Made by a program: the position numbers and the translations under genes. The notes under the pieces are model-generated. The model worked only from the letters and a program-made list of their open reading frames with translations. It searched no databases and had not been told where the DNA came from. 64,000 nt of DNA from Parafrankia discariae (GTDB taxonomy: Bacteria > Actinomycetota > Actinomycetes > Frankiales > Frankiaceae): positions 327,632-391,631 of the forward strand of contig NZ_KB891102.1 of NCBI RefSeq assembly GCF_000373365.1, read 5' to 3'. Of this stretch, positions 1 to 64,000 are shown piece by piece. The first letter of the stretch is position 1. Each line of letters opens with the position of its first letter.

Positions 1-385
1 CCCGAAGGTCGAGCACGATGCGCTGGGCGCTCTTGCGGCCGATGCCCGGCACCTTGGTCAGCGTGGCCAGATCCTCCTCCGCGACGGCCCGACGGATGAC
101 GTCCGGACTGTGCACGCCGAGCACGGCCTGGGCGAGCCGGGGGCCCACCCCGGCCGCGCCCTGCAGGATCTCGAAGACGTCACGCTCGTCGGCGTCGCGG
201 AACCCGTACAGCGTCAGCTCGGTCTCCCGCACGACGAGGGTCGTCGCCAGCCGCGCGCGCTCCCCCACCCGCAGCCGGGCCAGCGTCGACGGCGTGCACC
301 ACACCAGCACCCCGACCCCGCCGACGTCGACGACCACCGAGCCGGGCGAGAGCGCCTCCACCGTGCCGCTGACCGACGCGATCAC
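1..385 (-). CDS. ruvA: Holliday junction branch migration protein RuvA (partial, C-terminus beyond left edge)
   Basis: RuvA binds the four-way DNA junction as a tetramer and loads the RuvB motor during recombinational repair. The 128 visible codons start [12 protein letters not shown], cover the N-terminal OB fold and contain two helix-hairpin-helix motifs ([10 protein letters not shown] near residue 80 and VPGIGRKSA near residue 115). The third domain, which contacts RuvB, lies outside the window. The GTG start at 385 overlaps the ruvC stop (382-384) in a GTGA arrangement, so the two are probably translationally coupled. It is the last visible gene of the pdxS-pdxT-yebC-ruvC-ruvA string. ruvB would be expected just to the left by analogy with other actinobacteria. 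Confidence 0.95.
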
Positions 386-945
386 CGCCGGCCACCCGAT
401 CCGCCCGGCAGGCCCGACCCCCCGGGCGCACCCGGGCTCCGCGCGGGGGTCGCGGCCCGCATCCGGGCCAGCGCCGGCCCGCGCCACAGGTGGCACAGCG
501 CCAGGGCGAGCGCGTCGGCGGCGTCCGCCGGGCGCGGGGCCTCCGGAAGATCCAGCAGCTTCGTCACCATGAACCCCACCTGGGCCTTGTCCGCGCGCCC
601 GCTGCCGGTGACGGCGGCCTTGACCTCGCTCGGCGTGTACAGGCCGATCGGCAGCCCACGCCGGGCCGCGGCCACGATGGCCACCGCGCCGGCCTGGGCG
701 GTGCCCATCACCGTGCGCACGTTGGCCTGACTGAAGACCTTCTCGACCGCGACCGCGTCCGGGCGGACCCGGTCCAGCCACTCGTCCACGCCCTCGGAGA
801 CGGCCCGCAGCCGATCGGCCACCTCGTCCGAGGCGGGCGTGCGCACCACGCCGACCTCGACCAGGCTGGCCCGGCGGCCGGGACCGCCGTCGACCACCCC
901 GAGGCCGCAGCGGGTCAGCCCCGGGTCGACTCCGAGTACACGCAC
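382..945 (-). CDS. ruvC: Crossover junction endodeoxyribonuclease RuvC
   Basis: RuvC resolves Holliday junctions as a dimer, cutting strands of like polarity. The 187-residue protein has the RNase H-like fold signature [14 protein letters not shown] and the expected acidic active-site quartet D7, E68, D141 and D144. The last 30 or so residues are a Gly/Pro/Arg-rich tail longer than in the E. coli enzyme. The GTG start at 945 follows a GGGAGG ribosome-binding site at a 5-base spacing. The stop overlaps the ruvA start. A TAGGAT box at 982-987 on the minus strand could be a -10 element in the 115-bp gap after yebC, so ruvC-ruvA may have a promoter of its own. Confidence 0.97.
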
Positions 946-1060
946 CGAGCCCTCCCGACGACACTGACGAACATCCGTTCGATCCTAGTGGTCGGGGCAA
1001 CACCGACATCCACGACACGCCGAACGGACGGCCGCCCGGCGGTACCCGGACGGCACCGGC

Positions 1061-1816
1061 TCAGCTGGAGACGAGTTCCATCACGTCGTCGGAGATGTCC
1101 GCGTTGAACCAGACGTTCTGGACGTCGTCGAGATCCTCGAGCGCCTCGACCAGCTTGAGGACCTTCCGGGCCGGCTCCGCGTCGAGCGGGACGCTCACCG
1201 TGGGCAGCCAGGAGATGTCCGCCGAGGCGACCGTCAGGTCCGCCTCGGTCGCCGCCACCCGCACGGCGTGCAGGTCGGTGGCCTCGGAGACGACCTCGAA
1301 CGCCTCCCCGACGTCGTTGACCTCCTCCGCCCCGGCGTCGAGCACGGCGAGGAGGATGTCGTCCTCGGTGAGGGTCGGCGTCTTGTCGATCAGGATGACG
1401 CCCTTGCGGTTGAACAGGTACGACACCGAGCCCGGGTCGGCGGGGGTGCCGCCGTTGCGGGTGATCGCGACCCGGACGTCGGAGGCGGCCCGGTTGCGGT
1501 TGTCGGTGAGGCACTCGACGAGCACGGCGACCCCGTTCGGCCCGTAGGCCTCGTAGGTGACCGACTCGTAGTTCACCCCGCCGGCGAGCTCGCCGGAGCC
1601 CCGCTTGATGGCCCGGTCGATGTTGTCGTTCGGCACCGACTGGGACTTCGCCTTGGCGATCGCGTCCGCCAGCGTCGGGTTCCCCGCCGGGTCGCCGCCG
1701 CCCGTCTTCGCCGCCACCTCGACGGTCTTGACCAGCTTGGCGAACAGCTTGCCGCGGCGGGCGTCGACGACCGCCTTCTTGTGCTTGGTGGTCGCCCACT
1801 TGGAGTGACCGCTCAT
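1061..1816 (-). CDS. yebC: YebC/TACO1-family protein (PmpR-like)
   Basis: YebC-family proteins were long annotated as DNA-binding transcriptional regulators. Some members (TACO1 and bacterial YebC) are now linked to translation of difficult sequences such as proline stretches. The 251 residues start with the near-invariant [14 protein letters not shown] and contain the family core ([17 protein letters not shown], then [13 protein letters not shown] near residues 77-89). Length is typical (about 250). The ATG at 1814-1816 overlaps the pdxT stop (ATGA), so it is co-transcribed with pdxST. The pdxST-yebC-ruvCA order is a conserved actinobacterial arrangement. Which of the two proposed roles applies cannot be told from sequence. 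Confidence 0.95.
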
Positions 1817-2424
1817 GACCTGCCCCTCTTGAGCGCGAGCTCGGATCGGACGATCTCCACGAACAGCCGGTGCACCCGGATGTCCCCCGTCAGTTCAGGA
1901 TGGAACGACGTGGCCAGCAGCGGCCCCTGCCGGATCGCGACCGGCCGGTCGCCGACCCGGGCCAGCACCTCGACGCCGTCCCCCGCCTTTTCTACCCACG
2001 GTGCCCGGATGAAGACGGCGTGCACCGCCGGCCCGTCCACGCCCTCGACCAGCAGGTCGGTCTCGAACGACTCCACCTGCCGACCGAAGGCGTTACGCCG
2101 GACGACCACGTCGAGCCCACCGATGAGCGGCTGGCCCGGGCGGCCGTCGATCACGTCCTGCGCGAGCAGGATCATGCCCGCGCAGGAGCCGAACACCGGC
2201 AGGCCACCGGCCACGGCGGCCCGCAGCGGTTCGAGCAGGTCGAACACGCGCAGCAACCGCCCGATCGTAGTGGACTCACCACCGGGCAGAACCAGGCCGT
2301 CCAGCTCCGCCAGCTCGCCGGCCCGGCGCACCTCGCCGGCGTCGGCCCCGGCCCCGCGCAGGGCGCGGACATGCTCGCGCACATCGCCCTGCAACGCCAG
2401 GACGCCGATCCGCGGGGCGCTCAC
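1813..2424 (-). CDS. pdxT: Pyridoxal 5'-phosphate synthase glutaminase subunit PdxT
   Basis: PdxT hydrolyses glutamine and channels ammonia to PdxS for vitamin B6 synthesis. The 203-residue class I amidotransferase shows the nucleophile C81 in GSCAGM, the partner residues H175 and E177 in SFHPELTGD, and the typical glycine-rich LPGGESTT loop near residue 47. The GTG start overlaps the pdxS stop (GTGA) and its own stop overlaps the yebC start, indicating tight coupling. Length matches the family (about 190-205 residues). Confidence 0.97.
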
Positions 2425-3386
2425 CAGCCGCGGTCGGCGAAGCGCGCCTCGGGCCGAAGCTCGCCGACGTTGATGCCGACCATGGCCTCACCGAGGCCGC
2501 GCGACACCTTGGCCAGCACGCCGGGGTCGTTGTACATGGTCGTGGCCTCGACGATCGCCCGGGCGCGCCGCGCCGGGTCGCCGGACTTGAAGATGCCCGA
2601 GCCGACGAACACGCCGTCCGCGCCGAGCTGCATCATCAGCGCCGCGTCCGCCGGGGTGGCGATGCCGCCGGCGGTGAACAGCACGACCGGCAACCGGCCC
2701 AGCCGGGCGACCTCGGTGACCAGCTCCACCGGCGCGCGCAGCTCCTTGGCCGCGGCGTAGAGCTCCTCGGGCGGCAGCGCCGAGAGCCGGGCGATCTCCG
2801 CGCGGATCGTGCGCATGTGCACCACGGCGTTGGAGACCTCGCCGGTGCCGGCCTCACCCTTCGAGCGGATCATCGCGGCGCCCTCGGAGAGCCGCCGCAG
2901 CGCCTCACCCAGGTTCGTGGCCCCGCAGACGAAGGGAACCGTGAAGTTCCACTTGTCGATGTGGTGGTGCGGGTCCGCCGGGGTGAGGACCTCGGACTCG
3001 TCGATGTAGTCCACACCCAGCGACTGGATGATCTGCGCCTCGACGAAGTGCCCGATCCGGGCCTTGGCCATGACCGGGATCGAGACCGCCTCGATGATCC
3101 CGGAGATCATGTCGGGGTCGCTCATCCGCGCCACGCCGCCCTGTGCCCGGATGTCCGCGGGCACCCGCTCCAGCGCCATGACCGCGACGGCGCCCGCCTC
3201 CTCGGCGATGCGGGCCTGCTCGGGGGTGACGACGTCCATGATGACGCCGCCCTTGAGCATCTCCGCCATGCCGCGCTTGACCCGGGCGGTGCCGGCGTGC
3301 CGCTCCGCGCCGTCCGCCGGCGCGACGGGGCCGGATGGCGAAGCGCCCGGGGCGGGGGCGGGGGCGGTCAGGCCGTCGGACATCAT
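2421..3386 (-). CDS. pdxS: Pyridoxal 5'-phosphate synthase lyase subunit PdxS
   Basis: PdxS condenses ribose 5-phosphate, glyceraldehyde 3-phosphate and ammonia from PdxT into pyridoxal phosphate. The 321-residue TIM barrel has the conserved start of the core ([17 protein letters not shown]), active-site D51, the Schiff-base lysines K108 ([10 protein letters not shown]) and K176 (RSKGEAGTG), and the phosphate-binding end [11 protein letters not shown]. An extra N-terminal stretch of about 30 residues rich in Ala/Pro precedes the core. Two adjacent ATGs (3386 and 3383) follow a GAAAGAGA ribosome-binding site; the first has the better spacing. The same frame stays open far upstream but the residues there are low-complexity and not PdxS-like. 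Confidence 0.97.
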
Positions 3387-3911
3387 GTGTCGTCTCTTTC
3401 GGGTAGTTCGGACAGGTACTTCGGACGGGATCTCCGGACGGGATCCGCGGTGCGGACCCGCCGGTGGAACCCGCCGTCCGGTGGTGCCGACCCGTCCGGT
3501 GGTGGCGGCCCGTCGGTGGCGTCCGCCGCCGGACCGGGTGCCGGCGGCGCACCGGTGGCACCGTGCCGGCGCACCGACGGCGGCGGCCCGGCGCGGGGAG
3601 CCCCGGCCGAGGGCCGGCGGACCGGCGGCCGGCCGACCGGCGCGGACCACGCGGGGACCAGGCTGTTCGGTGGTCGTTCCGGGCCGGACGGACCCGGACG
3701 GACATGGATTCGGCTCCATGGTACGGCCGAGACGCGCATGCCCTACCCCATCTTCGGCATCGTGGAGATCGCCACCGACGGTGGCGATCTCCACAGCGGG
3801 GCCCCGGGCCGGGCGGCGCACCGGGGGCACACCGGGTGTCCGTACCGATTTCCGCCCGGTGACCAGCGCAGTATCCTGCCGTGCCACGACGTGGAACCTT
3901 CCAGGAGAGTC
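3387..3911. other. Divergent intergenic region between pdxS and the LppU-type gene
   Basis: This 525-bp gap separates diverging genes and must contain promoters in both directions. I see no convincing coding frame of its own; the long open frames here are GC artefacts. Its clearest element is the perfect inverted repeat at 3762-3794, listed separately. The half nearer pdxS (3440-3680) is a Gly/Pro-type low-complexity GC stretch. Confidence 0.6.
3762..3794. promoter_or_regulatory. Perfect 15-bp inverted repeat, possible operator or hairpin
   Basis: GTGGAGATCGCCACC (3762-3776) is followed by GAC and then its exact reverse complement (3780-3794). It lies about 375 bp upstream of pdxS and 118 bp upstream of the divergent gene, with no T-run on either side. 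A regulator binding site or an RNA hairpin fits better than a terminator. No PdxR-type regulator gene is in the window. Confidence 0.5.
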
Positions 3912-4991
3912 ATGACAAGTCCCTACGGCGGTGGACCGCCCGGCCCGCGGCCCGGACCTGGGCAGCCCGCTCCTGGACAGCCACCCTGGGGCGGCGGCGC
4001 GCCCGGTGGGTACGGCCCCCCGCCCGGCACCGGGCCGTACCCCGGGCCACCGCCCGGCGGGTCGTACCCCGGGCCACCGCCCGGCGGGTCGTACCCCGGG
4101 GCCCCGCCCGGCGGCCCGTACCCGGGCCGGCCGGCTGGTGGCCCGACGTCCTTCCCCGGCCCGCCGTCGCCGGTCGGGCCGTACGCCGCTCCTGGGCCCG
4201 CGGGACCGCCGGGACCGCCGGGACCGCAGCCGTGGGCGCAGCCGGCGCCCGCCGGCTGGCCCGCGGGGCCGCGGTGCCGGATCTGCGGCGCGGCTCCGGC
4301 CGTGCCGGCGACGATCCGCGGACATCAGGGCTTCATCATCTTCATGCGGTTCCGCTCCGAACACGGACCGTTCTGCCGCACCTGCGGCACCGCGACACTG
4401 CGCACCATGAACGCGCGGACGCTCTGGCAGGGCTGGTGGGGCATCGCCTCGCCGTTCATCACCCCGGTGATCCTGCTGCTGAACTTCACCGAGCACTCGA
4501 AGATCGGCAGGCTGCCCCCGCCGGGGCCCGCCCTCGCCCCGCCGCTGCGGCCCGGGCGCCCGCTGTTCCGCCGGCCCGAGGCCCTCGGCCTGCTGGTCCC
4601 GCTCCTCGTGCTGGCGCTGGTCGTGGCGGCGATCGCGACCCGCGACCCGGACGGGGGCGGGGCCCGCTCCGGCGACTGCGTCCGCCGGGACGGCCAGCGG
4701 ATCTCGATCGTCGACTGCTCGTCACCCCGGGCTCAGTACGTCGTCCTGAGCAGGCTGGACGGCGACTCCGACGCCCGATGCGACCTCTGGGCACGGACCA
4801 CCGCGAGCTACACGCAGACCGGGCCCGGGCCTGACTTCGTCCTGTGCCTCGGGCCGGTGCCCGGCGCGGGAGCGGGGCAGCCCGGCCAGGGTGACCAGCC
4901 CGGCCAGCCCGGCGTGCCGGGCCAGCAGGGGACGACACGCAACGCGAGCGCTCAGGGCTCAGGCTCCGGGCAGCCCGGCCGGGTCGTCTGA
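3912..4991 (+). CDS. LppU/SCO3897-family membrane protein with zinc ribbon and proline-rich N-terminus
   Basis: The 359-residue protein has four visible parts: a Pro/Gly-rich N-terminus (residues 1-125) with a nine-residue tandem motif (PGPPPGGSY, about three copies), a CxxC...CxxC zinc-ribbon-like block (CRIC ... CRTC) with a Trp-rich follow-up (TLWQGWWG), one clear transmembrane helix ([17 protein letters not shown]), and a C-terminal domain with several cysteines and a disordered Gly/Gln tail. This order matches the actinobacterial LppU/SCO3897 family, whose function is unknown. The cysteine-containing part is probably outside the membrane. ATG 3912 follows an AGGAG ribosome-binding site at 3903. 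The end overlaps the convergent LemA-like gene by 33 bp. Confidence 0.8.
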
Positions 4992-5519
4992 GCGGGGCGG
5001 GTCCTCCTCCCGGGCGGGCAACGCGTCGTCGATTTCGAAGTAGGCGGGCAACGGCCGGTGCCCCGACAGGTGCAGTACCCGCACCAGGCGCCGGCCGGCC
5101 AGCGAGCGGACGTCGCCGACCGCGTCGTTGTGGAACTGGCGGGCCAGGGCCACCCGGGCCGCCGCCGAGTCGACGGCGGCCACCTCCGCCGGGGCGTGCC
5201 GCCCCACGGCGACCACGGCCGGGGCACGCAACGCCCGGCTCAGCTCGTTCTCCGCGTCCTCCGCGGCGGTGCCCAGCCCGGCGCCGGCGAGCAGGTCGGC
5301 GTGGCCGACCCGGGCTCGCCCGGCCGCGCCGGCGAGCTCGGCGAGGTCGCGGCGGGTGGCGAGCTCGTACGCCGCGTCGGCCCGGGCGACGAGCTGGGTC
5401 ACGAGTCCGGCGCGCGTCGCGTCGACCCGGCCGGCCAGCCGGTCGAGCCGGCTCGCCAGCCAGGTCAGGTAGGTGGCGATCACCACGACGGCCACCACCA
5501 CGACCACCACGCCTGTCAT
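4959..5519 (-). CDS. LemA-like membrane-anchored protein
   Basis: The 186-residue protein starts with a very hydrophobic helix (VVVVVVAVVVIATYLTWLA), then a mainly helical Ala-rich domain. The C-terminal pattern ARQFHNDAVGDVRSL ... PLPAYFEIDDA resembles the end of LemA proteins (A-R-x-F/Y-N-D-A-V, then Y-F-E). LemA proteins are membrane-bound with a cytoplasm-exposed or periplasmic four-helix bundle and no firm biochemical role. The ATG at 5519 was chosen so that the helix begins at residue 2; a frame extension of 12 residues upstream adds only Arg/Pro residues. It lies 64 bp after pimA on the same strand and is probably the last gene of the pgsA-patA-pimA operon. Confidence 0.72.
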   Translation of the reverse strand: MTGVVVVVVAVVVIATYLTWLASRLDRLAGRVDATRAGLVTQLVARADAAYELATRRDLAELAGAAGRARVGHADLLAGAGLGTAAEDAENELSRALRAPAVVAVGRHAPAEVAAVDSAAARVALARQFHNDAVGDVRSLAGRRLVRVLHLSGHRPLPAYFEIDDALPAREEDPPRSDDPAGLPGA

Positions 5520-5583
5520 CTCGCGCAGCGTAGTCAACCGCGGTGGACAGATCACCGCCGGTAGGTGGTCCCGGCCGGCCGGC

Positions 5584-6717
5584 TCAGCTCTCCTCGGGGG
5601 CGGCCACCGACACCGGGCGGTCGCCGGAGATCATCTCGTACACACCGACGATGCGCTGCGCGATCACCCTCCAGTCGTACTGGGCGACGACGGCGCGACC
5701 ACGCTCGGCCAGCCGGGCCCGCTCGGCGGGGTCCTCGAGCAGCTCGGCCAGGTTCGCCGCCAGCTCCGCCGGCTCCCCCACCCCGAACAGCCGCCCGGCC
5801 CGCCCGTTGTCGAGCACCCGCCGGAAGGCGTCGATGTCGCTCGCGACCACCGGCGTCCCCGCCGCCATCGCCTCGAGCAGCACGATCCCGAAGCTCTCCT
5901 GCCCGGTGTTCGGGGCGCAGTACACGCTGCCGGAGGCGAACACCGCGGCCTTGTCGGCCTCCGGGACGAGCCCGACGAGATCGACCCGTCCGAGCAGCGC
6001 GGGGTCGATACGGGCGCGCACCGCCTCGGTGTCGCCGGGGCCGGCGACCAGCAGCCGGACGTCCGGCACCCGCTCGACGAGCAGCGGGAACGCGGCCATC
6101 AGCACGTCCAGGCCCTTGCGCGGCTCGTCGATCCGGCCGAGGAAGGCAACCGTCGGCGCGGTGCCGTAGCCGGGCAGCGGGCGGGCGTCGGCGAAGGCCC
6201 GCACGGCCACCCCGTTCGGGATGAGAATCGCGCCGGTGCCGAGGTGCTCCACCAGCGTGCGCCGCGCCGCCTCGGACACCGCGATCCGCGCCCGCAGCTT
6301 CTCCAGCGACGGCCGCAGCGCGCGGTGCCCCGCGGTGAGGATTCTGGACCTGGGGTTGGCGGTGTGGAAGGTGGCGACCAGCGGGCCGTCGGCGAGCATG
6401 CAGGCCAGCAGGCTGACGCTGGGCGCGGTCGGCTCGTGCGCGTGCAGCACGTCGAAGTCGTGCTCGCGCAGCCACCGGCGCACCCGGGCGGCCGAGACCG
6501 GCCCCATGAGCAGCCGGGCCACCGAGCCGTTGTAGGGCACCGGCACCGCGCGGCCGGCGTCCACGGCGTAGGCCGGCAGCGTGGACTCGTCGTCCACCGG
6601 GGTGATCACCGAGACCTCGTGCCCGGCGTCGAGCAGCGTCTCGGCGAGGTCCCGCACGTGCGCCTGGACGCCCCCGGGCACGTCCCAGGTGTAGGGGCAG
6701 GCGAGTCCGATCCTCAC
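5584..6717 (-). CDS. pimA: Phosphatidylinositol alpha-mannosyltransferase PimA
   Basis: PimA transfers the first mannose from GDP-mannose to phosphatidylinositol on the inner face of the membrane, starting PIM/lipomannan synthesis. The 377-residue GT4 enzyme shows the N-terminal MRIGLACPYTWDVPGGVQ with the GGV phosphate loop, the acceptor-side LHAHEPTAPS motif, and the donor-side E-x7-E region (GQESFGIVLLEAMAAGTPVV). Length matches characterised PimA (about 380). It is 13 bp downstream of patA and follows pgsA, giving the same order as in mycobacteria. This context makes PimA much likelier than a generic glycosyltransferase. Confidence 0.93.
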   Translation of the reverse strand: MRIGLACPYTWDVPGGVQAHVRDLAETLLDAGHEVSVITPVDDESTLPAYAVDAGRAVPVPYNGSVARLLMGPVSAARVRRWLREHDFDVLHAHEPTAPSVSLLACMLADGPLVATFHTANPRSRILTAGHRALRPSLEKLRARIAVSEAARRTLVEHLGTGAILIPNGVAVRAFADARPLPGYGTAPTVAFLGRIDEPRKGLDVLMAAFPLLVERVPDVRLLVAGPGDTEAVRARIDPALLGRVDLVGLVPEADKAAVFASGSVYCAPNTGQESFGIVLLEAMAAGTPVVASDIDAFRRVLDNGRAGRLFGVGEPAELAANLAELLEDPAERARLAERGRAVVAQYDWRVIAQRIVGVYEMISGDRPVSVAAPEES

Positions 6718-6730
6718 CGCCGGCCGCTCC

Positions 6731-7591
6731 TCACGACGGGTCGGGCCAGATCCGCTGGAGCATGTGCCAGTCGGCGGGATGCGCGGCGATGCCGGCGGCG
6801 AACTCGTCCGCGAGCCGCTGGGTCATGGTCGGGATGTCGGTGTGCCCGACCTCGGGGTGGATCCGCGCGCTCCAGCCGTCGTCGTCGAACCAGAGCGTGA
6901 CCGGCAGCAGGATGGCCCCGGTGCGCAGCGCGAGCGCGGCCGGACCCGGCGGCATGGTGGCCGTCGCGCCGAAGAAGGTGACGGCGACCCCGGCGGAGGT
7001 GAGGTCGCGGTCCGCCAGCAGGCACAGGGCGCCGCCGGCCCGCAGCCGCTCGGCCAGCAGGTCCGCCGGCGGCTGCGTGCCGCCGGTCAGCGGGATGACC
7101 TCCATGCCGAGCGCGGTGCGGAACCGGACGAACCGCTCGAAGAGCTCCTCGGGACGCAGCCGCTCGGCCACCGTCGTGAACGGGATGCCGGTGGCCACCA
7201 GCCACGCCCCGGCCTGCTCCCAGTTCCCCATGTGCGGCAGCGCCAGGATGACGCCCCGACCGGTCGCGTGCGCGCGGCGCAGCCGGTCCTCGTCGAGCAC
7301 CCGCATGGCGCCGACCAGCCGGTGGGTCGGCAGGTCCTGGAGGCGGAAGACCTCCATCCAGTACCGCGCGTAGGAGCGCAGCGCGGACCGGGTCAGCGCG
7401 TCGAGGTCGGTGCCCGGCGGCACGACCCGGGCCAGGTTGGCGCGCAGCCGCGCCGTCCCGCGCCCGCCGCGGCGGTGGGCGAGATCCGCGGCGCGGGCGA
7501 AGCACCAGGCGGCGACGCGCTCGGGCAGCAGCCGGACGAGACGCCACCCCAGCACGTAGCCGAGCAGCGTCACCCGCCCCGCGGACGTCAT
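6731..7591 (-). CDS. patA: Phosphatidylinositol mannoside acyltransferase PatA
   Basis: PatA acylates the 2-mannose of PIM1/PIM2. The 286-residue protein belongs to the HtrB/LpxL acyltransferase family, with the catalytic HX4E at H120-E125 (LPHMGNWEQ). The ATG at 7591 was preferred because the 45 codons upstream in the same frame encode only an Arg/Ser-rich stretch that overlaps pgsA. The ribosome-binding site is weak. It sits 25 bp downstream of pgsA and 13 bp upstream of pimA, and the three enzymes act successively in one pathway. Confidence 0.9.
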   Translation of the reverse strand: MTSAGRVTLLGYVLGWRLVRLLPERVAAWCFARAADLAHRRGGRGTARLRANLARVVPPGTDLDALTRSALRSYARYWMEVFRLQDLPTHRLVGAMRVLDEDRLRRAHATGRGVILALPHMGNWEQAGAWLVATGIPFTTVAERLRPEELFERFVRFRTALGMEVIPLTGGTQPPADLLAERLRAGGALCLLADRDLTSAGVAVTFFGATATMPPGPAALALRTGAILLPVTLWFDDDGWSARIHPEVGHTDIPTMTQRLADEFAAGIAAHPADWHMLQRIWPDPS

Positions 7592-7616
7592 CGACGGTCG
7601 GTTCCGGTTCGGGCGG

Positions 7617-8456
7617 TCAGTGGCCGGGAGCGATCCGCGGCACCGCGGGCACCGACGGCTGCTGCGGCTGGTGTGCCGGCGTCGCCGCCGGCGGCGTGTC
7701 GCCCGCGCCGGCCGGGATGGGGGCACCGTCCGGACCGCTGCCCGCGGTCATGACCGAGGCGGACCCGGACGGGTCGCCGCCCGCCGCGCCGGGCTGCCCG
7801 GCCGCCGGGTCGGACGCCGGTGCGCCGGCCGGCGGGGCGAGGGTGGGCCGCCCGGACCGGACGAACTGCCGGTGCACGTGCACCACCCGCTGGCTCACGG
7901 TGAGCAGGGTCGCCCCGACCAGGAACCACAGCGCCACGGGCAACAGGTAGGGCACGCCCAGGCCGTACAGACCGGCGGCCACGAGCAGGATCAGCAGACG
8001 CTCGCCCCGCTCGGCGAACCCGACGTCGCAGCTGAACCCCAGGCCCTCGGCACGGGCCTTCACATACGAGGTCACCGAGCCGGCGACCAGGCAGAGCAGC
8101 GCCGCGCCCGCCAACGGCAGCGAGTCACCGTCGCCCGCGTACCAGATCACCAGCGACCCGAAGATCGCGCCGTCGCCGACCCGGTCGGAGGTCGAGTCCA
8201 GGAACGCGCCCCACTTGGAGGAGATGCCGCGGGCCCGGGCGATCACCCCGTCCATCAGGTCCGAGAAGACGAACAGGGTGATGACGAGCGTTCCGACGAA
8301 GAACACCCCGCGGGTGAAGAAGCCGAGGGCCCCACCGGCCACCCCGATCGTGCCGATCACCGTCACCATGTCGGGTGACACCGACGAGCGCGCGGCCCAC
8401 TCGCTCAACGGATCGAGCACCTTCTGGATCTGGGGTCGCGCCTTGCTTGCGAGCAT
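7617..8456 (-). CDS. pgsA: CDP-alcohol phosphatidyltransferase (phosphatidylinositol phosphate synthase, PgsA1 type)
   Basis: The enzyme joins CDP-diacylglycerol and inositol phosphate to make the phosphatidylinositol precursor used by PimA. The family signature DxxDGxxAR...GxxxDxxxD is complete (D66, D69, G70, A73, R74, G83, D87, D91), followed by four or five hydrophobic helices. The 279-residue length includes a C-terminal tail of about 75 residues rich in Ala/Pro/Gly that other family members lack. ATG 8456 lies behind a GGGACGG site. First gene of the PIM operon. Sequence alone cannot separate PIP synthase from PGP synthase; the neighbours favour PIP synthase. Confidence 0.88.
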   Translation of the reverse strand: MLASKARPQIQKVLDPLSEWAARSSVSPDMVTVIGTIGVAGGALGFFTRGVFFVGTLVITLFVFSDLMDGVIARARGISSKWGAFLDSTSDRVGDGAIFGSLVIWYAGDGDSLPLAGAALLCLVAGSVTSYVKARAEGLGFSCDVGFAERGERLLILLVAAGLYGLGVPYLLPVALWFLVGATLLTVSQRVVHVHRQFVRSGRPTLAPPAGAPASDPAAGQPGAAGGDPSGSASVMTAGSGPDGAPIPAGAGDTPPAATPAHQPQQPSVPAVPRIAPGH

Positions 8457-8763
8457 GTCCGTCCCGTCGTCTCTGGCGTACCGCCCGGGTTGGGCGGTCT
8501 CACAGTACCGCCGTCACGATCCGCTCATATCCGATCACGATCAGAGCCCGGGTTGTGCTACACGTCACAGCAGAGGACTCTTCGGGTACATACCAGTGCC
8601 CGCGGCGGACACCCGACAGACACGGCAAGCAAGGCACGGCAGGCACAGCACGCCCGCGGGGCACGGCCCCTCGGCCGGCCGCGGGCACCGCGAGCCAGGC
8701 GGGTCCGCGCCGGTGGAGTCGCGCCGGCGCACCGACTCCGCCGCACCCTGCAGGGAGGCCGGA
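8457..8763. other. Divergent intergenic region between pgsA and the EF-G-like gene
   Basis: This 307-bp gap carries promoters for both directions. The part at 8505-8600 is less GC-rich (CTCATATCCGATCACGATCA, TTGTGCTACACG) and is the likeliest promoter zone, but no -35/-10 pair stands out. No gene is seen here. Confidence 0.5.
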
Positions 8764-11031
8764 ATGTCAGCAACTCCGCGCGATGTGCGCAACGTGGTCC
8801 TCGTCGGGCACACCGGTGCCGGCAAGACGACCCTGCTGCGCCATCTCCTCCAGGTGGCCGAGTTCCTCGACGAGCGGTCCACCGCCACCATCACGCCGGC
8901 CGCCGACGGCAACGGCAACGGCACAGCCGGGAGGAGTGGCAACGGCCGTGCCGATGCCAACGGCACCGGCGGCCAGGCCGGGGGCGGGGGCGACGGGGGC
9001 GCGCCCGGGGTGGGTGCCGCCGGGGGCGGCGCGGGCACGGTCCCCGGCGGAGAACCGGCCCAGCGGAGCATCTCGCTCGTCCTGGCCTCCCTGCGCCACC
9101 GTGGCCTCGCGGTGAACCTGCTGGACACCCCCGGCTACCCGGACTTCGTCGGGGAGCTGCGGGCGGGCCTGCGCGCGGCGGACGCCGCCCTGTTCGTCAT
9201 CAGCGCCCTCGAGGGCATCGACGGCTCGACCAGGATGCTCTGGGAGGAGTGCGCGGCCGTCGGCATGCCCCGCGCGATAGCCATCACCCGGCTGGACCAT
9301 CCCCGGGCCGACTTCGACGCGACCCTGCTCGCCTGCCAGGAGACCTTCGGCGTGGGAGTCCTGCCCGCGTACCTGCCCGAACCCGGCGGCGGGCAGGCGT
9401 CCCGGCTCGTCGCCCTGCTCACCGGACGGGTGGTCGAGTACTCGGCCGGCACCCGCCTCGAGCACGAGCCCGCCGCCGAGCTGACCGGCCCGGCGGGGGC
9501 GGCCCGCGGCGCGCTGGTCGAGGGGATCATCGCCGAGAGCGAGGACGAGAGCCTGCTGGAGCGGTACCTCGGCGGCGAGGAGCTGGACCCCAAGATGCTG
9601 CTCGACGACCTGGAGACCGCGGTGGCGCGCGGATCGTTCTACCCCGTCCTGCCGCTCGCGGTGCCGGCCCGCGCCGCCGCCGGGGCGCGTGGGGTGCCAC
9701 CCGGCCTGGGCACCGTCGAGCTGCTCGACCTGTTCGCGCACGCCTTCCCGTCCCCGCGCGAGCACCCGCTGCCCAGCCTCACCCGCCCGGACGGCGCACC
9801 GTGCCCACCGGCGGTCGGCGACCCGGCCGGGCCACTGGTCGCCGAGATCGTCCGCACCACCACCGACCCGTACATCGGCCGGATGTCCCTCGTCCGGGTC
9901 TTCTCCGGCATCCTGCGCCCCGACGCGGCCGTACACGTCTCAGGCCACGGACGGGCCGCCGCCGGACATCCCGACCACGACGACGACGAGCGGGTCGGGG
10001 CGCTCTCGCAGGCCGTCGGGATCGCCCTGCACTCGGTCGACGAGTGCGCCGCCGGCGGGATCTGCGTGATCACCCGGCTGTCCACCGCCGAGACCGGCGA
10101 CACCCTCTCCGACCCGGCGGACCCGCGCCACCTGCCCGCCTGGACGATGCCGGAACCGCTGCTGCCCGTCGCGGTGCGCGCGCCGGCCCGCTCCGACGAG
10201 AGCAAGCTCTCCGCGGCGCTGGGCCGCGTCTGCGCCGAGGACCCCACCCTGGCCGTGGCGCAGGACGCCGAGACCGGCCAGCTCGTCCTGTGGTGCATGG
10301 GCGAGGCGCACTGCGACGTCGTCCTGGACCGCCTGCGGGAGCGGTTCGGCGTCACCCTCGAGAAGATCCCGCTGCGGGTGCCCATGCGGGAGACTCTGCG
10401 CGGGCCGGCCGAGGGCGTCGGACGGCTGGTGAAGCAGTCGGGCGGGCACGGGCAGTACGCGATCTGCCGCCTGCGGGTCGAGCCGCTGCCCGCGGGCAGC
10501 GGCTTCGAGTTCGTGGACGAGGTCGTCGGCGGCGCGGTCCCCCGCCAGTTCATCCCCTCGGTGGAGAAGGGGGTCCGGGCCCAGCTGGAACGGGGCCTGC
10601 AGGCCGGGTTCCCCGCCGTCGACCTCCGGGTGCGGCTGGTCGACGGAAAGGCGCACAGCGTCGACTCGTCCGACCTGGCCTTCCAGGCTGCCGGCGGCCT
10701 GGCGCTGCGGGAGGCCGCCCGCGCGGCCGGCGTGGTGCTGCTCGAACCCGTCCTGGAGGTCCACGTGACCGTGCCCGACGAGCACGTCGGCGCGGTGATC
10801 AGCGACGTCTCCGCGCGGCGCGGCCGGGTCGTGGGGATGGCGCCGGTCGGCAACGGCGATCCGGAGGGCCCGCCGCGCACCGCCGTCCACGCGGAGATCC
10901 CCGCGGCCGAGATGACCCGCTACGCGGTGGACCTGCGCTCCGTGAGCCACGGAACGGGCCTGTTCAGCCGCCGCCCGCTCGGCTACGAGCCGGTTCCCGA
11001 CCATCTGAGGGCCAGGTTCACCGAGCAGTAG
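8764..11031 (+). CDS. Elongation factor G-like GTPase (EF-G2 / FusA2 type)
   Basis: A 755-residue translational-GTPase-family protein with EF-G domain order: G domain, domain II, then domains III-V ending in an EF-G C-terminal fold. G1 is GHTGAGKT (15-22) and G3 is DTPG (121-124). G4 is TRLD (175-178) instead of NKxD, as in actinobacterial EF-G2 paralogues. Between G1 and G3 the effector/G2 region is replaced by a Gly/Asn/Ala-rich segment (about 48-98). EF-G2 proteins bind and hydrolyse GTP but are not the housekeeping translocase; their role is unclear. ATG 8764 follows an AGGGAGG site at a 5-base spacing. It interrupts the usual neighbourhood of the HIT gene and pgsA. Confidence 0.9.
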   Translation: MSATPRDVRNVVLVGHTGAGKTTLLRHLLQVAEFLDERSTATITPAADGNGNGTAGRSGNGRADANGTGGQAGGGGDGGAPGVGAAGGGAGTVPGGEPAQRSISLVLASLRHRGLAVNLLDTPGYPDFVGELRAGLRAADAALFVISALEGIDGSTRMLWEECAAVGMPRAIAITRLDHPRADFDATLLACQETFGVGVLPAYLPEPGGGQASRLVALLTGRVVEYSAGTRLEHEPAAELTGPAGAARGALVEGIIAESEDESLLERYLGGEELDPKMLLDDLETAVARGSFYPVLPLAVPARAAAGARGVPPGLGTVELLDLFAHAFPSPREHPLPSLTRPDGAPCPPAVGDPAGPLVAEIVRTTTDPYIGRMSLVRVFSGILRPDAAVHVSGHGRAAAGHPDHDDDERVGALSQAVGIALHSVDECAAGGICVITRLSTAETGDTLSDPADPRHLPAWTMPEPLLPVAVRAPARSDESKLSAALGRVCAEDPTLAVAQDAETGQLVLWCMGEAHCDVVLDRLRERFGVTLEKIPLRVPMRETLRGPAEGVGRLVKQSGGHGQYAICRLRVEPLPAGSGFEFVDEVVGGAVPRQFIPSVEKGVRAQLERGLQAGFPAVDLRVRLVDGKAHSVDSSDLAFQAAGGLALREAARAAGVVLLEPVLEVHVTVPDEHVGAVISDVSARRGRVVGMAPVGNGDPEGPPRTAVHAEIPAAEMTRYAVDLRSVSHGTGLFSRRPLGYEPVPDHLRARFTEQ

Positions 11032-11075
11032 TGACCCCGCCCAGAGTGACCCCGCCCGGGTGACAGCGGGTGACG

Positions 11076-11109
11076 AAAAACGGCCGCCCACCCGCTCCGC
11101 GCGGGTGGG
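11076..11109 (-). terminator. Intrinsic terminator of the HIT gene
   Basis: On the minus strand, just past the HIT stop, CCCACCCGC/GCGGGTGGG (11087-11095 and 11101-11109) forms a 9-bp stem with a 5-base loop, followed after five bases by TTTTT (11080-11076). It lies in the short gap between two convergent genes. Confidence 0.8.
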
Positions 11110-11679
11110 TCAGGCCGTCCGCTCGGTGCGCCGCCATGCCTGCGCGAGCAGCTCCCGGGTCTGGCCGAGCAGCGCCGGCAGCACCCGGGTCGCGCCGACG
11201 ACGGGCATGAAGTTCGTGTCACCGCCCCAGCGCGGAACAACATGCTGGTGCACATGGGACGCGATTCCCGCACCGGCAACCGAGCCCAGATTCATACCGG
11301 TGTTGAACCCGTGCGCGCCGCTGGCCACCCGCAACGCGCGCAGCGCGTGCTGGACGAACAACGACATCTCCACCGTCTCGTCGTAGTCCATCTCGGCGTA
11401 GTCGGCGACGTGACGGTAGGGAACCACCATCAAATGGCCGGCGTTGTATGGATACAAATTAAGAACGGCGTATACGGATTTTCCCCGCGCGACCACGAGA
11501 CCGTCCTCGTCCGTCATCGCCACGATGGCGCAGAAGGGGCACTCGTCGTCCGGGGACCGCCCCGCTCCCTTGATGTAAGCCATGCGATGCGGCGTGTAAA
11601 GACGCTGGAAGGCGTCCGGATGGCCGACACCCGCCTGCTCGTCGAGGGGCGTGCCGTCCGGCGCCGCGGTCGCGCTCAC
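11110..11679 (-). CDS. HIT-family protein (Ap4A phosphorylase type, Rv2613c-like)
   Basis: HIT proteins hydrolyse or phosphorolyse dinucleotide polyphosphates such as Ap4A. The 189-residue protein has the histidine triad H142-V-H144-Q-H146 in ASHVHQHVVPRWGGDTNF, a CPFC zinc motif (47-50) and the block VYAVLNLYPYNAGHLMVVPYRH. The sequence and the usual linkage to pgsA point to the mycobacterial Ap4A phosphorylase group. The GTG start at 11679 keeps the conserved VGHPDAFQRLYTPHRMAYIKG region; an ATG at 11583 is a shorter alternative. The frame stays open far upstream, but that part is antisense to the P450 gene and not protein-like. Confidence 0.9.
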   Translation of the reverse strand: MSATAAPDGTPLDEQAGVGHPDAFQRLYTPHRMAYIKGAGRSPDDECPFCAIVAMTDEDGLVVARGKSVYAVLNLYPYNAGHLMVVPYRHVADYAEMDYDETVEMSLFVQHALRALRVASGAHGFNTGMNLGSVAGAGIASHVHQHVVPRWGGDTNFMPVVGATRVLPALLGQTRELLAQAWRRTERTA

Positions 11680-11982
11680 CAGCCCGGCCCCGACACCGGC
11701 GGGATCGGCTCCCCTCGGCCCCGCCCTCCGACCTGCGCAACCCTCACCACGCTGCCGCCTCCCGCGCCCCGCGAGCCCCGACCCGCCGCCGCCGATCACC
11801 AGCCGGCCCACCGGTACCCGTCCGAGACACCACGGTACCCATCCGCGTGCCACGCGCGGGTGGCCGGCGCAGGCCGCCCGCGGCAGCGAGGGACGGGGCG
11901 TTCGACCGCCCGTCCGGGGTCCAGGATGGCTACCGAGGGCGCGGTACGGGGCCGCCGCCCGCAGTGCCTCCTGGAGCCGCAC
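11680..11982. other. Divergent intergenic region between the HIT gene and the P450 gene
   Basis: A 303-bp promoter-bearing gap, uniformly GC-rich, with no gene and no distinct palindrome that I can support. Confidence 0.4.
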
Positions 11983-13407
11983 ATGTCGATCGACCGCCTG
12001 CGCATCACGGGGCACACCGGGGCACCGGCCCCGGGGCCGGCCCGGGCCACCCCGGCGTTCCTGCGCGAGCTGCTCGCCGACCCGCTCAGCCTCTTCACCC
12101 GGCTGCGCGCCAGCTACGGCCCGATCGTCCGGGTGCCCGTCGGGCGCGGCGGCTTCCACCTCGTGTGCGACCCCGACGCGGTCGAGCAGGTCCTGGTGCG
12201 CGAGCAGCGCGCCTACGCCAAGGGCCTGCGTCGGCGCACCATGCCGCCGGGCGAGGGCGTCCAGCCGCTGGCGCTGCTGCTCGGGTCGGGCCTGCTCACC
12301 AGCGGCGGCGACCTGCACCGGACCCGCCGCCGGCTGATCCAGCCGATGTTCCACCACGAGCGGATCGCCGGCTACGGCGCGGCGGTCTCCGAACTGTCCC
12401 GCGCCGCCGCGCTGGGCTGGGCGGACGGCTCGCGCCGGGAGGTCCACACCGACATGAGCGAGCTGACCCTCGCCATCGTCGCCCGCACCGTGTTCGGCGT
12501 CGACGTCGACAGCGAGGTCGTCCGGCGAGTGCGCCGCGCCGTCGCCGCGAACATGCGCCTGTCCCGGCTGGCGGTGCTCCCGGGAGCCCTGCGCCTGCAG
12601 CGGCACCTGCCGCTCGGCCCGCTGCGGGCGGCCCACGACGCGCGGGACGACCTCACCGCCGTGGTCATGGAACTGATCGAGCAGCGCAGATCCCGCGGCG
12701 CGGCCGGTTCCGACCTGCTGTCCACCCTGCTGGCGGCCCGCGACGCCGACACCGGCGCCCCGCTGGACGACACCTCGATCCGCGACGAGGCGCTGACCAT
12801 CCTGCTGGCCGGCCACGAGACCACCGCGAACGCGATGACCTGGGCCTACCACCTGCTCGCCGGCAACCCGCAGGCCCGCGACCGGATGCACGCCGAACTC
12901 GACGACGTCCTCGGCGGCCGCGAGCCGACCACCGGGGACCTGACCGAGCTGCCCTACACCCGGGCCGTGTTCAGCGAGACCCTGCGCCTGTACCCGCCCG
13001 CCTGGGTCCTGCTGCGCCGCACGACGAGGGACGTCACCCTCGCCGGCCACCACCTGCCCGCGGACACGAACGTCCTGCTGAGCCAGTGGGTGATCCACCG
13101 GGATCCCACCTGGTGGCCCGCCCCCGGGGAGTTCCGCCCGCAGCGGTGGCTGACCCCCGACCCCAGCCGCCCGAAGTACGCCTACTTCCCCTTCGGGGGC
13201 GGAACCCGCCAGTGCATCGGCAACACGTTCGCCGAGATGGAAGGCGCCCTGGCCCTGGCCGCGATCAGCTCCGTCCGAACCCTGGCGCCAACCCCCGGCC
13301 GCCCGGTGACCCCCGTCCCCCGAGTAACCCTGCGCCCCCGATCCCTGCAGATGACCGCCCGCCCCCGCGTTCCCCACCCCACCCCCGCCACCCACCAGCC
13401 CCACTAG
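11983..13407 (+). CDS. Cytochrome P450
   Basis: A 474-residue haem monooxygenase. The I-helix oxygen-activation motif is AGHETT (276-281), the K-helix ExxR is E332-R335 (ETLR), and the haem-binding loop FPFGGGTRQCIG carries the cysteine ligand at C411. There is no signal or membrane anchor, so a soluble bacterial P450 needing separate ferredoxin partners is likely; none is encoded nearby. ATG 11983 is preceded by CTGGAG at a 6-base spacing. The C-terminal 25 residues are Pro/Thr-rich and the coding strand there is unusually C-rich. It has no operon partners, so the substrate cannot be inferred. Confidence 0.93.
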   Translation: MSIDRLRITGHTGAPAPGPARATPAFLRELLADPLSLFTRLRASYGPIVRVPVGRGGFHLVCDPDAVEQVLVREQRAYAKGLRRRTMPPGEGVQPLALLLGSGLLTSGGDLHRTRRRLIQPMFHHERIAGYGAAVSELSRAAALGWADGSRREVHTDMSELTLAIVARTVFGVDVDSEVVRRVRRAVAANMRLSRLAVLPGALRLQRHLPLGPLRAAHDARDDLTAVVMELIEQRRSRGAAGSDLLSTLLAARDADTGAPLDDTSIRDEALTILLAGHETTANAMTWAYHLLAGNPQARDRMHAELDDVLGGREPTTGDLTELPYTRAVFSETLRLYPPAWVLLRRTTRDVTLAGHHLPADTNVLLSQWVIHRDPTWWPAPGEFRPQRWLTPDPSRPKYAYFPFGGGTRQCIGNTFAEMEGALALAAISSVRTLAPTPGRPVTPVPRVTLRPRSLQMTARPRVPHPTPATHQPH

Positions 13408-13557
13408 CCCTCACGCCATCACCCACCAGCCCTCACGCCACCAGCCGCACCGGCACACGTCACCAGCCACAGCCACACCTCAGCCCCTCCGCCCACCAGC
13501 CGCACAGCACCCCCAGCCACCAGCCGGCACCCCCACCAAAGTGCCACCCCAAACAAC

Positions 13558-13587
13558 AAAAAACCCCCCAGCCAACCACCTGGGGGG
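13558..13587 (-). terminator. Intrinsic terminator, probably of tRNA-Val(CAC)
   Basis: Read on the minus strand, CCCCCCAG/CTGGGGGG (13564-13571 and 13580-13587) forms an 8-bp stem with an 8-base loop directly followed by six T (13563-13558). It lies about 90 bases past the tRNA end. A second GC hairpin, GGGGGG/CCCCCC with a 5-base loop (13591-13607), is adjacent. Confidence 0.85.
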
Positions 13588-13675
13588 TTCGGGGGGCTGG
13601 GCCCCCCGGCAGACACAACGCGAGACCCCCGGAAAGATCCCCCAAAGGGGATCGACCAGAAAGCCCCCGATCGCG

Positions 13676-13747
13676 TGGGCGTACGTGGTTTCGAACCACG
13701 GACCTCTGCCGTGTGAAGGCAGCGCTCTACCACTGAGCTATACGCCC
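13676..13747 (-). tRNA. tRNA-Val (anticodon CAC)
   Basis: Cloverleaf on the minus strand: acceptor GGGCGTA pairs with TACGCCC, the D-arm is GCTCAGTGGTAGAGC, the anticodon stem is CTGCC/GGCAG around the loop TTCACAC (anticodon CAC, reads GTG), and the T-arm is CCGTGGTTCGAAACCACGG-like with TTCGAA. The discriminator base is A. CCA is not encoded. Confidence 0.96.
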
Positions 13748-14285
13748 GATTTGGTCTGGTTGAACACCCTACCGGATACCCCCGCACAAGGGGCTCGAGC
13801 CTGGACGATCTTCCGGAACCGATCCTCGGCTGGGACGTGTTGCGCCCCGGCTGAGGTTGGACTCAGCTTACACGGACGGGACGGGGCGTCGGACGGGGGT
13901 GGCCGCCGGACGGATGCGGGCATGTCAACCCTCCGGCCGATCGCCGGACAGCGCCGGGTTGACCGGGACTCGCCGTGGTTGAGACGGGTCCGGACAGGGA
14001 AGGCTATGAGTGGCACGGCCTCGGCAGAACGGCCATTGTGCTCGGGGGAACCCTCAGTCGAACGCGGACAGCGATCGTCCGGCCACGTAAGGCCGACGGC
14101 CGCGCATACCGCGCCGGCCGGGTCTTCTCTGAGGACTTCGGTCGGGCTTCCTGGGTAGGGCAACTCGCCCGAATCGCCGTAACGGATGTTGTCTTGGCAT
14201 AACCTTGTTTTCAACGGGACTCAGAGAGGGAACTATCTCGTTACACGGGTGCTCGCCCGCACCACGCACCATGAGAGGCCGCCCG
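13748..14285. other. Intergenic region upstream of ssgB and tRNA-Val
   Basis: A 538-bp gap between diverging transcription units. The segment 14165-14245 is clearly less GC-rich (GTTGTCTTGGCATAACCTTG) and probably holds the ssgB promoter. A 158-codon open frame on the minus strand covers much of the gap but overlaps the tRNA and looks non-coding. I see no gene here. Confidence 0.5.
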
Positions 14286-14717
14286 ATGACTATTCGTCAC
14301 GATTCGATCACCGCAGAACTCGCCCTTCGGCTCGTCGTTCCCGGCGGCGCCCCGGTTCCGGTCGCCGCCACCGTCCGTTACGAGCCTGCCGACCCTTATG
14401 CGGTCAGCATCGGCTTCCGTACCGGCGCCGACGAGGTCGTCGAATGGACATTCGCCCGGCAGCTGCTGAGCGACGGCGTGCGCCGGCCAGCCGGCGACGG
14501 CGATGTCCAGGTCTGGCCCGCCGCGCAGTCTGGCGGGCGGATCGTCTGCCTGTCGTTGTCCAGTCCATCCGGTCACGCTCTGTTCGAGATGCCGCGCGCG
14601 GAGGTGCTGGCCTTCCTGCGCCGCACGTACTCCGCCGTGCCGCTCGGCGGCGAGAGCGACGTCATCGACCTGGATGCCGAACTCGCCCTGCTGATCTGGG
14701 GCGGCCCCGAGCGGTGA
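14286..14717 (+). CDS. ssgB: SsgB-type sporulation and cell-division regulator
   Basis: SsgB recruits and positions FtsZ rings during sporulation-specific division in actinomycetes. The 143-residue protein matches the SsgA-like family throughout: RLVVPGGAPVPVAATVRYEPADPYAV, then EWTFARQLLSDGVRRPAGDGDVQVWP and the end SDVIDLDAELALLIW. SsgB is the most conserved member and has this length (about 137-145). ATG 14286 follows GAGAGG at a 7-base spacing, and an ATG-like start 27 codons upstream has no such site. It is a single-gene unit with its own terminator. Its presence points to an organism that forms spores. Confidence 0.93.
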   Translation: MTIRHDSITAELALRLVVPGGAPVPVAATVRYEPADPYAVSIGFRTGADEVVEWTFARQLLSDGVRRPAGDGDVQVWPAAQSGGRIVCLSLSSPSGHALFEMPRAEVLAFLRRTYSAVPLGGESDVIDLDAELALLIWGGPER

Positions 14718-14796
14718 TCTCACCAGGGTCGGCACCGTGTCCGACCCTGGCAGGCCGGTGCGGGCACTTCCGGCACAGATCAGGCGCACGACCATT

Positions 14797-14830
14797 CGCC
14801 TGGTGGGGAACCATCCCCACCAGGCGTTTT
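14797..14830 (+). terminator. Intrinsic terminator after ssgB
   Basis: CGCCTGGTGGGG (14797-14808), loop AACCAT, exact complement CCCCACCAGGCG (14815-14826), then TTTT. The 12-bp perfect stem lies 80 bases past the ssgB stop and in front of the convergent pabB end. Confidence 0.9.
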
Positions 14831-14864
14831 GCTGTCTGCGGCAAGCGGCGTTCCGTCTCAGCGG

Positions 14865-16061
14865 TCAGCGGGCCGCCACGATCCGGCGCGTCCGGGCCGC
14901 CTCACGCGGCGGCGAGGTGGGCCCGGGCCGGCCGTCCCGCCCCGGTGACGAGGCCAGGGCGAGCAGCCGGTGTGCCTTCAGCTCGGTCTCGCGCCATTCG
15001 GCCTCCGGGTCGCTCCCCCAGGTGATGCCGGCGCCCGTCCCGAACCAGATGCGCTCGTCGGCGAGCCAGAACGTACGGATTCCCACTGACAGCCAGCCGC
15101 GCCCGCTGTCGGCGTCCACCCAGCCGATGCCGCCGCAGTAGTGGCCGCGCGCGACCGGCTCCAGCTCACTGATGATCCGCAGCGCGCTCGACTTGGGTGC
15201 GCCCGAGACCGAACCGGGCGGGCAGGTCGCCGCCAACAGCTCCGCCCAGCCCACCCCCGGCGCCAGCGTGGCCTGCACGGTCGACACGAGGTGCACCAGC
15301 CCGGGATGTCGTTCCACCGCGCACAGCGCGGGCACCGTCACGCTGCCTGGACGAGCGACCCGTCCCAGATCGTTGCGGACGAGGTCGACGATCATGACGT
15401 TCTCGGCGACGTCCTTGTCCCGCAGGTCCGCGACCGTCCGCCCGGTGCCCTTGATCGGACCGGACCGGACGAGATCACCCTCCCGGGACAGGAAGAGCTC
15501 CGGCGAGGCCCCGACGATGCGCACGCCCGCCTCGGGGGCGTCGAGCACCACCGAGTAGGGAGCGGGGTTACCCGCGGCCAGGACGCTCGCCAGCGCGGCG
15601 AGGTCGGTGCCCGCCGCGCCCGGGAGCGTGGGCGCCGAGAGCAGCCGGCACAGGTTCACCTGGTAGACCTCGCCGGCGGCGATCTCGGACCGGATCGCGT
15701 CGACGCCGGCGATGTAGGCCGCCGCGTCCATGCTCGTCACCCAGTCCGCGCGGGCGGGGCCGCGCCACGGGCCGGCCGCGAGCGCGGTGACGTCGGGCGC
15801 CGGGCGCACGTGCCGGAACCGGACGCAGCGGGTCCGGCCCTCGAAGTCGACGACGACACCCCAGAAGCCGCCGCGGTCGAGCACCCGGAGGTCGTCGTGC
15901 ACCTCCACGACCCCGGTGGCGAGCCTGCCGCCCGCCAGCAGATAGGACTCCCGGCCGCGTACCCGCGCCGGGACGGGCCCGCCGGTCGCTCGTAGACGCA
16001 CCTTCGTGCCGCTCCTGTCCGTCGAGCCCCCGCGCCTTGTGCCCCCATTCGCCACTGTCAT
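14865..16061 (-). CDS. pabB: Aminodeoxychorismate synthase component I (PabB / anthranilate synthase I family)
   Basis: The enzyme aminates chorismate, with ammonia from a PabA/TrpG partner, towards p-aminobenzoate and folate. The 398-residue chorismate-binding domain shows AAYIAGVDAIRSEIAAGEVYQVNL, the core GASPELFL, SGPIKGTGR, ENVMIVDLVRNDLGRV and CPPGSVSGAPK, and the end GAGITWGSDPEAEWRETELKA. The N-terminal region is shorter than in TrpE. ATG 16061 was chosen because it precedes the first conserved strand; the ribosome-binding site is weak. No glutaminase gene is adjacent. Aminodeoxychorismate synthase is favoured over anthranilate synthase because of the KGT motif and the isolated position, but this is not certain. 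Confidence 0.85.
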   Translation of the reverse strand: MTVANGGTRRGGSTDRSGTKVRLRATGGPVPARVRGRESYLLAGGRLATGVVEVHDDLRVLDRGGFWGVVVDFEGRTRCVRFRHVRPAPDVTALAAGPWRGPARADWVTSMDAAAYIAGVDAIRSEIAAGEVYQVNLCRLLSAPTLPGAAGTDLAALASVLAAGNPAPYSVVLDAPEAGVRIVGASPELFLSREGDLVRSGPIKGTGRTVADLRDKDVAENVMIVDLVRNDLGRVARPGSVTVPALCAVERHPGLVHLVSTVQATLAPGVGWAELLAATCPPGSVSGAPKSSALRIISELEPVARGHYCGGIGWVDADSGRGWLSVGIRTFWLADERIWFGTGAGITWGSDPEAEWRETELKAHRLLALASSPGRDGRPGPTSPPREAARTRRIVAAR

Positions 16062-16558
16062 CCCGATCACCGTATCGCCGTAGTTGCCGTACCCCACGCC
16101 CAGGTCACCGTGCGCGTTACGCCGGAGACGGCGGAGGTTCTGCCCTGTGCCCCTGTCTACGCGCCCCCGCCCGTCCACCCCTGTTCCGTCTACCCCTGAT
16201 GTGGGCCACTCCCCACCAGGCCCGATCCCCGCGGAGCCGGCCGGCGAGCATCCATGCCGGCCGATCCGCCGGCCGGTTCCACCCCGCGCCCGCCGCCGGC
16301 CCGGCCCCACCCGCCGCGCACCAGGCCCGCGCGACCCGCCGACACACCGGCAACACCAAGATCACGCTCTAACGCAACACCTCAGCGACACCAGGCCGAC
16401 ATCCGGGCGACATCTCGGCACGGTGGCGCCCACATTCGACGACCGCCCCGATCGTCCGCTAGAGTGCTACCTGCACCGCCAAGCGGGACGCCAGCCAGAC
16501 CGGCGCCCCACCTGCTCGTGGTAAGTTCCTCCTCGCGGCAGAAGCAATAGCGGAGCAT
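16062..16558. other. Divergent intergenic region between pabB and the tRNA cluster
   Basis: A 497-bp gap with promoters for pabB (minus) and the tRNAs (plus). A possible tRNA promoter is TTCGAC (16435-16440) with TAGAGT (16460-16465) at a long 19-bp spacing. No gene is seen. Confidence 0.4.
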
Positions 16559-16630
16559 GCGGACGTGGCTCAGTGGTAGAGCATCACCTTGCCAAGGTGA
16601 GGGTCGCGGGTTCGAATCCCGTCGTCCGCT
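16559..16630 (+). tRNA. tRNA-Gly (anticodon GCC)
   Basis: Acceptor GCGGACG pairs with CGTCCGC, the anticodon stem is TCACC/GGTGA around TTGCCAA (anticodon GCC), and the T-arm contains GGGTTCGAATCCC. Discriminator T; CCA not encoded. First gene of a three-tRNA cluster. Confidence 0.97.
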
Positions 16631-16673
16631 CGGAAGCGGTGTGGTCAGAAGTAAAGCCATCACGGCCTTTCAC

Positions 16674-16745
16674 GGCGGAGTGGCCGAGTGGTTTAGGCAA
16701 GGGCCTGCAAAGCCCTGTACGCGGGTTCGATTCCCGCCTCCGCCT
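16674..16745 (+). tRNA. tRNA-Cys (anticodon GCA)
   Basis: Acceptor GGCGGAG pairs with CTCCGCC, the anticodon stem is AGGGC/GCCCT around CTGCAAA (anticodon GCA), and the T-arm contains GGGTTCGATTCCC. Discriminator T; CCA not encoded. It follows tRNA-Gly by 43 bp. Confidence 0.97.
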
Positions 16746-16758
16746 CTGATCAGGTTCC

Positions 16759-16833
16759 GGGCGATTAGCTCAGTGGGAGAGCGCTACCTTGACACGGTAG
16801 AGGTCACTGGTTCAATCCCAGTATCGCCCACCA
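16759..16833 (+). tRNA. tRNA-Val (anticodon GAC)
   Basis: Acceptor GGGCGAT pairs with ATCGCCC, the anticodon stem is CTACC/GGTAG around TTGACAC (anticodon GAC), and the T-arm contains TGGTTCAATCCCA. Discriminator A at 16830 is followed by an encoded CCA (16831-16833), unlike the other tRNAs in the window. It lies 13 bp after tRNA-Cys. Confidence 0.97.
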
Positions 16834-16853
16834 TCCGCGCCACCAGCGCAAAG

Positions 16854-16880
16854 AGCCATCCCTCAGGGGATGGCTTTTCT
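16854..16880 (+). terminator. Intrinsic terminator of the tRNA cluster
   Basis: AGCCATCCC and GGGATGGCT (16854-16862 and 16867-16875) form a 9-bp stem with a 4-base loop, followed by TTTCTGG. It lies 20 bases past tRNA-Val(GAC). Confidence 0.88.
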
Positions 16881-17053
16881 GGTTTCCGAGACCGCCGCGG
16901 GAAGCGGCGGGAAGTCGTCGGCGGCCCGCCGGGTCCCCGGCCGGACCGGACCGGGCCACCGCCAGTCCGGGTTCAGGCTCGGGTAGGCCTCCACGTCTCG
17001 GGCTCGGCGCCCACGCCCGCTCGGGCTCGGCGCCCACGCCCGCTCGGGGCCGG

Positions 17054-17932
17054 CTAGCCCACCGCCGGCCCGGCCGCACCGGGCTCGGCGCCGGACGGGC
17101 CGCTTACCAGGAAGGCCGCCAGGCCGTCGACGATGCCCTCGGCCGCCCGCTGCCGCCAGGCCGCGTCGCCGATCCGCCCGGCGTCACCCGGATTGCGCAT
17201 GTTTCCGCACTCGAGGAAGACCTTGGGAACACGAGAGAGATTGAGCCCGCCGAGATCCGACCGGACCGTGATCCCGTCCTCCCCCAGATAGTCCGCCCGA
17301 CGCTGGCCGGTCGCCGCGCCGAAGGAGCCGCGCAGCAGATCCGCCAGTCGTGCCGAGGCGGTGAGAATGCCCCCGTTTCCGCCGTCCGGACTGGCCGCGG
17401 GCGCGATGACGTGAAATCCGCTCCCTTCGGCCGGCCCGCCGTCGGCATGAATGGAGACCACCGCGTCCGCGCCGGCCGCGTTTCCGATCCGGGCCCGCTC
17501 GTCGACGCAGGGACCGATACCCGTGTCGTCATCACGGGTGAGTATCACTGTCGCCCCGCGGGAGCGCAGCAGGCCCGCGGCCCGCGTCGCCACATCGAAG
17601 GTGAAGGCGTGCTCCGAATATCCGGCCTCGGTCTCCGCGCCGGCGGTGTCGCATTCCTTCTGGAACCCACCGGCGTCGACAAGGCGGTTGATGACCGACC
17701 CGGCGGCGCCGTTCCCGCCGTTGTGCCCCGGGTCGAGCACGATCGTCCGGCCGGCCAGCACATGGGGATCACGCAGGGACATCGCCGCCGCGGAGGCCGC
17801 CTGAGGCCGCCGACCCGGGTCCGACGATCCGGGCCAGAAGGCCATCCCGGCCAGCGCGACGGCTATGGCGAGCAGGGAGGCCACGCCGAGGAACACGTAG
17901 GGCGAGACCCTCCTGGGGGTGTACCCGGGCAT
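17054..17932 (-). CDS. N-acetylmuramoyl-L-alanine amidase (Amidase_3 family), membrane-anchored
   Basis: The enzyme cleaves the amide bond between muramic acid and the stem peptide of peptidoglycan. The 292-residue protein has one N-terminal transmembrane segment (YVFLGVASLLAIAVALAGMAFW, about 12-33), so the catalytic domain is outside the cell. Amidase_3 zinc and catalytic residues are visible: H70 (LDPGHNGG), probably E107, H162 (VSIHADGG) and E242 (FLECGNMRN). ATG 17932 is preceded by GGGGG; a frame extension of 12 residues upstream is less likely. It stands alone behind a 660-bp gap. Confidence 0.9.
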   Translation of the reverse strand: MPGYTPRRVSPYVFLGVASLLAIAVALAGMAFWPGSSDPGRRPQAASAAAMSLRDPHVLAGRTIVLDPGHNGGNGAAGSVINRLVDAGGFQKECDTAGAETEAGYSEHAFTFDVATRAAGLLRSRGATVILTRDDDTGIGPCVDERARIGNAAGADAVVSIHADGGPAEGSGFHVIAPAASPDGGNGGILTASARLADLLRGSFGAATGQRRADYLGEDGITVRSDLGGLNLSRVPKVFLECGNMRNPGDAGRIGDAAWRQRAAEGIVDGLAAFLVSGPSGAEPGAAGPAVG

Positions 17933-18593
17933 GTCAGCCCCCGATTCTGTCCGCCCCCTCCTGGGCACGGCCTGTCCGGCGTCCGGCGTTGACTGGAGCG
18001 AGATCCGCGGGGCTGGGCCGGAAGACCGGAAAGTCCGACCCGACCGTACGCGACCGACCGCCGCGCGGACTCATCGGGGGCGGCCACGGAGACCCCGGCC
18101 GAGGCTCCGTGTGGTCCCGGGTCGGGGGTCTCGACGGCCGCCGTCGAGCAGGTCCCAGACCGTCATCGACCGGCCAGGCGGGCCGGGCAGAGCCGGCGAG
18201 GGCCGACCGGACGTCGGCCGGGCGGGGAGGGAGGGCCGGACATCGGCCGGGCCGGAGAGGAAGGGCGTGGGCAGCGCCGGGAGCCCGGGTTGGCTTCTCG
18301 CCCTTTCGTTTCCCCCTCGCCGTTTCGGGGGTCGATCTAGGCCGAATCCGCTCCGAGAGGGCGAGAACGAAATGAAACGGCGAGCAGGCCACCCGGCATC
18401 TCGCGAAGTTTGTCCGATACATAACGAGTCCGGTCCTGCCTTGGCGGTCCGCCCGCGGCCCGAACCGCTGTCGGGGCCGGAGATCCCGGTCGGGGCGCGA
18501 GACGCGAGGTGGCCACGGGCCGGAGCGGCCGACCCGAGGCGGGTGACCGAGGCGGGTGACCCGGCGCGGCCGAGTCACCCCGACGCGGCCGAG
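17933..18593. other. Long intergenic region upstream of the amidase gene
   Basis: 661 bp between two minus-strand genes without a convincing gene. It holds a short perfect palindrome, CTCGACGGC-C-GCCGTCGAG (18130-18148), and the four-copy CTCGCC motif cluster at 18297-18384. Both could serve the amidase promoter. I looked for a c-di-AMP-type riboswitch, common upstream of cell-wall hydrolases, and did not find its conserved core. Confidence 0.5.
18297..18384. repeat. Two direct and two inverted copies of a CTCGCC(C/G)TTTC motif
   Basis: CTCGCCCTTTCG (18297) and CTCGCCGTTTCG (18316) face two inverted counterparts, AGGGCGAG (18358) and GAAACGGCGAG (18374). The mirror arrangement around about 18341 looks like a regulator-binding array or a cruciform-capable element. 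It is 365-450 bp upstream of the amidase gene. Confidence 0.5.
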
Positions 18594-19403
18594 CTACTCG
18601 GTGACGAAGTCGATCAGCCGCTCGACGGCCCCGAGCAGGCCCGGTTCGAGGTCGGCGTACGAGTTGACGGCGCCCAGTACCCGGCGCCACATGTCGGCCG
18701 GCTCGGCGACACCCAGGGCCCGGCAGACGCCCTCCTTCCACGGCTGCCCGCGCGGCACCCGGGGCCAGGCCTCGATCCCGACCGAAGAGGGCTTCACGGC
18801 CTGCCAGATGTCGATGTAGGGGTGCCCGGTGACGAGCACGTGCTCGCCGGCCACCTCCGCGGCGATGCGGCTCTCCTTGGACCCCGCGACGAGATGGTCG
18901 ACGAGGACCCCGAGCCGACGCCCGGCCGCCGGCCGGAAGCCCGCGACGATCGACGGCAGGTCGTCCACGCCGTCCAGCGGCTCGACGACGACGCCCTCGA
19001 TCCGCAGGTCGTCGCCCCACACCCGCTCGACCAGCGCGGCGTCGTGCAGGCCCTCGACGTAGATGCGGCTGGCGCGGGCCACCCGCGCCGGCAGGCCGGG
19101 AACGGCGATCGATCCCGAGGCGGTACGGCTGGGCCGGGCGGGCGCGGCCGGACGGGGGCGGGCCAGGGTGACCCGTTCGCCGTCGAGGAGGAAGCCGCCC
19201 TCGCCGAGGGGGAAGACCCGGCGGCGCCCACGGCGGTCCTCGAGCATCACGCCACCGGCCTCGACGCCGACGACCGCCCCGCAGTAGCCCGAGTCGGCGT
19301 CCTCGACCACCAGGTCCGGCTCGATCTCGACCGTCCGGGGCTTCCTGGGCGCCCGGCGTTCAGGCTGGGCCAGGACGTCGTGTCCGTAGTCGCGGCTGCG
19401 CAC
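18594..19403 (-). CDS. DUF3097 family protein
   Basis: A 269-residue actinobacterial protein of unknown function. The central block IYVEGLHDAALVERVWGDDLR followed by VVVEPLDGVDDLP resembles a Toprim-like acidic site (E then D-x-D), so a nucleic-acid role is possible but unproven. The end (PWKEGVCRALGV ... WRRVLGAVNSYADLEP) is typical of the family. The GTG start at 19403 has no ribosome-binding site but a TAAGTT box (19410-19415, minus strand) six bases upstream, as in a leaderless mRNA. Confidence 0.88.
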   Translation of the reverse strand: MRSRDYGHDVLAQPERRAPRKPRTVEIEPDLVVEDADSGYCGAVVGVEAGGVMLEDRRGRRRVFPLGEGGFLLDGERVTLARPRPAAPARPSRTASGSIAVPGLPARVARASRIYVEGLHDAALVERVWGDDLRIEGVVVEPLDGVDDLPSIVAGFRPAAGRRLGVLVDHLVAGSKESRIAAEVAGEHVLVTGHPYIDIWQAVKPSSVGIEAWPRVPRGQPWKEGVCRALGVAEPADMWRRVLGAVNSYADLEPGLLGAVERLIDFVTE

Positions 19404-19518
19404 GCCCGCAACTTACAGTGGGACAGGCACGGGCATTCCCGACGACACGCCGTCCTCCACCCACCGGCGGGAAGCAACCCACGGGCGGAGCGCGACGCTC
19501 GGATCGAGGTGGGGCGCG

Positions 19519-20115
19519 ATGGCGACGCGGTACGGGCCGGGGGTGGCGCTGGTCGTCATCGACCTGCAGAACGACTTCGCCGCTCCCGGGGGCAGCCTCT
19601 ACGTCGCCGGCGGCGAGGAGGTCGTCGCCGGGGTGAACCGGGAGATCGCGGCGGCGACGAGCGCGGGTTGCCCGGTCTTCTACACCCAGGACTGGCACCC
19701 GCCGTCCACACCGCACTTCGTCACCGAGGGCGGGATCTGGCCGCCGCACTGCGTGCGCGACACGCCCGGGGCGCGGCTGTGTCCCGGGCTGACGGTGGCC
19801 GGTGAGGTCATCCGGAAGGGCGTGGACGGGCGCGACGGGTACTCGGGCTTCTCCGTCCGTGACCCGCGTTCGGGCGAGCGGTCGGCGACCGTGCTCGGCG
19901 AGCGGCTCGCCGCCGGGTCGGTCGGCACGGTCGTGGTGGTGGGCCTGGCGGGCGACTACTGCGTGCTGGAGACGGCGCTCGACGCCCGCGCGCTGGGTCT
20001 GGAGGTGACGCTCCCGCTGGAGCTGACCCGGTTCGTCGAACTAATGAAGGGTGATCGCGAGCGCGCGATCACCCGGATGGTCGAGGCCGGCGTGCGGGTG
20101 GAGGGCCCGGTCTGA
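19519..20115 (+). CDS. pncA: Nicotinamidase / isochorismatase-family amidohydrolase
   Basis: It converts nicotinamide to nicotinic acid in NAD salvage. The 198-residue protein has the catalytic triad D15, K100 and C148 and the metal ligands D58, H60 and H66 (TQDWHPPSTPHF), which separate nicotinamidases from other isochorismatase-like enzymes. The cis-peptide motif GLAGDYCVLETA is present. ATG 19519 follows a GAGGTGGGG site. It diverges from the DUF3097 gene and stands alone. Confidence 0.93.
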   Translation: MATRYGPGVALVVIDLQNDFAAPGGSLYVAGGEEVVAGVNREIAAATSAGCPVFYTQDWHPPSTPHFVTEGGIWPPHCVRDTPGARLCPGLTVAGEVIRKGVDGRDGYSGFSVRDPRSGERSATVLGERLAAGSVGTVVVVGLAGDYCVLETALDARALGLEVTLPLELTRFVELMKGDRERAITRMVEAGVRVEGPV

Positions 20116-20121
20116 CGGTGA

Positions 20122-20180
20122 GGCGGCTGACGCCGCCCCGCCGGGTCACCCGCCGCGGCGCTGCCGCGGGCTCCCGCGGC
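20122..20180. terminator. GC-rich hairpins between convergent pncA and DUF4193 genes
   Basis: GGCGGC/GCCGCC (20122-20137) and GCCGCGGG-CT-CCCGCGGC (20163-20180) are two stable stems in the gap between convergent stops. Neither has a T-run, so bidirectional termination is only inferred. Confidence 0.45.
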
Positions 20181-20208
20181 GGTGCCGCTGTCGGTGCGAA
20201 GCCGCTCC

Positions 20209-20502
20209 TCAGGCGGCGCAGTCCCGGCACACCATCCGCCGGGCGTCGTAGAGCTGGCTGCGGTGGTGGACAAGGTAGCAACTGGTGCAGGTGAACTCAT
20301 CTGCCTGCCGAGGCAGGACGCGGACGGTCAGCTCCTCTCCGGACAGGTCGGCGCCGGGCAGGCCGAGCTCGGTCTCGAACGGATCGACATCGTCACCGAG
20401 GTCGGCCGCCGCGTCCGCCCGCCGGGCCTTGAGCGCCTCGAGGCTCTGCTCCGAGGTTTCCTCGATATCGGCTGTGCGGGGGGTGTCGTAATCGGTGGCC
20501 AC
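20209..20502 (-). CDS. DUF4193 family zinc-ribbon protein
   Basis: A 97-residue actinobacterial protein of unknown function with a four-cysteine zinc ribbon at its C-terminus (CTSC ... CRDC) after the block ADLSGEELTVRVLPRQADEF and LVHHRSQL. The GTG start at 20502 (VATDYDTPR) has a GGGAG site at a 7-base spacing; family members begin the same way. The frame is open for a further 36 codons upstream but these are not family-like. Members are often near housekeeping genes and may bind RNA or protein; nothing here decides. Confidence 0.9.
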   Translation of the reverse strand: MATDYDTPRTADIEETSEQSLEALKARRADAAADLGDDVDPFETELGLPGADLSGEELTVRVLPRQADEFTCTSCYLVHHRSQLYDARRMVCRDCAA

Positions 20503-20706
20503 TGAAGTACTCCCAGAAAGGTTGTGCGCTCGTCGTGCGCAACCCACAACGCACGACCCCGGGGGTATGTGCCCGTCAGGCCCACGCGAACACGATGTGG
20601 GCTTGACCACAGGCAGGTGAGCACGGGCTCACAAGGACCCACACGAGCCGCTAACGGGGCAATCTCCCGCACACGCTCCCCGGGTGCGGTATGTCGTCGG
20701 TGGACG

Positions 20707-21249
20707 TCACCCGGTACGGCGCAGCCAGGTGACCGGAGCTCCGTGCGCCCCGCGGCGCAGCGGCTCGAGGACGTCGTCCCAGGCGGTTCCCAGCAGTCGG
20801 TGCAGGCCCCGGGAAAGGGTCTCCCGTCCCTCGCCCCGCTCCATCAGGGCCAGCAGCGCCGCCTCGCCGACGACCACGTCCCCGTTGGCGGCGATCGCGG
20901 CCCGGTGCAGGCCGAGATCGGGAGTGAAGGAGTAACGCTCCGCGTCGCAGCCGGGTGAGGGCCCCTCGACGGCCTCGAACGTCACATGGCCCAACCGGCG
21001 CAGGACGGCGGCGAGCCGCCCGGCGGTTCCCGGGCTCGCCCGCCATTCCAGACCGGCATACAGGAACCCAGGCCGGCCCGGCTGCGCCGTCCAGGTCAGG
21101 GAGACCGGGGCGGACAGAGCACCGGACACGGCGAACTCCAGGTGCGGGCACAGTGCCGGCGGACATGCGAGCACCGCCAACTTGCCCGGCACGGCGAAGG
21201 ACGACGAGCCGGAAGACAGCTCACGAGCTGTCGAGGACATTGCCACCAC
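20707..21249 (-). CDS. DUF3145 family protein
   Basis: A 180-residue actinobacterial protein of unknown function. Family features are ALCPHLEFAVSGAL near the start, YSFTPDLGLHRAAIAANGDVVV in the middle and LLGTAWDDVLEPLRRGAHGAPVTWL at the end. The GTG at 21249 follows GGAGGT at a 5-base spacing. GTG 21246 and ATG 21240 are alternative starts. Confidence 0.88.
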   Translation of the reverse strand: MVAMSSTARELSSGSSSFAVPGKLAVLACPPALCPHLEFAVSGALSAPVSLTWTAQPGRPGFLYAGLEWRASPGTAGRLAAVLRRLGHVTFEAVEGPSPGCDAERYSFTPDLGLHRAAIAANGDVVVGEAALLALMERGEGRETLSRGLHRLLGTAWDDVLEPLRRGAHGAPVTWLRRTG

Positions 21250-21515
21250 GCGGGACCTCCGTCGACGAGGAACGCCTTCCCCTGCGTCTCGTCACGTCGG
21301 ACCCCTCGAATACCAGTCGATCGTGCCATGACCGGCGTTCAAGGACTAGACCCACCCCCTCCCCTGGTGCCACATGTGGTGACCCCCACCCCGACAGATG
21401 GGCTGGTCCGCGGGCCGCGCGGGCCCACCGGCCCGGCCGCGGACAGGCGATGGGCAGGTCCGAGTCCGGCCCGTCCGGCCCGTCCCGTCCGGCCCGACCC
21501 GTCAGTCGCGGACCG

Positions 21516-22487
21516 TCAGTCGCGGTCCGGCCCCGGACCGGGCGGGTCAACCGGGCTGACCGGGCTGACCGGGCCGGACGGGCTGACCTGGCCGGAGGGG
21601 CCGGACGCCCGGCTGCCGACGTCGAACAGGCCGCCCGGCCCGGCCAGGCCGCCGAGGGCGGCGGTGAGCTCGCTGGGGACGATCCACAGCTTGCTCGCCT
21701 GGCCCTCGGCCAGCCGCGGGAGCATCTGCAGGTACTGGTAGGCGAGGAGCTTCTGGTCCGCGTCGCCCTCGTGGATGGCGCCGAAGACGGTGCCGATGGC
21801 CTTCGCCTCACCCTCGGCGGTGAGGATCTGGGCCTCCCGGTGGCCCTCCGCCCGCAGGATCGCGGCCTGCTTCTCACCCTCGGCCCGCAGGATCTCGCTG
21901 GCTTTGACGCCCTCGGCGGTCAGGATCGCGGCCCGCCGGTCACGCTCGGCCCGCATCTGCTTCTCCATCGAGTCCTGGATGGAGCGGGGCGGGTCGATGG
22001 CCTTGAGCTCCACCCGGTTGACCCGGATGCCCCACCGACCGGTCGCGTCGTCGAGCACCCCGCGCAGCTGCCCGTTGATCTGGTCGCGCGAGGTCAGCGT
22101 GCCCTCGAGGTTCATTCCGCCGATCACGTTACGCAGCGTGGTCACGGTGAGCTGTTCGATGGCGCGGATGAAGTCGGCGATCTCGTAGGTGGCCGCACGC
22201 GGGTCGGTGACCTGGAAGTAGATGACGGTGTCGATCCCGACGACGAGGTTGTCCTCGGTGATGACCGGCTGCGGCGGGAAGCTGACCACCTGTTCCCGCA
22301 GGTCGATGCGCTCCCGGATCCGGTCGACGATCGGCAGCACGATCGCCAGGCCGGGGGTCAGCGTGCGGTGGTAGCGCCCGAGGCGCTCGACCACCATCGC
22401 CCGGGCCTGCGGCACGATCCGCACCGTCCGGGCCAGGAAGATCAGGACCACCAGTGCCGCGACCGCGGCGGCGATGACTCCGCCCAT
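21516..22487 (-). CDS. SPFH/stomatin/prohibitin-family membrane protein (QmcA-like)
   Basis: A 323-residue SPFH protein: one N-terminal membrane helix (MGGVIAAAVAALVVLIFLA), the SPFH domain (about 25-190, with RVELKAIDPP at its end), then a helical stretch rich in Ala/Glu (RAEGEKQAAILRAEGHREAQ). The C-terminal 50 residues are Gly/Pro/Ser low-complexity. Such proteins form large membrane-bound rings and organise membrane microdomains or protease access. It is the usual partner of the NfeD protein encoded just upstream. ATG 22487 has GGAGG at a 7-base spacing and is preferred to GTG 22493, which abuts the site. Confidence 0.92.
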   Translation of the reverse strand: MGGVIAAAVAALVVLIFLARTVRIVPQARAMVVERLGRYHRTLTPGLAIVLPIVDRIRERIDLREQVVSFPPQPVITEDNLVVGIDTVIYFQVTDPRAATYEIADFIRAIEQLTVTTLRNVIGGMNLEGTLTSRDQINGQLRGVLDDATGRWGIRVNRVELKAIDPPRSIQDSMEKQMRAERDRRAAILTAEGVKASEILRAEGEKQAAILRAEGHREAQILTAEGEAKAIGTVFGAIHEGDADQKLLAYQYLQMLPRLAEGQASKLWIVPSELTAALGGLAGPGGLFDVGSRASGPSGQVSPSGPVSPVSPVDPPGPGPDRD

Positions 22488-22497
22488 GTTCACTCCT

Positions 22498-22559
22498 CCA
22501 GCTCACGGCGCGCGGTGTCGCCGCGCCCTAATCCAGCTCCCGGCGCGCGGTGTCCCCGA
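22498..22559. repeat. 35-bp-period tandem duplication of the nfeD 3' end
   Basis: CCAGCTCACGGCGCGCGGTG at 22498 recurs at 22533 as CCAGCTCCCGGCGCGCGGTG (one mismatch in the first 22 bases). The second copy encodes the DTARREL end of NfeD; the first is the untranslated remnant between the genes and also supplies part of the ribosome-binding site of the SPFH gene. Confidence 0.75.
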
Positions 22560-22992
22560 GCTCCGCGTCCGCGTGCACGAGCACGTGCGCGCCGTCGACG
22601 CGCAGCACCCGCACGGTGGTCCCGACCTCGAACTCGTCCGTCGCCGGGTACGCCCACGCGGACCAGACCTCGCCGGCGAGCCGGACCCGGCCGGTCGTCC
22701 CGTCGACCCGCTCCAGCACGACGGCCGGCGCCCCGGCCAGGGCCTCGGTTCCGGTGCGCAGCACGGGGCCGCTGGTGAGATGGCGGCGGGCGACCGGCCG
22801 CAGACCGAACGTGAGCCCGCCGGCCGCGACCGCGAACCCCACGAGCTGCACGATCAGATCGGCCCCCAGGACGGCGAGGCCCGCTCCGACCAGTGCCGCG
22901 AGCGCGAACATGACCAGAACCAGATCGAGCGTGAGCAGCTCGCCGACGACGAGCACGCCGGCGACGATGATCCACACGACCTCGTCCGCCAT
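22528..22992 (-). CDS. NfeD family membrane protein
   Basis: A 154-residue NfeD protein: two or three hydrophobic helices (WIIVAGVLVVGELLTLDLVLVM and the following segment to residue 65) and a C-terminal OB-fold (GTTGRVRLAGEVWSAWA ... VRVDGAHVLV-like). NfeD proteins work with SPFH proteins in membrane quality control; the two genes are adjacent here, 40 bp apart. Start choice: GTG, ATG and ATG lie within nine bases (23001, 22998, 22992). ATG 22992 has GGTG at a suitable distance, but initiation at an upstream codon on a nearly leaderless mRNA is also possible. Confidence 0.9.
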   Translation of the reverse strand: MADEVVWIIVAGVLVVGELLTLDLVLVMFALAALVGAGLAVLGADLIVQLVGFAVAAGGLTFGLRPVARRHLTSGPVLRTGTEALAGAPAVVLERVDGTTGRVRLAGEVWSAWAYPATDEFEVGTTVRVLRVDGAHVLVHADAELGDTARRELD

Positions 22993-23002
22993 GACCATCA
23001 CC

Positions 23003-23030
23003 CTAATAAGATCAGTTAGCCTGCGATCAA
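23003..23030 (-). promoter_or_regulatory. Probable promoter of nfeD and the SPFH gene
   Basis: On the minus strand TTGATC (23030-23025) and TATTAG (23008-23003) are separated by 16 bp. The -10 box ends about 10 bases before ATG 22992, so the leader would be only a few bases. The short AT-rich patch stands out from its surroundings. Confidence 0.55.
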
Positions 23031-23118
23031 CGAAACCTCAATGGCGGCAGGGACGACCCGGTCCCGGTTCACGCGCCCCCAAGTCACCGACGGGCGGCGA
23101 GCCGTAGGCTTCGTGCGT

Positions 23119-25285
<2,167 letters not shown>

Positions 25286-25296
<11 letters not shown>

Positions 25297-27844
25297 CCGG
25301 CCCGGCGGACCCGAGCGCCACGCCCCGCCCGAGCGCCGCCGCGAGGGCGCCGGGGGGCGGGAGAACCCGCGTGGGGAGGGCGAGGGCCGCGTCGTCCCGA
25401 CCGGTACCTACCGGCTGCAGCTACACATGGAGTTCTCGTTCACCGACGCCGCGGTGATCATCCCTTACCTGGCCGGGCTGGGAGTCTCCCACCTCTACCT
25501 GTCACCCGTGCTGGAGGCCGCGCCCGGGTCGACCCACGGCTACGACGTGGTCGACCACAGCCAGATCAGCCCCGAGCTGGGCGGGCTCGGCGGGCTGCGC
25601 CGGCTGGTCGCCGCCGCGCGCCGCGCCGGGCTCGGCATCATCGCGGACGTCGTGCCCAACCACATGGCGGTGCTCACGCCGGGCACCACGAACACGGCGT
25701 GGTGGTCGGTGCTGCGCGAGGGCCCGGACTCCCCCTACGCCTCGTGGTTCGACATCGACTGGGACTCCCCCGACAACCCCGGCCGAGTGCTGCTGCCGCT
25801 GCTCGGCCAGTCGCTGGCGGACAGCCTCGCCGCCGACGAGATCGCCGTCGAGCAGGACGAGGACGGCGAGTGGATCGTCGTCTACTACGACCACGTGCTG
25901 CCGGTCGCCGCCGGCACCGCCGACCCCTCCGACGTCGCCGCCACCCTGGACGCCCAGTACTACCGCCTGTGCTGGTGGCGGGTCGGCGGCACGGAGCTCA
26001 ACTACCGGCGCTTCTTCGACATCCCCTCGCTGGCCGGCCTGCGCCAGGAGGAGCCGGACGTCTTCGCCGCCACCCACCGGCTGCTGATCGATCAGGTGCG
26101 CTCGGGCAACCTGGAGGGCCTGCGGATCGACCATCCCGACGGCCTCGCCGACCCCGAGGACTACCTGCGCCAGCTCGCCGAGGCCACCGGCGGGGTCTGG
26201 ACGGTCGTCGAGAAGATCGTCGAGCGGGACGAGGCGCTGCCCGAGGGCTGGGCCTGCGACGGGACCACCGGGTACGAGACTCTCAACCGGCTCACCAGGC
26301 TGTTCCTCGACCCGGTGTCCGCACGCGCGATGTCGACGCTGTACACGGAGATCACCGGAAGGTCACCGGACTTCGCGCCGGTGGCGCGCGAGGCGAAGAT
26401 GGACGTGCTGACCTCCGTCCTGCGGCCGGAGGTCGACCGGCTCACCGGGCTCGCCCTCGCCGAGGCCCGCCGCGACCGCGCCGACCTGACCCGGGCCGGC
26501 CTGCGCGAGGCGCTGCGCGAGGTGCTGGCCGCCTTCGAGGTGTACCGCGCCTACATCCGCCCCGACGGCACGCCCAGCCTGGAGGCCCGCGGCCACATCG
26601 TGCGGGCCTGCGAGCAGGCCCGCCTCGCGCTGCCCGGCCGGGCCAGCGAGATCGACCTCATCGAGGACCTCGCGCTCGGCGGGCCGAGCGAGTTCGTGGT
26701 CCGCTTCCAGCAGACCTGCGGCCCGGTGATGGCCAAGGGCATCGAGGACACCGCCTTCTACCGGTACGTCCCGATGGTCGCGCTCAACGAGGTCGGCGGG
26801 GCGCCCGGCGACTTCCCGGCGTACCCGACGGGACATCCACGCAGCGCCGTCAACGAGTTCCACGAGGCGAACATCACCATCCAGCGGACGTGGCCGCTGA
26901 CGATGACCACGCTCTCCACGCACGACACCAAGCGGTCCGAGGACATCCGCGCCCGGCTCGCCGTGCTCTCGGAGGATCCCCGGGGCTGGGCCGACATCGT
27001 GCGGCGGCTGACCCGCCTCGGCGAGCGGCACGCCGACCCGGAGGCCGGCTGGCCCGACCCGGTGACGATGTACCTGCTGGTGCAGACGCTCGTCGGCGCC
27101 TGGCCGATCTCGGCCGACCGGGTCGCCCAGTACATGGTCAAGGCGGTGCGCGAGGCCAAGCTGTTCACGACGTGGACCGACACCGACCCGTCGTACGAGG
27201 CCGCGCTGACGAACTACATCGAGGGCGCGCTCGAGGACGAGGAGTTCGTCGCCGCGCTGGACACCTACGTCGCCACCCTGGTCGAGCTCGGCCGGCAGAA
27301 CAGCCTCGCGCAGAGGCTGCTCCAGCTGACGATGCCCGGCGTCCCGGACGTCTACCAGGGCCAGGAGCTGTGGGACCACTCCCTGGTGGACCCGGACAAC
27401 CGCCGTCCAGTCAACTTCGGCGAGCGGACGAAGATGCTCACCGAGCTGGGCGTCGAACCCGGCTCCGAGCTCGCGGCCCCGCGGCGCCCGCCCGTGCTCG
27501 ACGACTCCGGGGCGGCGAAGCTGCTGGTGGTGGCACGCTCGCTGCGCATCCGCCGGGACCACCCCGAGTGGTTCGGCGAGGAGGGCACCTACCGGCCGCT
27601 GTGGGCGTCCGGGTCCGCGGCGGAGCACGTGGTCGCGTTCAGCCGCTCCGAGTCGGTGGTGACCGTCGTGCCCCGCCTCGTGCTCGGGCTGCGCCGCGGC
27701 GGCGGGTGGCGCGACACCACGGTGATCCTGCCCGAGGGCCGCTGGGCGGACGTCCTCACCGGGCGGCGGCACGACGGTGGCACGGCCTACGTGCTGCGCC
27801 TGCTGCGCGACTTCCCGGTCAGCCTGCTGATCCGCACGCCCTGA
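25286..27844 (+). CDS. treY: Maltooligosyl trehalose synthase TreY
   Basis: TreY turns the reducing end of a maltodextrin into a trehalosyl unit. The 852-residue GH13 protein shows the conserved start [41 protein letters not shown], the nucleophile region [13 protein letters not shown], the acid in [17 protein letters not shown] with GTTGYE, and [17 protein letters not shown]. The GTG at 25286 overlaps the glgX end by 11 bp and gives an extra Arg/Gly-rich N-terminus of about 36 residues before the conserved core. No better in-frame start exists before the core, but this choice is uncertain. Confidence 0.94.
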
Positions 27845-27937
27845 AGTGTGGCCCGGGTCGGGCCGGATCCACGGCCCGGCGGAACCCGCGGGCCGGAAGC
27901 GTCACCGAGGGGACGTCGGACCGGTAGACATTGAGTC

Positions 27938-29776
27938 ATGAGTTCCTTCCGGGTATGGGCGCCTGACGCGAAGACGGTCAGTCTGGTCATCGCGGACGGC
28001 GGCGGCGCGGACGGCGGCGACGCCACGGCCGCGGCAGGCGGCACCGGCGGCGGCGAGGCCGGTGTCCGGCAGGACACCGTGCACGAGATGTCCGGCATCG
28101 ACGGCGGCTGGTGGACGGTGGACGTCCCCTCCGCCCACCACGGAGCGGACTACGCCTACCGCCTCGACGACGGTGAGCAGGAGCTGCCCGACCCGCGGTC
28201 GGCCTGGCAGCCGCACGGCGTGCACGGCCGCTCCCGGCTCGTCGACCACACCCGCTTCCCGTGGACGGACGGTCACTGGCACGGGGTGCCGCTGTCCGGC
28301 AGCGTGGTCTACGAGCTGCATGTCGGCACGTTCACGCCGGGTGGCACCTTCGACGCGGCGATCGAGCGCCTCGACCACCTGGTGGACCTCGGCGTCGACC
28401 TCGTCGAGCTGCTGCCCGTGAACGCGTTCCCCGGCCGGCACGGCTGGGGGTACGACGGCGTCGGGCTGTTCGCCGTGCACGAGCCGTACGGCGGGCCCGA
28501 CGGCCTCAAGCGCTTCGTCGACGCCGCGCACCAGCGCGGGCTCGGCGTGATCATGGACGTCGTCTACAACCACCTGGGCCCGGACGGCAACTACCTGGGC
28601 CGGTTCGGCCCCTACTTCACCGACCGCTACACCACCCCGTGGGGCCCGGCGGTGAACCTGGACACCCCCGGCTCGGACGAGGTCCGCGCGTTCATCATCG
28701 ACAGCGCGCTGGCCTGGCTGCGGGACTACCACTGCGACGGGCTGCGCCTCGACGCCGTGCACGCGTTCGTCGACAGCCGGGCACGCCACCTGCTGGAGGA
28801 GATCGCCGACGAGGTGCACCGGCTCGGCACCCAGCAGCGCCGCCCGCTGTTCGCCGTCGCCGAGTCGGATCAGAACGACCCGCGGATGGTCGCCGCCCCC
28901 GAGGCCGGCGGGCACGGGCTGGACGGCCAGTGGGCCGACGACGTCCACCACGCGCTGTGGGCGGCGCTGTCCGGCGAGCGGCAGGGCTACTACGGCGACT
29001 TCGGCTCGTTCGAGACGCTGGAGAAGGCGCTGGGCTCGGCCTTCGTGCACGACGGCGGCTACTCCGCGTTCCGCGGCCGTTCCCATGGCCGGCCGGTGCC
29101 GCCGCGGACACCGGCCTACCGGTTCGTCACCTTCCTGCAGAACCACGACCAGATCGGCAACCGGGCGACGGGCGACCGGGCGACCGCCACACTCAGCGAC
29201 GGCCGGCTGCGGATCGGGGCCGCGCTGCTGCTGACCGCCCCGTTCACGCCGATGCTGTTCATGGGCGAGGAGTGGGGCGCCACCACCCCCTGGCAGTACT
29301 TCACCGACCACACCGACCCGGGGCTGGCGGACGCCGTCCGGGAGGGCCGCCGTGGTGAGTTCACCGCGCACGGCTGGGGCCCCGAGGAGGTCCCGGACCC
29401 GCAGGACCCGGCGACCTTCGAGCGCTCCCGGCTGGACTGGAGCGAGCCCGGGCGCCCGGGGCACGCCGCCCTGCTCGACTGGCACCGCCGGCTGATCTCG
29501 CTGCGCCGCCGGCTGCCGCAGCTCAGCGACCCGTCGCTGGCGTCGGTGCGCTGCTCCTACGACCCCGCGGCGAACTGGTTCGTGCTGCGCCGGCTCTCCC
29601 GGGCGGGTGACGTGGCGGTCGTGTGCAACCTCTCACCCGAGCGGCAGGCCGTCCCGGTCGAGGGGGTGCCGTTCGACGCGCCGGCCGCGTCCAGCCCCGG
29701 GTTCACCTACATGCCGGGCCGCGTCGAGCTCGCCGGCGAGTCGGTGGTCGTCGTGCGGCTGCTGCCGCACCACTGA
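27938..29776 (+). CDS. treZ: Maltooligosyl trehalose trehalohydrolase TreZ
   Basis: TreZ releases trehalose from the TreY product. The 612-residue GH13 protein begins with the N-terminal beta domain (MSSFRVWAPDAKTVSLV), interrupted by a Gly/Ala-rich insertion (about 20-45). It contains VYELHVGTFTPGGTFDAAI, the nucleophile in CDGLRLDAVHAF, AESDQND and the third acid in QNHDQIGNRATGDR. ATG 27938 has no clear ribosome-binding site. It lies 93 bp after treY. With GlgX and TreY it completes the glycogen-to-trehalose route. Confidence 0.95.
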   Translation: MSSFRVWAPDAKTVSLVIADGGGADGGDATAAAGGTGGGEAGVRQDTVHEMSGIDGGWWTVDVPSAHHGADYAYRLDDGEQELPDPRSAWQPHGVHGRSRLVDHTRFPWTDGHWHGVPLSGSVVYELHVGTFTPGGTFDAAIERLDHLVDLGVDLVELLPVNAFPGRHGWGYDGVGLFAVHEPYGGPDGLKRFVDAAHQRGLGVIMDVVYNHLGPDGNYLGRFGPYFTDRYTTPWGPAVNLDTPGSDEVRAFIIDSALAWLRDYHCDGLRLDAVHAFVDSRARHLLEEIADEVHRLGTQQRRPLFAVAESDQNDPRMVAAPEAGGHGLDGQWADDVHHALWAALSGERQGYYGDFGSFETLEKALGSAFVHDGGYSAFRGRSHGRPVPPRTPAYRFVTFLQNHDQIGNRATGDRATATLSDGRLRIGAALLLTAPFTPMLFMGEEWGATTPWQYFTDHTDPGLADAVREGRRGEFTAHGWGPEEVPDPQDPATFERSRLDWSEPGRPGHAALLDWHRRLISLRRRLPQLSDPSLASVRCSYDPAANWFVLRRLSRAGDVAVVCNLSPERQAVPVEGVPFDAPAASSPGFTYMPGRVELAGESVVVVRLLPHH

Positions 29777-29782
29777 GCCGCG

Positions 29783-29811
29783 GGCGGCCCGCTCACCGCC
29801 GGCGGGCCGCC
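29783..29811. terminator. GC hairpin between convergent treZ and the small membrane protein gene
   Basis: GGCGGCCCGC (29783-29792) and GCGGGCCGCC (29802-29811) form a 10-bp perfect stem with a 9-base loop. It begins six bases past the treZ stop and overlaps the end of the small minus-strand gene. No T-run is present. Confidence 0.5.
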
Positions 29812-29897
29812 GAGCGGGTGAGCCCGTAGTAGAGCAGGCCGAGCCCGGCCAGGCTCACGACCAGTACACCGATCAACAGGGCCACGTACGTGTTCAC
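29793..29897 (-). CDS. Small hydrophobic membrane protein (34 aa)
   Basis: GTG 29897 opens a 34-residue frame, one transmembrane helix (YVALLIGVLVVSLAGLGLLYYG) followed by a positively charged end (TRSAARRR), which predicts the C-terminus in the cytoplasm. AGGA and GGAGG lie just upstream. The composition is clearly protein-like compared with the frame upstream. I do not recognise a family. It fills the gap between treZ and a divergent reductase gene; a function cannot be assigned. Confidence 0.55.
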   Translation of the reverse strand: MNTYVALLIGVLVVSLAGLGLLYYGLTRSAARRR

Positions 29898-29957
29898 GCC
29901 TCCATCCTGGCAGCAACGGCACCCTCGCTCGCGGCGGCGCCGGTTACAGTCGGGCCG

Positions 29958-30815
29958 ATGCGCATTCTTCTGTCCGGTGACGCCCCGATTCCTCGCGGCG
30001 GCGCGGCTCCCCAGGACGGCGCGGAGGCTGCGCGTGCCGCGGGCGATACCGACGTCCACGTCCCGGTCGGCCTCGACCTTGGCCCTGGCCTCGGCCCTGG
30101 CCCTGGCCCTGAGGCCGACGTCGACCTCGACGTCGCCTACGCGCTGCCGGAGCCGACTCCGGGCGTCCCGTACGTCCGCTCCAACTTCGTGGCGTCCGCG
30201 GACGGCGCCATCGAGCTCGACGGGCGCTCCGCGGACCTGGGCGGCCCCGCCGACCTGCGGGTGTTCCGGACGCTGCGCTGGCTCAGCGACGTGGTCCTGG
30301 TCGGCGCCGGCACCGCGCGCACCGAGGACTACGGGCCGGTCCTCGTGCCGGCCGAGCGACGGGAGCGGCGGGCCGCCGCCGGGCTCGCGCCCGTTCCCCC
30401 CGTCGCGGTCGTCAGCGGGCGGCTCGAGCTCGACCCGGACGCCCGCCTGTTCACCGCCGCCGTCCGGCCGCTGCTGCTGACCTGCACCGCCGCCCCGTCG
30501 CCGCGGCGACGGGCACTCGAGGCCGTGGCGGAGATCGTGGTGTGCGGCGACGAGACCGTCGAGCCACGCGCCGCGCTCGCCGCGCTCGCCGAACGCGGGC
30601 TGCTGCGGGTGCTGACCGAGGGCGGCCCGCGGCTGCACGCCCAGTTCGCCCGGGCCGGCCTGCTCGACGAGCTGTGTCTGACCCTCGCCCCGCTCCTCGC
30701 CGGGCCGGGGCGCCTCGGGCTGATGGGGGGCCCGGTGTGGCCGGCGCCGGTCGGCCTGCGGCTCGGCCACGTCCTGGAGGAGGACGGAGCGCTCTTCCTA
30801 CGCTACCTACGCTGA
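29958..30815 (+). CDS. Pyrimidine reductase family protein (RibD C-terminal domain)
   Basis: A 285-residue protein with an N-terminal linker containing short Gly/Pro and Asp/Val repeats (about 42-60) and a RibD-C/dihydrofolate-reductase-like domain: PYVRSNFVASADGAIELDGRSADLGGPAD, DVVLVGAGTARTEDYGP and VLTEGGPRLHAQFARAGLLDEL. RibD-C enzymes reduce the ribosyl group of a riboflavin precursor with NADPH. No deaminase domain or other rib gene is present, so the real substrate is open. ATG 29958 has no ribosome-binding site but a TACAGT box seven bases upstream, suggesting a leaderless mRNA. Confidence 0.85.
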   Translation: MRILLSGDAPIPRGGAAPQDGAEAARAAGDTDVHVPVGLDLGPGLGPGPGPEADVDLDVAYALPEPTPGVPYVRSNFVASADGAIELDGRSADLGGPADLRVFRTLRWLSDVVLVGAGTARTEDYGPVLVPAERRERRAAAGLAPVPPVAVVSGRLELDPDARLFTAAVRPLLLTCTAAPSPRRRALEAVAEIVVCGDETVEPRAALAALAERGLLRVLTEGGPRLHAQFARAGLLDELCLTLAPLLAGPGRLGLMGGPVWPAPVGLRLGHVLEEDGALFLRYLR

Positions 30816-31112
30816 CCGCTGACCGCCCTGGGCACGGGTTCCCGACCGGCGGCCACGGTCCGACCCCGCTGACCGGCCTGTGCACGGTTTCGCGCCGTCC
30901 ACAGGCGGGCTGATCCCAGGGGCGGCGGCGATCCGCGCGGCTAGCGTCGACAGCGACCTCGGCGCCGGCCTCCGACGGGAGACGGTGGTCCGGCCCGCGG
31001 TCCCCTCGGCGGCTTCGGCGAACGGTGGCGCGATGAGTTCCGAACGACCTGCTCCGGCGCGGCGACGGGTGGTTCCGGCCCGGCCGTCCGCACCCGCGCA
31101 CAGGGCGGGCCG

Positions 31113-31448
31113 ATGACCGGGCCGGGTGGGCCCACCGGCGAGGCCGCCCGCCCGAACCGCCAGCGCGAGGCGGTCGAGGCCGCGCTCGCGGCGGCGACCG
31201 ACGGGCGGGTCAGGCTCGCCGACGCCTTCCACCGGCTGTTCGCCGCCGCGGACGAGGGCGGCTGGCAGGGCCGCGCGGCGAGCGACTGGCGGCGCCAGGC
31301 CGAGCGGGCGCGCACGGCGACCCTCGGCGCCGTCGACGCGTTCGCCGACGCCTGCCGCCGGTCACTGGCCGGGCAGCCCGAGTGGGTGCCCGCCGATGAT
31401 CCCCGAGCCTGGCACCCCGGGCCGGCGCTGCCGGCCGGCGGCCGGTGA
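31113..31448 (+). CDS. Small WXG100-like protein, partner of the DUF6571-like gene
   Basis: A 111-residue helical protein with the motif GGWQGRAASDWRRQAE near its centre, resembling the W-x-G turn of ESX/WXG100 proteins, between two Ala-rich helices. The length is right for a WXG100 protein. The family call is tentative because only the W-x-G pattern and the helical layout support it. ATG 31113 follows a GGGCGGG stretch. Its stop overlaps the next GTG start (GTGA), so the two are probably translated together. No ESX secretion ATPase gene is in the window. Confidence 0.6.
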   Translation: MTGPGGPTGEAARPNRQREAVEAALAAATDGRVRLADAFHRLFAAADEGGWQGRAASDWRRQAERARTATLGAVDAFADACRRSLAGQPEWVPADDPRAWHPGPALPAGGR

Positions 31449-33523
31449 CCGCGCCTGGTGTCGAGCGCCGAGCCATGCCCACCCCCGCCGGCCGCGTCGT
31501 CGTCGATCCCGACGCACTGCGCAGGCTGATCACCGCGATGGCCGACCTGCGGGAGACGGCGCGGGCCCAGGCCCGGCTGCTGTCGGCCCAGGCCGACGCC
31601 ACCGGGACCGCCACCGGGACCGCCGGTGACGCGCCGGCCGGGCTGCGGGCGGCCAGCGCCTGGGCCGATCAGGGCATCACCGTGCTGCGCAGACGGCTGG
31701 CGCTCGCCGAGGCCGCCGATCCCGGGTCCGCGGGCCCGCTCCCCCCGGCCGCCCTGCGCGGTGTTCCCGACCTGTACGACACCGCCGAGCAGGCCCGGGC
31801 CGCGGGCCGCTCGCTCGCCGAGCGCCTGCTGCGCCCGGACCCCGACCGCCGGGACCGGAGCAGGCTGGCCGACCTGGCGGCGGCGCTGTCCGGGCGGACC
31901 GCGGACCCTGACTTCGTGATCGGCTTCTACGACCGGCTCGGCCCCTCCGGTCTGGCCGGTCTGCTGCACCAGGTCCTCGGGGCCGGCACGCCGGGCGACC
32001 CGCGGCCCGGCGTGGAGATCATCGGTCGCACCCTGGCGAGCTACAGCCGGCTACGCCGCCTCGACGACGCCTGGCTGGGCCGGTTCAACAGCCGGCGCCG
32101 GGACGACCAGGTCGAGACCGCGCTGCTCGGGCCGCTGCTGCGGCACGGCCGCTTCGCCTCCTCGCTGCTGGAGCGGCTCGGCGAGCTGCTCTTCGGGACG
32201 GACGACGGCTCGCTGCGGGACGTCGGCCTCCAGACCGGGCCCGGCGGCCGCGGCGCCGGGGGCTCGGGCGCCGCCCGGGAGGCGTTCGGCTCCGCGCTGC
32301 TGCGGGCGATAGCCACCGACCCCGACCTGGCGCCCGCCTTCGGCACGAGGCACCTCTCCCAGCTCCTGCACGCCTCCTGGGCGCGGAGCTCCGACGTGCC
32401 GGCCGGCCTGCGCCCGACCGGCGGCTGGCGCGCCCCGGAGCTCGAGGCGGCGCGCGCGGAGCTGGTCGCGGCGGCCGGCGGCGCGGCGGCCCGGCTGGCT
32501 CGTCCGGCCGCCGCCCGGCAGTTCGTGGCCCGGCTCGTGGACGTGGTGGCCGGCGCCGGCCCCAGCGAGGTCTCCCCGCGGATGCGAGCGGCCTACGGCG
32601 AGGTCCTGCACACCTGGCGCGAGGACCTGTACGCCGCGGTCGTCTCGCCGCTGCCACCCGATCCCACCGCGCTCGACACGCCCGGGCTCGGCCGGGAGCC
32701 CCGGCAGTGGGCCGCGCTGCTGCTGGAGAGCCTGCGCGGCGGCGCCAGCGCCCCGCTGCTCGCGGCCGACGCGGTGGCCGTCGGGGTGGACATCGACCAG
32801 CGGGCCTGGGAGCTGACCAGGGGCTACAACGGTCCCGGCGCGGCGCACTACCCGGCGAGCCCGCGGGCCCTGGCCTACCACCAGGCGAACGAGGTGACCA
32901 CGTTCTTCGGGACGGCGTTGAGTGAGACAGCCGAGCGGGTGCTGCGCGAGCACGCCACGCGTGAGGAGGAGCACCGGCGGCGCGCCGCGGTCATGATCGA
33001 CATTCTGGCCGAGGTGGCGAAGTCCATCGACTTCACCAGCCTCGTGCGGACCCTCACCAACGCCGCCCGCGGCCTGACGGTCGAGATCGTCGAGGACCGG
33101 ATCCGGCGGGCCACCGCCGACCTGCCCACCGCGGGCTCCCGGGCCGTCCTGGCCGACCTGCGTACCGGGTTGCGGGCCGTTCCCGGGTGGCAGTCCCGCT
33201 ACCGCGCCTCGGTGGCGGACCTGTGGCGGCACCGGGGCGGCGACCCGCTGCGGCCGGTCCTCGTCCAGCTCCCCGGCGGCGGCACCCGCCGCTACACCGG
33301 CGACCCGCGCGCCGACGGGTTCGTCACCGGGCCGGCGGACGACTTCACCGGCCTGGACGGCGAGCCGATGGACGTCGCCCGGATGAGCCGGGAGCAGCGG
33401 GCGGCGTACGCCGCCTGGCTGGCCAGCCCCGCGATCGTGGCGAACAACGACCGGCTGCCGGCGGTGCTGACGGCGCCACCCGCGGACGTGGTGCCCGGGT
33501 GGGCTCCCGACTGGGCCCGGTGA
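31445..33523 (+). CDS. DUF6571-like large protein
   Basis: A 692-residue, mostly helical cytoplasm-type sequence without signal peptide or membrane helix. N-terminal part: VVVDPDALRRLITAMADLRETARAQARLL, a WXG-like helical hairpin (about 20-85). Middle: FVIGFYDRLGPSGLAGLLHQVL ... LASYSRLRRLDDAWLGRF ... LLRHGRFASSLLERLGELLFG (about 157-257), a pattern seen in DUF6571 proteins of actinomycetes. C-terminal part (about 480-692) has helices and ends DDFTGLDGEPMDVARMSREQRAAYAAWLASP. Function is unknown; the pairing suggests a type VII secretion substrate or related system. A start at ATG 31475 is also possible. Confidence 0.6.
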   Translation: MTAPGVERRAMPTPAGRVVVDPDALRRLITAMADLRETARAQARLLSAQADATGTATGTAGDAPAGLRAASAWADQGITVLRRRLALAEAADPGSAGPLPPAALRGVPDLYDTAEQARAAGRSLAERLLRPDPDRRDRSRLADLAAALSGRTADPDFVIGFYDRLGPSGLAGLLHQVLGAGTPGDPRPGVEIIGRTLASYSRLRRLDDAWLGRFNSRRRDDQVETALLGPLLRHGRFASSLLERLGELLFGTDDGSLRDVGLQTGPGGRGAGGSGAAREAFGSALLRAIATDPDLAPAFGTRHLSQLLHASWARSSDVPAGLRPTGGWRAPELEAARAELVAAAGGAAARLARPAAARQFVARLVDVVAGAGPSEVSPRMRAAYGEVLHTWREDLYAAVVSPLPPDPTALDTPGLGREPRQWAALLLESLRGGASAPLLAADAVAVGVDIDQRAWELTRGYNGPGAAHYPASPRALAYHQANEVTTFFGTALSETAERVLREHATREEEHRRRAAVMIDILAEVAKSIDFTSLVRTLTNAARGLTVEIVEDRIRRATADLPTAGSRAVLADLRTGLRAVPGWQSRYRASVADLWRHRGGDPLRPVLVQLPGGGTRRYTGDPRADGFVTGPADDFTGLDGEPMDVARMSREQRAAYAAWLASPAIVANNDRLPAVLTAPPADVVPGWAPDWAR

Positions 33524-33531
33524 TGGTTCCG

Positions 33532-34776
33532 TCAGTCCGGCGGGATGCGCAGGACGTCGGCGACGTCGAACCGCACCGGCTGTTCGAGCTGGGCGTGGGT
33601 GCAGCCGGCGGGGTCACGGTCGGGCCGGAAACGGACGAACTGCGTGGTGTGCCGGAAGCGCGGTCCCTCCAGGTGGTCGTAGCGCACCTCGACGACCAGC
33701 TCGGGCCGCAGCGGGACGAACGAGAGGTCCCGGCCCCGGGCCCACCGGCTCTCCCCGGCGTCCCAGGGCGTGCGCGCCGACTGTCCCGCCGCCGGCGGCT
33801 TCCCGGCCGCGGCGCCGTCCGGCGCGGCGTCCGGCGCGCTCTGCCGGGCCCAGGGGTGGGAGTCGATCGGCACCACGAGGTGGGCCAGCTCGCGGACGAG
33901 CTCCCGCCTGCGCGCCATCGGAAAGGCCGAGGTGACGCCGACGGCCAGCAGCGGGATCTCCCGGCCCGCCGGGTCCGGGGGTTCGGCGGCTGCCGTGGTG
34001 TCCGTGATGTCCGTGGGGGCGGCGTAGAGCCCGAGCAGCAGCGACCCGACCGCCTCCGGATCGTTCTTGTGCGGCCGGTAGCCGGCCACGACGCAGTCGG
34101 CGGTGCGATCATGCTTGATCTTCACCATGGCGCGCCTGTCCGGCTCGTACACGCCGTCCGGCGGCTTGGCCACCAGCCCGTCGAGCCCGGCGCCCTCGTA
34201 ACGCTCGAACCACTGCCGGGCCACGTCGAGCTCACCGGTCGAGGGCGTGAGGTAGACCCCGCTCGGGACCCGCCGGGCCGGTGCCGGTCCGGGCGCCGCC
34301 GGCCGCGTGGGCGGGGCACCGGGCGGCACCGGTCCGGCTCGACCGGCGAGAGCGTCCTCGAGCGCCGCGCGCCGCCGGGCGAACGGCTGATCCGTGAACG
34401 CCTCGTCGCCGAGCGCCAGCAGGTCGAACGCGACGAACGAGACCGGGGTCTCCACCGCGAGCCGCGCCACCCGGCTGGCCGCCGGGTGCACCCGTTGCGA
34501 CAGCTCCTCGAAGTCCAGCCCGTCCGGGCCGACGACGACGATCTCGCCGTCGAGCACGCAGCGCTCGGGCAGCGCCACGAGCAGCGCCTCGACCAGTTCG
34601 GGAAAGTAGCGGGTCATCGGCCGGGTGTTACGCGAGGTGATCTCCAGCTCGGCTCCGTCGCGGAACACCAGGGCGCGGAAGCCGTCCCACTTCGGCTCGT
34701 ACAGCATGCCCGGGGGGATCCGCGGCGCCGCGCGGGCGAGCATCGGCTTCACCGGCGGTGTCACGGGCAGGTCCAC
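33532..34776 (-). CDS. ligC: ATP-dependent DNA ligase, LigC type
   Basis: A 414-residue adenylating ligase. The nucleotidyltransferase motif I is EPKWDGFR with the lysine at K29; motifs VLDGEIVV, FVAFDLLAL, EGLV-like GLDGLVAKPPDGVY and MVKIKH follow. The C-terminal OB domain ends in VRFDVADVLRIPPD. LigC enzymes act in base-excision or break repair beside NAD-dependent LigA. GTG 34776 has GAGGA at a 7-base spacing and yields a typical LigC start (VDLPVTPPVKPMLA); ATG 34794 is possible. A Gly/Ala/Pro insertion (about 240-260) is longer than usual. No Ku or LigD partner is nearby. Confidence 0.9.
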   Translation of the reverse strand: MDLPVTPPVKPMLARAAPRIPPGMLYEPKWDGFRALVFRDGAELEITSRNTRPMTRYFPELVEALLVALPERCVLDGEIVVVGPDGLDFEELSQRVHPAASRVARLAVETPVSFVAFDLLALGDEAFTDQPFARRRAALEDALAGRAGPVPPGAPPTRPAAPGPAPARRVPSGVYLTPSTGELDVARQWFERYEGAGLDGLVAKPPDGVYEPDRRAMVKIKHDRTADCVVAGYRPHKNDPEAVGSLLLGLYAAPTDITDTTAAAEPPDPAGREIPLLAVGVTSAFPMARRRELVRELAHLVVPIDSHPWARQSAPDAAPDGAAAGKPPAAGQSARTPWDAGESRWARGRDLSFVPLRPELVVEVRYDHLEGPRFRHTTQFVRFRPDRDPAGCTHAQLEQPVRFDVADVLRIPPD

Positions 34777-34887
34777 CCGCCGATCCTCGCGCATCGGGCC
34801 GGCGTACCGCGAGCACGGCGGGCGGACGGGCCGGCCCGCGCCGCAGTCGTCCGCCCCGGTCGGCACAGGCGGGCCGGCGCGGGCGGT

Positions 34888-35706
34888 TCAGCGCGCCCGG
34901 GTGACGGCCAGCACCTGCTCGGCGTGGGCGGAATCGCACACGACCAGGTCGGGCAGCAGCGGGTCGGGCCGGTTGTAGCGCAGCTCCGAGCCGTCGAGCC
35001 GGCTGGTGTGCAGGCCGGCCGCCCGCGCGACGGCCACCGGCGCCGCGGAGTCCCACTCGTACTGCCCGCCGTCGTGGACGTAGATGTCGGCGTCGCCCCG
35101 GATGACCGCGGCCACCTTGGCTCCGGCGGACCCCATCGGCAGGACGGTCGCGCCCAGCTTCTCCGCGACGTCGGCGACGACCTGTGGCGCCCGGGTCCGG
35201 CTCGCCACGATGCGGGGCACCGTGATGTCGACGCCCGCCGGGTCCGCCCGGGCGGGCAGCGGGCCCTCGCTGGAGAGCGTCACGCCCAGCGCGGGCAGCG
35301 CCACGACCCCCACGGCCAGCCGGCCCCGTTCCCACAGCGCGACGTGCACGGCCCAGTCGGTCCGCCCCGGCTCGGCGAACTCGCGGGTGCCGTCGAGCGG
35401 GTCGACGATCCACACCCGGGCCGCGTCCAGGCGCACCGGATCGTCCGCCGCCTCCGCTGAGAGCACCGCGTCGCCCGGCCGGTGGCGGCCGAGCGCGCGG
35501 GCCAGCAGCCGGTGCGACCGGGCGTCACCGGTCTCGCGCAGGGTCGCCGGCTCGGCGAAACCAAGTTCGGCCCTGATCCGCAGGAGAAGCTTGCCCGCGT
35601 CAGTGGCCAGTCGGGCGGCCAGCGTGGCGTCGCTGAGCTCATCCGTGGCGATGTCGACCGGAACCGTGGCGAACCCGTCCGGCCGGCGGATGTCGTCGGT
35701 GCTCAT
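34888..35706 (-). CDS. cysQ: Inositol monophosphatase-family phosphatase, CysQ type (3'(2'),5'-bisphosphate nucleotidase)
   Basis: A 272-residue Mg-dependent phosphatase. The two metal-binding motifs are visible: WIVDPLDGTREF (around residue 100) and QYEWDSAAPVAVARAAGL (around residue 220). CysQ removes 3'-phosphoadenosine phosphate formed when PAPS is used. The divergent neighbour is an adenylyl-sulfate kinase, which makes PAPS, so the pairing supports the CysQ call over an inositol phosphatase. ATG 35706 was preferred to a GTG six codons upstream. It is 111 bp downstream of the ligase start region and may share its transcript. Confidence 0.85.
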   Translation of the reverse strand: MSTDDIRRPDGFATVPVDIATDELSDATLAARLATDAGKLLLRIRAELGFAEPATLRETGDARSHRLLARALGRHRPGDAVLSAEAADDPVRLDAARVWIVDPLDGTREFAEPGRTDWAVHVALWERGRLAVGVVALPALGVTLSSEGPLPARADPAGVDITVPRIVASRTRAPQVVADVAEKLGATVLPMGSAGAKVAAVIRGDADIYVHDGGQYEWDSAAPVAVARAAGLHTSRLDGSELRYNRPDPLLPDLVVCDSAHAEQVLAVTRAR

Positions 35707-35741
35707 CGGGTGGGAGTCTTCCACCCGCTACCGTCGCGGGT

Positions 35742-37595
35742 GTGAGCGCCACCTCCGACACCGCCGTCGGCCCGTTCGCCCCGGATCCACCCGCCTCGGC
35801 CGGTCCGCCCGACCTCCCGGACGGTGGTGAGCGGGGCGGCGCGAACGGCGTCCGACCGCCCGCCGTCGTCACCGCCGAGCGCGCCCGCGAGCTGCGGGCC
35901 GCCTCGGTGGCCTGGCCGTCGGTGGTGCTGGACCCGCGCCAGCTCACCGATCTCGAGCTGATGCTGCTCGGCGTGTTCGGCCCGGCGCCGAGCTACCCGG
36001 GCCGGGCCCGCCAGCCCGCCGGCCCGCCGGTGCCGGGCCTGATCGTCCCCGGCGCGACCACGGCCGCGCTGGCCCCGGGCATGGACGTCGCGCTGCGCGA
36101 CCGCGAGGGCGTGATGCTCGCGGCCCTGCACCTGCTCGGCCTGGAGCCCACCGCGGACGACCCGCCGGCGCCCGCCATCACGACGGGACCGGAACCGCAG
36201 GCACGACCGGAACCGGAGCCGGAACCGGAGCCGGGAGCAGGCCCAGGCCCTGAACCGGGCCCGGTGCGGCTGGTCGGCACGGTGGAGGGCCTGGAGCTGC
36301 CCAGCCACCCGGACTACCCGCGGCTGCGGCTGACCCCGGACGAACTGCGCGCCGAGTTCGCCGCCCGGGGCTGGGCGACCGCGGGCGCGGGGGCGGCCCC
36401 GTGGGCGGTGTGGGCCGACGGCCTGCTGCACACCGCCGACGTCGGGCGGATCCGCGCGCTGACCCGGCAGGGCAAGCACTGCGTGATCCTGGCCCCGGTC
36501 GGCGGGGCGGATCCGGCCGACGCCGCGCACCACCTGCGGGTACGCTGCCTGCTCGCCGCGCTGGACGCGATCGACACCCCGCCCCGGCCGGCCGAGGCGA
36601 CGCTGGCCCGCGAGCCCGTCGCCTCGGACGCCGTGTCACGGGAGGGCTCCCGGGCGCATCCGGTCGGCCAGCCGGAGTTCGCCCACCCCGCCGCGCTCGC
36701 GCCGGAGTCCCGACAGCACCGCAGCATGCTCGTGCTGGTCCCGGTCGTCCCGTCGGAGCGGCTCGCCGCGCCCCGCGAACCGGCGATGAGCGCGACCGCC
36801 CCGGGCGGCCTGGCCGACGAGGCGGCGAGCGAGCCCGCGCTGGACGAGATCGCCGAGCTCACCGCCCTGCGGGCCCATCTCGCCGAGGTCTACGGCTGCG
36901 CCGGCAGCCTGACCGGGCCGGCGATCGGCGCGCCCGGCGCGGACGATCTCGCGGCCCTGCTCGACGCGGGCGCGCCGCCGCCGGCCGAACTCACCCCGCC
37001 GGGGGTGGCGGCCGAGCTGACCCGCGCGGTTCCCCCGCGCCACCAACGCGGCCTGACGATCCTGTTCACCGGGCTGTCCGGCTCGGGCAAGTCGACCCTG
37101 GCGGGCCTGCTGGTGTGCCGGCTGCTCGAACGCGGCCGGCGGGTCACCCTGCTCGACGGAGACATCGTGCGGACACATCTCTCTCAGGGCCTGGGCTTCT
37201 CCCGCGCCGACCGGGACACGAACGTGCGCCGCATCGGCTTCGTCGCCGCGCAGGTCGCGGGCGCCGGCGGGATCGCCGTGTGCGCGCCGATCGCGCCCTA
37301 CGACGACGTCCGCGCCCAGGTGCGGGCGATGACCGTCGCACGCGGTGGCGGTTTCGTGCTCGTGTACGTGTCGACCCCGCTGGAGGTGTGCGAGGCACGG
37401 GACCGCAAGGGCCTCTACGCCAAGGCCCGGGCGGGGGTGATCCCCGCCTTCACCGGCGTCTCCGACCCGTACGAGGAGCCGGCCGACGCCGACGTGGTGG
37501 TCGACACCGCGGGTCTGCCGACCGGGCAGGCCGTCGACCGGGTGCTCACGCACCTGGTCGAGGCCGGCTGGGTCGAGGGCCCCCACGGTCAGTAG
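35742..37595 (+). CDS. cysC: Adenylyl-sulfate kinase CysC with degenerate ATP-sulfurylase-like N-terminal region
   Basis: The C-terminal 190 residues form a complete APS kinase: P-loop GLSGSGKST (444-452), DGDIVRTHLSQGLGFSRADRDTNVRR region and KGLYAKAR. The first 420 residues resemble a sulfate adenylyltransferase (LDPRQLTDLELMLLGVFGP; later AAHHLRVRCLLAAL and LRAHLAEVYGC), and the junction VPPRHQRGLTILF is like that of natural sulfurylase-kinase fusions. The sulfurylase catalytic motifs (QxRNPxHxxH and GRDHAGP) are not present, so this part is probably structural or regulatory. A Glu/Pro repeat lies near residue 155. The GTG start has a TACCGT box seven bases upstream and no ribosome-binding site. 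Confidence 0.87.
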   Translation: MSATSDTAVGPFAPDPPASAGPPDLPDGGERGGANGVRPPAVVTAERARELRAASVAWPSVVLDPRQLTDLELMLLGVFGPAPSYPGRARQPAGPPVPGLIVPGATTAALAPGMDVALRDREGVMLAALHLLGLEPTADDPPAPAITTGPEPQARPEPEPEPEPGAGPGPEPGPVRLVGTVEGLELPSHPDYPRLRLTPDELRAEFAARGWATAGAGAAPWAVWADGLLHTADVGRIRALTRQGKHCVILAPVGGADPADAAHHLRVRCLLAALDAIDTPPRPAEATLAREPVASDAVSREGSRAHPVGQPEFAHPAALAPESRQHRSMLVLVPVVPSERLAAPREPAMSATAPGGLADEAASEPALDEIAELTALRAHLAEVYGCAGSLTGPAIGAPGADDLAALLDAGAPPPAELTPPGVAAELTRAVPPRHQRGLTILFTGLSGSGKSTLAGLLVCRLLERGRRVTLLDGDIVRTHLSQGLGFSRADRDTNVRRIGFVAAQVAGAGGIAVCAPIAPYDDVRAQVRAMTVARGGGFVLVYVSTPLEVCEARDRKGLYAKARAGVIPAFTGVSDPYEEPADADVVVDTAGLPTGQAVDRVLTHLVEAGWVEGPHGQ

Positions 37596-39589
37596 GCGCC
37601 CTCGCGGCGCAGTACGGCGAACAGCGTGCGCCACAGGATGACGAAGTCCATGGCCAGCGACCAGTTCTCGACATAGCGCAGGTCGAGCCGGACGGACTCG
37701 TTCCACTCCAGGTCGCTGCGCCCGCTGATCTGCCACAGCCCGGTCAGGCCGGGCTTGACCATCAGCCGGCGGTAGACGTCGTCCTCGTAGCGGGCGACCT
37801 CCGAGGGCAGCGGCGGGCGCGGGCCGACCAGCGACATGCTGCCGTTGACCACGTTGAACAACTGGGGCAGCTCGTCGAGCGACCACTTCCGGAGGAACTT
37901 GCCCACCTTGGTGATCCGCGGGTCGTCCCGCATCTTGAACAGCAGGCCCTCGGCGCGCTCGTTGCTCGACTCGAGCTCGGCCTTGCGCTGCTCGGCGTCT
38001 ACATACATCGAACGGAACTTGTACATCCGGAACTCGCTGCCACCGCGCCCGACCCGGGTCTGCTTGAAGATCGCCGGCCCGCGGCTGGTGAACCGCACGG
38101 CCAGGCCGAGACCGATCAGCAGCGGGGCGAACAGCAGGATCGCGGTGCCCGCGACGATCCGGTCGAAGGCCATCTTCATCAGCCGGCGGGTACCGGTGAG
38201 CTCGGGCTCCTCGATGTGCAGCAGTGGCAGGCCGGCCACCGGCCGGATCGAGATCCGCGGCCCGGTCACATCCGTCAGCGCCGAGCTGACCAGGACGTCC
38301 ACGTCGCTGCCCTCAAGGGCCCACAGGACCCGGCGCAGCGTCTCGCCGTCCATCTGCGGGCCGATCGCGACGGTCGTCGCGTGGGTCGCCTGGATGGCGG
38401 TGTGCAGGTTCTCCGAGGTGCCGACGATCGGCACGCCGAGCAGGTCGAACCCGCTGCGCTCGGGGCGGTCGTGGCTGTGCCGGCCGGGCAGCCGGTCCAG
38501 GCAGACCCCGACGACGGACCAGCCGGTGGTCGGGTCCCGCTGGGCCAGCCGGACGAGGGTGGCCGCGGACTCGCCGGCCCCCACGACGAGGACGCGGTGC
38601 AGGCAACGCCCCTGCCGCCGCATGCGGTGCAGGATGCCGCGCCCGGCGGAGCGGCCGGCCACCGACAGCAGCGTGGCGGCCGGGAAGGCGATGAGCACGT
38701 AGCTACGGGCGATCTCGGCCTTCGTCGCGTAGGAGGCGACGGCGAGCAGCGCGGTGAGCCGGGCGGCGGCGTTGACGACCCGCCGGAACTCCTCCGACCC
38801 GCCGCCGAGGAAGCGGGTCTCGTAGGCGCGGTTCAGCGACATCGCCAGCACCCAGGCCAGCGGCAGCAGGACCGTCATGATGATGTACGGCTTCGAGGAG
38901 GGCGGCTCGGTGTCGAAGTCGACGACGTCCCCGAAGCGGACGAAGTAGGCCAGACCTGCGGAGACCACACAGGCGATCGCGTCGAAGAGCACCAGCAGCC
39001 GGACGTAGCGCCGTTCCCAGCCGATCTGGGCCCGGTAGCTGGTCGCGTCCGGCGAGGTCTCGATGTGGGCGAAGTCGAACTGCGTGCCGGCGGGCACCCG
39101 GTGGTGGCGGCCGGTGGCCGGCTGCACGGGTGGCCCCGGCCAGCCCGGCGCGGCCGGCGGCTCGGGCCAGCCGGTTTCCGCCGGCGGCTCCGGCCAGTCG
39201 GGCTCCGCCGGCTCCGACCAGTCGGATTCCGGCTCCGGTTCCAGCCAGTCGGGCTCCCTGGGCGGCCCCGGCCAGCCCGGCGGCGCCGGATGGCTCGGCC
39301 GGCCCGGTTCGAAGTAGCCACGGGACTGCGGTACGACACCCGGGCCGCCGCCGGGCGGCCCGGACCCGCCGCCCGGCCTGGCGCCGCCAGCCGACCTGGC
39401 GCCGCCGGCCGGCCTCGCCCCACCGGGTGGCATGGCTCCGCCGGACGATCTCGCCCCCCCGAACGGTCTCGTTCCTCCGGACACAGCCTCCGTCACAGCA
39501 GGACCCCCCCAGGACCTCGGTACATCAGTTCCGATCGGCGAACTGGACGGGTGGAGACCGCCCCCCGCGAATCTCCCCGCCGCAGCCAT
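37589..39589 (-). CDS. Polyprenyl-phosphate sugar-1-phosphate transferase (WbaP/CpsE type)
   Basis: The enzyme starts exopolysaccharide or glycan synthesis by moving a sugar phosphate to undecaprenyl phosphate. The 666-residue protein has four or five membrane helices (about 180-310), a central CoA-binding-like domain (VLVVGAGESAATLVRLA; about 330-450), one more helix and the catalytic C-terminus: KMAFDRIVAGTAILL, FKQTRVGRGGSEFRMYKFRSMYVDAE, KWSLDELPQLFNVVNGSMSLVGPRPPLP and VKPGLTGLWQISGRSD. The first 165 residues are Gly/Pro/Glu/Trp low-complexity. ATG 39589 is the longest choice; GTG 39496, after GGGGGG, is a credible shorter start. No other glycan genes are adjacent. It overlaps the convergent cysC end by 7 bp. 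Confidence 0.9.
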   Translation of the reverse strand: MAAAGRFAGGGLHPSSSPIGTDVPRSWGGPAVTEAVSGGTRPFGGARSSGGAMPPGGARPAGGARSAGGARPGGGSGPPGGGPGVVPQSRGYFEPGRPSHPAPPGWPGPPREPDWLEPEPESDWSEPAEPDWPEPPAETGWPEPPAAPGWPGPPVQPATGRHHRVPAGTQFDFAHIETSPDATSYRAQIGWERRYVRLLVLFDAIACVVSAGLAYFVRFGDVVDFDTEPPSSKPYIIMTVLLPLAWVLAMSLNRAYETRFLGGGSEEFRRVVNAAARLTALLAVASYATKAEIARSYVLIAFPAATLLSVAGRSAGRGILHRMRRQGRCLHRVLVVGAGESAATLVRLAQRDPTTGWSVVGVCLDRLPGRHSHDRPERSGFDLLGVPIVGTSENLHTAIQATHATTVAIGPQMDGETLRRVLWALEGSDVDVLVSSALTDVTGPRISIRPVAGLPLLHIEEPELTGTRRLMKMAFDRIVAGTAILLFAPLLIGLGLAVRFTSRGPAIFKQTRVGRGGSEFRMYKFRSMYVDAEQRKAELESSNERAEGLLFKMRDDPRITKVGKFLRKWSLDELPQLFNVVNGSMSLVGPRPPLPSEVARYEDDVYRRLMVKPGLTGLWQISGRSDLEWNESVRLDLRYVENWSLAMDFVILWRTLFAVLRREGAY

Positions 39590-40367
39590 TGTCGATCAGA
39601 ACTAATCAGCTCGTGGGGCAGATCGCCGACGCGGACACAAGGTCGGACCCGAGGCCCAGGCACGTGGACGCCTCGCACCGAGGCGTTCATCGCAGGTTCA
39701 CTCCCCCGTGGCTTCATCGCTCGCGGCTTCACCGACTCCGACCTCCAGCGATCGTGTACGGACCCGGGCAGCCCCGAATCGGCCCGGGGAACACCTCCGC
39801 GCGGTGTGGGCAACCGACGCGGCCCGGGACGCCGACGCGGACCGGCGTGGTCCGCCCAGGCCCCGACATGCGGCGCTCGATGGTCAGGCGGCAACGTTAC
39901 CGGCACGACCGCCGTCACCGACCAGCGCCCCGCCCGGCACCGAAGCCGTGTTTCCGACAGCTTCGCACCGGGAAGAACCCGGCCAGCAGTGACTGGGAGT
40001 AGTTAGAACAACCAGGGCTCCGCGATTGCTCACCGTTACCCGCACACCGAATCAACCGAATTGAGGGGATCTATAGCTACGCTCAGTGCCTTCTATTGAC
40101 GAGTAGCAGACAGAATCGAGCCGCGATGCTACTGTCAGTCATGGCCGGTCCGGGGAGCGCCCGGCCGCCGACCACCGAGCGTCCGGGTCCCGCGGACCGT
40201 TGGACGCCGGTGGCCTCTGCCCGCCCGGGTCGACATTCGCCGCCCGGCCGTGGGGGCAGCAATGGGGCGGTCGGCGCCTGCCGGACGGGTGGGGGCGCCC
40301 GGGCAGGCGCCGACCTCCTCGCGCCAGGGGCGGGATTCGCCCCGTGGGCGGGGCCCCGCCTCCCGGC
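39590..40367. other. Long intergenic region upstream of the sugar transferase gene
   Basis: 778 bp between two minus-strand genes without a supported gene. The segment 40010-40140 is much less GC-rich than the rest of the window and contains a direct repeat ACCGAAT (twice within 16 bp, near 40046-40061) and the box TCTATAGCTACG near 40069-40080. It is the likeliest promoter zone for the transferase gene. Open frames that span 39600-40000 are GC artefacts. Confidence 0.5.
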
Positions 40368-41213
40368 TTACGGAAGGGCGGCGACGACGTCCGCCAGCGG
40401 CCTGCGGGCGCCGCTGTAGAACGGCGTCTCCAGCCGGGTGTGGCGACGCGTGGCACTCGCCCGCAGGTGGCGGATGCAGTCGACGATCCGGTGGAGCTCG
40501 TCGGCCTCGAACGCCAGCAGCCACTCGTAGTCACCCAGACCGAACGCGGCCACGGTGTTGGCCCGCACGTCCTCGTACTCGCGGCCCATCATCCCGTGCT
40601 CGGCGAGCAGCCCGCGGCGCTCGTAGTCGGGCAGCAGATACCACTCGAACGACCGGTTGAACGGATACACGCAGATGTAGTCCCGCGGGTCCTCCCGGCG
40701 CACATAGGCCGGGATGTGGTTCCGGTTGAACTCCGCCGGGCGGTGCAGACCCACCGCGGACCACACCGGCTCCAGGCACCGCCCCAGCCCGGTCTGCCGG
40801 AAACGCTGGTAGGTCTGCTGCAACAAATCCGGATTCGGCGAGGTCCACCAGATCATCACGTCGGCGTCGGCCCGGTAGCCGGAGATCTCGTAGATCCCAC
40901 GGGTGTACACGTCCTTGGCCAGCGCGCCGTCGAACAGCTCGCCGGCCTCCGCCGTGAGGCCCGCGCGGTCAGCGGGCAGCGGCTGCCGGGCGGCGAACAC
41001 GAACCAGCCGGTGTAGAGCAGCTCGTCGTTCAGCTCGCGGGCCGACTTCGCGGACTCGCCGTCGGCGGGCCCGGCGGCGCCGGCAGGCCCGGCGGTGGGG
41101 CCGGAGCCGGTGGGGCCGGAGGTGGGGGCGGCGGCCACGGGCCGCCCGCCCGGAACGGAGGGCGCGGACGCCGAGGTGGTGCCGCCGCGCTGGACGTCGT
41201 CGCCAGTTGACAT
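40368..41213 (-). CDS. hemQ: Coproheme decarboxylase HemQ (ChdC), chlorite dismutase family
   Basis: HemQ converts coproheme to haem b with hydrogen peroxide in the last step of the Gram-positive haem pathway. The 281-residue protein has an Ala/Gly/Pro-rich N-terminal extension (about 50 residues), then SARELNDELLYTGWFVFAARQPL, GYRADADVMIWWTSPNPDLLQQTYQRFRQTGL, and the block LLAEHGMMGREYEDVRANTVAAFGLGDYEWLLAFEAD that holds the proximal histidine. ATG 41213 was preferred over GTG 41228. Third gene of hemE-hemY-hemQ on the minus strand. Confidence 0.93.
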   Translation of the reverse strand: MSTGDDVQRGGTTSASAPSVPGGRPVAAAPTSGPTGSGPTAGPAGAAGPADGESAKSARELNDELLYTGWFVFAARQPLPADRAGLTAEAGELFDGALAKDVYTRGIYEISGYRADADVMIWWTSPNPDLLQQTYQRFRQTGLGRCLEPVWSAVGLHRPAEFNRNHIPAYVRREDPRDYICVYPFNRSFEWYLLPDYERRGLLAEHGMMGREYEDVRANTVAAFGLGDYEWLLAFEADELHRIVDCIRHLRASATRRHTRLETPFYSGARRPLADVVAALP

Positions 41214-41340
41214 GCCACCATTGTCCACCCCGGCCGCCGTTCGGCGAGCGAGCCGGGCCCACCGCCGCGGGGTGCGGGCCGCCCCCGCCCCCGCCTCCGG
41301 TCACAGCGCCGGCTCCGTCTCCGGCGGCTCCAGCTCCGTC

Positions 41341-41400
41341 TCCGGCGGGTCAGGCTCCGGCGGGTCAGGCTCCGGCGGGTCAGGCTCCGGCGGGTCAGGC
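41341..41400. repeat. Four perfect tandem copies of a 15-bp unit
   Basis: TCCGGCGGGTCAGGC is repeated four times without change (41341-41355, -41370, -41385, -41400), preceded by degenerate copies from about 41309. Each unit has a TGA in the hemY frame and the outermost copy supplies the hemY stop codon. Confidence 0.92.
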
Positions 41401-42807
41401 TCCCGCCGGCTCCGACTCCGCCGCCTGCGTCCCGTCCGGTCGCAGCTGGCCCACCACCGACGCCGCGGCCGCCTCACCGGAACGGATGCAGGCCGGGATG
41501 CCCACCCCGTCGTAGCCGGCGCCGGCGAGTGCGATCCCGGCCGGCAGCGCGCGCCGGACGGCCGCGATCCGGCCCAGATGCCCCGGCAGGTACTGCGGGA
41601 GCGCCCCGCCCCACCGGCTGACCCGGTCGGCGATCGGACGGGCGCTGATCCCGGTGACCTGGGCGACCTCGGCGGCGGCCACACCGGCGAGCTCGACGTC
41701 GCCACGCCGCAGGTCGTCGTCGGCGCCGGCGCGGCCCACGCTGGCCCGCACCACCGTCAGGTCGCCGCCGCGGGCGATGTGCGGCCACTTCACCGAGAGA
41801 TACGTCACCGCCTTGATCGACAGGCCGGCCCGCGCGGGGATGAGCAGGCCGCTGCCGGGCGGCGGCACGGCTCCTCGGTAGAGCAGTGTGACCAGACCCA
41901 CCGACGCGTAGGGCACCCCCGCGAGCGGGGCGGCCGCGTGCGGGGCGATCGGGGAGAGCAGATCACGCGCGGCACCGGCGGGCACCGCGAGGATCACCGC
42001 GTCGGCGACCAGCGGCGCGGGCGCCTCGCCACCGCCCACCGGGTCACAGCGCACCTGCCAGCCGCCCTCGACCCGGCGCAGCTCGCGGGCCATCAGACCG
42101 GTCCGCACCGTGGCACCGCTGGTGCTGGCCACCTTCTCCGCGAACGAGCCCAGGCCGCCGCGCAGCGAGGCGAACACGGGCGTCTGCGCCGGGGCCGGGC
42201 CGGTCCGGGCCCGGACGCGGTGCGCGCCGAGCAGCAGCGAACGGTCCTCGGTCGCGATCGGGGTGAGCTGCGGGACGGTCGCCTGCAGCGACAGCGCGTC
42301 CGCCCGCCCGGCGTAGACGCCGCCGAGCAGCGGGTCCACCAGCCGGTCCACGATCTCCCGGCCGACCCGGGCGCCGACATACCCGCCCACCGTCGGGTCC
42401 GTCGGGAGGGTCGTACGCGGAAGCACCAGGTCGGCCGCGGCGCGCAGCAGCCCGAACGGCGAGAGCACCCGGGAGCGCACCAGGCCGAGCACGTCGGTGG
42501 GAACCCCCAGCATCGTGTTGGGCGGGATGGGGCGGCGCCGCCCACCCACCCACAGCGAGGCCTTCGTCGTCGCCGGATGCACGATGTCGTGCCCGAGCCC
42601 GATGTGCCGGGCCAGCCGGAGCGCCTCCGGCACGCGGACGAGGAAGGCCTCCGCGCCCTCCTCCACCGCCAGCCCCTCGATCGGGGTGGTGCGCAGCTTG
42701 CCGCCGACGCGGTCACCGGCCTCGACCACGGTGACCTCGGCCCTGCCCGCCAGCGCGCTCGCGGCGGACAGCCCCGCGATACCCGCTCCAATGATCACAA
42801 CCCGCAC
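41395..42807 (-). CDS. hemY: Coproporphyrinogen/protoporphyrinogen III oxidase HemY (CgoX)
   Basis: An FAD enzyme that oxidises coproporphyrinogen III to coproporphyrin III in the actinobacterial pathway. The 470-residue protein starts with the dinucleotide fold VVIIGAGIAGLSAASALAG, then VVEAGDRVGGKLRT and the C-terminal FAD motif GAGYDGVGIPACIRSGEAAA. GTG 42807 follows GGGAG at a 5-base spacing, a much better site than GTG 42828. The last residues (TQAAESEPAGA) end inside a 15-bp tandem repeat. It lies between hemE and hemQ, which fixes the pathway role. Ferrochelatase (hemH) is not in the window. Confidence 0.93.
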   Translation of the reverse strand: MRVVIIGAGIAGLSAASALAGRAEVTVVEAGDRVGGKLRTTPIEGLAVEEGAEAFLVRVPEALRLARHIGLGHDIVHPATTKASLWVGGRRRPIPPNTMLGVPTDVLGLVRSRVLSPFGLLRAAADLVLPRTTLPTDPTVGGYVGARVGREIVDRLVDPLLGGVYAGRADALSLQATVPQLTPIATEDRSLLLGAHRVRARTGPAPAQTPVFASLRGGLGSFAEKVASTSGATVRTGLMARELRRVEGGWQVRCDPVGGGEAPAPLVADAVILAVPAGAARDLLSPIAPHAAAPLAGVPYASVGLVTLLYRGAVPPPGSGLLIPARAGLSIKAVTYLSVKWPHIARGGDLTVVRASVGRAGADDDLRRGDVELAGVAAAEVAQVTGISARPIADRVSRWGGALPQYLPGHLGRIAAVRRALPAGIALAGAGYDGVGIPACIRSGEAAAASVVGQLRPDGTQAAESEPAGA

Positions 42808-43051
42808 GTCTTCTCCCAGCCCCTTCACGCCGTCCCCGTGTGGCCGCCCCCGGATCGGGGCCCTGGGCCCGCGGCGCCATCCGACCTCACCCGACCGGAT
42901 CGGCCGGGTACCGCGGCCGGCTCCAGTCCCGCGGCCGGCTCCAGTCTCGCCCGCGGCCCCGCCACGCCGGTGGCGGGCACCGCCGAGCGGCCCCGGACCG
43001 GCCGGCGGCCCCGTGCGTGGGCCGGGCGGGTCGGTGGCTGCCGCCCCGCTC

Positions 43052-44134
43052 TCAGAACTGGTGGACGAGATCCACGATGTGCGCCAGCACGCCCGGGTCA
43101 CTCTCCGGGAGCACTCCGTGCCCGAAGTTGAAGATGTGCCCGGGAGCGGCCGCGCCCCGCCGGCAGACGTCGCGGACCTTCGCCGCGAGCACGTCGGACG
43201 GGGCGAAGACCGCGGCCGGGTCGAGGTTGCCCTGCACGGCACGGCCGGGGCCGATCCGGCGGACGGCCTCGTCCAGCGGGACGCGCCAGTCGACCCCGAC
43301 GACGTCCGCGCCGGCCGCGCCCATCGCGCCGAGCAGTTCCCCGGTGTTCACCCCGAAGTGGATGCGCGGGATGCCGTCGTCGGCGAACGCCGCGAGGACC
43401 CGGGTGCTGTGCGGGGCCACGTAGCGCAGGTAGTCGTCCTCGCTGAGCGCACCGGCCCACGAGTCGAACAGCTGGATGGCGTCGGCACCGGCGTCGACCT
43501 GCACCCGCAGGAAGGCGGCCGTGATGTCGGCGAGCCGGCCGAGCAGGTCGCGCCAGAGTGCCGGCTCGCCGTACATGAGCGCCTTGGTACGGGTGTGGCT
43601 GCGGCTCGGCCCACCTTCGATCAGGTAGCTGGCCAGGGTGAACGGCGCACCGGCGAAGCCGATCAGGGGTGTCTGCCCGAGCTCGCGGACCAGCGAGGCC
43701 ACCGCCTCGCTCACGTAGGGCACGTCACCGGGCTCGAGCGGGCGCAGCACGTTCAGGTCGGCCGGCACCCGGACGGGGTGGGCCACCACGGGGCCGACCC
43801 CGGCGACGATGTCGACGTCCACCCCGACGGCCGCGAGCGGCAGGACGATGTCCGAGAAGAAGATCGCGGCGTCGGGCCGGAAGCGGCGCACCGGCTGCAG
43901 GGTGATCTCGGTGACCATGTCGGCGTTGCGGCAGGAGTCGAGCATGGCGGTGGTGGCGCGCAGGGCGCGGTACTCGGGAAGCACCCGGCCGGCCTGCCGC
44001 ATGAACCACACGGGCACGCTGTCGGGGCGATCCCCCGCGGCGGCACGCAGGAACGGCGAAGTCGCGGCGAGACCTGGACGTCGGGGCGAGACCCCGGGGC
44101 GAGGCGGCGCAACGGCGGTACTTCCGAGGGACAT
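43052..44134 (-). CDS. hemE: Uroporphyrinogen decarboxylase HemE
   Basis: HemE decarboxylates the four acetate side chains of uroporphyrinogen III, giving coproporphyrinogen III, the HemY substrate. The 360-residue protein has the signature [16 protein letters not shown] (R and the following basic residues bind the substrate carboxylates), the conserved [30 protein letters not shown] and [16 protein letters not shown] 44134 was chosen because the 15 codons upstream lack similarity; the ribosome-binding site is weak. A pair of palindromes lies 42-81 bp upstream. First gene of the haem operon. Confidence 0.95.
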
Positions 44135-44175
44135 GGCCCGATCGTTGCACGCCCGGCGGACAGATGCCGCGCAGG

Positions 44176-44215
44176 GCACACGACTGTGTGCGATATCTTC
44201 TACTCACAGTAGAAG
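44176..44215. promoter_or_regulatory. Two adjacent palindromes in the hemE/DUF3817 divergent promoter
   Basis: GCACAC-GACT-GTGTGC (44176-44191) and CTTCTACT-CAC-AGTAGAAG (44197-44215) are both perfect. The second is AT-rich for this genome. They sit 42-81 bp from the hemE start and 71-110 bp from the divergent start, as expected for regulator-binding sites. Confidence 0.6.
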
Positions 44216-44285
44216 TCAGGCTGGAGAACGCGTCCGGCGATGTCAGAGCACGGCTAGGCCGCAAGCGACCGTCGAGGAGTGTCCG

Positions 44286-44693
44286 ATGACCGACCCATCC
44301 ACCCGGGACGGTTCCAGCTGGAACGGCACCACCCGGGACGGCGTCTGGCCGATGGGCGCCGCCCGCGCGGTGTCGCTGGCCGAGGCCACCTCCTTCCTGC
44401 TGCTCCTGATCGCGACCGCGGTCAAGTACGGAGCCGACCACGAGATCGGCGTGAAGATCCTCGGGCCGGTCCACGGCGGGCTGTTCATCGCGTACTGCCT
44501 GCTCGTCCTCTACGTGGGGTCGCTGCGGCGGTGGCCGGTCCGGCGGACGCTGCTGGCGCTCGGCGCGTCCGTCCTGCCGGTGGCGCCGTTCTTCGTGGAA
44601 CGGCACTGGCTGCGGGAGCCGGCCCCGGCCGGGCAGGGCACGTCAGGGCACGGCGGCGCCCCCGGGCACGCCAGCTCCGCGCCCGCGAGCTGA
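44286..44693 (+). CDS. DUF3817 family integral membrane protein
   Basis: A 135-residue membrane protein with three hydrophobic helices: AVSLAEATSFLLLLIATAVKYG, ILGPVHGGLFIAYCLLVLYVG and LLALGASVLPVAPFFVE. The pattern E-A-x-S-F and K-x-L-G-P-V-H-G is the DUF3817 signature. Function unknown. ATG 44286 follows GAGGAG at a 6-base spacing. It is divergent from hemE and shares a palindrome-bearing promoter region. Confidence 0.88.
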   Translation: MTDPSTRDGSSWNGTTRDGVWPMGAARAVSLAEATSFLLLLIATAVKYGADHEIGVKILGPVHGGLFIAYCLLVLYVGSLRRWPVRRTLLALGASVLPVAPFFVERHWLREPAPAGQGTSGHGGAPGHASSAPAS

Positions 44694-45566
44694 GCCCCCG
44701 CGAGCCTGGGTCACCACGGCCCTGAGCCCCCGCGATCCCGAGCCACCGCGATCCCGAATCACCCCGGTCCGGGTCGCCCGCCCGCCGGGGTCACCCGTCC
44801 GGCGGCGACGAACCACCTCACTTCCACCCCCGAGGGGACGTCGGCCCCGCACCGCGCACAGCCGGCCGCACGCGACACGCCGGGGGGAATGCGCGGAGAA
44901 CCGCCCTACCCGTGGCACCGTCAGACCGGTCGGAATAGGCGGCAACAATCCGCGATGTCCCGCGTTCAGCCACCTGACCGACCGGCCGACGGCGGCTGGA
45001 CGGCGCGCTGACGCGGCCCGCGGGGGGCTGGGCCGTGGTCAGGTTCACGCCATACCCGCCCGCAGGCTGACACCACGCGAACGACGCTGACACCACGTGA
45101 ACGACGCAGCTACCACGCGAACGACGCAGCCGTGCCCGGGGAGTGATACGCGAGTGGACCAGGTCCTGGTGAGCGCCGACGATCACATCCGCTACTGCGC
45201 GGGACGCGCGCGACAGCGACAGTTCGAGCAACCGCCGGGCGCGGACCGCCCCGGCACCGACCGGCCGCCGGCCGCGACCGTCACCGCGCGCCACGGCGTC
45301 GGCCGACCCGGTTCCAGGGCCGTGGCGTGAGCCTGCACAGTCCCGCACCGCGGCCGGGCCTGCCGACGGACCCGTTCGTCCCGGCCGGCCGGCCGGTGGC
45401 GGCGCTCGGCGGGACACGCCCGGCGCCGGCGCAGCCGCCCGAGCAGGCCGCGCCGGCGCGGCTGGCCCCGCTGACCCGAACCGCCCGTTCCCACCCGGAG
45501 GGCGCTAAGCGGCACGCTCCGACGTCCAGCCAGCGCGACCACGGTGCACGCCCTAACGTTGCCGCC
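44694..45566. other. 873-bp gene-poor region with a triplicated 20-bp element
   Basis: No open frame here looks coding: the candidates on either strand are Arg/Pro/Gly-rich GC artefacts. The only clear structure is the three-copy 20-bp repeat at 45066-45125. Imperfect copies of GCGATCCCGA/CACCGCGATCCCGAATCACC occur at 44727-44765. Confidence 0.55.
45066..45125. repeat. Three tandem 20-bp repeats (iteron-like)
   Basis: Units at 45066, 45086 and 45106 share GCTGACACCACGCGAACGAC with one to four differences. The core ACCACG(C/T)GAACGAC is present in all three at exact 20-bp spacing, about two helical turns. Confidence 0.85.
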
Positions 45567-46232
45567 ATGGGGGGCACGCGGGCACCGAGCGACGCTCCGG
45601 CGCTCTTCGTGGCCGCCACCGAGGCGTTGCGGGCGGCGCTGGAGGAGCTGCGGCCGGACGTCGCCGTCCGCGAGATCCCCGCGCCCGCCCGGATCGCGCC
45701 CTACGCGTTCGCGCTCGCCGGGGGCCTCACCGGGGACGACGAGGCGGCGTCCGGCCGGTTCGTGCTGTTGTTCGACCCCGACGGGCAGGACGCCTGGGAG
45801 GGAACCACCCGGGTGGTCTGCTACGCCCGCGCCTCGGTGGACCCGGAGGTCGCCGACGACCCGCTGCTGCCCGGGGTCGCCTGGTCATGGCTGCGGGAGT
45901 CGTTGCAGTCGCACGGCGCCGAGGTCGGCGCCCTCGGCGGCACGGTCACCACCACCTCGTCCCGGCGCTTCGGGGTGCTCGCCACCGACGGCGACAACTT
46001 CGACGTCGAGCTGCGGTGCTCCTGGTCACCCCGCTGGGCCGGTTCGGCGGGGGAACCCGAGGGCACCGCGGTGCCGGAGACGTCGTCGCCCGGCGGGACC
46101 GACGGCGCGCCGCTCTGGGACCCGGCGGACGCCGCCGCGCACCTGCACTCCTTCGCCGACCTGCTGGCCGCGATGGCGGGGCTGCCGCCGCGCCTCTCCG
46201 GGGTCGTCCCGCTACCTGCCCGCCGCGCCTGA
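45567..46232 (+). CDS. DUF3000 family protein
   Basis: A 221-residue actinobacterial protein of unknown function. Family features: FVAATEALRAALEELRPDVAVREIPAPARIAPYAFAL, VLLFDPDGQDAWEGTTRVVCYARA, DPLLPGVAWSWLRESLQSHGAEV and WDPADAAAHLHSFADLLAAMAGLPP. No ribosome-binding site, but TAACGT ends seven bases before ATG 45567, so a leaderless mRNA is likely. In related genomes the gene commonly precedes the RNase D-like gene, as here. Confidence 0.88.
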   Translation: MGGTRAPSDAPALFVAATEALRAALEELRPDVAVREIPAPARIAPYAFALAGGLTGDDEAASGRFVLLFDPDGQDAWEGTTRVVCYARASVDPEVADDPLLPGVAWSWLRESLQSHGAEVGALGGTVTTTSSRRFGVLATDGDNFDVELRCSWSPRWAGSAGEPEGTAVPETSSPGGTDGAPLWDPADAAAHLHSFADLLAAMAGLPPRLSGVVPLPARRA

Positions 46233-46397
46233 GCGGACGGGCACCTCCCGGTCCGAACACTGCGCGCCGGGAATGCCAACGGAACGCATCCACAACGACT
46301 ACCTTGGAGCCACCCTCGAACACGAAGCGTATAAATAGTGCGATTGCTCGGTCGACTGGGCTGCCAGGCCGGTCATTCACACGTACCATCGCCGATC

Positions 46398-47825
46398 GTG
46401 ACGTCGACGGTTCCTGACTCAACGCACCAGGTCAGTGGGGGTGCGGCGGTCGATGCTGCCGCCGCTGCCGAAGAGTCGGCAACCGTACCCATCCCGCTGC
46501 TGGAACCGGCCGGCGGCGTCCCGCCCGTCCTCGACGACCCGCAGGACCTCGCCCGCGCCGCCGAACGGCTCGCCGCCGGCACCGGCCCGGTCGCCTTCGA
46601 CGCCGAGCGTGCCTCCGGTTACCGCTACAGCCAGCGCGCCTACCTCGTCCAGATCCGGCGCGCCGGCGCGGGCACCCTGCTCATCGACCCGATCGCCCTG
46701 CCCGACCTGAGCGCCGTGCAGGACGCCGTCGGCGAGGTCGAATGGGTGCTGCACGCCGCCAGCCAGGACCTGCCGTGCCTGGCCGAGCTGGGCCTGCGCC
46801 CGAAGACGCTGTTCGACACCGAGCTCGCCGGCCGGCTGCTGGGCTACGAGCGGGTCGGGCTGGGCGCCATGGTCGAGCGGGTGCTCGGCTTCGGCCTGGA
46901 GAAGGGGCACTCCGCCGCCGACTGGTCCACCCGCCCGCTGCCCGAGCCGTGGCTGCGCTACGCCGCCCTCGACGTGGAGCTGCTGGTGGAGCTGCGCGAC
47001 CAGCTCGAGAGCGAGCTGGTCGCGCAGCACAAGATGGCGTTCGCCCGGCAGGAGTTCGGCGCGATCGCCGCCGCCCCGCCGCGGGAGCCGCGGGCCGAGC
47101 CGTGGCGGCGCACCAGCGGGATCCACCGCGCGCGCAGCCGCCGCCAGCTCGCCGCCGTCCGGTCGATGTGGCAGGCCCGTGACCGGGTGGCCCGGGCCCG
47201 CGACATCGCGCCGGGCCGGGTGCTGCCCGACAGCGCGATCATGGACGCGGTACTGAAGGCCCCCGAGGACGCCGCCGCGCTGACCCGGCTGCCGATCTTC
47301 TCCGGGCCGAAGCTGCGGCGCTCGGCGACCACCTGGATGGACGCCCTGCGCGCCGCCGCCGAGATGCCCGAGAGCCAGCTCCCGAGCACCGCGGGCCCCG
47401 GTGGGGACGGGCTCCCCCCGCAGAACCGCTGGGCGGAGCGTGACCCCGTGGCGGCGGCGCGGCTGGCCCGCGTGCGCGCGGCGCTGAACGCGATCGCCGA
47501 GGAGCAGGGCATGCCGGTGGAGAACCTGCTGGAGCCGGCGCTCGCCCGCCGGGTCACCTGGACTCCCCCGGCCACCCGGGACATCGCGACGGTGACCGCC
47601 GCGCTGACCACGGGCGGCGCCCGTTCCTGGCAGGTCGAACTGACGGCGGCCGCGGTGGCCACGGCGCTGGAGGACCCGCCCGCGGGCACCGCCGAAGCCT
47701 CCAGAGCCGGCGACGCGCCCAGAGCCGGCGACGCGCCCAAAGCCACCGGCGGCGGAGCCGCGCGGGCGAGAACGCGACGGTCCGGCGGCCGGCCGCCGGT
47801 CGGTGGGGAACCCGCCGCGTCCTGA
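46398..47825 (+). CDS. RNase D-like 3'-5' exonuclease with HRDC domain
   Basis: A 475-residue DEDD exonuclease acting on structured RNA ends. ExoI: GPVAFDAERASGYRYSQRAYLVQI (DxE). ExoII: WVLHAASQDLPCL (D). ExoIII: WLRYAALDVELLVEL (YxxxD). An HRDC-type helical region follows (about 230-300) and a second one near 370-430. The C-terminal tail is Ala/Gly-rich with a duplicated RAGDAP(R/K) motif. GTG 46398 has TACCAT eight bases upstream and no ribosome-binding site. An in-frame ATG at 46338 is an alternative. Confidence 0.9.
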   Translation: MTSTVPDSTHQVSGGAAVDAAAAAEESATVPIPLLEPAGGVPPVLDDPQDLARAAERLAAGTGPVAFDAERASGYRYSQRAYLVQIRRAGAGTLLIDPIALPDLSAVQDAVGEVEWVLHAASQDLPCLAELGLRPKTLFDTELAGRLLGYERVGLGAMVERVLGFGLEKGHSAADWSTRPLPEPWLRYAALDVELLVELRDQLESELVAQHKMAFARQEFGAIAAAPPREPRAEPWRRTSGIHRARSRRQLAAVRSMWQARDRVARARDIAPGRVLPDSAIMDAVLKAPEDAAALTRLPIFSGPKLRRSATTWMDALRAAAEMPESQLPSTAGPGGDGLPPQNRWAERDPVAAARLARVRAALNAIAEEQGMPVENLLEPALARRVTWTPPATRDIATVTAALTTGGARSWQVELTAAAVATALEDPPAGTAEASRAGDAPRAGDAPKATGGGAARARTRRSGGRPPVGGEPAAS

Positions 47826-47872
47826 CGGGCAGGGGCTCCGGCCACACGCGCGGTACGTACCGACCCTTACCT

Positions 47873-47884
47873 ACCCATGGGTAA
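47873..47884. promoter_or_regulatory. Palindrome TACCCATGGGTA upstream of fadA
   Basis: A perfect 12-bp palindrome within TTACCTACCCATGGGTAACT, 118 bp upstream of fadA. A TAGGCT box at 47895-47900 could be the -10 element. The position suits a TetR-type fatty-acid regulator site, but this is inference. Confidence 0.5.
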
Positions 47885-48001
47885 CTCCTGCCGTAGGCTG
47901 TTCCCGTCGCGGTCCGGCGCCACCGCGGGCAGCCGGCCCGACACCGTCTGCCGCGGGCCACGCACGTGCCGCCCACGGGTGAGGCGTCAAGGAGGCCGGT
48001 G

Positions 48002-49219
48002 GTGTTCGTCAGCGCGCAGGGTTCGATCCGTGACGTGGTGTTCGTCGACGGTGTACGCACTCCCTTCGGCAAGGCCAAGGGCGTCTACGCCGAGACCCGG
48101 GCCGACGACCTGGTGGTCCGGGTCATCCGTGAGTTGATGCGGCGCAATCCCGGGCTGCCGCCGGAGCGGGTCGACGAGGTCGCGATCGCGGCGACCACCC
48201 AGATCGGCGACCAGGGCCTGACCATCGGCCGGGTCGCCGGCATCCTGGCCGGGCTGCCCGAGTCGGTGCCCGGCTACGCCATCGACCGGATGTGCGCGGG
48301 CGCGGTGACGGCGGTGACCACCACCGCGTCCGCGATCGCCGTCGGGGCCTACGACGTGGCCATCGCCGGCGGCGTCGAGCACATGGGCCGCCATCCGATG
48401 GGCGAGGGCGTGGACCCGAACCCGAGGTTCGTCTCCGAGCGCCTCGTCGACCCCTCCGCGCTGGTCATGGGCATGACCGCGGAGAACGTGCACGACCGCT
48501 ACCCGGGGATCACCCGCGCGCGGGCGGACGCCTACGCCGCCGCGTCGCAGGCCAAGGCCGCCAAGGCCTACGCGGACGGGAGGATCCAGCCCGACCTCGT
48601 CCCCGTCGCCGCCCGGCACGTCGAGAGCGGCTGGGAGCTGGTCACCGCGGACGAGCCGCCCCGACCCGGCACCACCGTCGAGAGCCTCGCCGGGCTGCGG
48701 ACACCGTTCCGGCCGCACGGACGGGTCACCGCGGGCAACGCCGCCGGCATCAACGACGGCGCCACCGGCTGCGTGCTCGCCGCGGCGGACGTCGCCGCCG
48801 AGCTCGGCCTGACCCGGAAGATGTCGCTGGTCGGGTTCGGGTTCGCCGGGGTGGCCCCCGAGGTCATGGGGGTCGGCCCGATCCCGTCCACGGAGAAGGC
48901 GCTGGCCCGCACCGGCCTGGGCATCGACGACATCGGCCTGTTCGAGCTGAACGAGGCGTTCGCCGTGCAGGTGATCGCCTTCCTGGAGCACTTCGGCCTC
49001 GCCGACGACGACCCGCGGGTCAACGCCTACGGCGGCGCGATCGCGTACGGCCACCCGCTCGCCTCCAGCGGGGTGCGACTGATGACCCAGCTGGCCCGCC
49101 AGTTCGAGGAGCATCCCGAGGTCCGCTACGGGATGACCGCGATGTGCGTGGGCTTCGGCATGGGCGCGACGACGATCTGGGAGAACCCGCACTTCGGCCG
49201 GACGGGAGACGGAGCATGA
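48002..49219 (+). CDS. fadA: Acetyl-CoA acyltransferase (thiolase) FadA
   Basis: The enzyme splits 3-ketoacyl-CoA into acetyl-CoA and a shortened acyl-CoA at the end of each beta-oxidation round. The 405-residue thiolase has the nucleophile C98 (DRMCAGAVTAV), H351 (AYGHPLASSG) and the acid/base C382 (AMCVGFGMG). GTG 48002 has GGAGG at a 6-base spacing, slightly better than GTG 47999. Its stop overlaps the fadB start (ATGA). The partner gene fixes the catabolic role. Confidence 0.94.
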   Translation: MFVSAQGSIRDVVFVDGVRTPFGKAKGVYAETRADDLVVRVIRELMRRNPGLPPERVDEVAIAATTQIGDQGLTIGRVAGILAGLPESVPGYAIDRMCAGAVTAVTTTASAIAVGAYDVAIAGGVEHMGRHPMGEGVDPNPRFVSERLVDPSALVMGMTAENVHDRYPGITRARADAYAAASQAKAAKAYADGRIQPDLVPVAARHVESGWELVTADEPPRPGTTVESLAGLRTPFRPHGRVTAGNAAGINDGATGCVLAAADVAAELGLTRKMSLVGFGFAGVAPEVMGVGPIPSTEKALARTGLGIDDIGLFELNEAFAVQVIAFLEHFGLADDDPRVNAYGGAIAYGHPLASSGVRLMTQLARQFEEHPEVRYGMTAMCVGFGMGATTIWENPHFGRTGDGA

Positions 49220-51396
49220 GCAGCGCCGCGATGACCCTGGACCATCCCGACGAGGTCGTCACGCAGGCCCACGTCCGGTACGCGCGACTGCCCGGCGTGA
49301 GCGGCCCGGTCGCGCTCATCACCCTGGACAACGGCCACGACCACACCCGCCCGAGCACCTTCGGCCCGGGCGGGCTGCGCTCGCTGCTCGCCGCCGTCGA
49401 GGAGATCGAGGCCCACGACCCGCCGGTGGCGGCGGTGGCGGTGACCGGCAAGCCGTTCATCTTCTGCGCCGGCGCGGATCTCTCCTACCGGTCGTCGCTG
49501 ACCGACCCGGCCGAGGTCCGGCCGAAGCTCACCGCCCTGGGCGAGCTCGGGCACGCCGCGCTGCGCCGGGTCGGCGAGGGCAGGCTGGGCGACCGGCGGG
49601 TCCCGACCTTCGCGCTGGTCAACGGTGCCGCGATGGGCGGCGGCCTGGAGCTGGCGCTGCACTGCGACTACCGGGCGATCTCCGCGGGGGCCGCGCCGAT
49701 CGCGCTGCCAGAGGTGTTCCTCGGCCTGGTGCCGGCCTGGGGCGGCACCCAGCTGCTGCCGAACCTCGTCGGCGCCGAGAACGCGGTCACGATCATGATC
49801 GACAACGCGCTCAGCCAGAACCGGACGCTGCGCGGCCCCCAGGCGTTCAAGCTCGGCCTCGGTGACGTCCTGCTGGACTCCGCGGACTTCCTGGAGGAGG
49901 CGCTGCGCTGGGTCGGCCAGGTCCTGCGCGGCGAGGTCGACGACCCGGCCAAGGGCCGCCGCCCCGTCGAGCGGGGTGCCGCCTGGGCCGCGGCGCTGGA
50001 GCGCGGGCGCGTCCTGGCCGACGCCCGGCTGCACGGCGCCGCCCCGGCCGCCTACCGCGCGCTCGAACTGATGGCGCTGGCCGAGACGGCGGACGCCGAC
50101 ACCGGGTACGCCGCCGAGACCGCGGCGCTGGCCGATCTGGGGTCCGGCGAGGAGCTCGTCGCCGGGCTCTACGCCTTCGACCTGGTGAACCGGCGCGCCA
50201 AGCGACCGGTCGGCGGGCCGGACCGCTCGCTGGCCCGGGCGGTGACCAAGGTCGGCGTGGTCGGCGCGGGGCTGATGGCCAGCCAGCTCGGGCTGCTGTT
50301 CGCCCAGCGGCTGGAGGTGCCGGTCGTCCTCACCGACCTCGACCAGGCGCGCCTCGACGCGGGAGTCGCGCACGTCCACAGCGAGATCGACAACCTGCTG
50401 CTGCGCGGGCGGATCTCCCCTGACCGCGCGAACCGGCTCAAAGCCTCCGTGACCGGCTCACTGACCAAGGACGCGTTCGCCGACGCCGACCTGATCATCG
50501 AGGCCGTCTTCGAGGACATGGCGGTCAAGAAGGCGGTGCTCGCCGAGCTCGAGTCCGTGGTGAAGCCGGAGACGCTGCTGCTCACCAACACCTCGGCCCT
50601 CTCGGTCGCCGAGATGGCCGCCGACCTGACCCACCCGGAGCGGGTCGCCGGGCTGCACTTCTTCAACCCGGTGGCGGTGCTGCCGCTGGTCGAGGTCGTG
50701 CGCACCCCGCGGACCGACGACGCCACGATCGCGACCACGCTGCAGGTCGCCAGGCAGCTGAAGAAGAACGCGGTGCTGGTCGCGGACGCGCCGGCCTTCG
50801 TGGTGAACCGCCTGCTCACCCGGTTCATGGGCGAGGTGCTCGCGGCGACCGAGACCGGCACCCCGATCGAGCGGGCCGACGGCGCGCTCGACCCGCTCGG
50901 CCTGCCGATGTCGCCGCTGGTCCTGCTCTCGCTGGTCGGCCCGCCGGTCGCGCTGCACGTGGCCCGGACCCTGCACGAGGCCATGCCGGACCGGTTCCGC
51001 GCGCCGGACGGCCTGGCGCGGGTCGTGGCCGCCGGCAAGGGCAGCTTCTACACGGCCGGACCGGGCGGCGAGCAGATCGTCGACCCGGAGGTCGCCGAGC
51101 TCGTCCGGGGCGAGCACGTCCGGAGCGAGCACGGCGCGGCGGCCACCGGTGCCGGCACGCCGATGACGCCCGAGCAGGTCCGCGAGGCGGCGCTCTCGGC
51201 GCTGGCCCAGGAGATCAGGCTGCTGTTGGACGAGGGTGTCGTCGCCGAGGCGGCGGACGTCGACCTCTGCATGATCCTCGGCGCCGGCTGGCCGTTCCAC
51301 CTCGGCGGCATCACGCCCTACCTGGACCGCACCGGCATCAGCGAACGCGTCACCGGTCGCCGCTTCGGGCCGCCGGGCGTCGCCACCGTCGCCTGA
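49216..51396 (+). CDS. fadB: Fatty acid oxidation multifunctional enzyme FadB (enoyl-CoA hydratase / 3-hydroxyacyl-CoA dehydrogenase)
   Basis: A 726-residue fusion catalysing the two middle steps of beta-oxidation. The N-terminal hydratase domain (about 1-330) shows FIFCAGADLSYRSS (oxyanion hole) and NGAAMGGGLELALHCDYRAIS. The NAD domain begins KVGVVGAGLMASQLG, with Ala instead of the third Gly of GxGxxG, and continues NTSALSVAEMA and GLHFFNPVAVLPLVEVV. The C-terminal dehydrogenase domain includes PAFVVNRLLTRFMGE. It is coupled to fadA by an ATGA overlap and followed by a very strong hairpin. Confidence 0.94.
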   Translation: MSSAAMTLDHPDEVVTQAHVRYARLPGVSGPVALITLDNGHDHTRPSTFGPGGLRSLLAAVEEIEAHDPPVAAVAVTGKPFIFCAGADLSYRSSLTDPAEVRPKLTALGELGHAALRRVGEGRLGDRRVPTFALVNGAAMGGGLELALHCDYRAISAGAAPIALPEVFLGLVPAWGGTQLLPNLVGAENAVTIMIDNALSQNRTLRGPQAFKLGLGDVLLDSADFLEEALRWVGQVLRGEVDDPAKGRRPVERGAAWAAALERGRVLADARLHGAAPAAYRALELMALAETADADTGYAAETAALADLGSGEELVAGLYAFDLVNRRAKRPVGGPDRSLARAVTKVGVVGAGLMASQLGLLFAQRLEVPVVLTDLDQARLDAGVAHVHSEIDNLLLRGRISPDRANRLKASVTGSLTKDAFADADLIIEAVFEDMAVKKAVLAELESVVKPETLLLTNTSALSVAEMAADLTHPERVAGLHFFNPVAVLPLVEVVRTPRTDDATIATTLQVARQLKKNAVLVADAPAFVVNRLLTRFMGEVLAATETGTPIERADGALDPLGLPMSPLVLLSLVGPPVALHVARTLHEAMPDRFRAPDGLARVVAAGKGSFYTAGPGGEQIVDPEVAELVRGEHVRSEHGAAATGAGTPMTPEQVREAALSALAQEIRLLLDEGVVAEAADVDLCMILGAGWPFHLGGITPYLDRTGISERVTGRRFGPPGVATVA

Positions 51397-51398
51397 AC

Positions 51399-51454
51399 GG
51401 CCGGGCGTTCCGGGCGGGCGACCCGTGACCGTCGCCCGCCCGGAACGCCCGGCC
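51399..51454 (+). terminator. Terminator of fadAB: 24-bp perfect inverted repeat
   Basis: The 24-base arm at 51399-51422 (starting GGCCGGGCGTTCC) is followed by 8 bases and its exact reverse complement at 51431-51454. It begins two bases past the fadB stop. There is no T-run, as is common for actinobacterial hairpin terminators. Confidence 0.8.
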
Positions 51455-51497
51455 GGGCCGACATCCGGATCCGTCACGCCCCAGGTCGGCGCTCCCC

Positions 51498-51527
51498 TTG
51501 ACTTGGTTATTGAGTGACCACTACCTT
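51498..51527 (+). promoter_or_regulatory. tetR promoter overlapped by its operator
   Basis: TTGACT (51498-51503) and TACCTT (51522-51527) are 18 bp apart, and the ATG at 51534 follows six bases later, so the mRNA is probably leaderless. The operator TTGAGTGACCACTACCTT (51510-51527) covers the spacer and -10 box; its reverse complement recurs before the MFS gene at 52216-52233 with 16 of 18 bases identical. This implies autorepression. Confidence 0.75.
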
Positions 51528-51533
51528 GACGTC

Positions 51534-52082
51534 ATGGCCCCAAAGACGACCGGCGGCACCGGCACCCGGATGAGCGCGGAGCAACGACGCGCGGTGGTGC
51601 TCACGGCGGCCGTCGAGGAGTTCGCGCTGGGCGGCCTGACCGGCACGTCCACCGAGGCGATCGCCGCCCGCGCCGGCATCTCCCAGCCCTATCTGTTCCG
51701 GCTCTTCCCCACCAAGAAGGAGCTGTTCCTGGCGGCCGTCCGGGCCACCTTCACCCTGACCCGCGAACGCTTCGAGACCGCGGCGGGTGACCTGGTCGGC
51801 GCCGACGCGCTGACGGCGATCGGGTCCGCCTACGACGAGCTGCTCACCGACCGCACCTACCTGCTCATGCAGATGCAGAGCTACGCCTCCTGCGGCGACC
51901 CGGACATCCAGGAGGTCACCCGGCAGGGCTTCCGGGACCTGTGGCAGACCGTCGAACGCGTCAGCGGCTGCGACGACGAGGAACTGCGCGCGTTCTTCGG
52001 GCACGGCATGCTGCTCAACGTCGTGGCCGCGATGAGCCTGCAGGAGATCGGCGACCGCTGGGCCCGGGAGATCTGCAACTAG
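51534..52082 (+). CDS. TetR-family transcriptional repressor
   Basis: A 182-residue TetR regulator. The helix-turn-helix is at about 28-62 (GTSTEAIAARAGISQPYLFRLFPTKKELF, in two parts), and the C-terminal ligand domain (about 70-180) contains LLMQMQSYASCGDPDIQEV. ATG 51534 is supported by the promoter position; an upstream frame extension would lie inside the operator. It faces the same way as the MFS exporter gene 167 bp downstream, and both promoters carry the same operator, so the regulator very probably controls the exporter in response to its substrate. Confidence 0.92.
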   Translation: MAPKTTGGTGTRMSAEQRRAVVLTAAVEEFALGGLTGTSTEAIAARAGISQPYLFRLFPTKKELFLAAVRATFTLTRERFETAAGDLVGADALTAIGSAYDELLTDRTYLLMQMQSYASCGDPDIQEVTRQGFRDLWQTVERVSGCDDEELRAFFGHGMLLNVVAAMSLQEIGDRWAREICN

Positions 52083-52192
52083 CCGGCCTGGGCGACCCGC
52101 CCCGGCCGGTCCGGATCCGCGCCCCACCTCTTCGCGCCCGTTCCGCCCCGCACCCGTTCCATCCGCTCGCGGCCTCGTCCGCGACCACAACC

Positions 52193-52233
52193 TAGTGATC
52201 AATCACTACCCAATGAAGGTAGTGAGCACTCAA
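52193..52233 (+). promoter_or_regulatory. Operator sites upstream of the MFS exporter
   Basis: The perfect palindrome TAGTGAT-CA-ATCACTA (52193-52208) is followed by AAGGTAGTGAGCACTCAA (52216-52233), the near-copy of the tetR promoter site. Half-sites TAGTGA and CACTCA are common to all. The second site ends six bases before the GGAGG ribosome-binding site. Confidence 0.72.
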
Positions 52234-52249
52234 GACCTTGGAGGAGCCC

Positions 52250-53714
52250 GTGACCGGCAAGCGATCCGCCACTGTCTGGACGTTCGTCGTGACGTCCATA
52301 ACGGCGTTCATGGTGGCCCTGGACAACCTGGTGGTCACCACCGCACTCCCCCAGATCCGCAACGACCTCGGGGCGGGCCTGGAGGGCCTGGAATGGGTGG
52401 TGAACGCCTACACGCTGCCGTTCGCGGTGCTGCTGCTGACCGGCGCCGCGCTCGGCGACCGGCTCGGGCGGCGGGCCGTGTTCGCCACCGGGCTCGGGCT
52501 GTTCACCCTGGGCAGCCTCGGCGCGGCGCTCGCGCCGTCCATCGAGGCGCTCATCGCCGCCCGGGCCATGCAGGGCGTCGGCGCGGCGCTGGTCCTGCCG
52601 CTGAGCCTGACGTTGCTGTCAGCGGCGGTCCCACCCGAGCGCCGGGGCGCCGCGCTCGGCGTGTGGGGGGCGATGTCCGGGCTCGCCGTGGCCGTCGGGC
52701 CGCTGGTCGGCGGCGCGATCACCGAGGGGGCGAGCTGGCAGTGGATCTTCTGGCTGAACGTGCCGATCGGCCTGGTGACGCTCCCGCTCGCGCTGCGCAG
52801 GCTCACCGAGTCCCGCGGGCTGGCCGGCCGGCTGGACCTGCCGGGTGTCGCGATCATCTCCGCCGGCCTGCTCGGCGTCACGCTCGGGCTGGTCCGCGGT
52901 GAGAGCCACGGGTGGACCAGCCCGGCCGTCCTGACGTCGCTGCTGGCCGGCGCGGCCGGGGTCGGCGCCTTCATCGGCTGGGAGCGGCGGGTGGCCCGCC
53001 GCGGCGGGAGCCCCATGCTGCCGCTGGCCCTGTTCCGCCGCCGCGGGTTCGCCGCGGTGAACGCGGTGTCGCTGCTGTTCTCGGTCGGGATGTTCGGTTC
53101 CATCTTCCTGCTGGCGCAGGCCCTGCAGAACGTCTTCGACTACTCGCCCCTCGAGGCCGGCATCCGCACGCTGCCCTGGACGGCGATGCCGCTGCTGATC
53201 GCCCCGATCGCCGGACCGCTCTCGGACCGGATCGGCGGGCGCCCCCCCGCTCGCGGCGGGGGGGGGCGGGCCCCCGCTGATCGTGGCCGGGATGGCGATC
53301 GAGGCCCTGAGCCTGGCCTGGCTCGCGACGATCCTGGACACCGGAGCCGACTACGCCGGACTCATCGCGCCGTTCGTCCTGGCCGGGGTGGGCATGGCGC
53401 TGTTCTTCGTCCCGGTCGCGTCGGTGGCCCTCGGTTCGGTCCCGACGGAGCAGGAGGGCCTCGCCTCCGGTACGAACAACGCGATGCGCGAGCTCGGTGG
53501 CGTCCTGGGCGTCGCGGTGCTGGCGTCGGTGTTCGCCGCGAACGGCGGCTACGGGAGCCCGGCGGCGTTCGTGGACGGCACCCGGCCCGCGCTGTGGGTG
53601 GGGGCGGCCGTCCTGCTGACCGCCGCGGCGGTGGCCACGCTGCTGCCGTCACCCGCGAGGACGGCGGCGCCCGTCCAGGCCCGGCCCGCGGTCAGCCGGC
53701 CGTCGTCCGTCTGA
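52250..53714 (+). CDS. DHA2-family MFS efflux transporter, interrupted by a +1 frameshift
   Basis: A drug/proton antiporter of the EmrB/QacA type with about 14 membrane helices. The first frame runs from GTG 52250 (GGAGG at a 5-base spacing): TALPQIRNDLGAGLEGLEWVVNAYTLPFA, GDRLGRRAVFATGL (motif A) and ARAMQGVGAALVLPLSL (motif C-like). It breaks at about 53242-53248, a run of seven C after SDRIGGR. The rest (PLIVAGMAIEALSLAWLATI ... TNNAMRELGGVLGVAVLASVF) continues in the next frame to the stop at 53712. Removing one C restores 487 residues in one frame. It may be a sequencing error, a phase-variable tract or a true mutation. Unrepaired, the first frame reads on into the next locus. Confidence 0.85.
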
Positions 53715-53721
53715 GGCGGGG

Positions 53722-53759
53722 CCGGGTACGGATCACCGAACATGGTGATCCGTACCCGG
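53722..53759 (+). terminator. Hairpin terminator after the MFS gene
   Basis: CCGGGTACGGATCACC (53722-53737), loop GAACAT and the exact complement (53744-53759) give a 16-bp stem seven bases past the stop. No T-run follows. Confidence 0.75.
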
Positions 53760-54109
53760 ACGTCGCGTTGCGCCCGCCACAGGAGAATTGTTACCCAGCG
53801 ACACGGCCAGCGACTGGAACCGACCGATTCACCCGTTTCACGGCATCGACCGGAACAGGAAACCGACGAAAACTCACCCGACGCGTCGGGCCACCGAAGT
53901 CCCCCGGGACGAAAAGCAGCACCGCCGTTTCGCCACCGAGCGTCACCTCCGGCGGAAAGCCTGAGCCGTCGCGATTTCCAGAACTCCGTCCGAAAGGACA
54001 CCCGACCGATGATCCAAATACGGAGGACATCGCTCTGGGCACCCCGCCGGTCACGCGCCCGATCATCGACGGTATGCGGAGCGGTGGTATTTCCACGCCG
54101 GTGCGCGGG
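53760..54109. other. Intergenic region after the MFS terminator
   Basis: 350 bp between convergent genes. The part from 53785 to 54070 is less GC-rich than its surroundings (AGGAGAATTGTTACCC, ATGATCCAAATACGG), yet no frame reads as a plausible protein. It may be the remnant of a lost gene. No terminator for the minus-strand gene is evident. Confidence 0.45.
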
Positions 54110-55261
54110 TCAGCGGTTACTCGGCGCCGGCTGGGTGACGGCCGCGGCGCCGCCGGCCCGTGGCCCGGTCCGGCCCGACCCGGCGAGATCGTCCGGCCGG
54201 TCGGCGGCCACCTCGCCCCGCGGACGCAGCACCACCCCGACCAGCGCCCAGACGATGTCGGCGACCGTCGCGAGCAGGCGTGCGACCAGCGCGATCAGCG
54301 TCGACGGGCCGCTCGGCAGCGCCGGGGCCAGGGCGAGCACCAGGACGGCCTCGCGCACGCCCGCGCCCGCGGGCAGGACGAGCACCAGGAAGCCCGCCGT
54401 CCAGGCCAGGGCGTAGGCGCCGACGCACAGCGCCACCAGCCGGGCGCCGCCGACCTCGGGCTGCAGGTCACGGACCAGCAGCCAGGTCCCCACGCCGTAG
54501 CAGGCGAAGCTGGCCAGCAGCCAGCCGGCGCCGACGGCGATGGGGCGGGCGGTCAGCGGCTCGGTCAGCGGCGGGCGGCGCAGCAGCCGGAACGCGACCG
54601 CCAGCAGTCTGGCGAGCACCGGAGGGTAGAGCACCACCGCGAAGACGGGCACCACCGCCAGCGCCCACCAGTAGTCGGCGAGCGCGTCGCGGGAGGCGAA
54701 GGGCAGGGTGACGGCCGCGGCCAGACCACCGCAGGGCACCGCCAGCGCGAGGACCACGAGACTCGCCAGGGCCGACTTAGGCCGGGAGACCCCGTAGTCG
54801 CGGGAGAGCTCCATCTGCGCGAGGACGGGCCACACGCTGCCCGGGATGTACTTGCCGATCTGGCCGACGCAGAAGATCCGGACGGCGGCCCGCAGCGGCA
54901 GCCGCGCACCGAGCCCGGCGAGCACGGCGCGCCAGGACAGGACGGTGGCGCCGACCGCGAGCGTCGTCGCCACGCCGGAGCCGACGACGCCGAGGACGGT
55001 CAGCTCGCCCAGCGAGTCCCGCACGTCGTTCCACTGGCCGACCAGCGCCACGACGAGCAGCGCCGCGGCGAGCGCCAGGGCGGCGCGGACCCCCCACCAC
55101 CGCACGCCCCGGCGGGCGGCGGGAGCCGCCGGCTCCCGCACCGGCTCCGGTTCCGGGCTGGCCTCGTCGGGGCCCGCCACCCGATCGGCGGCGGGCCCAC
55201 GCACGACGCCCCCGTCAGCCGTGGCGGACGGGGGTTCGCTGTGCGCGGGACGCCGACTCAC
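54110..55261 (-). CDS. Lysylphosphatidylglycerol synthase transmembrane-region family protein
   Basis: A 383-residue protein with seven or eight hydrophobic helices from about residue 58 to 345, a Pro/Glu-rich N-terminal tail and a polar C-terminus. FCVGQIGKYIPGSVWPVLAQMELSRDYGVS and AGFLVLVLPAGAGVREAVLVLALAP match the LPG_synthase_TM (UPF0104/AglD-like) family, whose members include flippase domains and many uncharacterised proteins. No soluble aminoacyltransferase domain is attached. Start at 55261 is an approximate choice; the first 55 residues are not conserved. It is 88 bp downstream of dxs on the same strand. Confidence 0.85.
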   Translation of the reverse strand: MSRRPAHSEPPSATADGGVVRGPAADRVAGPDEASPEPEPVREPAAPAARRGVRWWGVRAALALAAALLVVALVGQWNDVRDSLGELTVLGVVGSGVATTLAVGATVLSWRAVLAGLGARLPLRAAVRIFCVGQIGKYIPGSVWPVLAQMELSRDYGVSRPKSALASLVVLALAVPCGGLAAAVTLPFASRDALADYWWALAVVPVFAVVLYPPVLARLLAVAFRLLRRPPLTEPLTARPIAVGAGWLLASFACYGVGTWLLVRDLQPEVGGARLVALCVGAYALAWTAGFLVLVLPAGAGVREAVLVLALAPALPSGPSTLIALVARLLATVADIVWALVGVVLRPRGEVAADRPDDLAGSGRTGPRAGGAAAVTQPAPSNR

Positions 55262-55349
55262 CGGGTCAGCCTAAGGCGTCCACCGGGCGGCACCCGCGCC
55301 GGGCCGCGCGCGAGGGCGCGACCCGGCCGCGCCGGTCAGGCCTGGCCGG

Positions 55350-57302
55350 TCAGGCCTGACCGCCGGCGGCGGGCGTCTGGTTGGACTCGTCCGCGCCGAC
55401 CTCGTCGCCCATCAGGGCGTGCTGGCGCTTGGCGACCGCCTCGATCACCTTGCGGGCCAGGTCCTGCGGGGCCAGGCCGACCTCGGCCAGCACGTCGTCG
55501 CGCTTGCCGTGGTCGAGGAAGCGCTGGGCCACCCCGAACTCACGCACCGGGACGTCGACGTCGGCGTCGCGCAGCAGCTGCGCCACGCAGGCACCGACGC
55601 CGCCGACCCGCCCGTTGTCCTCGACGGTCACGACGAGGTCGTGGTCGCGGGCGAGGTCGACCAGGGCCGGGTCGAGCGGCTTGACCCAGCGCGGGTCGAC
55701 GACGGTGATGCCGATGCCCTGGCTGGCGACGCGCTCGGCGACGTCCAGACAGGTCGGGGCCATCGCGCCGATCGAGACGAGCAGCACCTCGCGGTGCCGC
55801 GCGGTCGCCGGCGCCCGGTAGAGGACGTCGACCCCGCCGACCTGGTCGATCGCGGGCGAGTCCGCGGGGATCTTGCCCTTGGGGTAGCGCACGACCGTCG
55901 GGCCGTCGGTGTTGGAGACCGCCTCGTCGAGCTCGGCGCGCAGGGTCGGCGCGTCCCGCGGGGCGGCGATCGCCAGGCCCGGCACGACCTGCAGGAAGGA
56001 CATGTCCCACATGCCGTTGTGGGACGCGCCGTCCTCGCCGGTGATCCCGGCGCGGTCGAGCACGAAGGTCACCGGCTGGCGGTGCATCGCGACGTCCATG
56101 AGGACCTGGTCGAAGGCGCGGTTCAGGAACGTCGCGTAGATGCACACGACGGGCTTGAGACCGCCCATGGCCAGGCCGGCGGCCGAGGTGACCGCGTGCT
56201 GCTCGGCGATGCCGACATCGAAGATCCGGTCCGGGAAGGCCTGGGCGAACGACTTCAGGCCCACCGGCTGGAGCATCGCCGCGGTCATCGTGACCACGTC
56301 GGGCCGCTCGGCGCCGATCCGGACGATCTCCTCGGAGAAGATCGAGGTCCAGGTGGTGCCCTTGGCCGCCGACTTCGGCTTGCCGGTCAGCGGGTCGATG
56401 ACGCCGACGGCGTGGAAGTTGTCGGCGTCGTCCTGCTCGGCCGCCGGGTACCCGAAGCCCTTGCGGGTCATGGCGTGGACGATCACCGGGCCGCCGAAGT
56501 CCTTGGCCCGGCGCAGCGCCGACTCCATGGCGACCACGTCGTGGCCGTCCACCGGGCCGACGTACTTCAGCCCGAGGTCCTCGAACATGCCCTGCGGGGT
56601 GACGACGTCCTTGATGCCCTTCTTGATCCCGTGCAGGGCGTCGAACAGCGGGGCGCCGACCAGCGGGGTGCGGCCCAGCACCTGCTTGACGACGTCCAGG
56701 ACCTGCTCGTACTCGGGCGCCAGGCGCAGCGACGCGAGGTGGTCGGCGAGGCCGCCGATGGTGGGTGAGTAGGACCGGCCGTTGTCGTTGACGACGATGA
56801 CCACCTGCCGGTCGCTGGCGGCGATGTTGTTCAGCGCCTCCCAGCACATTCCACCGGTAAGCGCCCCGTCACCGACGACCGCGACGACGGCCCGGTTCTC
56901 CCCGCGCAGCTCGTAGGCGCGGGACAGCCCGTCGGCGTACGACAGCGCCGTGGAGGCGTGCGAGTTCTCGATGATGTCGTGCTCGGACTCGGCCCGGCTC
57001 GGGTAGCCGGAGAGCCCACCACGCTGACGGAGGCGGTCGAACTGCTCCCGGCGGCCGGTCAGAATCTTGTGAACATAGGACTGGTGGCCCGTGTCCCAGA
57101 GGACGCGGTCGAATGGTGAATCGAACACTCGGTGGATTGCGAGAGTGAGTTCTACAGCGCCCAGATTCGGCCCTAGGTGGCCGCCTGTGCGGGCAACCGC
57201 GTGGATGAGGAAATCACGGATCTCAGCCGCGAGCGTCACCAGCTCCTCATGGTCGAGGCGCTTGACGTCCTGCGGGCTGTCGATCGTCGACAGAAGCGAC
57301 AC
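55350..57302 (-). CDS. dxs: 1-Deoxy-D-xylulose-5-phosphate synthase Dxs
   Basis: The thiamine diphosphate enzyme condenses pyruvate and glyceraldehyde 3-phosphate in the first step of the non-mevalonate isoprenoid pathway. The 650-residue protein has [16 protein letters not shown] at the start, [22 protein letters not shown], the ThDP motif [16 protein letters not shown], and the transketolase C-terminal parts [18 protein letters not shown] and [21 protein letters not shown] 57302 follows a GGGGGAGGGAG stretch and fits the family start; the frame is open about 100 codons further but is not Dxs-like there. Length is standard (about 640). Confidence 0.95.
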
Positions 57303-57729
57303 GGCGTGCTCTCCCTCCCCCGAAAGGGGATCGGTCCGGGTCCGGCAAAGTCTACGCAGGGCACCCCGGGCTCCGCAGACAGGCTCCCGACATGTGAGCT
57401 GCCCGAAGAGCGTCAGATATTCCGCCGGGTCGCGGTAGAATCCACCTCCCCGTTGTCGGTAATGTGCGACGAGTAGCCGGTGAAGAGAGCCCCGGAACCA
57501 GGCGTGACGCGTCCGCCGACACCGGGCGCGGCCCCGCGCCGGGCCGCCGCGGACACCACGAGGGCCCGCCGGCGGGGCCTTTTTCCCGGGCCGGCGGGCC
57601 CTTCGTACGAACGCTGCTGGGACCGTCATCCCGTTGTCACATCGCCGTCACATGCGGCCGGCCGTTATGGGCACCCCCGATAAGGTCGAGTGCGATTACA
57701 CACGGTCAGCGCCATCCGGGCCCGGCGGC
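57303..57729. other. Intergenic region between the sugar ABC operon and dxs
   Basis: 427 bp between two minus-strand units. It contains the 12-bp-arm inverted repeat at 57562-57601 and a moderately AT-rich patch at 57400-57480 (AGATATTCCGCC, GGTAATGTGCGACG) that may carry the dxs promoter. No gene is supported. Confidence 0.5.
57562..57601. terminator. Long GC hairpin downstream of the sugar ABC operon
   Basis: GGGCCCGCCGGC (57562-57573) and GCCGGCGGGCCC (57590-57601) are exact complements around a 16-base loop containing TTTTT. It lies 130-170 bases past the permease stop and is the only candidate terminator for that operon. Confidence 0.55.
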
Positions 57730-59133
57730 TCACCCGCGGCCGCTCGCCTGCCTTCCCCGGCGCGCGACCGCGTCCAGCAGCACCGCGGCGAGCAGGACCG
57801 ACCCGGTGATGATGAACTTGACCGACTGGTCGAGGCCGAGCAGGTCCATCCCGTTGGCGATCGAACCGATCACCAGGATGCCGAGCAGCGCCGACCAGGC
57901 CCGGCCGCGCCCACCGAACAGGCTCGTCCCGCCGATCACCGCCGCGGCGATCGCGTTGAGCAGCGTGTCGCTGCCGCCGGAGGCCTGCGTGACGCTGGTG
58001 AGCCGCGCGGCGGCGAGCACACCGCCGACACCGGCCAGGCAGGACGCGGCGGCGAACGCCGAGACGCGCAGCGCGCGCACGTTGATGCCGGCCCGGCGCG
58101 CCGCCTCGACGTTGCCGCCGACGGCGTAGAGGTGCCGGCCGTAGCTGGTCCGCCGGGATACCAGATCCACCAGCAGCACCAGGCAGCCGAAGATCAGCAG
58201 CGCCAGCGGCAGCCCGCGGTCGTCGTTGAGCACCGCCACGGCCGCGAGGAGCGCGCCGCCCACCACGACCACCCGCACCGCGACCTCCGTGATCGGGCGG
58301 GGCCGCAGCCCGGCCCGCCGCCGGCCGCGGACCTCGGCGAGCTGGGCACCGGCGTAACCGGCCACGGCGATCCCGGCGATCACCCAGCCGGTGGCGTCGG
58401 TGAAGAAGGTGGACGTCAGCTTCGTGATCTCGCTGTCCGGCAGGTTGAGTGATCCGTCCCGGCCGAGCACCTTGAGCTGCACGCCCTGCCAGGCGATAAA
58501 CCCCGCCAGTGTCACGACGAAGGACGGGACGCCGAACACGGCGAACAGGCTGCCCTGCAGGGCGCCGACGGCGGCGCCGACGACCAGCGCGGCCACGATC
58601 GCCAGCACCGGCGCCCACCCGTGGCGCACCGAGAGCACCGCCATGACCGACGCGCACAGCCCGCTGACCCAGCCGACCGAGAGGTCGATCTCGCCGAGCA
58701 GCAGGACGAGGAAGACGCCGGTGGCGATCGTCCCGGTCGCCGCGACCTGCAGGGCGAGGTTCGTGAGGTTGTAGGAGGTGAGGAAGTTCGAGTTCTGGAA
58801 CTGGAAGATCGTCCAGATCACGACGAGCCCGACGATGACCGGCAGCGATCCGAGCTCGCCCGCGCGCACGTGGCGCAGCGCCGAGTCCGCCAGGCCGCGC
58901 AGGCCCGGGCCGGCGAAGAGCAGGCGCGGGTCGACCGCCGCGTCGCCCCGCCCGGGCGCGACGGCACCGACCGCCCCCGTGGCGGGAACCGGCCGGGCGG
59001 GGGCCGGTTGGACGAGGTCCGGTTGGACGAGGTCCGGTTGGACGAGGTCCGGTTGGACGAGGTCCGGTTGGGCGGGGTTGGACTGGGCGGGGCCGGGCGC
59101 GGGCTCGGCGGGGCCGGACGCGAGCTCACTCAT
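57730..59133 (-). CDS. Sugar ABC transporter permease (XylH/RbsC type)
   Basis: A 467-residue membrane component with 8-10 helices: GLVVIWTIFQFQNSNFLT, ATGTIATGVFLVLLLGEIDLSVGWV (the family's conserved EIDLSVG loop), PSFVVTLAGFIAWQGVQL and GGRGRAWSALLGILVIGSIANGMDLLG. The first 70 residues are a Pro/Ala/Gln extension with four QPDLV repeats from the 15-bp tandem repeat at 59011-59070. The ATG overlaps the ATPase gene's stop (ATGA). It works with the ATPase and the binding lipoprotein just upstream. Xylose is suggested only by the binding protein's similarity. Confidence 0.92.
   Translation of the reverse strand: MSELASGPAEPAPGPAQSNPAQPDLVQPDLVQPDLVQPDLVQPAPARPVPATGAVGAVAPGRGDAAVDPRLLFAGPGLRGLADSALRHVRAGELGSLPVIVGLVVIWTIFQFQNSNFLTSYNLTNLALQVAATGTIATGVFLVLLLGEIDLSVGWVSGLCASVMAVLSVRHGWAPVLAIVAALVVGAAVGALQGSLFAVFGVPSFVVTLAGFIAWQGVQLKVLGRDGSLNLPDSEITKLTSTFFTDATGWVIAGIAVAGYAGAQLAEVRGRRRAGLRPRPITEVAVRVVVVGGALLAAVAVLNDDRGLPLALLIFGCLVLLVDLVSRRTSYGRHLYAVGGNVEAARRAGINVRALRVSAFAAASCLAGVGGVLAAARLTSVTQASGGSDTLLNAIAAAVIGGTSLFGGRGRAWSALLGILVIGSIANGMDLLGLDQSVKFIITGSVLLAAVLLDAVARRGRQASGRG
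59011..59070. repeat. Four perfect tandem copies of a 15-bp unit inside the permease gene
   Basis: GACGAGGTCCGGTTG at 59011, 59026, 59041 and 59056, all identical. They keep the reading frame and encode four QPDLV units in the permease N-terminus. Confidence 0.93.
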
Positions 59134-59927
59134 CGCGAACGCACCTCCGCCCGGCCCGTCCCGCGGGCCGTGTCGGCACCGGTGATCGCGGCCACGACGT
59201 CCTCCCGGGAGGCGGAGCCGACGTCGAACGTGCCGGCGTTGCGGCCGAGCCGGAGCACCGCGACGCGGTCGCACACGGCGAAGACGTCCGCGAGGTTGTG
59301 GCTGATCACGAGTACGGCCAGGCCGCGCTCGCGCAGCCGGACGATCAGGTCGAGCACCTGCTCGGTCTGCGCCACGCCCAGCGCGGCGGTCGGCTCGTCG
59401 AGCAGGACCACCGCCGGATCACCGAGCAGCGAGCGCGCGATCGCGACGGACTGCCGCTGGCCGCCGGACAGCGAGGCGACCGGGATGCGCACGCTCGGGA
59501 TGCTCACCGCCAGCGTGCGCAGCAGGTCCAGTGCGCTGCGCTCCATGCCGATCTCGTCGAGCGCGCCGGCGAACCGGCCCACCCGCCGCCGGCGCTCCCG
59601 GCCGAGGAAGAGGTTGTTGACGACGTCGAGGTTGTCGCAGAGCGCGAGGTCCTGGTAGACGGTCGCGATCCCCAGGGCCACCGCGTCCTGCGGGCGTTCG
59701 AGGCGGACGGGGCGGCCGGCGAACCGGATCTCCCCGCCGCTCGGCGGCGCGACGCCGGAGATGCACTTGACCAGCGTGGACTTGCCGGCGCCGTTGTCAC
59801 CGACGAGCGCGAGCGCCTCCCCCGCCCGCAGGTCCAGGTCGACGTCGGTGAGTGCCTGCACCGCGCCGAAACGCTTGGAGATCCCGCGTAGGGACAGCAC
59901 CAGATCGGACTTGACCAGATCGGACAT
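59130..59927 (-). CDS. Sugar ABC transporter ATP-binding protein (XylG type, single domain)
   Basis: A 265-residue ATPase: Walker A GDNGAGKST (about 43-51), Q-loop YQDLALCDNLD, signature LSGGQRQSVAIARSL, Walker B VVLLDEPTAALG and switch SHNLADV. Unlike RbsA/XylG it has only one nucleotide-binding domain, as in many actinobacterial XylG-like proteins, so the transporter probably uses a homodimer. The ATG at 59927 is reached from a GGAAGG site. It is separated from the binding-protein gene by a 50-bp perfect palindrome. Confidence 0.93.
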   Translation of the reverse strand: MSDLVKSDLVLSLRGISKRFGAVQALTDVDLDLRAGEALALVGDNGAGKSTLVKCISGVAPPSGGEIRFAGRPVRLERPQDAVALGIATVYQDLALCDNLDVVNNLFLGRERRRRVGRFAGALDEIGMERSALDLLRTLAVSIPSVRIPVASLSGGQRQSVAIARSLLGDPAVVLLDEPTAALGVAQTEQVLDLIVRLRERGLAVLVISHNLADVFAVCDRVAVLRLGRNAGTFDVGSASREDVVAAITGADTARGTGRAEVRSR

Positions 59928-59960
59928 GACGGGCCCGTGCCTTCCAGGAACGGTCGCACG

Positions 59961-60010
59961 GGGATCCGTGGTGCGCGGCGCCGGCGCCGGCGCCGCGCAC
60001 CACGGATCCC
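59961..60010. repeat. 50-bp perfect palindrome between the binding-protein and ATPase genes
   Basis: The 20-base arm GGGATCCGTGGTGCGCGGCG (59961-59980) is separated from its exact complement (59991-60010) by CCGGCGCCGG, itself palindromic, so all 50 bases are self-complementary. As RNA it makes a very stable stem-loop 16 bases after the binding-protein stop and 33 bases before the ATPase start. Confidence 0.92.
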
Positions 60011-60026
60011 GGGGACGGGGGCGAGG

Positions 60027-61184
60027 TCAGGAGACGCCGGCGGACGCGCAGGCCGCCGCGAAGGTGCCGGCGCACAGGTCGGCCTTGGCGAGGAAGCCGT
60101 CCTTGACCACCGTCTCGGCGACGGTGTCCCGGGTGACCGCGACCGGTTCCAGCAGGACGGAGGGGACCTGGCCGTCGCCGTTGTCGACGCGATCGGTCGC
60201 GATCGTGTCGACGGGCTCGCCGCGCAGCAGCGCGAGCGCCAGGTCGGCCGCCTGCTCCGCCTCGGGGCGGATGGCCTTGTAGACGGTCATGTGCTGATCA
60301 CCGGCGAGTACCCGCTGCACTCCGGCGAGCTCGGCGTCCTGTCCGGTGACGGGCGGCAGCGGGGTCACGTTCGCCCGGCGCAGCGCGGCGACGACGGCAC
60401 CGGCGATGCCGTCGTTCGCGGCGTAGACCCCGACGATGTTCTCCCGGCCGACGGTGGTGATCGCCTGGTCCATCTCCCGCCCGGCGGTGTCGGGGGACCA
60501 GTCGGGCGTGAACGTGTCGAAGCCGATCGTCACCTTGCCCTCCAGGACCGACAGGGCGCCGTCCTTGAACTGCTGGGCGTTGGGGTCGTCCTGCGAACCG
60601 TTGATCATGATGACCTTGCCGGCGCCGGCCCGCTCGCCGATCGCGTCGAGGAGCGACTGGCCCTGGAGCTGGCCGACCTTCTCGTTGTCGAAGGAGATGT
60701 AGGCGTCGACGGGCGCCTTCTGGATGAGCCGGTCGTAGGAGACCACCCGCACGCCGCGGTCCCGCGCGTTGCGGGCGATCACCGCCGCGGCCTCACCGTC
60801 CACCGGGTCCAGCACGAGGACCTTGGCGCCGTTGGTCATGGCCTGCTCGGCCTGGTTCTGCTGGACGGCCGAGTCCTGGTCGGCGTTCGAGTACAGCACC
60901 TTGCAGTCGGGGCAGATCTTCGCGATCCGGGCCTGGAAGTAGGGGCGGTCGGCCGATTCGTACCGGGTCGTCTGGGTCTCGGGTAAGAGGAGGGCGATGC
61001 TCCCGCTCGCGGATCCTCCCTGGGGCGCCTCGTCGTCGGAGGAGTCCGACGTACATCCCACGGCGGCCAGAACGACCATGACCGCCACCGACGCGGCCGC
61101 GAGCAGGCGACCTCGCCGTCTCCCCGCCTGGCCGCGCGGCCGCCTGCGCCGCGGTACCCCGTCGTCGAGCGAGTTGTCTGTCAC
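60027..61184 (-). CDS. Sugar ABC transporter substrate-binding lipoprotein (XylF-like)
   Basis: A 385-residue periplasmic-binding-protein-type lipoprotein. An Arg-rich N-terminus and hydrophobic stretch (LLAAASVAVMVVLAAVGC) end in a lipobox with the lipidated C44. The mature part has IALLLPETQTTRYESADRPYFQ, KICPDCKVLYSNADQD, VLVLDPVDGEAAA and YISFDNEKVGQLQGQ, a pattern of XylF-type proteins for xylose or related sugars. First gene of the operon, so it may be made in excess of the membrane parts, helped by the palindrome after it. The substrate is inferred from similarity only. Confidence 0.9.
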   Translation of the reverse strand: MTDNSLDDGVPRRRRPRGQAGRRRGRLLAAASVAVMVVLAAVGCTSDSSDDEAPQGGSASGSIALLLPETQTTRYESADRPYFQARIAKICPDCKVLYSNADQDSAVQQNQAEQAMTNGAKVLVLDPVDGEAAAVIARNARDRGVRVVSYDRLIQKAPVDAYISFDNEKVGQLQGQSLLDAIGERAGAGKVIMINGSQDDPNAQQFKDGALSVLEGKVTIGFDTFTPDWSPDTAGREMDQAITTVGRENIVGVYAANDGIAGAVVAALRRANVTPLPPVTGQDAELAGVQRVLAGDQHMTVYKAIRPEAEQAADLALALLRGEPVDTIATDRVDNGDGQVPSVLLEPVAVTRDTVAETVVKDGFLAKADLCAGTFAAACASAGVS

Positions 61185-61271
61185 GCGCCCCTCCCGAGTT
61201 CGCCGCTGCGTGCCGGAGCGAACCGGTCACGCTCTGGTGGCAGTCTGCGGAGAAGAGGACTTTGCCGTCAA

Positions 61272-61294
61272 GACTTGAATACAAGGATTAAGTC
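61272..61294 (-). promoter_or_regulatory. Possible ROK operator upstream of the sugar ABC operon
   Basis: GACTT (61272-61276) and AAGTC (61290-61294) bracket GAATACAAGGATT in the only AT-rich patch of the region, 90-110 bp upstream of the binding-protein gene. Confidence 0.4.
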
Positions 61295-61440
61295 CGCAAA
61301 GCTTCTCATTCATGTCCCGATGGCATCACGACTCGACGGCGCAGGACGGCGACCCAGGGTCGCGGCGGCGGGACCGCGTGAGGTCGAAGCCGGAGGATGT
61401 CGACGTGACGCCGGTCAGCGCCGTGCCGCCGGCGCGGCGC

Positions 61441-61545
61441 CCACCGGGATCGCGCCCACCGGGATCGCGCCGGTCAGGATCGCGCCGCTCGAGATGGTGG
61501 CGCTCGAGATGGCGGCGGACGAGAGGGCGGCGGGCGAGAGGGCGC
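61441..61545. repeat. Seven degenerate 15-bp tandem units
   Basis: CCACCGGGATCGCGC occurs twice exactly (61441, 61456), followed by five related units at 15-bp steps (CGGTCAGGATCGCGC, then CGCTCGAGATGGTGG and similar). The row ends three bases before the ROK stop codon. Confidence 0.8.
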
Positions 61546-61548
61546 CGG

Positions 61549-62755
61549 TCAGCGCGGGGTCGGCTCGCCCTCGCGCAGCACCAGCGCGAGGGCGCCGAGC
61601 ACCTCCGCGCGCTCGCCGAGAACGCCGGCCACGATCGTCGGGACGGCCGCCGGGACGGCGAAGCGGTGCACCACCTGGCGCATCGGTTCCAACAGCGTCT
61701 CCCCCGCCGCCGCGAGGTCCCCACCCACGACGATCATCCCGGGGTTCAGCAGGTTGCACAGGTTCGCGGCCGCGTTCCCAATGGCCCGGCCGGCGTCCGA
61801 GACGACCCGGGCGCACCCGGCGTCGCCGGCTACCGCGCGGTCGATCATCCCGCGCACGGTGAGCTCCGGCCCGTGGCTCGTGCGCAGCGACTCCAGCAGC
61901 ACCGACGTCCCGACGATCGTCTCCAGGCAGCCGCGGTTCCCGCAGCGGCAGACCGAGCCGTTCTCGTCCAGGGTCGTGTGCCCGATCTCGCCGGCGGTTC
62001 CCGACCCGCCGCGGTGCACCCGCCCGTCGATGACCAGGCCGGAGCCGACACCGGTGGATGCCTTGAGGTAGGCGAGGTCGCGCACCCCCTGGCCGGCGCC
62101 CCAGTGCAGCTCGGCGAGGGCACCGAGGTTGGCGTCGTTGTCGACCCGGACGGGCAGCCCGAGCCGCTCCGACATCTGCGCCGCGGCGGCCACGCCGACC
62201 CACCCGGGCAGGATCGCCGAGGACCCGACGGCGCCGGTGACCGCGTCGATCGGGCCGGGCAGGCCCATGCCCACGCCGACGACGTCCGCCCGGTCGACGG
62301 CGAGCCGCCCGAGCAGGTCGTCGACCAGCCGGCCGGCCGTCGCGATGCCCTCCTGGGCCTGGTGATCGACGTCGATGTCGACGGCGTCCTTCGGCCAGCA
62401 CCTCGTGCGCGAGGTCGCCGACGGCGACCCGCAGGTGGCGATGGCCGAAGTCGAGCCCGACGACGACCCCGGACCGCCGCGACAGCGACACCCGGACCGC
62501 GCGCCGCCCGCCGCTCACCGCGGGCCGCACGTCGACGTCCCCGCTCTCGCGCAACTGGCCGACGATGTTCGAGACGGTCGCCGGGGACAGCCCGGTGAGC
62601 CGCGCGATCTCCGCCTGGGCGAGGCTGCCCTCCCGCCGCAGCACGCCCAGGACCCGCTCCCGGTTGGCGGCGCGCAGCGACGACTGGGAGCCGGGCGGCG
62701 TTCGGGGCATGAAGACAAAGCCTCGCGGCGTGGTCACGTGCCCGTCAACGGTCAT
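61549..62755 (-). CDS. ROK-family transcriptional regulator (XylR-like), interrupted by a +1 frameshift
   Basis: The N-terminal winged helix (SLAQAEIARLTGLSPATVSNIVGQLRESGDV) and the start of the sugar-kinase-like fold (VVVGLDFGHRHLRVAVGDLAHEVLAE) are in one frame. From about 62386-62392 the protein continues one frame over: [38 protein letters not shown], the zinc motif CRCGNRGCLE and NPGMIVVGGDLAAAG. Dropping one base in GAAGGAC joins both into 401 residues. ATG 62755 overlaps the upstream methyltransferase stop (ATGA); ATG 62710 is an alternative. As encoded the protein would be truncated. Its expected target is the adjacent sugar ABC operon. Confidence 0.85.
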
Positions 62756-64000
62756 CGCGTCGGCTCCGCGTCCCCGGAGCCGGCCCAGCCCGCCGGCGTG
62801 GGTTCCAGGGTGGCCACGCACTCCACGTGCGAGGTCATCGGGAACAGGTCGAACGCGCGGAGTTCGGTGAGTTGATACCCCTCGGTCGCCGCGACCGCGA
62901 CGTCCCGCGCGAGCGCGGCGGGGTCGCACGCCACGTAGACGACCCGGCGCGGCCGGTGCGCGAGGAGCTCGGCCATGACCTCGCGGCCGGCGCCGGTCCG
63001 CGGCGGGTCGAGCACCGCCACGTCCACCGCCCGCCGGGGCGAACCGGGCTCGGCGCCGACGAGGCCGCGTACCGTCGCCGGGGTCACCCGCAGCGAACGC
63101 AGCGACACCCAGGGCAGGTCCGCCAGGCTCCGCGCGGCGGAGCGGACGGCGGCCTCGTCGGACTCCAGCGCGATGACCCGACCGGCCGGTCCGACCGCCT
63201 CGGCGAGGAACGCGGCGAACAGCCCGGCCCCGCAGTACAGGTCGAGGGCGGTGTCCCCCGGCGCGGCGGCGGCCGCCGCGCGCACCGCGGCCACCAGGGT
63301 CGCCGCGGCGGCCGGGTGGACCTGCCAGAAGACCCCCGGCTCCAGCCGGAACTCGCGGCCTTCGACCGTCTCGACCACCTCTACCGGCGCCGGCTCGACC
63401 AGCGCGGGCTCGGCACGGTCGGCGGCGGCCCGCTCGGCGCCCTCGGCCCCGGCGGAGTCGCCGGCGGCGGAGCCGGTCCCGGTGACGGAGCCGGTCCCGG
63501 TGACGGAGCCGGTCCCGGTGACGCGCCACCCTCCGGACCGCGTCGAGTACGCCACGGCCGCGCCCGGCATCGCCACGAGCTCCACCGCCTGGCCGGTGAC
63601 CTCGGCCGAGCCGGGGCCGGTCAGAAAGGCGGGGTCGGCGATCACCTGGGCGAGCAGCGGATGGGCGATCCTGCAGTCGGGTGTGGGCACCACCTCGTGG
63701 GAGCGGTGCGCGCGCAGCCCGACGCCGCCGTCGGGCGTCCGCGAGAAGCGCATCCTGGTGCGCCAGCCCAGCCCGTCGGGTCCCTCCGACGGCAGCGCCT
63801 CCACCAGCACGGCGCGGTCGAGCCCGGCCAGCCGCCGCAGCGCGTCCTCGACCACCCGCGCCTTGAGTCGGCGCTGCGCGGCCGGGGTGGCGTGCTGCCA
63901 GTCGCACCCCCCGCAGCCGCCGGGGCGCGCGTGCGGGCAGGGCGCCGCCACCCGGTCGGGGGAGGCGACGAGGATCTCGACGGCGTCGGCCCGCCAGTAC
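62752..64000 (-). CDS. TrmA/RumA-family RNA (uracil-5-)-methyltransferase (partial, N-terminus beyond right edge)
   Basis: A SAM-dependent enzyme that makes 5-methyluridine in rRNA or tRNA. The window holds the C-terminal 415 codons or so. An iron-sulfur-type cluster motif CPHARPGGCGGCDWQH lies near the visible start, then GEEGVFWQVHP-like LEPGVFWQVHPAAA, the SAM site LDLYCGAGLFAAFLAE, the motif VLDPPRTGAGREVM and the nucleophile in VVYVACDPAALARDV. The N-terminal TRAM domain would be off the edge (visible residues before the cluster: ADAVEILVASPDRVAAP). Three VTGTGS repeats, from an 18-bp tandem repeat, form an insertion. The exact target base is unknown. Confidence 0.9.
   Translation of the reverse strand, partial: YWRADAVEILVASPDRVAAPCPHARPGGCGGCDWQHATPAAQRRLKARVVEDALRRLAGLDRAVLVEALPSEGPDGLGWRTRMRFSRTPDGGVGLRAHRSHEVVPTPDCRIAHPLLAQVIADPAFLTGPGSAEVTGQAVELVAMPGAAVAYSTRSGGWRVTGTGSVTGTGSVTGTGSAAGDSAGAEGAERAAADRAEPALVEPAPVEVVETVEGREFRLEPGVFWQVHPAAAATLVAAVRAAAAAAPGDTALDLYCGAGLFAAFLAEAVGPAGRVIALESDEAAVRSAARSLADLPWVSLRSLRVTPATVRGLVGAEPGSPRRAVDVAVLDPPRTGAGREVMAELLAHRPRRVVYVACDPAALARDVAVAATEGYQLTELRAFDLFPMTSHVECVATLEPTPAGWAGSGDAEPTR
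63469..63522. repeat. Three tandem copies of an 18-bp unit inside the methyltransferase gene
   Basis: GGAGCCGGTCCCGGTGAC at 63469, 63487 and 63505, identical. It keeps the frame and encodes VTGTGS three times on the minus strand. Confidence 0.9.

What the first reader, a model, noticed from the sequence alone, without database searches (positions are those of the whole stretch)
31113..33523. A coupled WXG100-like/DUF6571-like gene pair of unknown function
A 111-residue helical protein with a W-Q-G turn is translationally coupled (GTGA) to a 692-residue protein that itself begins with a WXG-like hairpin and has a DUF6571-like centre. The pair stands alone, without ESX secretion components or a recognisable immunity gene. 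It is the best candidate in the window for an undescribed system.
Basis: inference. Interest (0 to 1): 0.6.

Follow-up and report, generated by a model that had tools for sequence, protein, structure and literature searches.

The report
Likely secreted protein and its partner
Two neighbouring genes in a Frankia-type soil bacterium most likely make a protein that is exported with the help of a small partner protein; distant relatives of the pair elsewhere sit beside a secretion motor or carry toxin ends, which this one seems to lack.

Summary
The two ORFs are real and conserved: ORF2 has the same upstream neighbour in 16 of 16 relatives' loci, and a W-x-G ORF precedes it in 15 of 16. The GTGA overlap is probably a wrong start; orthologues point to ATG 31475 (682 aa, 26-bp gap). 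ORF1 is predicted as a helical hairpin with W-Q-G in the turn; ORF2 begins with a similar hairpin. Neither passes a Pfam cut-off. Profile comparison links ORF2 to DUF6571 (98.4%) and ORF1 to the small protein encoded upstream of DUF6571 genes (97.0%). So the pair is a divergent form of a recurring two-gene unit. In two other families, full-length effectors lie near an EssC-like ATPase (11 of 13), mid-length ones, which include the toxin-bearing forms, do not (0 of 18). ORF2 is full-length, its C-terminus is its most conserved part, and no immunity gene was seen. The host has an EssC-like ATPase beside two small W-x-G proteins elsewhere. Best reading: a partner plus a non-toxic substrate of an EssC-type (type VII-like) machine. 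Complex formation and export are inferred.

The parts
31113..31448 (+). ORF1, 111 aa, WXG100-like helical hairpin; proposed targeting partner of ORF2
31263..31271 (+). W51-Q52-G53 codons, in the turn between the predicted helices 16-48 and 54-86
31475..33523 (+). ORF2, 682 aa from the start that orthologues support (ATG)
31445..31447 (+).
   Evidence: frame closed upstream in L039/L075
31496..31756 (+). ORF2 N-terminal part (residues 8-94): strand, helix 12-43, helix 52-80, strand; layout as in ORF1, but the second strand lies in a stretch of pLDDT under 50
   Evidence: N-terminal profiles A1N and A3N match at 96.2%
31499..32662 (+). Part of ORF2 homologous to DUF6571 proteins (residues 9-396)
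31772..33169 (+). Nearly all-helical, solenoid-like part (residues 100-565); no confident match to a solved fold
33170..33469 (+). C-terminal region (residues 566-665), most conserved part in the family (mean pairwise identity 0.62)
29958..30815 (+). Upstream neighbour with a RibD C-terminal domain; the same neighbour in 16 of 16 relatives' loci
33532..34866 (-). Convergent downstream neighbour with an ATP-dependent DNA ligase domain; the same neighbour in 12 of 16 relatives' loci

Best explanation
ORF1-ORF2 is a divergent, non-toxic form of an actinobacterial two-gene unit made of a WXG100-like small protein and a DUF6571-type large protein. ORF1 folds as a helical hairpin and packs against the similar N-terminal hairpin of ORF2. 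The combined helical bundle is the address tag that brings ORF2 to an EssC-like FtsK/SpoIIIE ATPase encoded elsewhere in the genome, and ORF2 is exported, with or without ORF1. Outside the cell or at its surface, the helical body and fixed C-terminus of ORF2 do a conserved, non-polymorphic job, more like a core or structural substrate than a toxin. Shown here by computation: conservation, synteny, co-occurrence, predicted folds, homology by profile, linkage of relatives to the ATPase, the reversed conservation pattern compared with toxin-type relatives, presence of the ATPase in the host. Inferred: complex formation, recognition by this ATPase, export, and the job of ORF2.
For: Profile homology of both proteins to the DUF6571 unit (controls; N-terminal part). 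ORF1 model pLDDT 86.6; the 25 best Foldseek chains in PDB, from 10 entries, are all Esx/WXG100 proteins. ORF2 begins with a hairpin of similar layout. A partner lies upstream of the effector in 80 of 115 listed hits that reach the N-terminus, 16 of 16 in the window's family (with one overlooked hit added). In 28 genomes with the unit, 20 of 25 ATPase hits of the EssC-like kind in two families have a partner gene within 10 kb, against roughly 0.012 expected each. Full-length effectors 11 of 13 within 15 kb of that ATPase (7 of 9 without the four that are rows of the search profile), mid-length ones 0 of 18. The host ATPase scores higher with the EssC model (453.6 bits) than with EccCa (382.8) and falls in a clade (98/97) with rows from all four genera that carry the pair, apart from ESX-4 EccC (100/100). 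Canonical EccCa passes its cut-off in only 5 of the 11 pair-bearing genomes.
Against: In the window's family the pair is not next to the ATPase, and the ATPase also occurs in family members where no pair was found (G006, G008), so the link is by analogy. All EssC-like hits in the family are below that model's cut-off. In the tree the sampled ATPases of two pair-bearing genomes (G014, G023) fall in another clade, and the order of clades inside the EssC-like group is unresolved. In a third family (f17) 0 of 6 ATPases lie near a partner. No Y-x-x-x-D/E motif in 15 of 15 ORF1 homologues and 8 of 8 partners. ORF1 matches WXG100 neither by Pfam cut-off nor by profile comparison (0.7% to 14.8%, with two faulty rows of ten); its best Pfam hit is DUF2379 at E 0.0038, below cut-off. 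A second aligner ties Esx proteins with unrelated hairpins. The C-terminal part of ORF2 is not shown to be homologous to DUF6571 proteins (0.4%).
Confidence: 0.58

Rival explanations
1. ORF2 is an antibacterial toxin of the same export route, with an unrecognised C-terminal toxic domain.
For: Two relatives of the unit carry an ADP-ribosyltransferase or a nuclease end; the N-terminal part is of the same type.
Against: The C-terminus is the most conserved region in the family (0.62 against 0.36-0.48 elsewhere), while in five relatives with variable ends the last part is the least conserved (0.23-0.35 against 0.57-0.78; a final block of 1.0 rests on few letters). No gene stands between ORF2 and the convergent ligase, and my gene caller (60 aa or more) shows no extra gene directly behind ORF2 in the relatives' loci. 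One locus per genome.
Confidence: 0.12
2. The pair is exported by the canonical ESX-4 system, not by the EssC-like ATPase.
For: ESX-4 is listed for Frankia alni ACN14a (PMC4791881, passages), and EccCa passes its cut-off in five pair-bearing relatives.
Against: The window genome and five other pair-bearing genomes have no EccCa over the cut-off. Elsewhere, partners lie near 0 of 3 canonical EccCa and near 20 of 25 EssC-like ATPases. The window's assembly has 194 contigs, so an absence is not certain.
Confidence: 0.13
3. ORF1 and ORF2 form an intracellular complex that is no longer exported: a domesticated derivative with a cytosolic or envelope-linked role.
For: Vertical inheritance among metabolic genes and no linkage to the ATPase; no Y-x-x-x-D/E motif.
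Against: W-x-G turn, hairpin fold and pairing are all kept. Other members of the unit also lie away from the ATPase.
Confidence: 0.17

Closest known systems
DUF6571 (Pfam PF20211) proteins with their upstream small partner in other actinomycetes
   Same: Gene order and strand, N-terminal hairpin region, 379 aligned columns, small partner with an invariant Trp
   Different: Below every Pfam cut-off; W-x-G where most sampled partners have W-x-S or W-x-C/T; not beside an ATPase; C-terminal region of its own
WXG100 proteins (EsxA/EsxB)
   Same: About 100 aa, helical hairpin, W-x-G in the turn, best Foldseek matches
   Different: Below Pfam cut-off, short strands before and after the hairpin, tail with a conserved P-R-A, no Y-x-x-x-D/E
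Lap1/Lap2 targeting factors with LXG effectors (T7SSb; PMC9600955, passages)
   Same: Small WXG100-like protein encoded beside an effector with a helical N-terminus; address complex for an EssC ATPase
   Different: No DUF3130, DUF3958 or LXG hit; one small partner, not two; no conserved C-terminal FxxxD; no variable toxin end
Toxin-bearing DUF6571 proteins (L072, L073)
   Same: Same kind of partner and N-terminal region
   Different: C-terminal ADP-ribosyltransferase or nuclease domain; ORF2 has a fixed C-terminus

Membership tests
DUF6571 (PF20211) | Score over the Pfam gathering cut-off | tested here: not met
   No hit at E 5 for window ORF2; 0 of 15 sequences of A1 at E 0.1; none in own genome
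DUF6571 (PF20211) | Distant homology by profile-profile comparison | tested here: met
   98.4%, E 5.8e-15 over 379 columns with 15 of the 20 fetched DUF6571 loci, controls
WXG100 (PF06013) | Score over the Pfam cut-off | tested here: not met
   No WXG100 hit for ORF1 at E 5; 1 of 15 sequences of A2 at E 0.071
WXG100 (PF06013) | W-x-G in the turn of a helical hairpin of about 100 aa | tested here: met
   Foldseek's top 25 chains all Esx, but E 0.37 or worse
Type VII (T7SSa) substrate | C-terminal Y-x-x-x-D/E export motif on one member of the pair | tested here: inconclusive
   Absent from 15 of 15 ORF1 sequences and 8 of 8 partners; not tested in ORF2
LXG effector with Lap partners | LXG, DUF3130 or DUF3958 domain by Pfam | tested here: not met
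   No such hit
Polymorphic toxin system | Variable C-terminal toxin domain | tested here: not met
   C-terminus is the most conserved region in 17 aligned sequences
Polymorphic toxin system | Immunity gene next to the toxin gene | tested here: not met
   8 bp to a convergent ligase gene; genes of 60 aa or more only were called in relatives
Type VII secretion substrate | Genetic linkage to an FtsK/SpoIIIE ATPase | tested here: not met
   Not seen within the about 16-19 kb loci of the window's family; linked for relatives in two other families
Type VII secretion substrate | Export depends on the ATPase | not testable with these tools
   Needs a secretion assay

The most novel reading that the evidence does not exclude
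The full-length DUF6571-type protein with its WXG100-like partner is a core, fixed substrate of an EssC-type secretion machine in actinomycetes, distinct from ESX. The toxin-bearing forms are offshoots that reuse the same address tag. The Frankia family keeps the core substrate and its ATPase in separate places of the chromosome.
Probability: 0.35. Interest if true: 0.72.

Novelty: new variant of a known kind. Interest (0 to 1): 0.5.

Why it matters
It ties a Pfam family of unknown function, named in 0 papers of the open-licence library searched, to a probable secretion route. It gives a simple two-class picture (full-length near the ATPase, mid-length away from it) and testable predictions on a T7SSb-like pathway in actinomycetes, including plant symbionts.

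Tried and rejected
Pfam, NCBIfam and PADLOC scans of the two proteins gave nothing over a cut-off; below cut-off ORF1 hit DUF2379 (E 0.0038), EspA_EspE (0.094) and DUF6092 (0.19), and single homologues hit PPE (0.028) and WXG100 (0.071). Solved structures by sequence: none for ORF2 at E 1; for the partner profile 6 at E 0.002-0.75, the best named sc-apCC-4, one named ESAT-6-like, and two streptococcal proteins that I recall as WXG100. Fold search of ORF2: no Foldseek match at E 0.001; importin and armadillo proteins at Z up to 9.1, which the tool calls common for helical models. Sequence-level link of ORF1 to WXG100: not found. C-terminal part of ORF2 against DUF6571 proteins: not found. Polymorphic toxin reading: disfavoured. 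'DUF6571' in 0 papers.

Faults in my own steps. In one search the frames printed for loci with the match on the minus strand were on the wrong strand; alignment A3 used gene calls on the right strand, for 15 of the 20 loci (L062-L066 left out). The WXG100 profile had rows from wrong strands; one search mended most, but two of ten rows (L103, L104) stay wrong. It has no partner listed, which makes 80 of 115, with 25 without a partner and 10 with one downstream only; it would make the short class 22 of 47. The list was itself cut. The block-shuffle control for ORF1 is weak (3 of 60 reach the observed score; the alignment has only four blocks). The EssC model also picks up ESX-4 ATPases (the only hit of G011 is the place that scores as EccCa), so 28 of 29 is an upper bound. 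The 20 ATPase regions for the tree were of my choosing. Gene calls come from my own simple codon-composition caller.

Full report
What is there. ORF1 (31113-31448, 111 aa) and ORF2 (open frame ending at 33523) lie on the + strand between a gene with a RibD C-terminal domain and a convergent gene with an ATP-dependent DNA ligase domain. Named relatives of the locus are Parafrankia soli (86% in the best segment), Parafrankia sp. EUN1f, P. colletiae, Frankia sp. EI5c and other Frankia and Pseudofrankia strains (19 loci). That the host is a Parafrankia, and that 'family f1' of the genome tool is Frankiaceae, are inferred from this.

Start of ORF2. The GTGA overlap is in the sequence but is not supported. 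In the closest relative the stop codon of ORF1 itself closes the ORF2 frame, and in the five same-genus relatives and the four readable g6 loci a start codon lies 4-6 codons before the RVVxD-type motif, which corresponds to ATG 31475. ORF2 is then 682 aa with a 26-bp gap.

Conservation and synteny. ORF2 relatives were found in 17 of 40 genomes, the window's own counted: 6 of 6 of its genus, 5 of 5 in each of two other genera, 1 of 5 in a fourth, all in the window's family. The ORF1 search found 11 of 40. Reading the DNA upstream of ORF2 showed a W-x-G ORF also in five loci that this search missed; so 15 of 16 relatives' loci have it, and the sixteenth (L053) has unread bases there. The RibD-type gene is upstream in 16 of 16 relatives' loci; downstream comes the ligase gene in 12 and a gene that I recognise by eye as cysN-like in 4. 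The pair is thus inherited vertically. dN/dS is 0.27 and 0.375 against P. soli, 0.585 and 0.46 against P. colletiae (ORF1, ORF2).

Folds. ORF1: mean pLDDT 86.6, helices 16-48 and 54-86 with W51-Q52-G53 in the turn. Foldseek's 25 best PDB chains, from 10 entries, are all Esx/WXG100 proteins, with E from 0.37 up. A second aligner ties these with unrelated hairpins, so the fold is WXG100-like but not diagnostic by itself. ORF2: mean pLDDT 75.6; strand, helices 12-43 and 52-80, strand, a layout like that of ORF1 although the second strand is in a stretch of pLDDT under 50; then a nearly all-helical body with weak solenoid-like matches only. No membrane segment stands out (highest 19-residue hydropathy 0.57 and 1.33).

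Homology. No Pfam or NCBIfam model passes its cut-off for either protein. ORF1's best Pfam hit is DUF2379 at E 0.0038, below cut-off. Profile comparison of 15 ORF2 sequences with 15 DUF6571 proteins gives 98.4%, E 5.8e-15 over 379 columns; of 15 ORF1 sequences with 8 proteins encoded upstream of DUF6571 genes, 97.0%, E 9.4e-11. Reversed profiles give 0.1% and 0.5%; 0 of 60 column shuffles reach either score; block shuffles reach it in 0 of 60 and 3 of 60. The N-terminal parts alone match at 96.2%. The C-terminal part does not match (0.4%). A WXG100 profile does not reach ORF1 or its relatives (0.7% to 14.8%).

The unit elsewhere. The DUF6571 model rings in 34 of 246 genomes of a class sample and in none of the window's family listed there. 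With joint profiles, which include the window's family, the partner rings in 54 of 246 and the effector in 65 of 246. In the window's family it is 16 of 16; 43 of 47 genomes have at least one such pair. Two relatives have toxin domains: an ADP-ribosyltransferase (L072, E 9.4e-17) and a nuclease (L073, E 1.7e-11).

Link to a secretion ATPase. In 28 genomes with the unit, 20 of 25 hits of the EssC-like kind in two families have a partner gene within 10 kb, roughly 0.012 expected each; canonical EccCa 0 of 3; ATPases of a third family 0 of 6. In those two families, effectors matched to position 600 or beyond lie within 15 kb of the ATPase in 11 of 13 cases, mid-length matches in 0 of 18, short ones in 22 of 46. 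Four of the 13 were rows of the search profile; without them it is 7 of 9. Five of the 18 mid-length proteins were read: two have a Pfam toxin domain, the other three have C-termini unlike each other or without a Pfam hit. ORF2 matches over the full length (1-652 of 653), but is itself a row of that profile.

Machinery in the host. The window genome has one hit of the EssC model (G000:C130), followed by two small proteins with W-E-G and W-D-G (WXG100 model E 0.0015 and 0.0064, below cut-off). The ATPase scores 453.6 bits with the EssC model and 382.8 with EccCa, both below cut-off. In a tree of 32 ATPases of my choosing, ESX-4 members split off at 100/100. The host's lies in a clade of nine rows (98/97) from the four genera with the pair; the unit-linked ATPases form another clade (97/100, with one unlinked row). 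Sampled ATPases of two pair-bearing genomes (G014, G023) lie elsewhere, the order of the clades is open, and several branches are long. The EssC model rings in 28 of 29 genomes of the family, an upper bound since it also takes ESX-4 ATPases, and also where no pair was found. EccCa passes its cut-off in 5 of 11 pair-bearing genomes, not in the window's. A paper lists one ESX-4 cluster for Frankia alni ACN14a (PMC4791881, passages).

Toxin or not. Mean pairwise identity in 17 sequences is 0.39 for residues 1-85, 0.36 for 86-125, 0.45-0.48 for 126-565 and 0.62 for 566-665. In five relatives with variable ends it is 0.57-0.78 over the first 480 columns and 0.23-0.35 over the next 240; a last block of 1.0 rests on few letters. 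With no immunity gene seen and one locus per genome, a toxin role is unlikely.

Mechanism. The closest worked case is the Lap/LXG pair of Bacillota, where small WXG100-like factors bind the LXG domain and promote export (PMC9600955, passages). EsaD with its small partners is another (PMC10653861, abstract and outline). By analogy, ORF1 and the ORF2 hairpin form the address for the EssC-like ATPase. This step and export itself are inferred.

Standing. DUF6571 is a known family of unknown function; its name is in 0 papers of the library. A wide survey of toxin systems (PMC3482391, 12 of 68 passages shown) lists WXG, LXG and LDXD export tags for T7SS toxins; I did not see this unit in those passages and did not read the whole text. 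Other searches on type VII secretion with Frankia, Streptomyces or Actinobacteria were seen as listings. I rate the pair as a new variant of a known kind.

Noticed in passing
L072:1141-3096, L073:784-2772: DUF6571 N-terminal parts joined to an ADP-ribosyltransferase (PF03496) and a DNA/RNA non-specific endonuclease (PF13930) end in unnamed actinomycetes, each with a WXG-like partner gene upstream: toxin forms of the unit.
   Followed up: partly
L073:37-471 and 2789-3208: Two small proteins that look alike by eye flank the nuclease-type pair and might be immunity candidates; no Pfam hit.
   Followed up: partly
L112:11005-16214: EssC-like ATPase gene with a possible FHA-like N-terminus followed by two small W-x-G proteins (74 and 95 aa) in the window's own genome; same order in L114. 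A possible minimal secretion locus.
   Followed up: partly
L121:10743-11141: The gene after a DUF6571-type pair encodes a DUF6188 protein (E 3.9e-28), a candidate immunity protein by position only.
   Followed up: no
L119:14099-15601, L122:7364-8904: A second partner-like small protein (G-A-W-V-S) is encoded before a different, Gly-rich protein near the EssC-like ATPase, so such partners may serve other cargo too.
   Followed up: no
window 35742-37595: Protein with an APS kinase domain and a weak, partial ATP-sulfurylase match in front of it.
   Followed up: no
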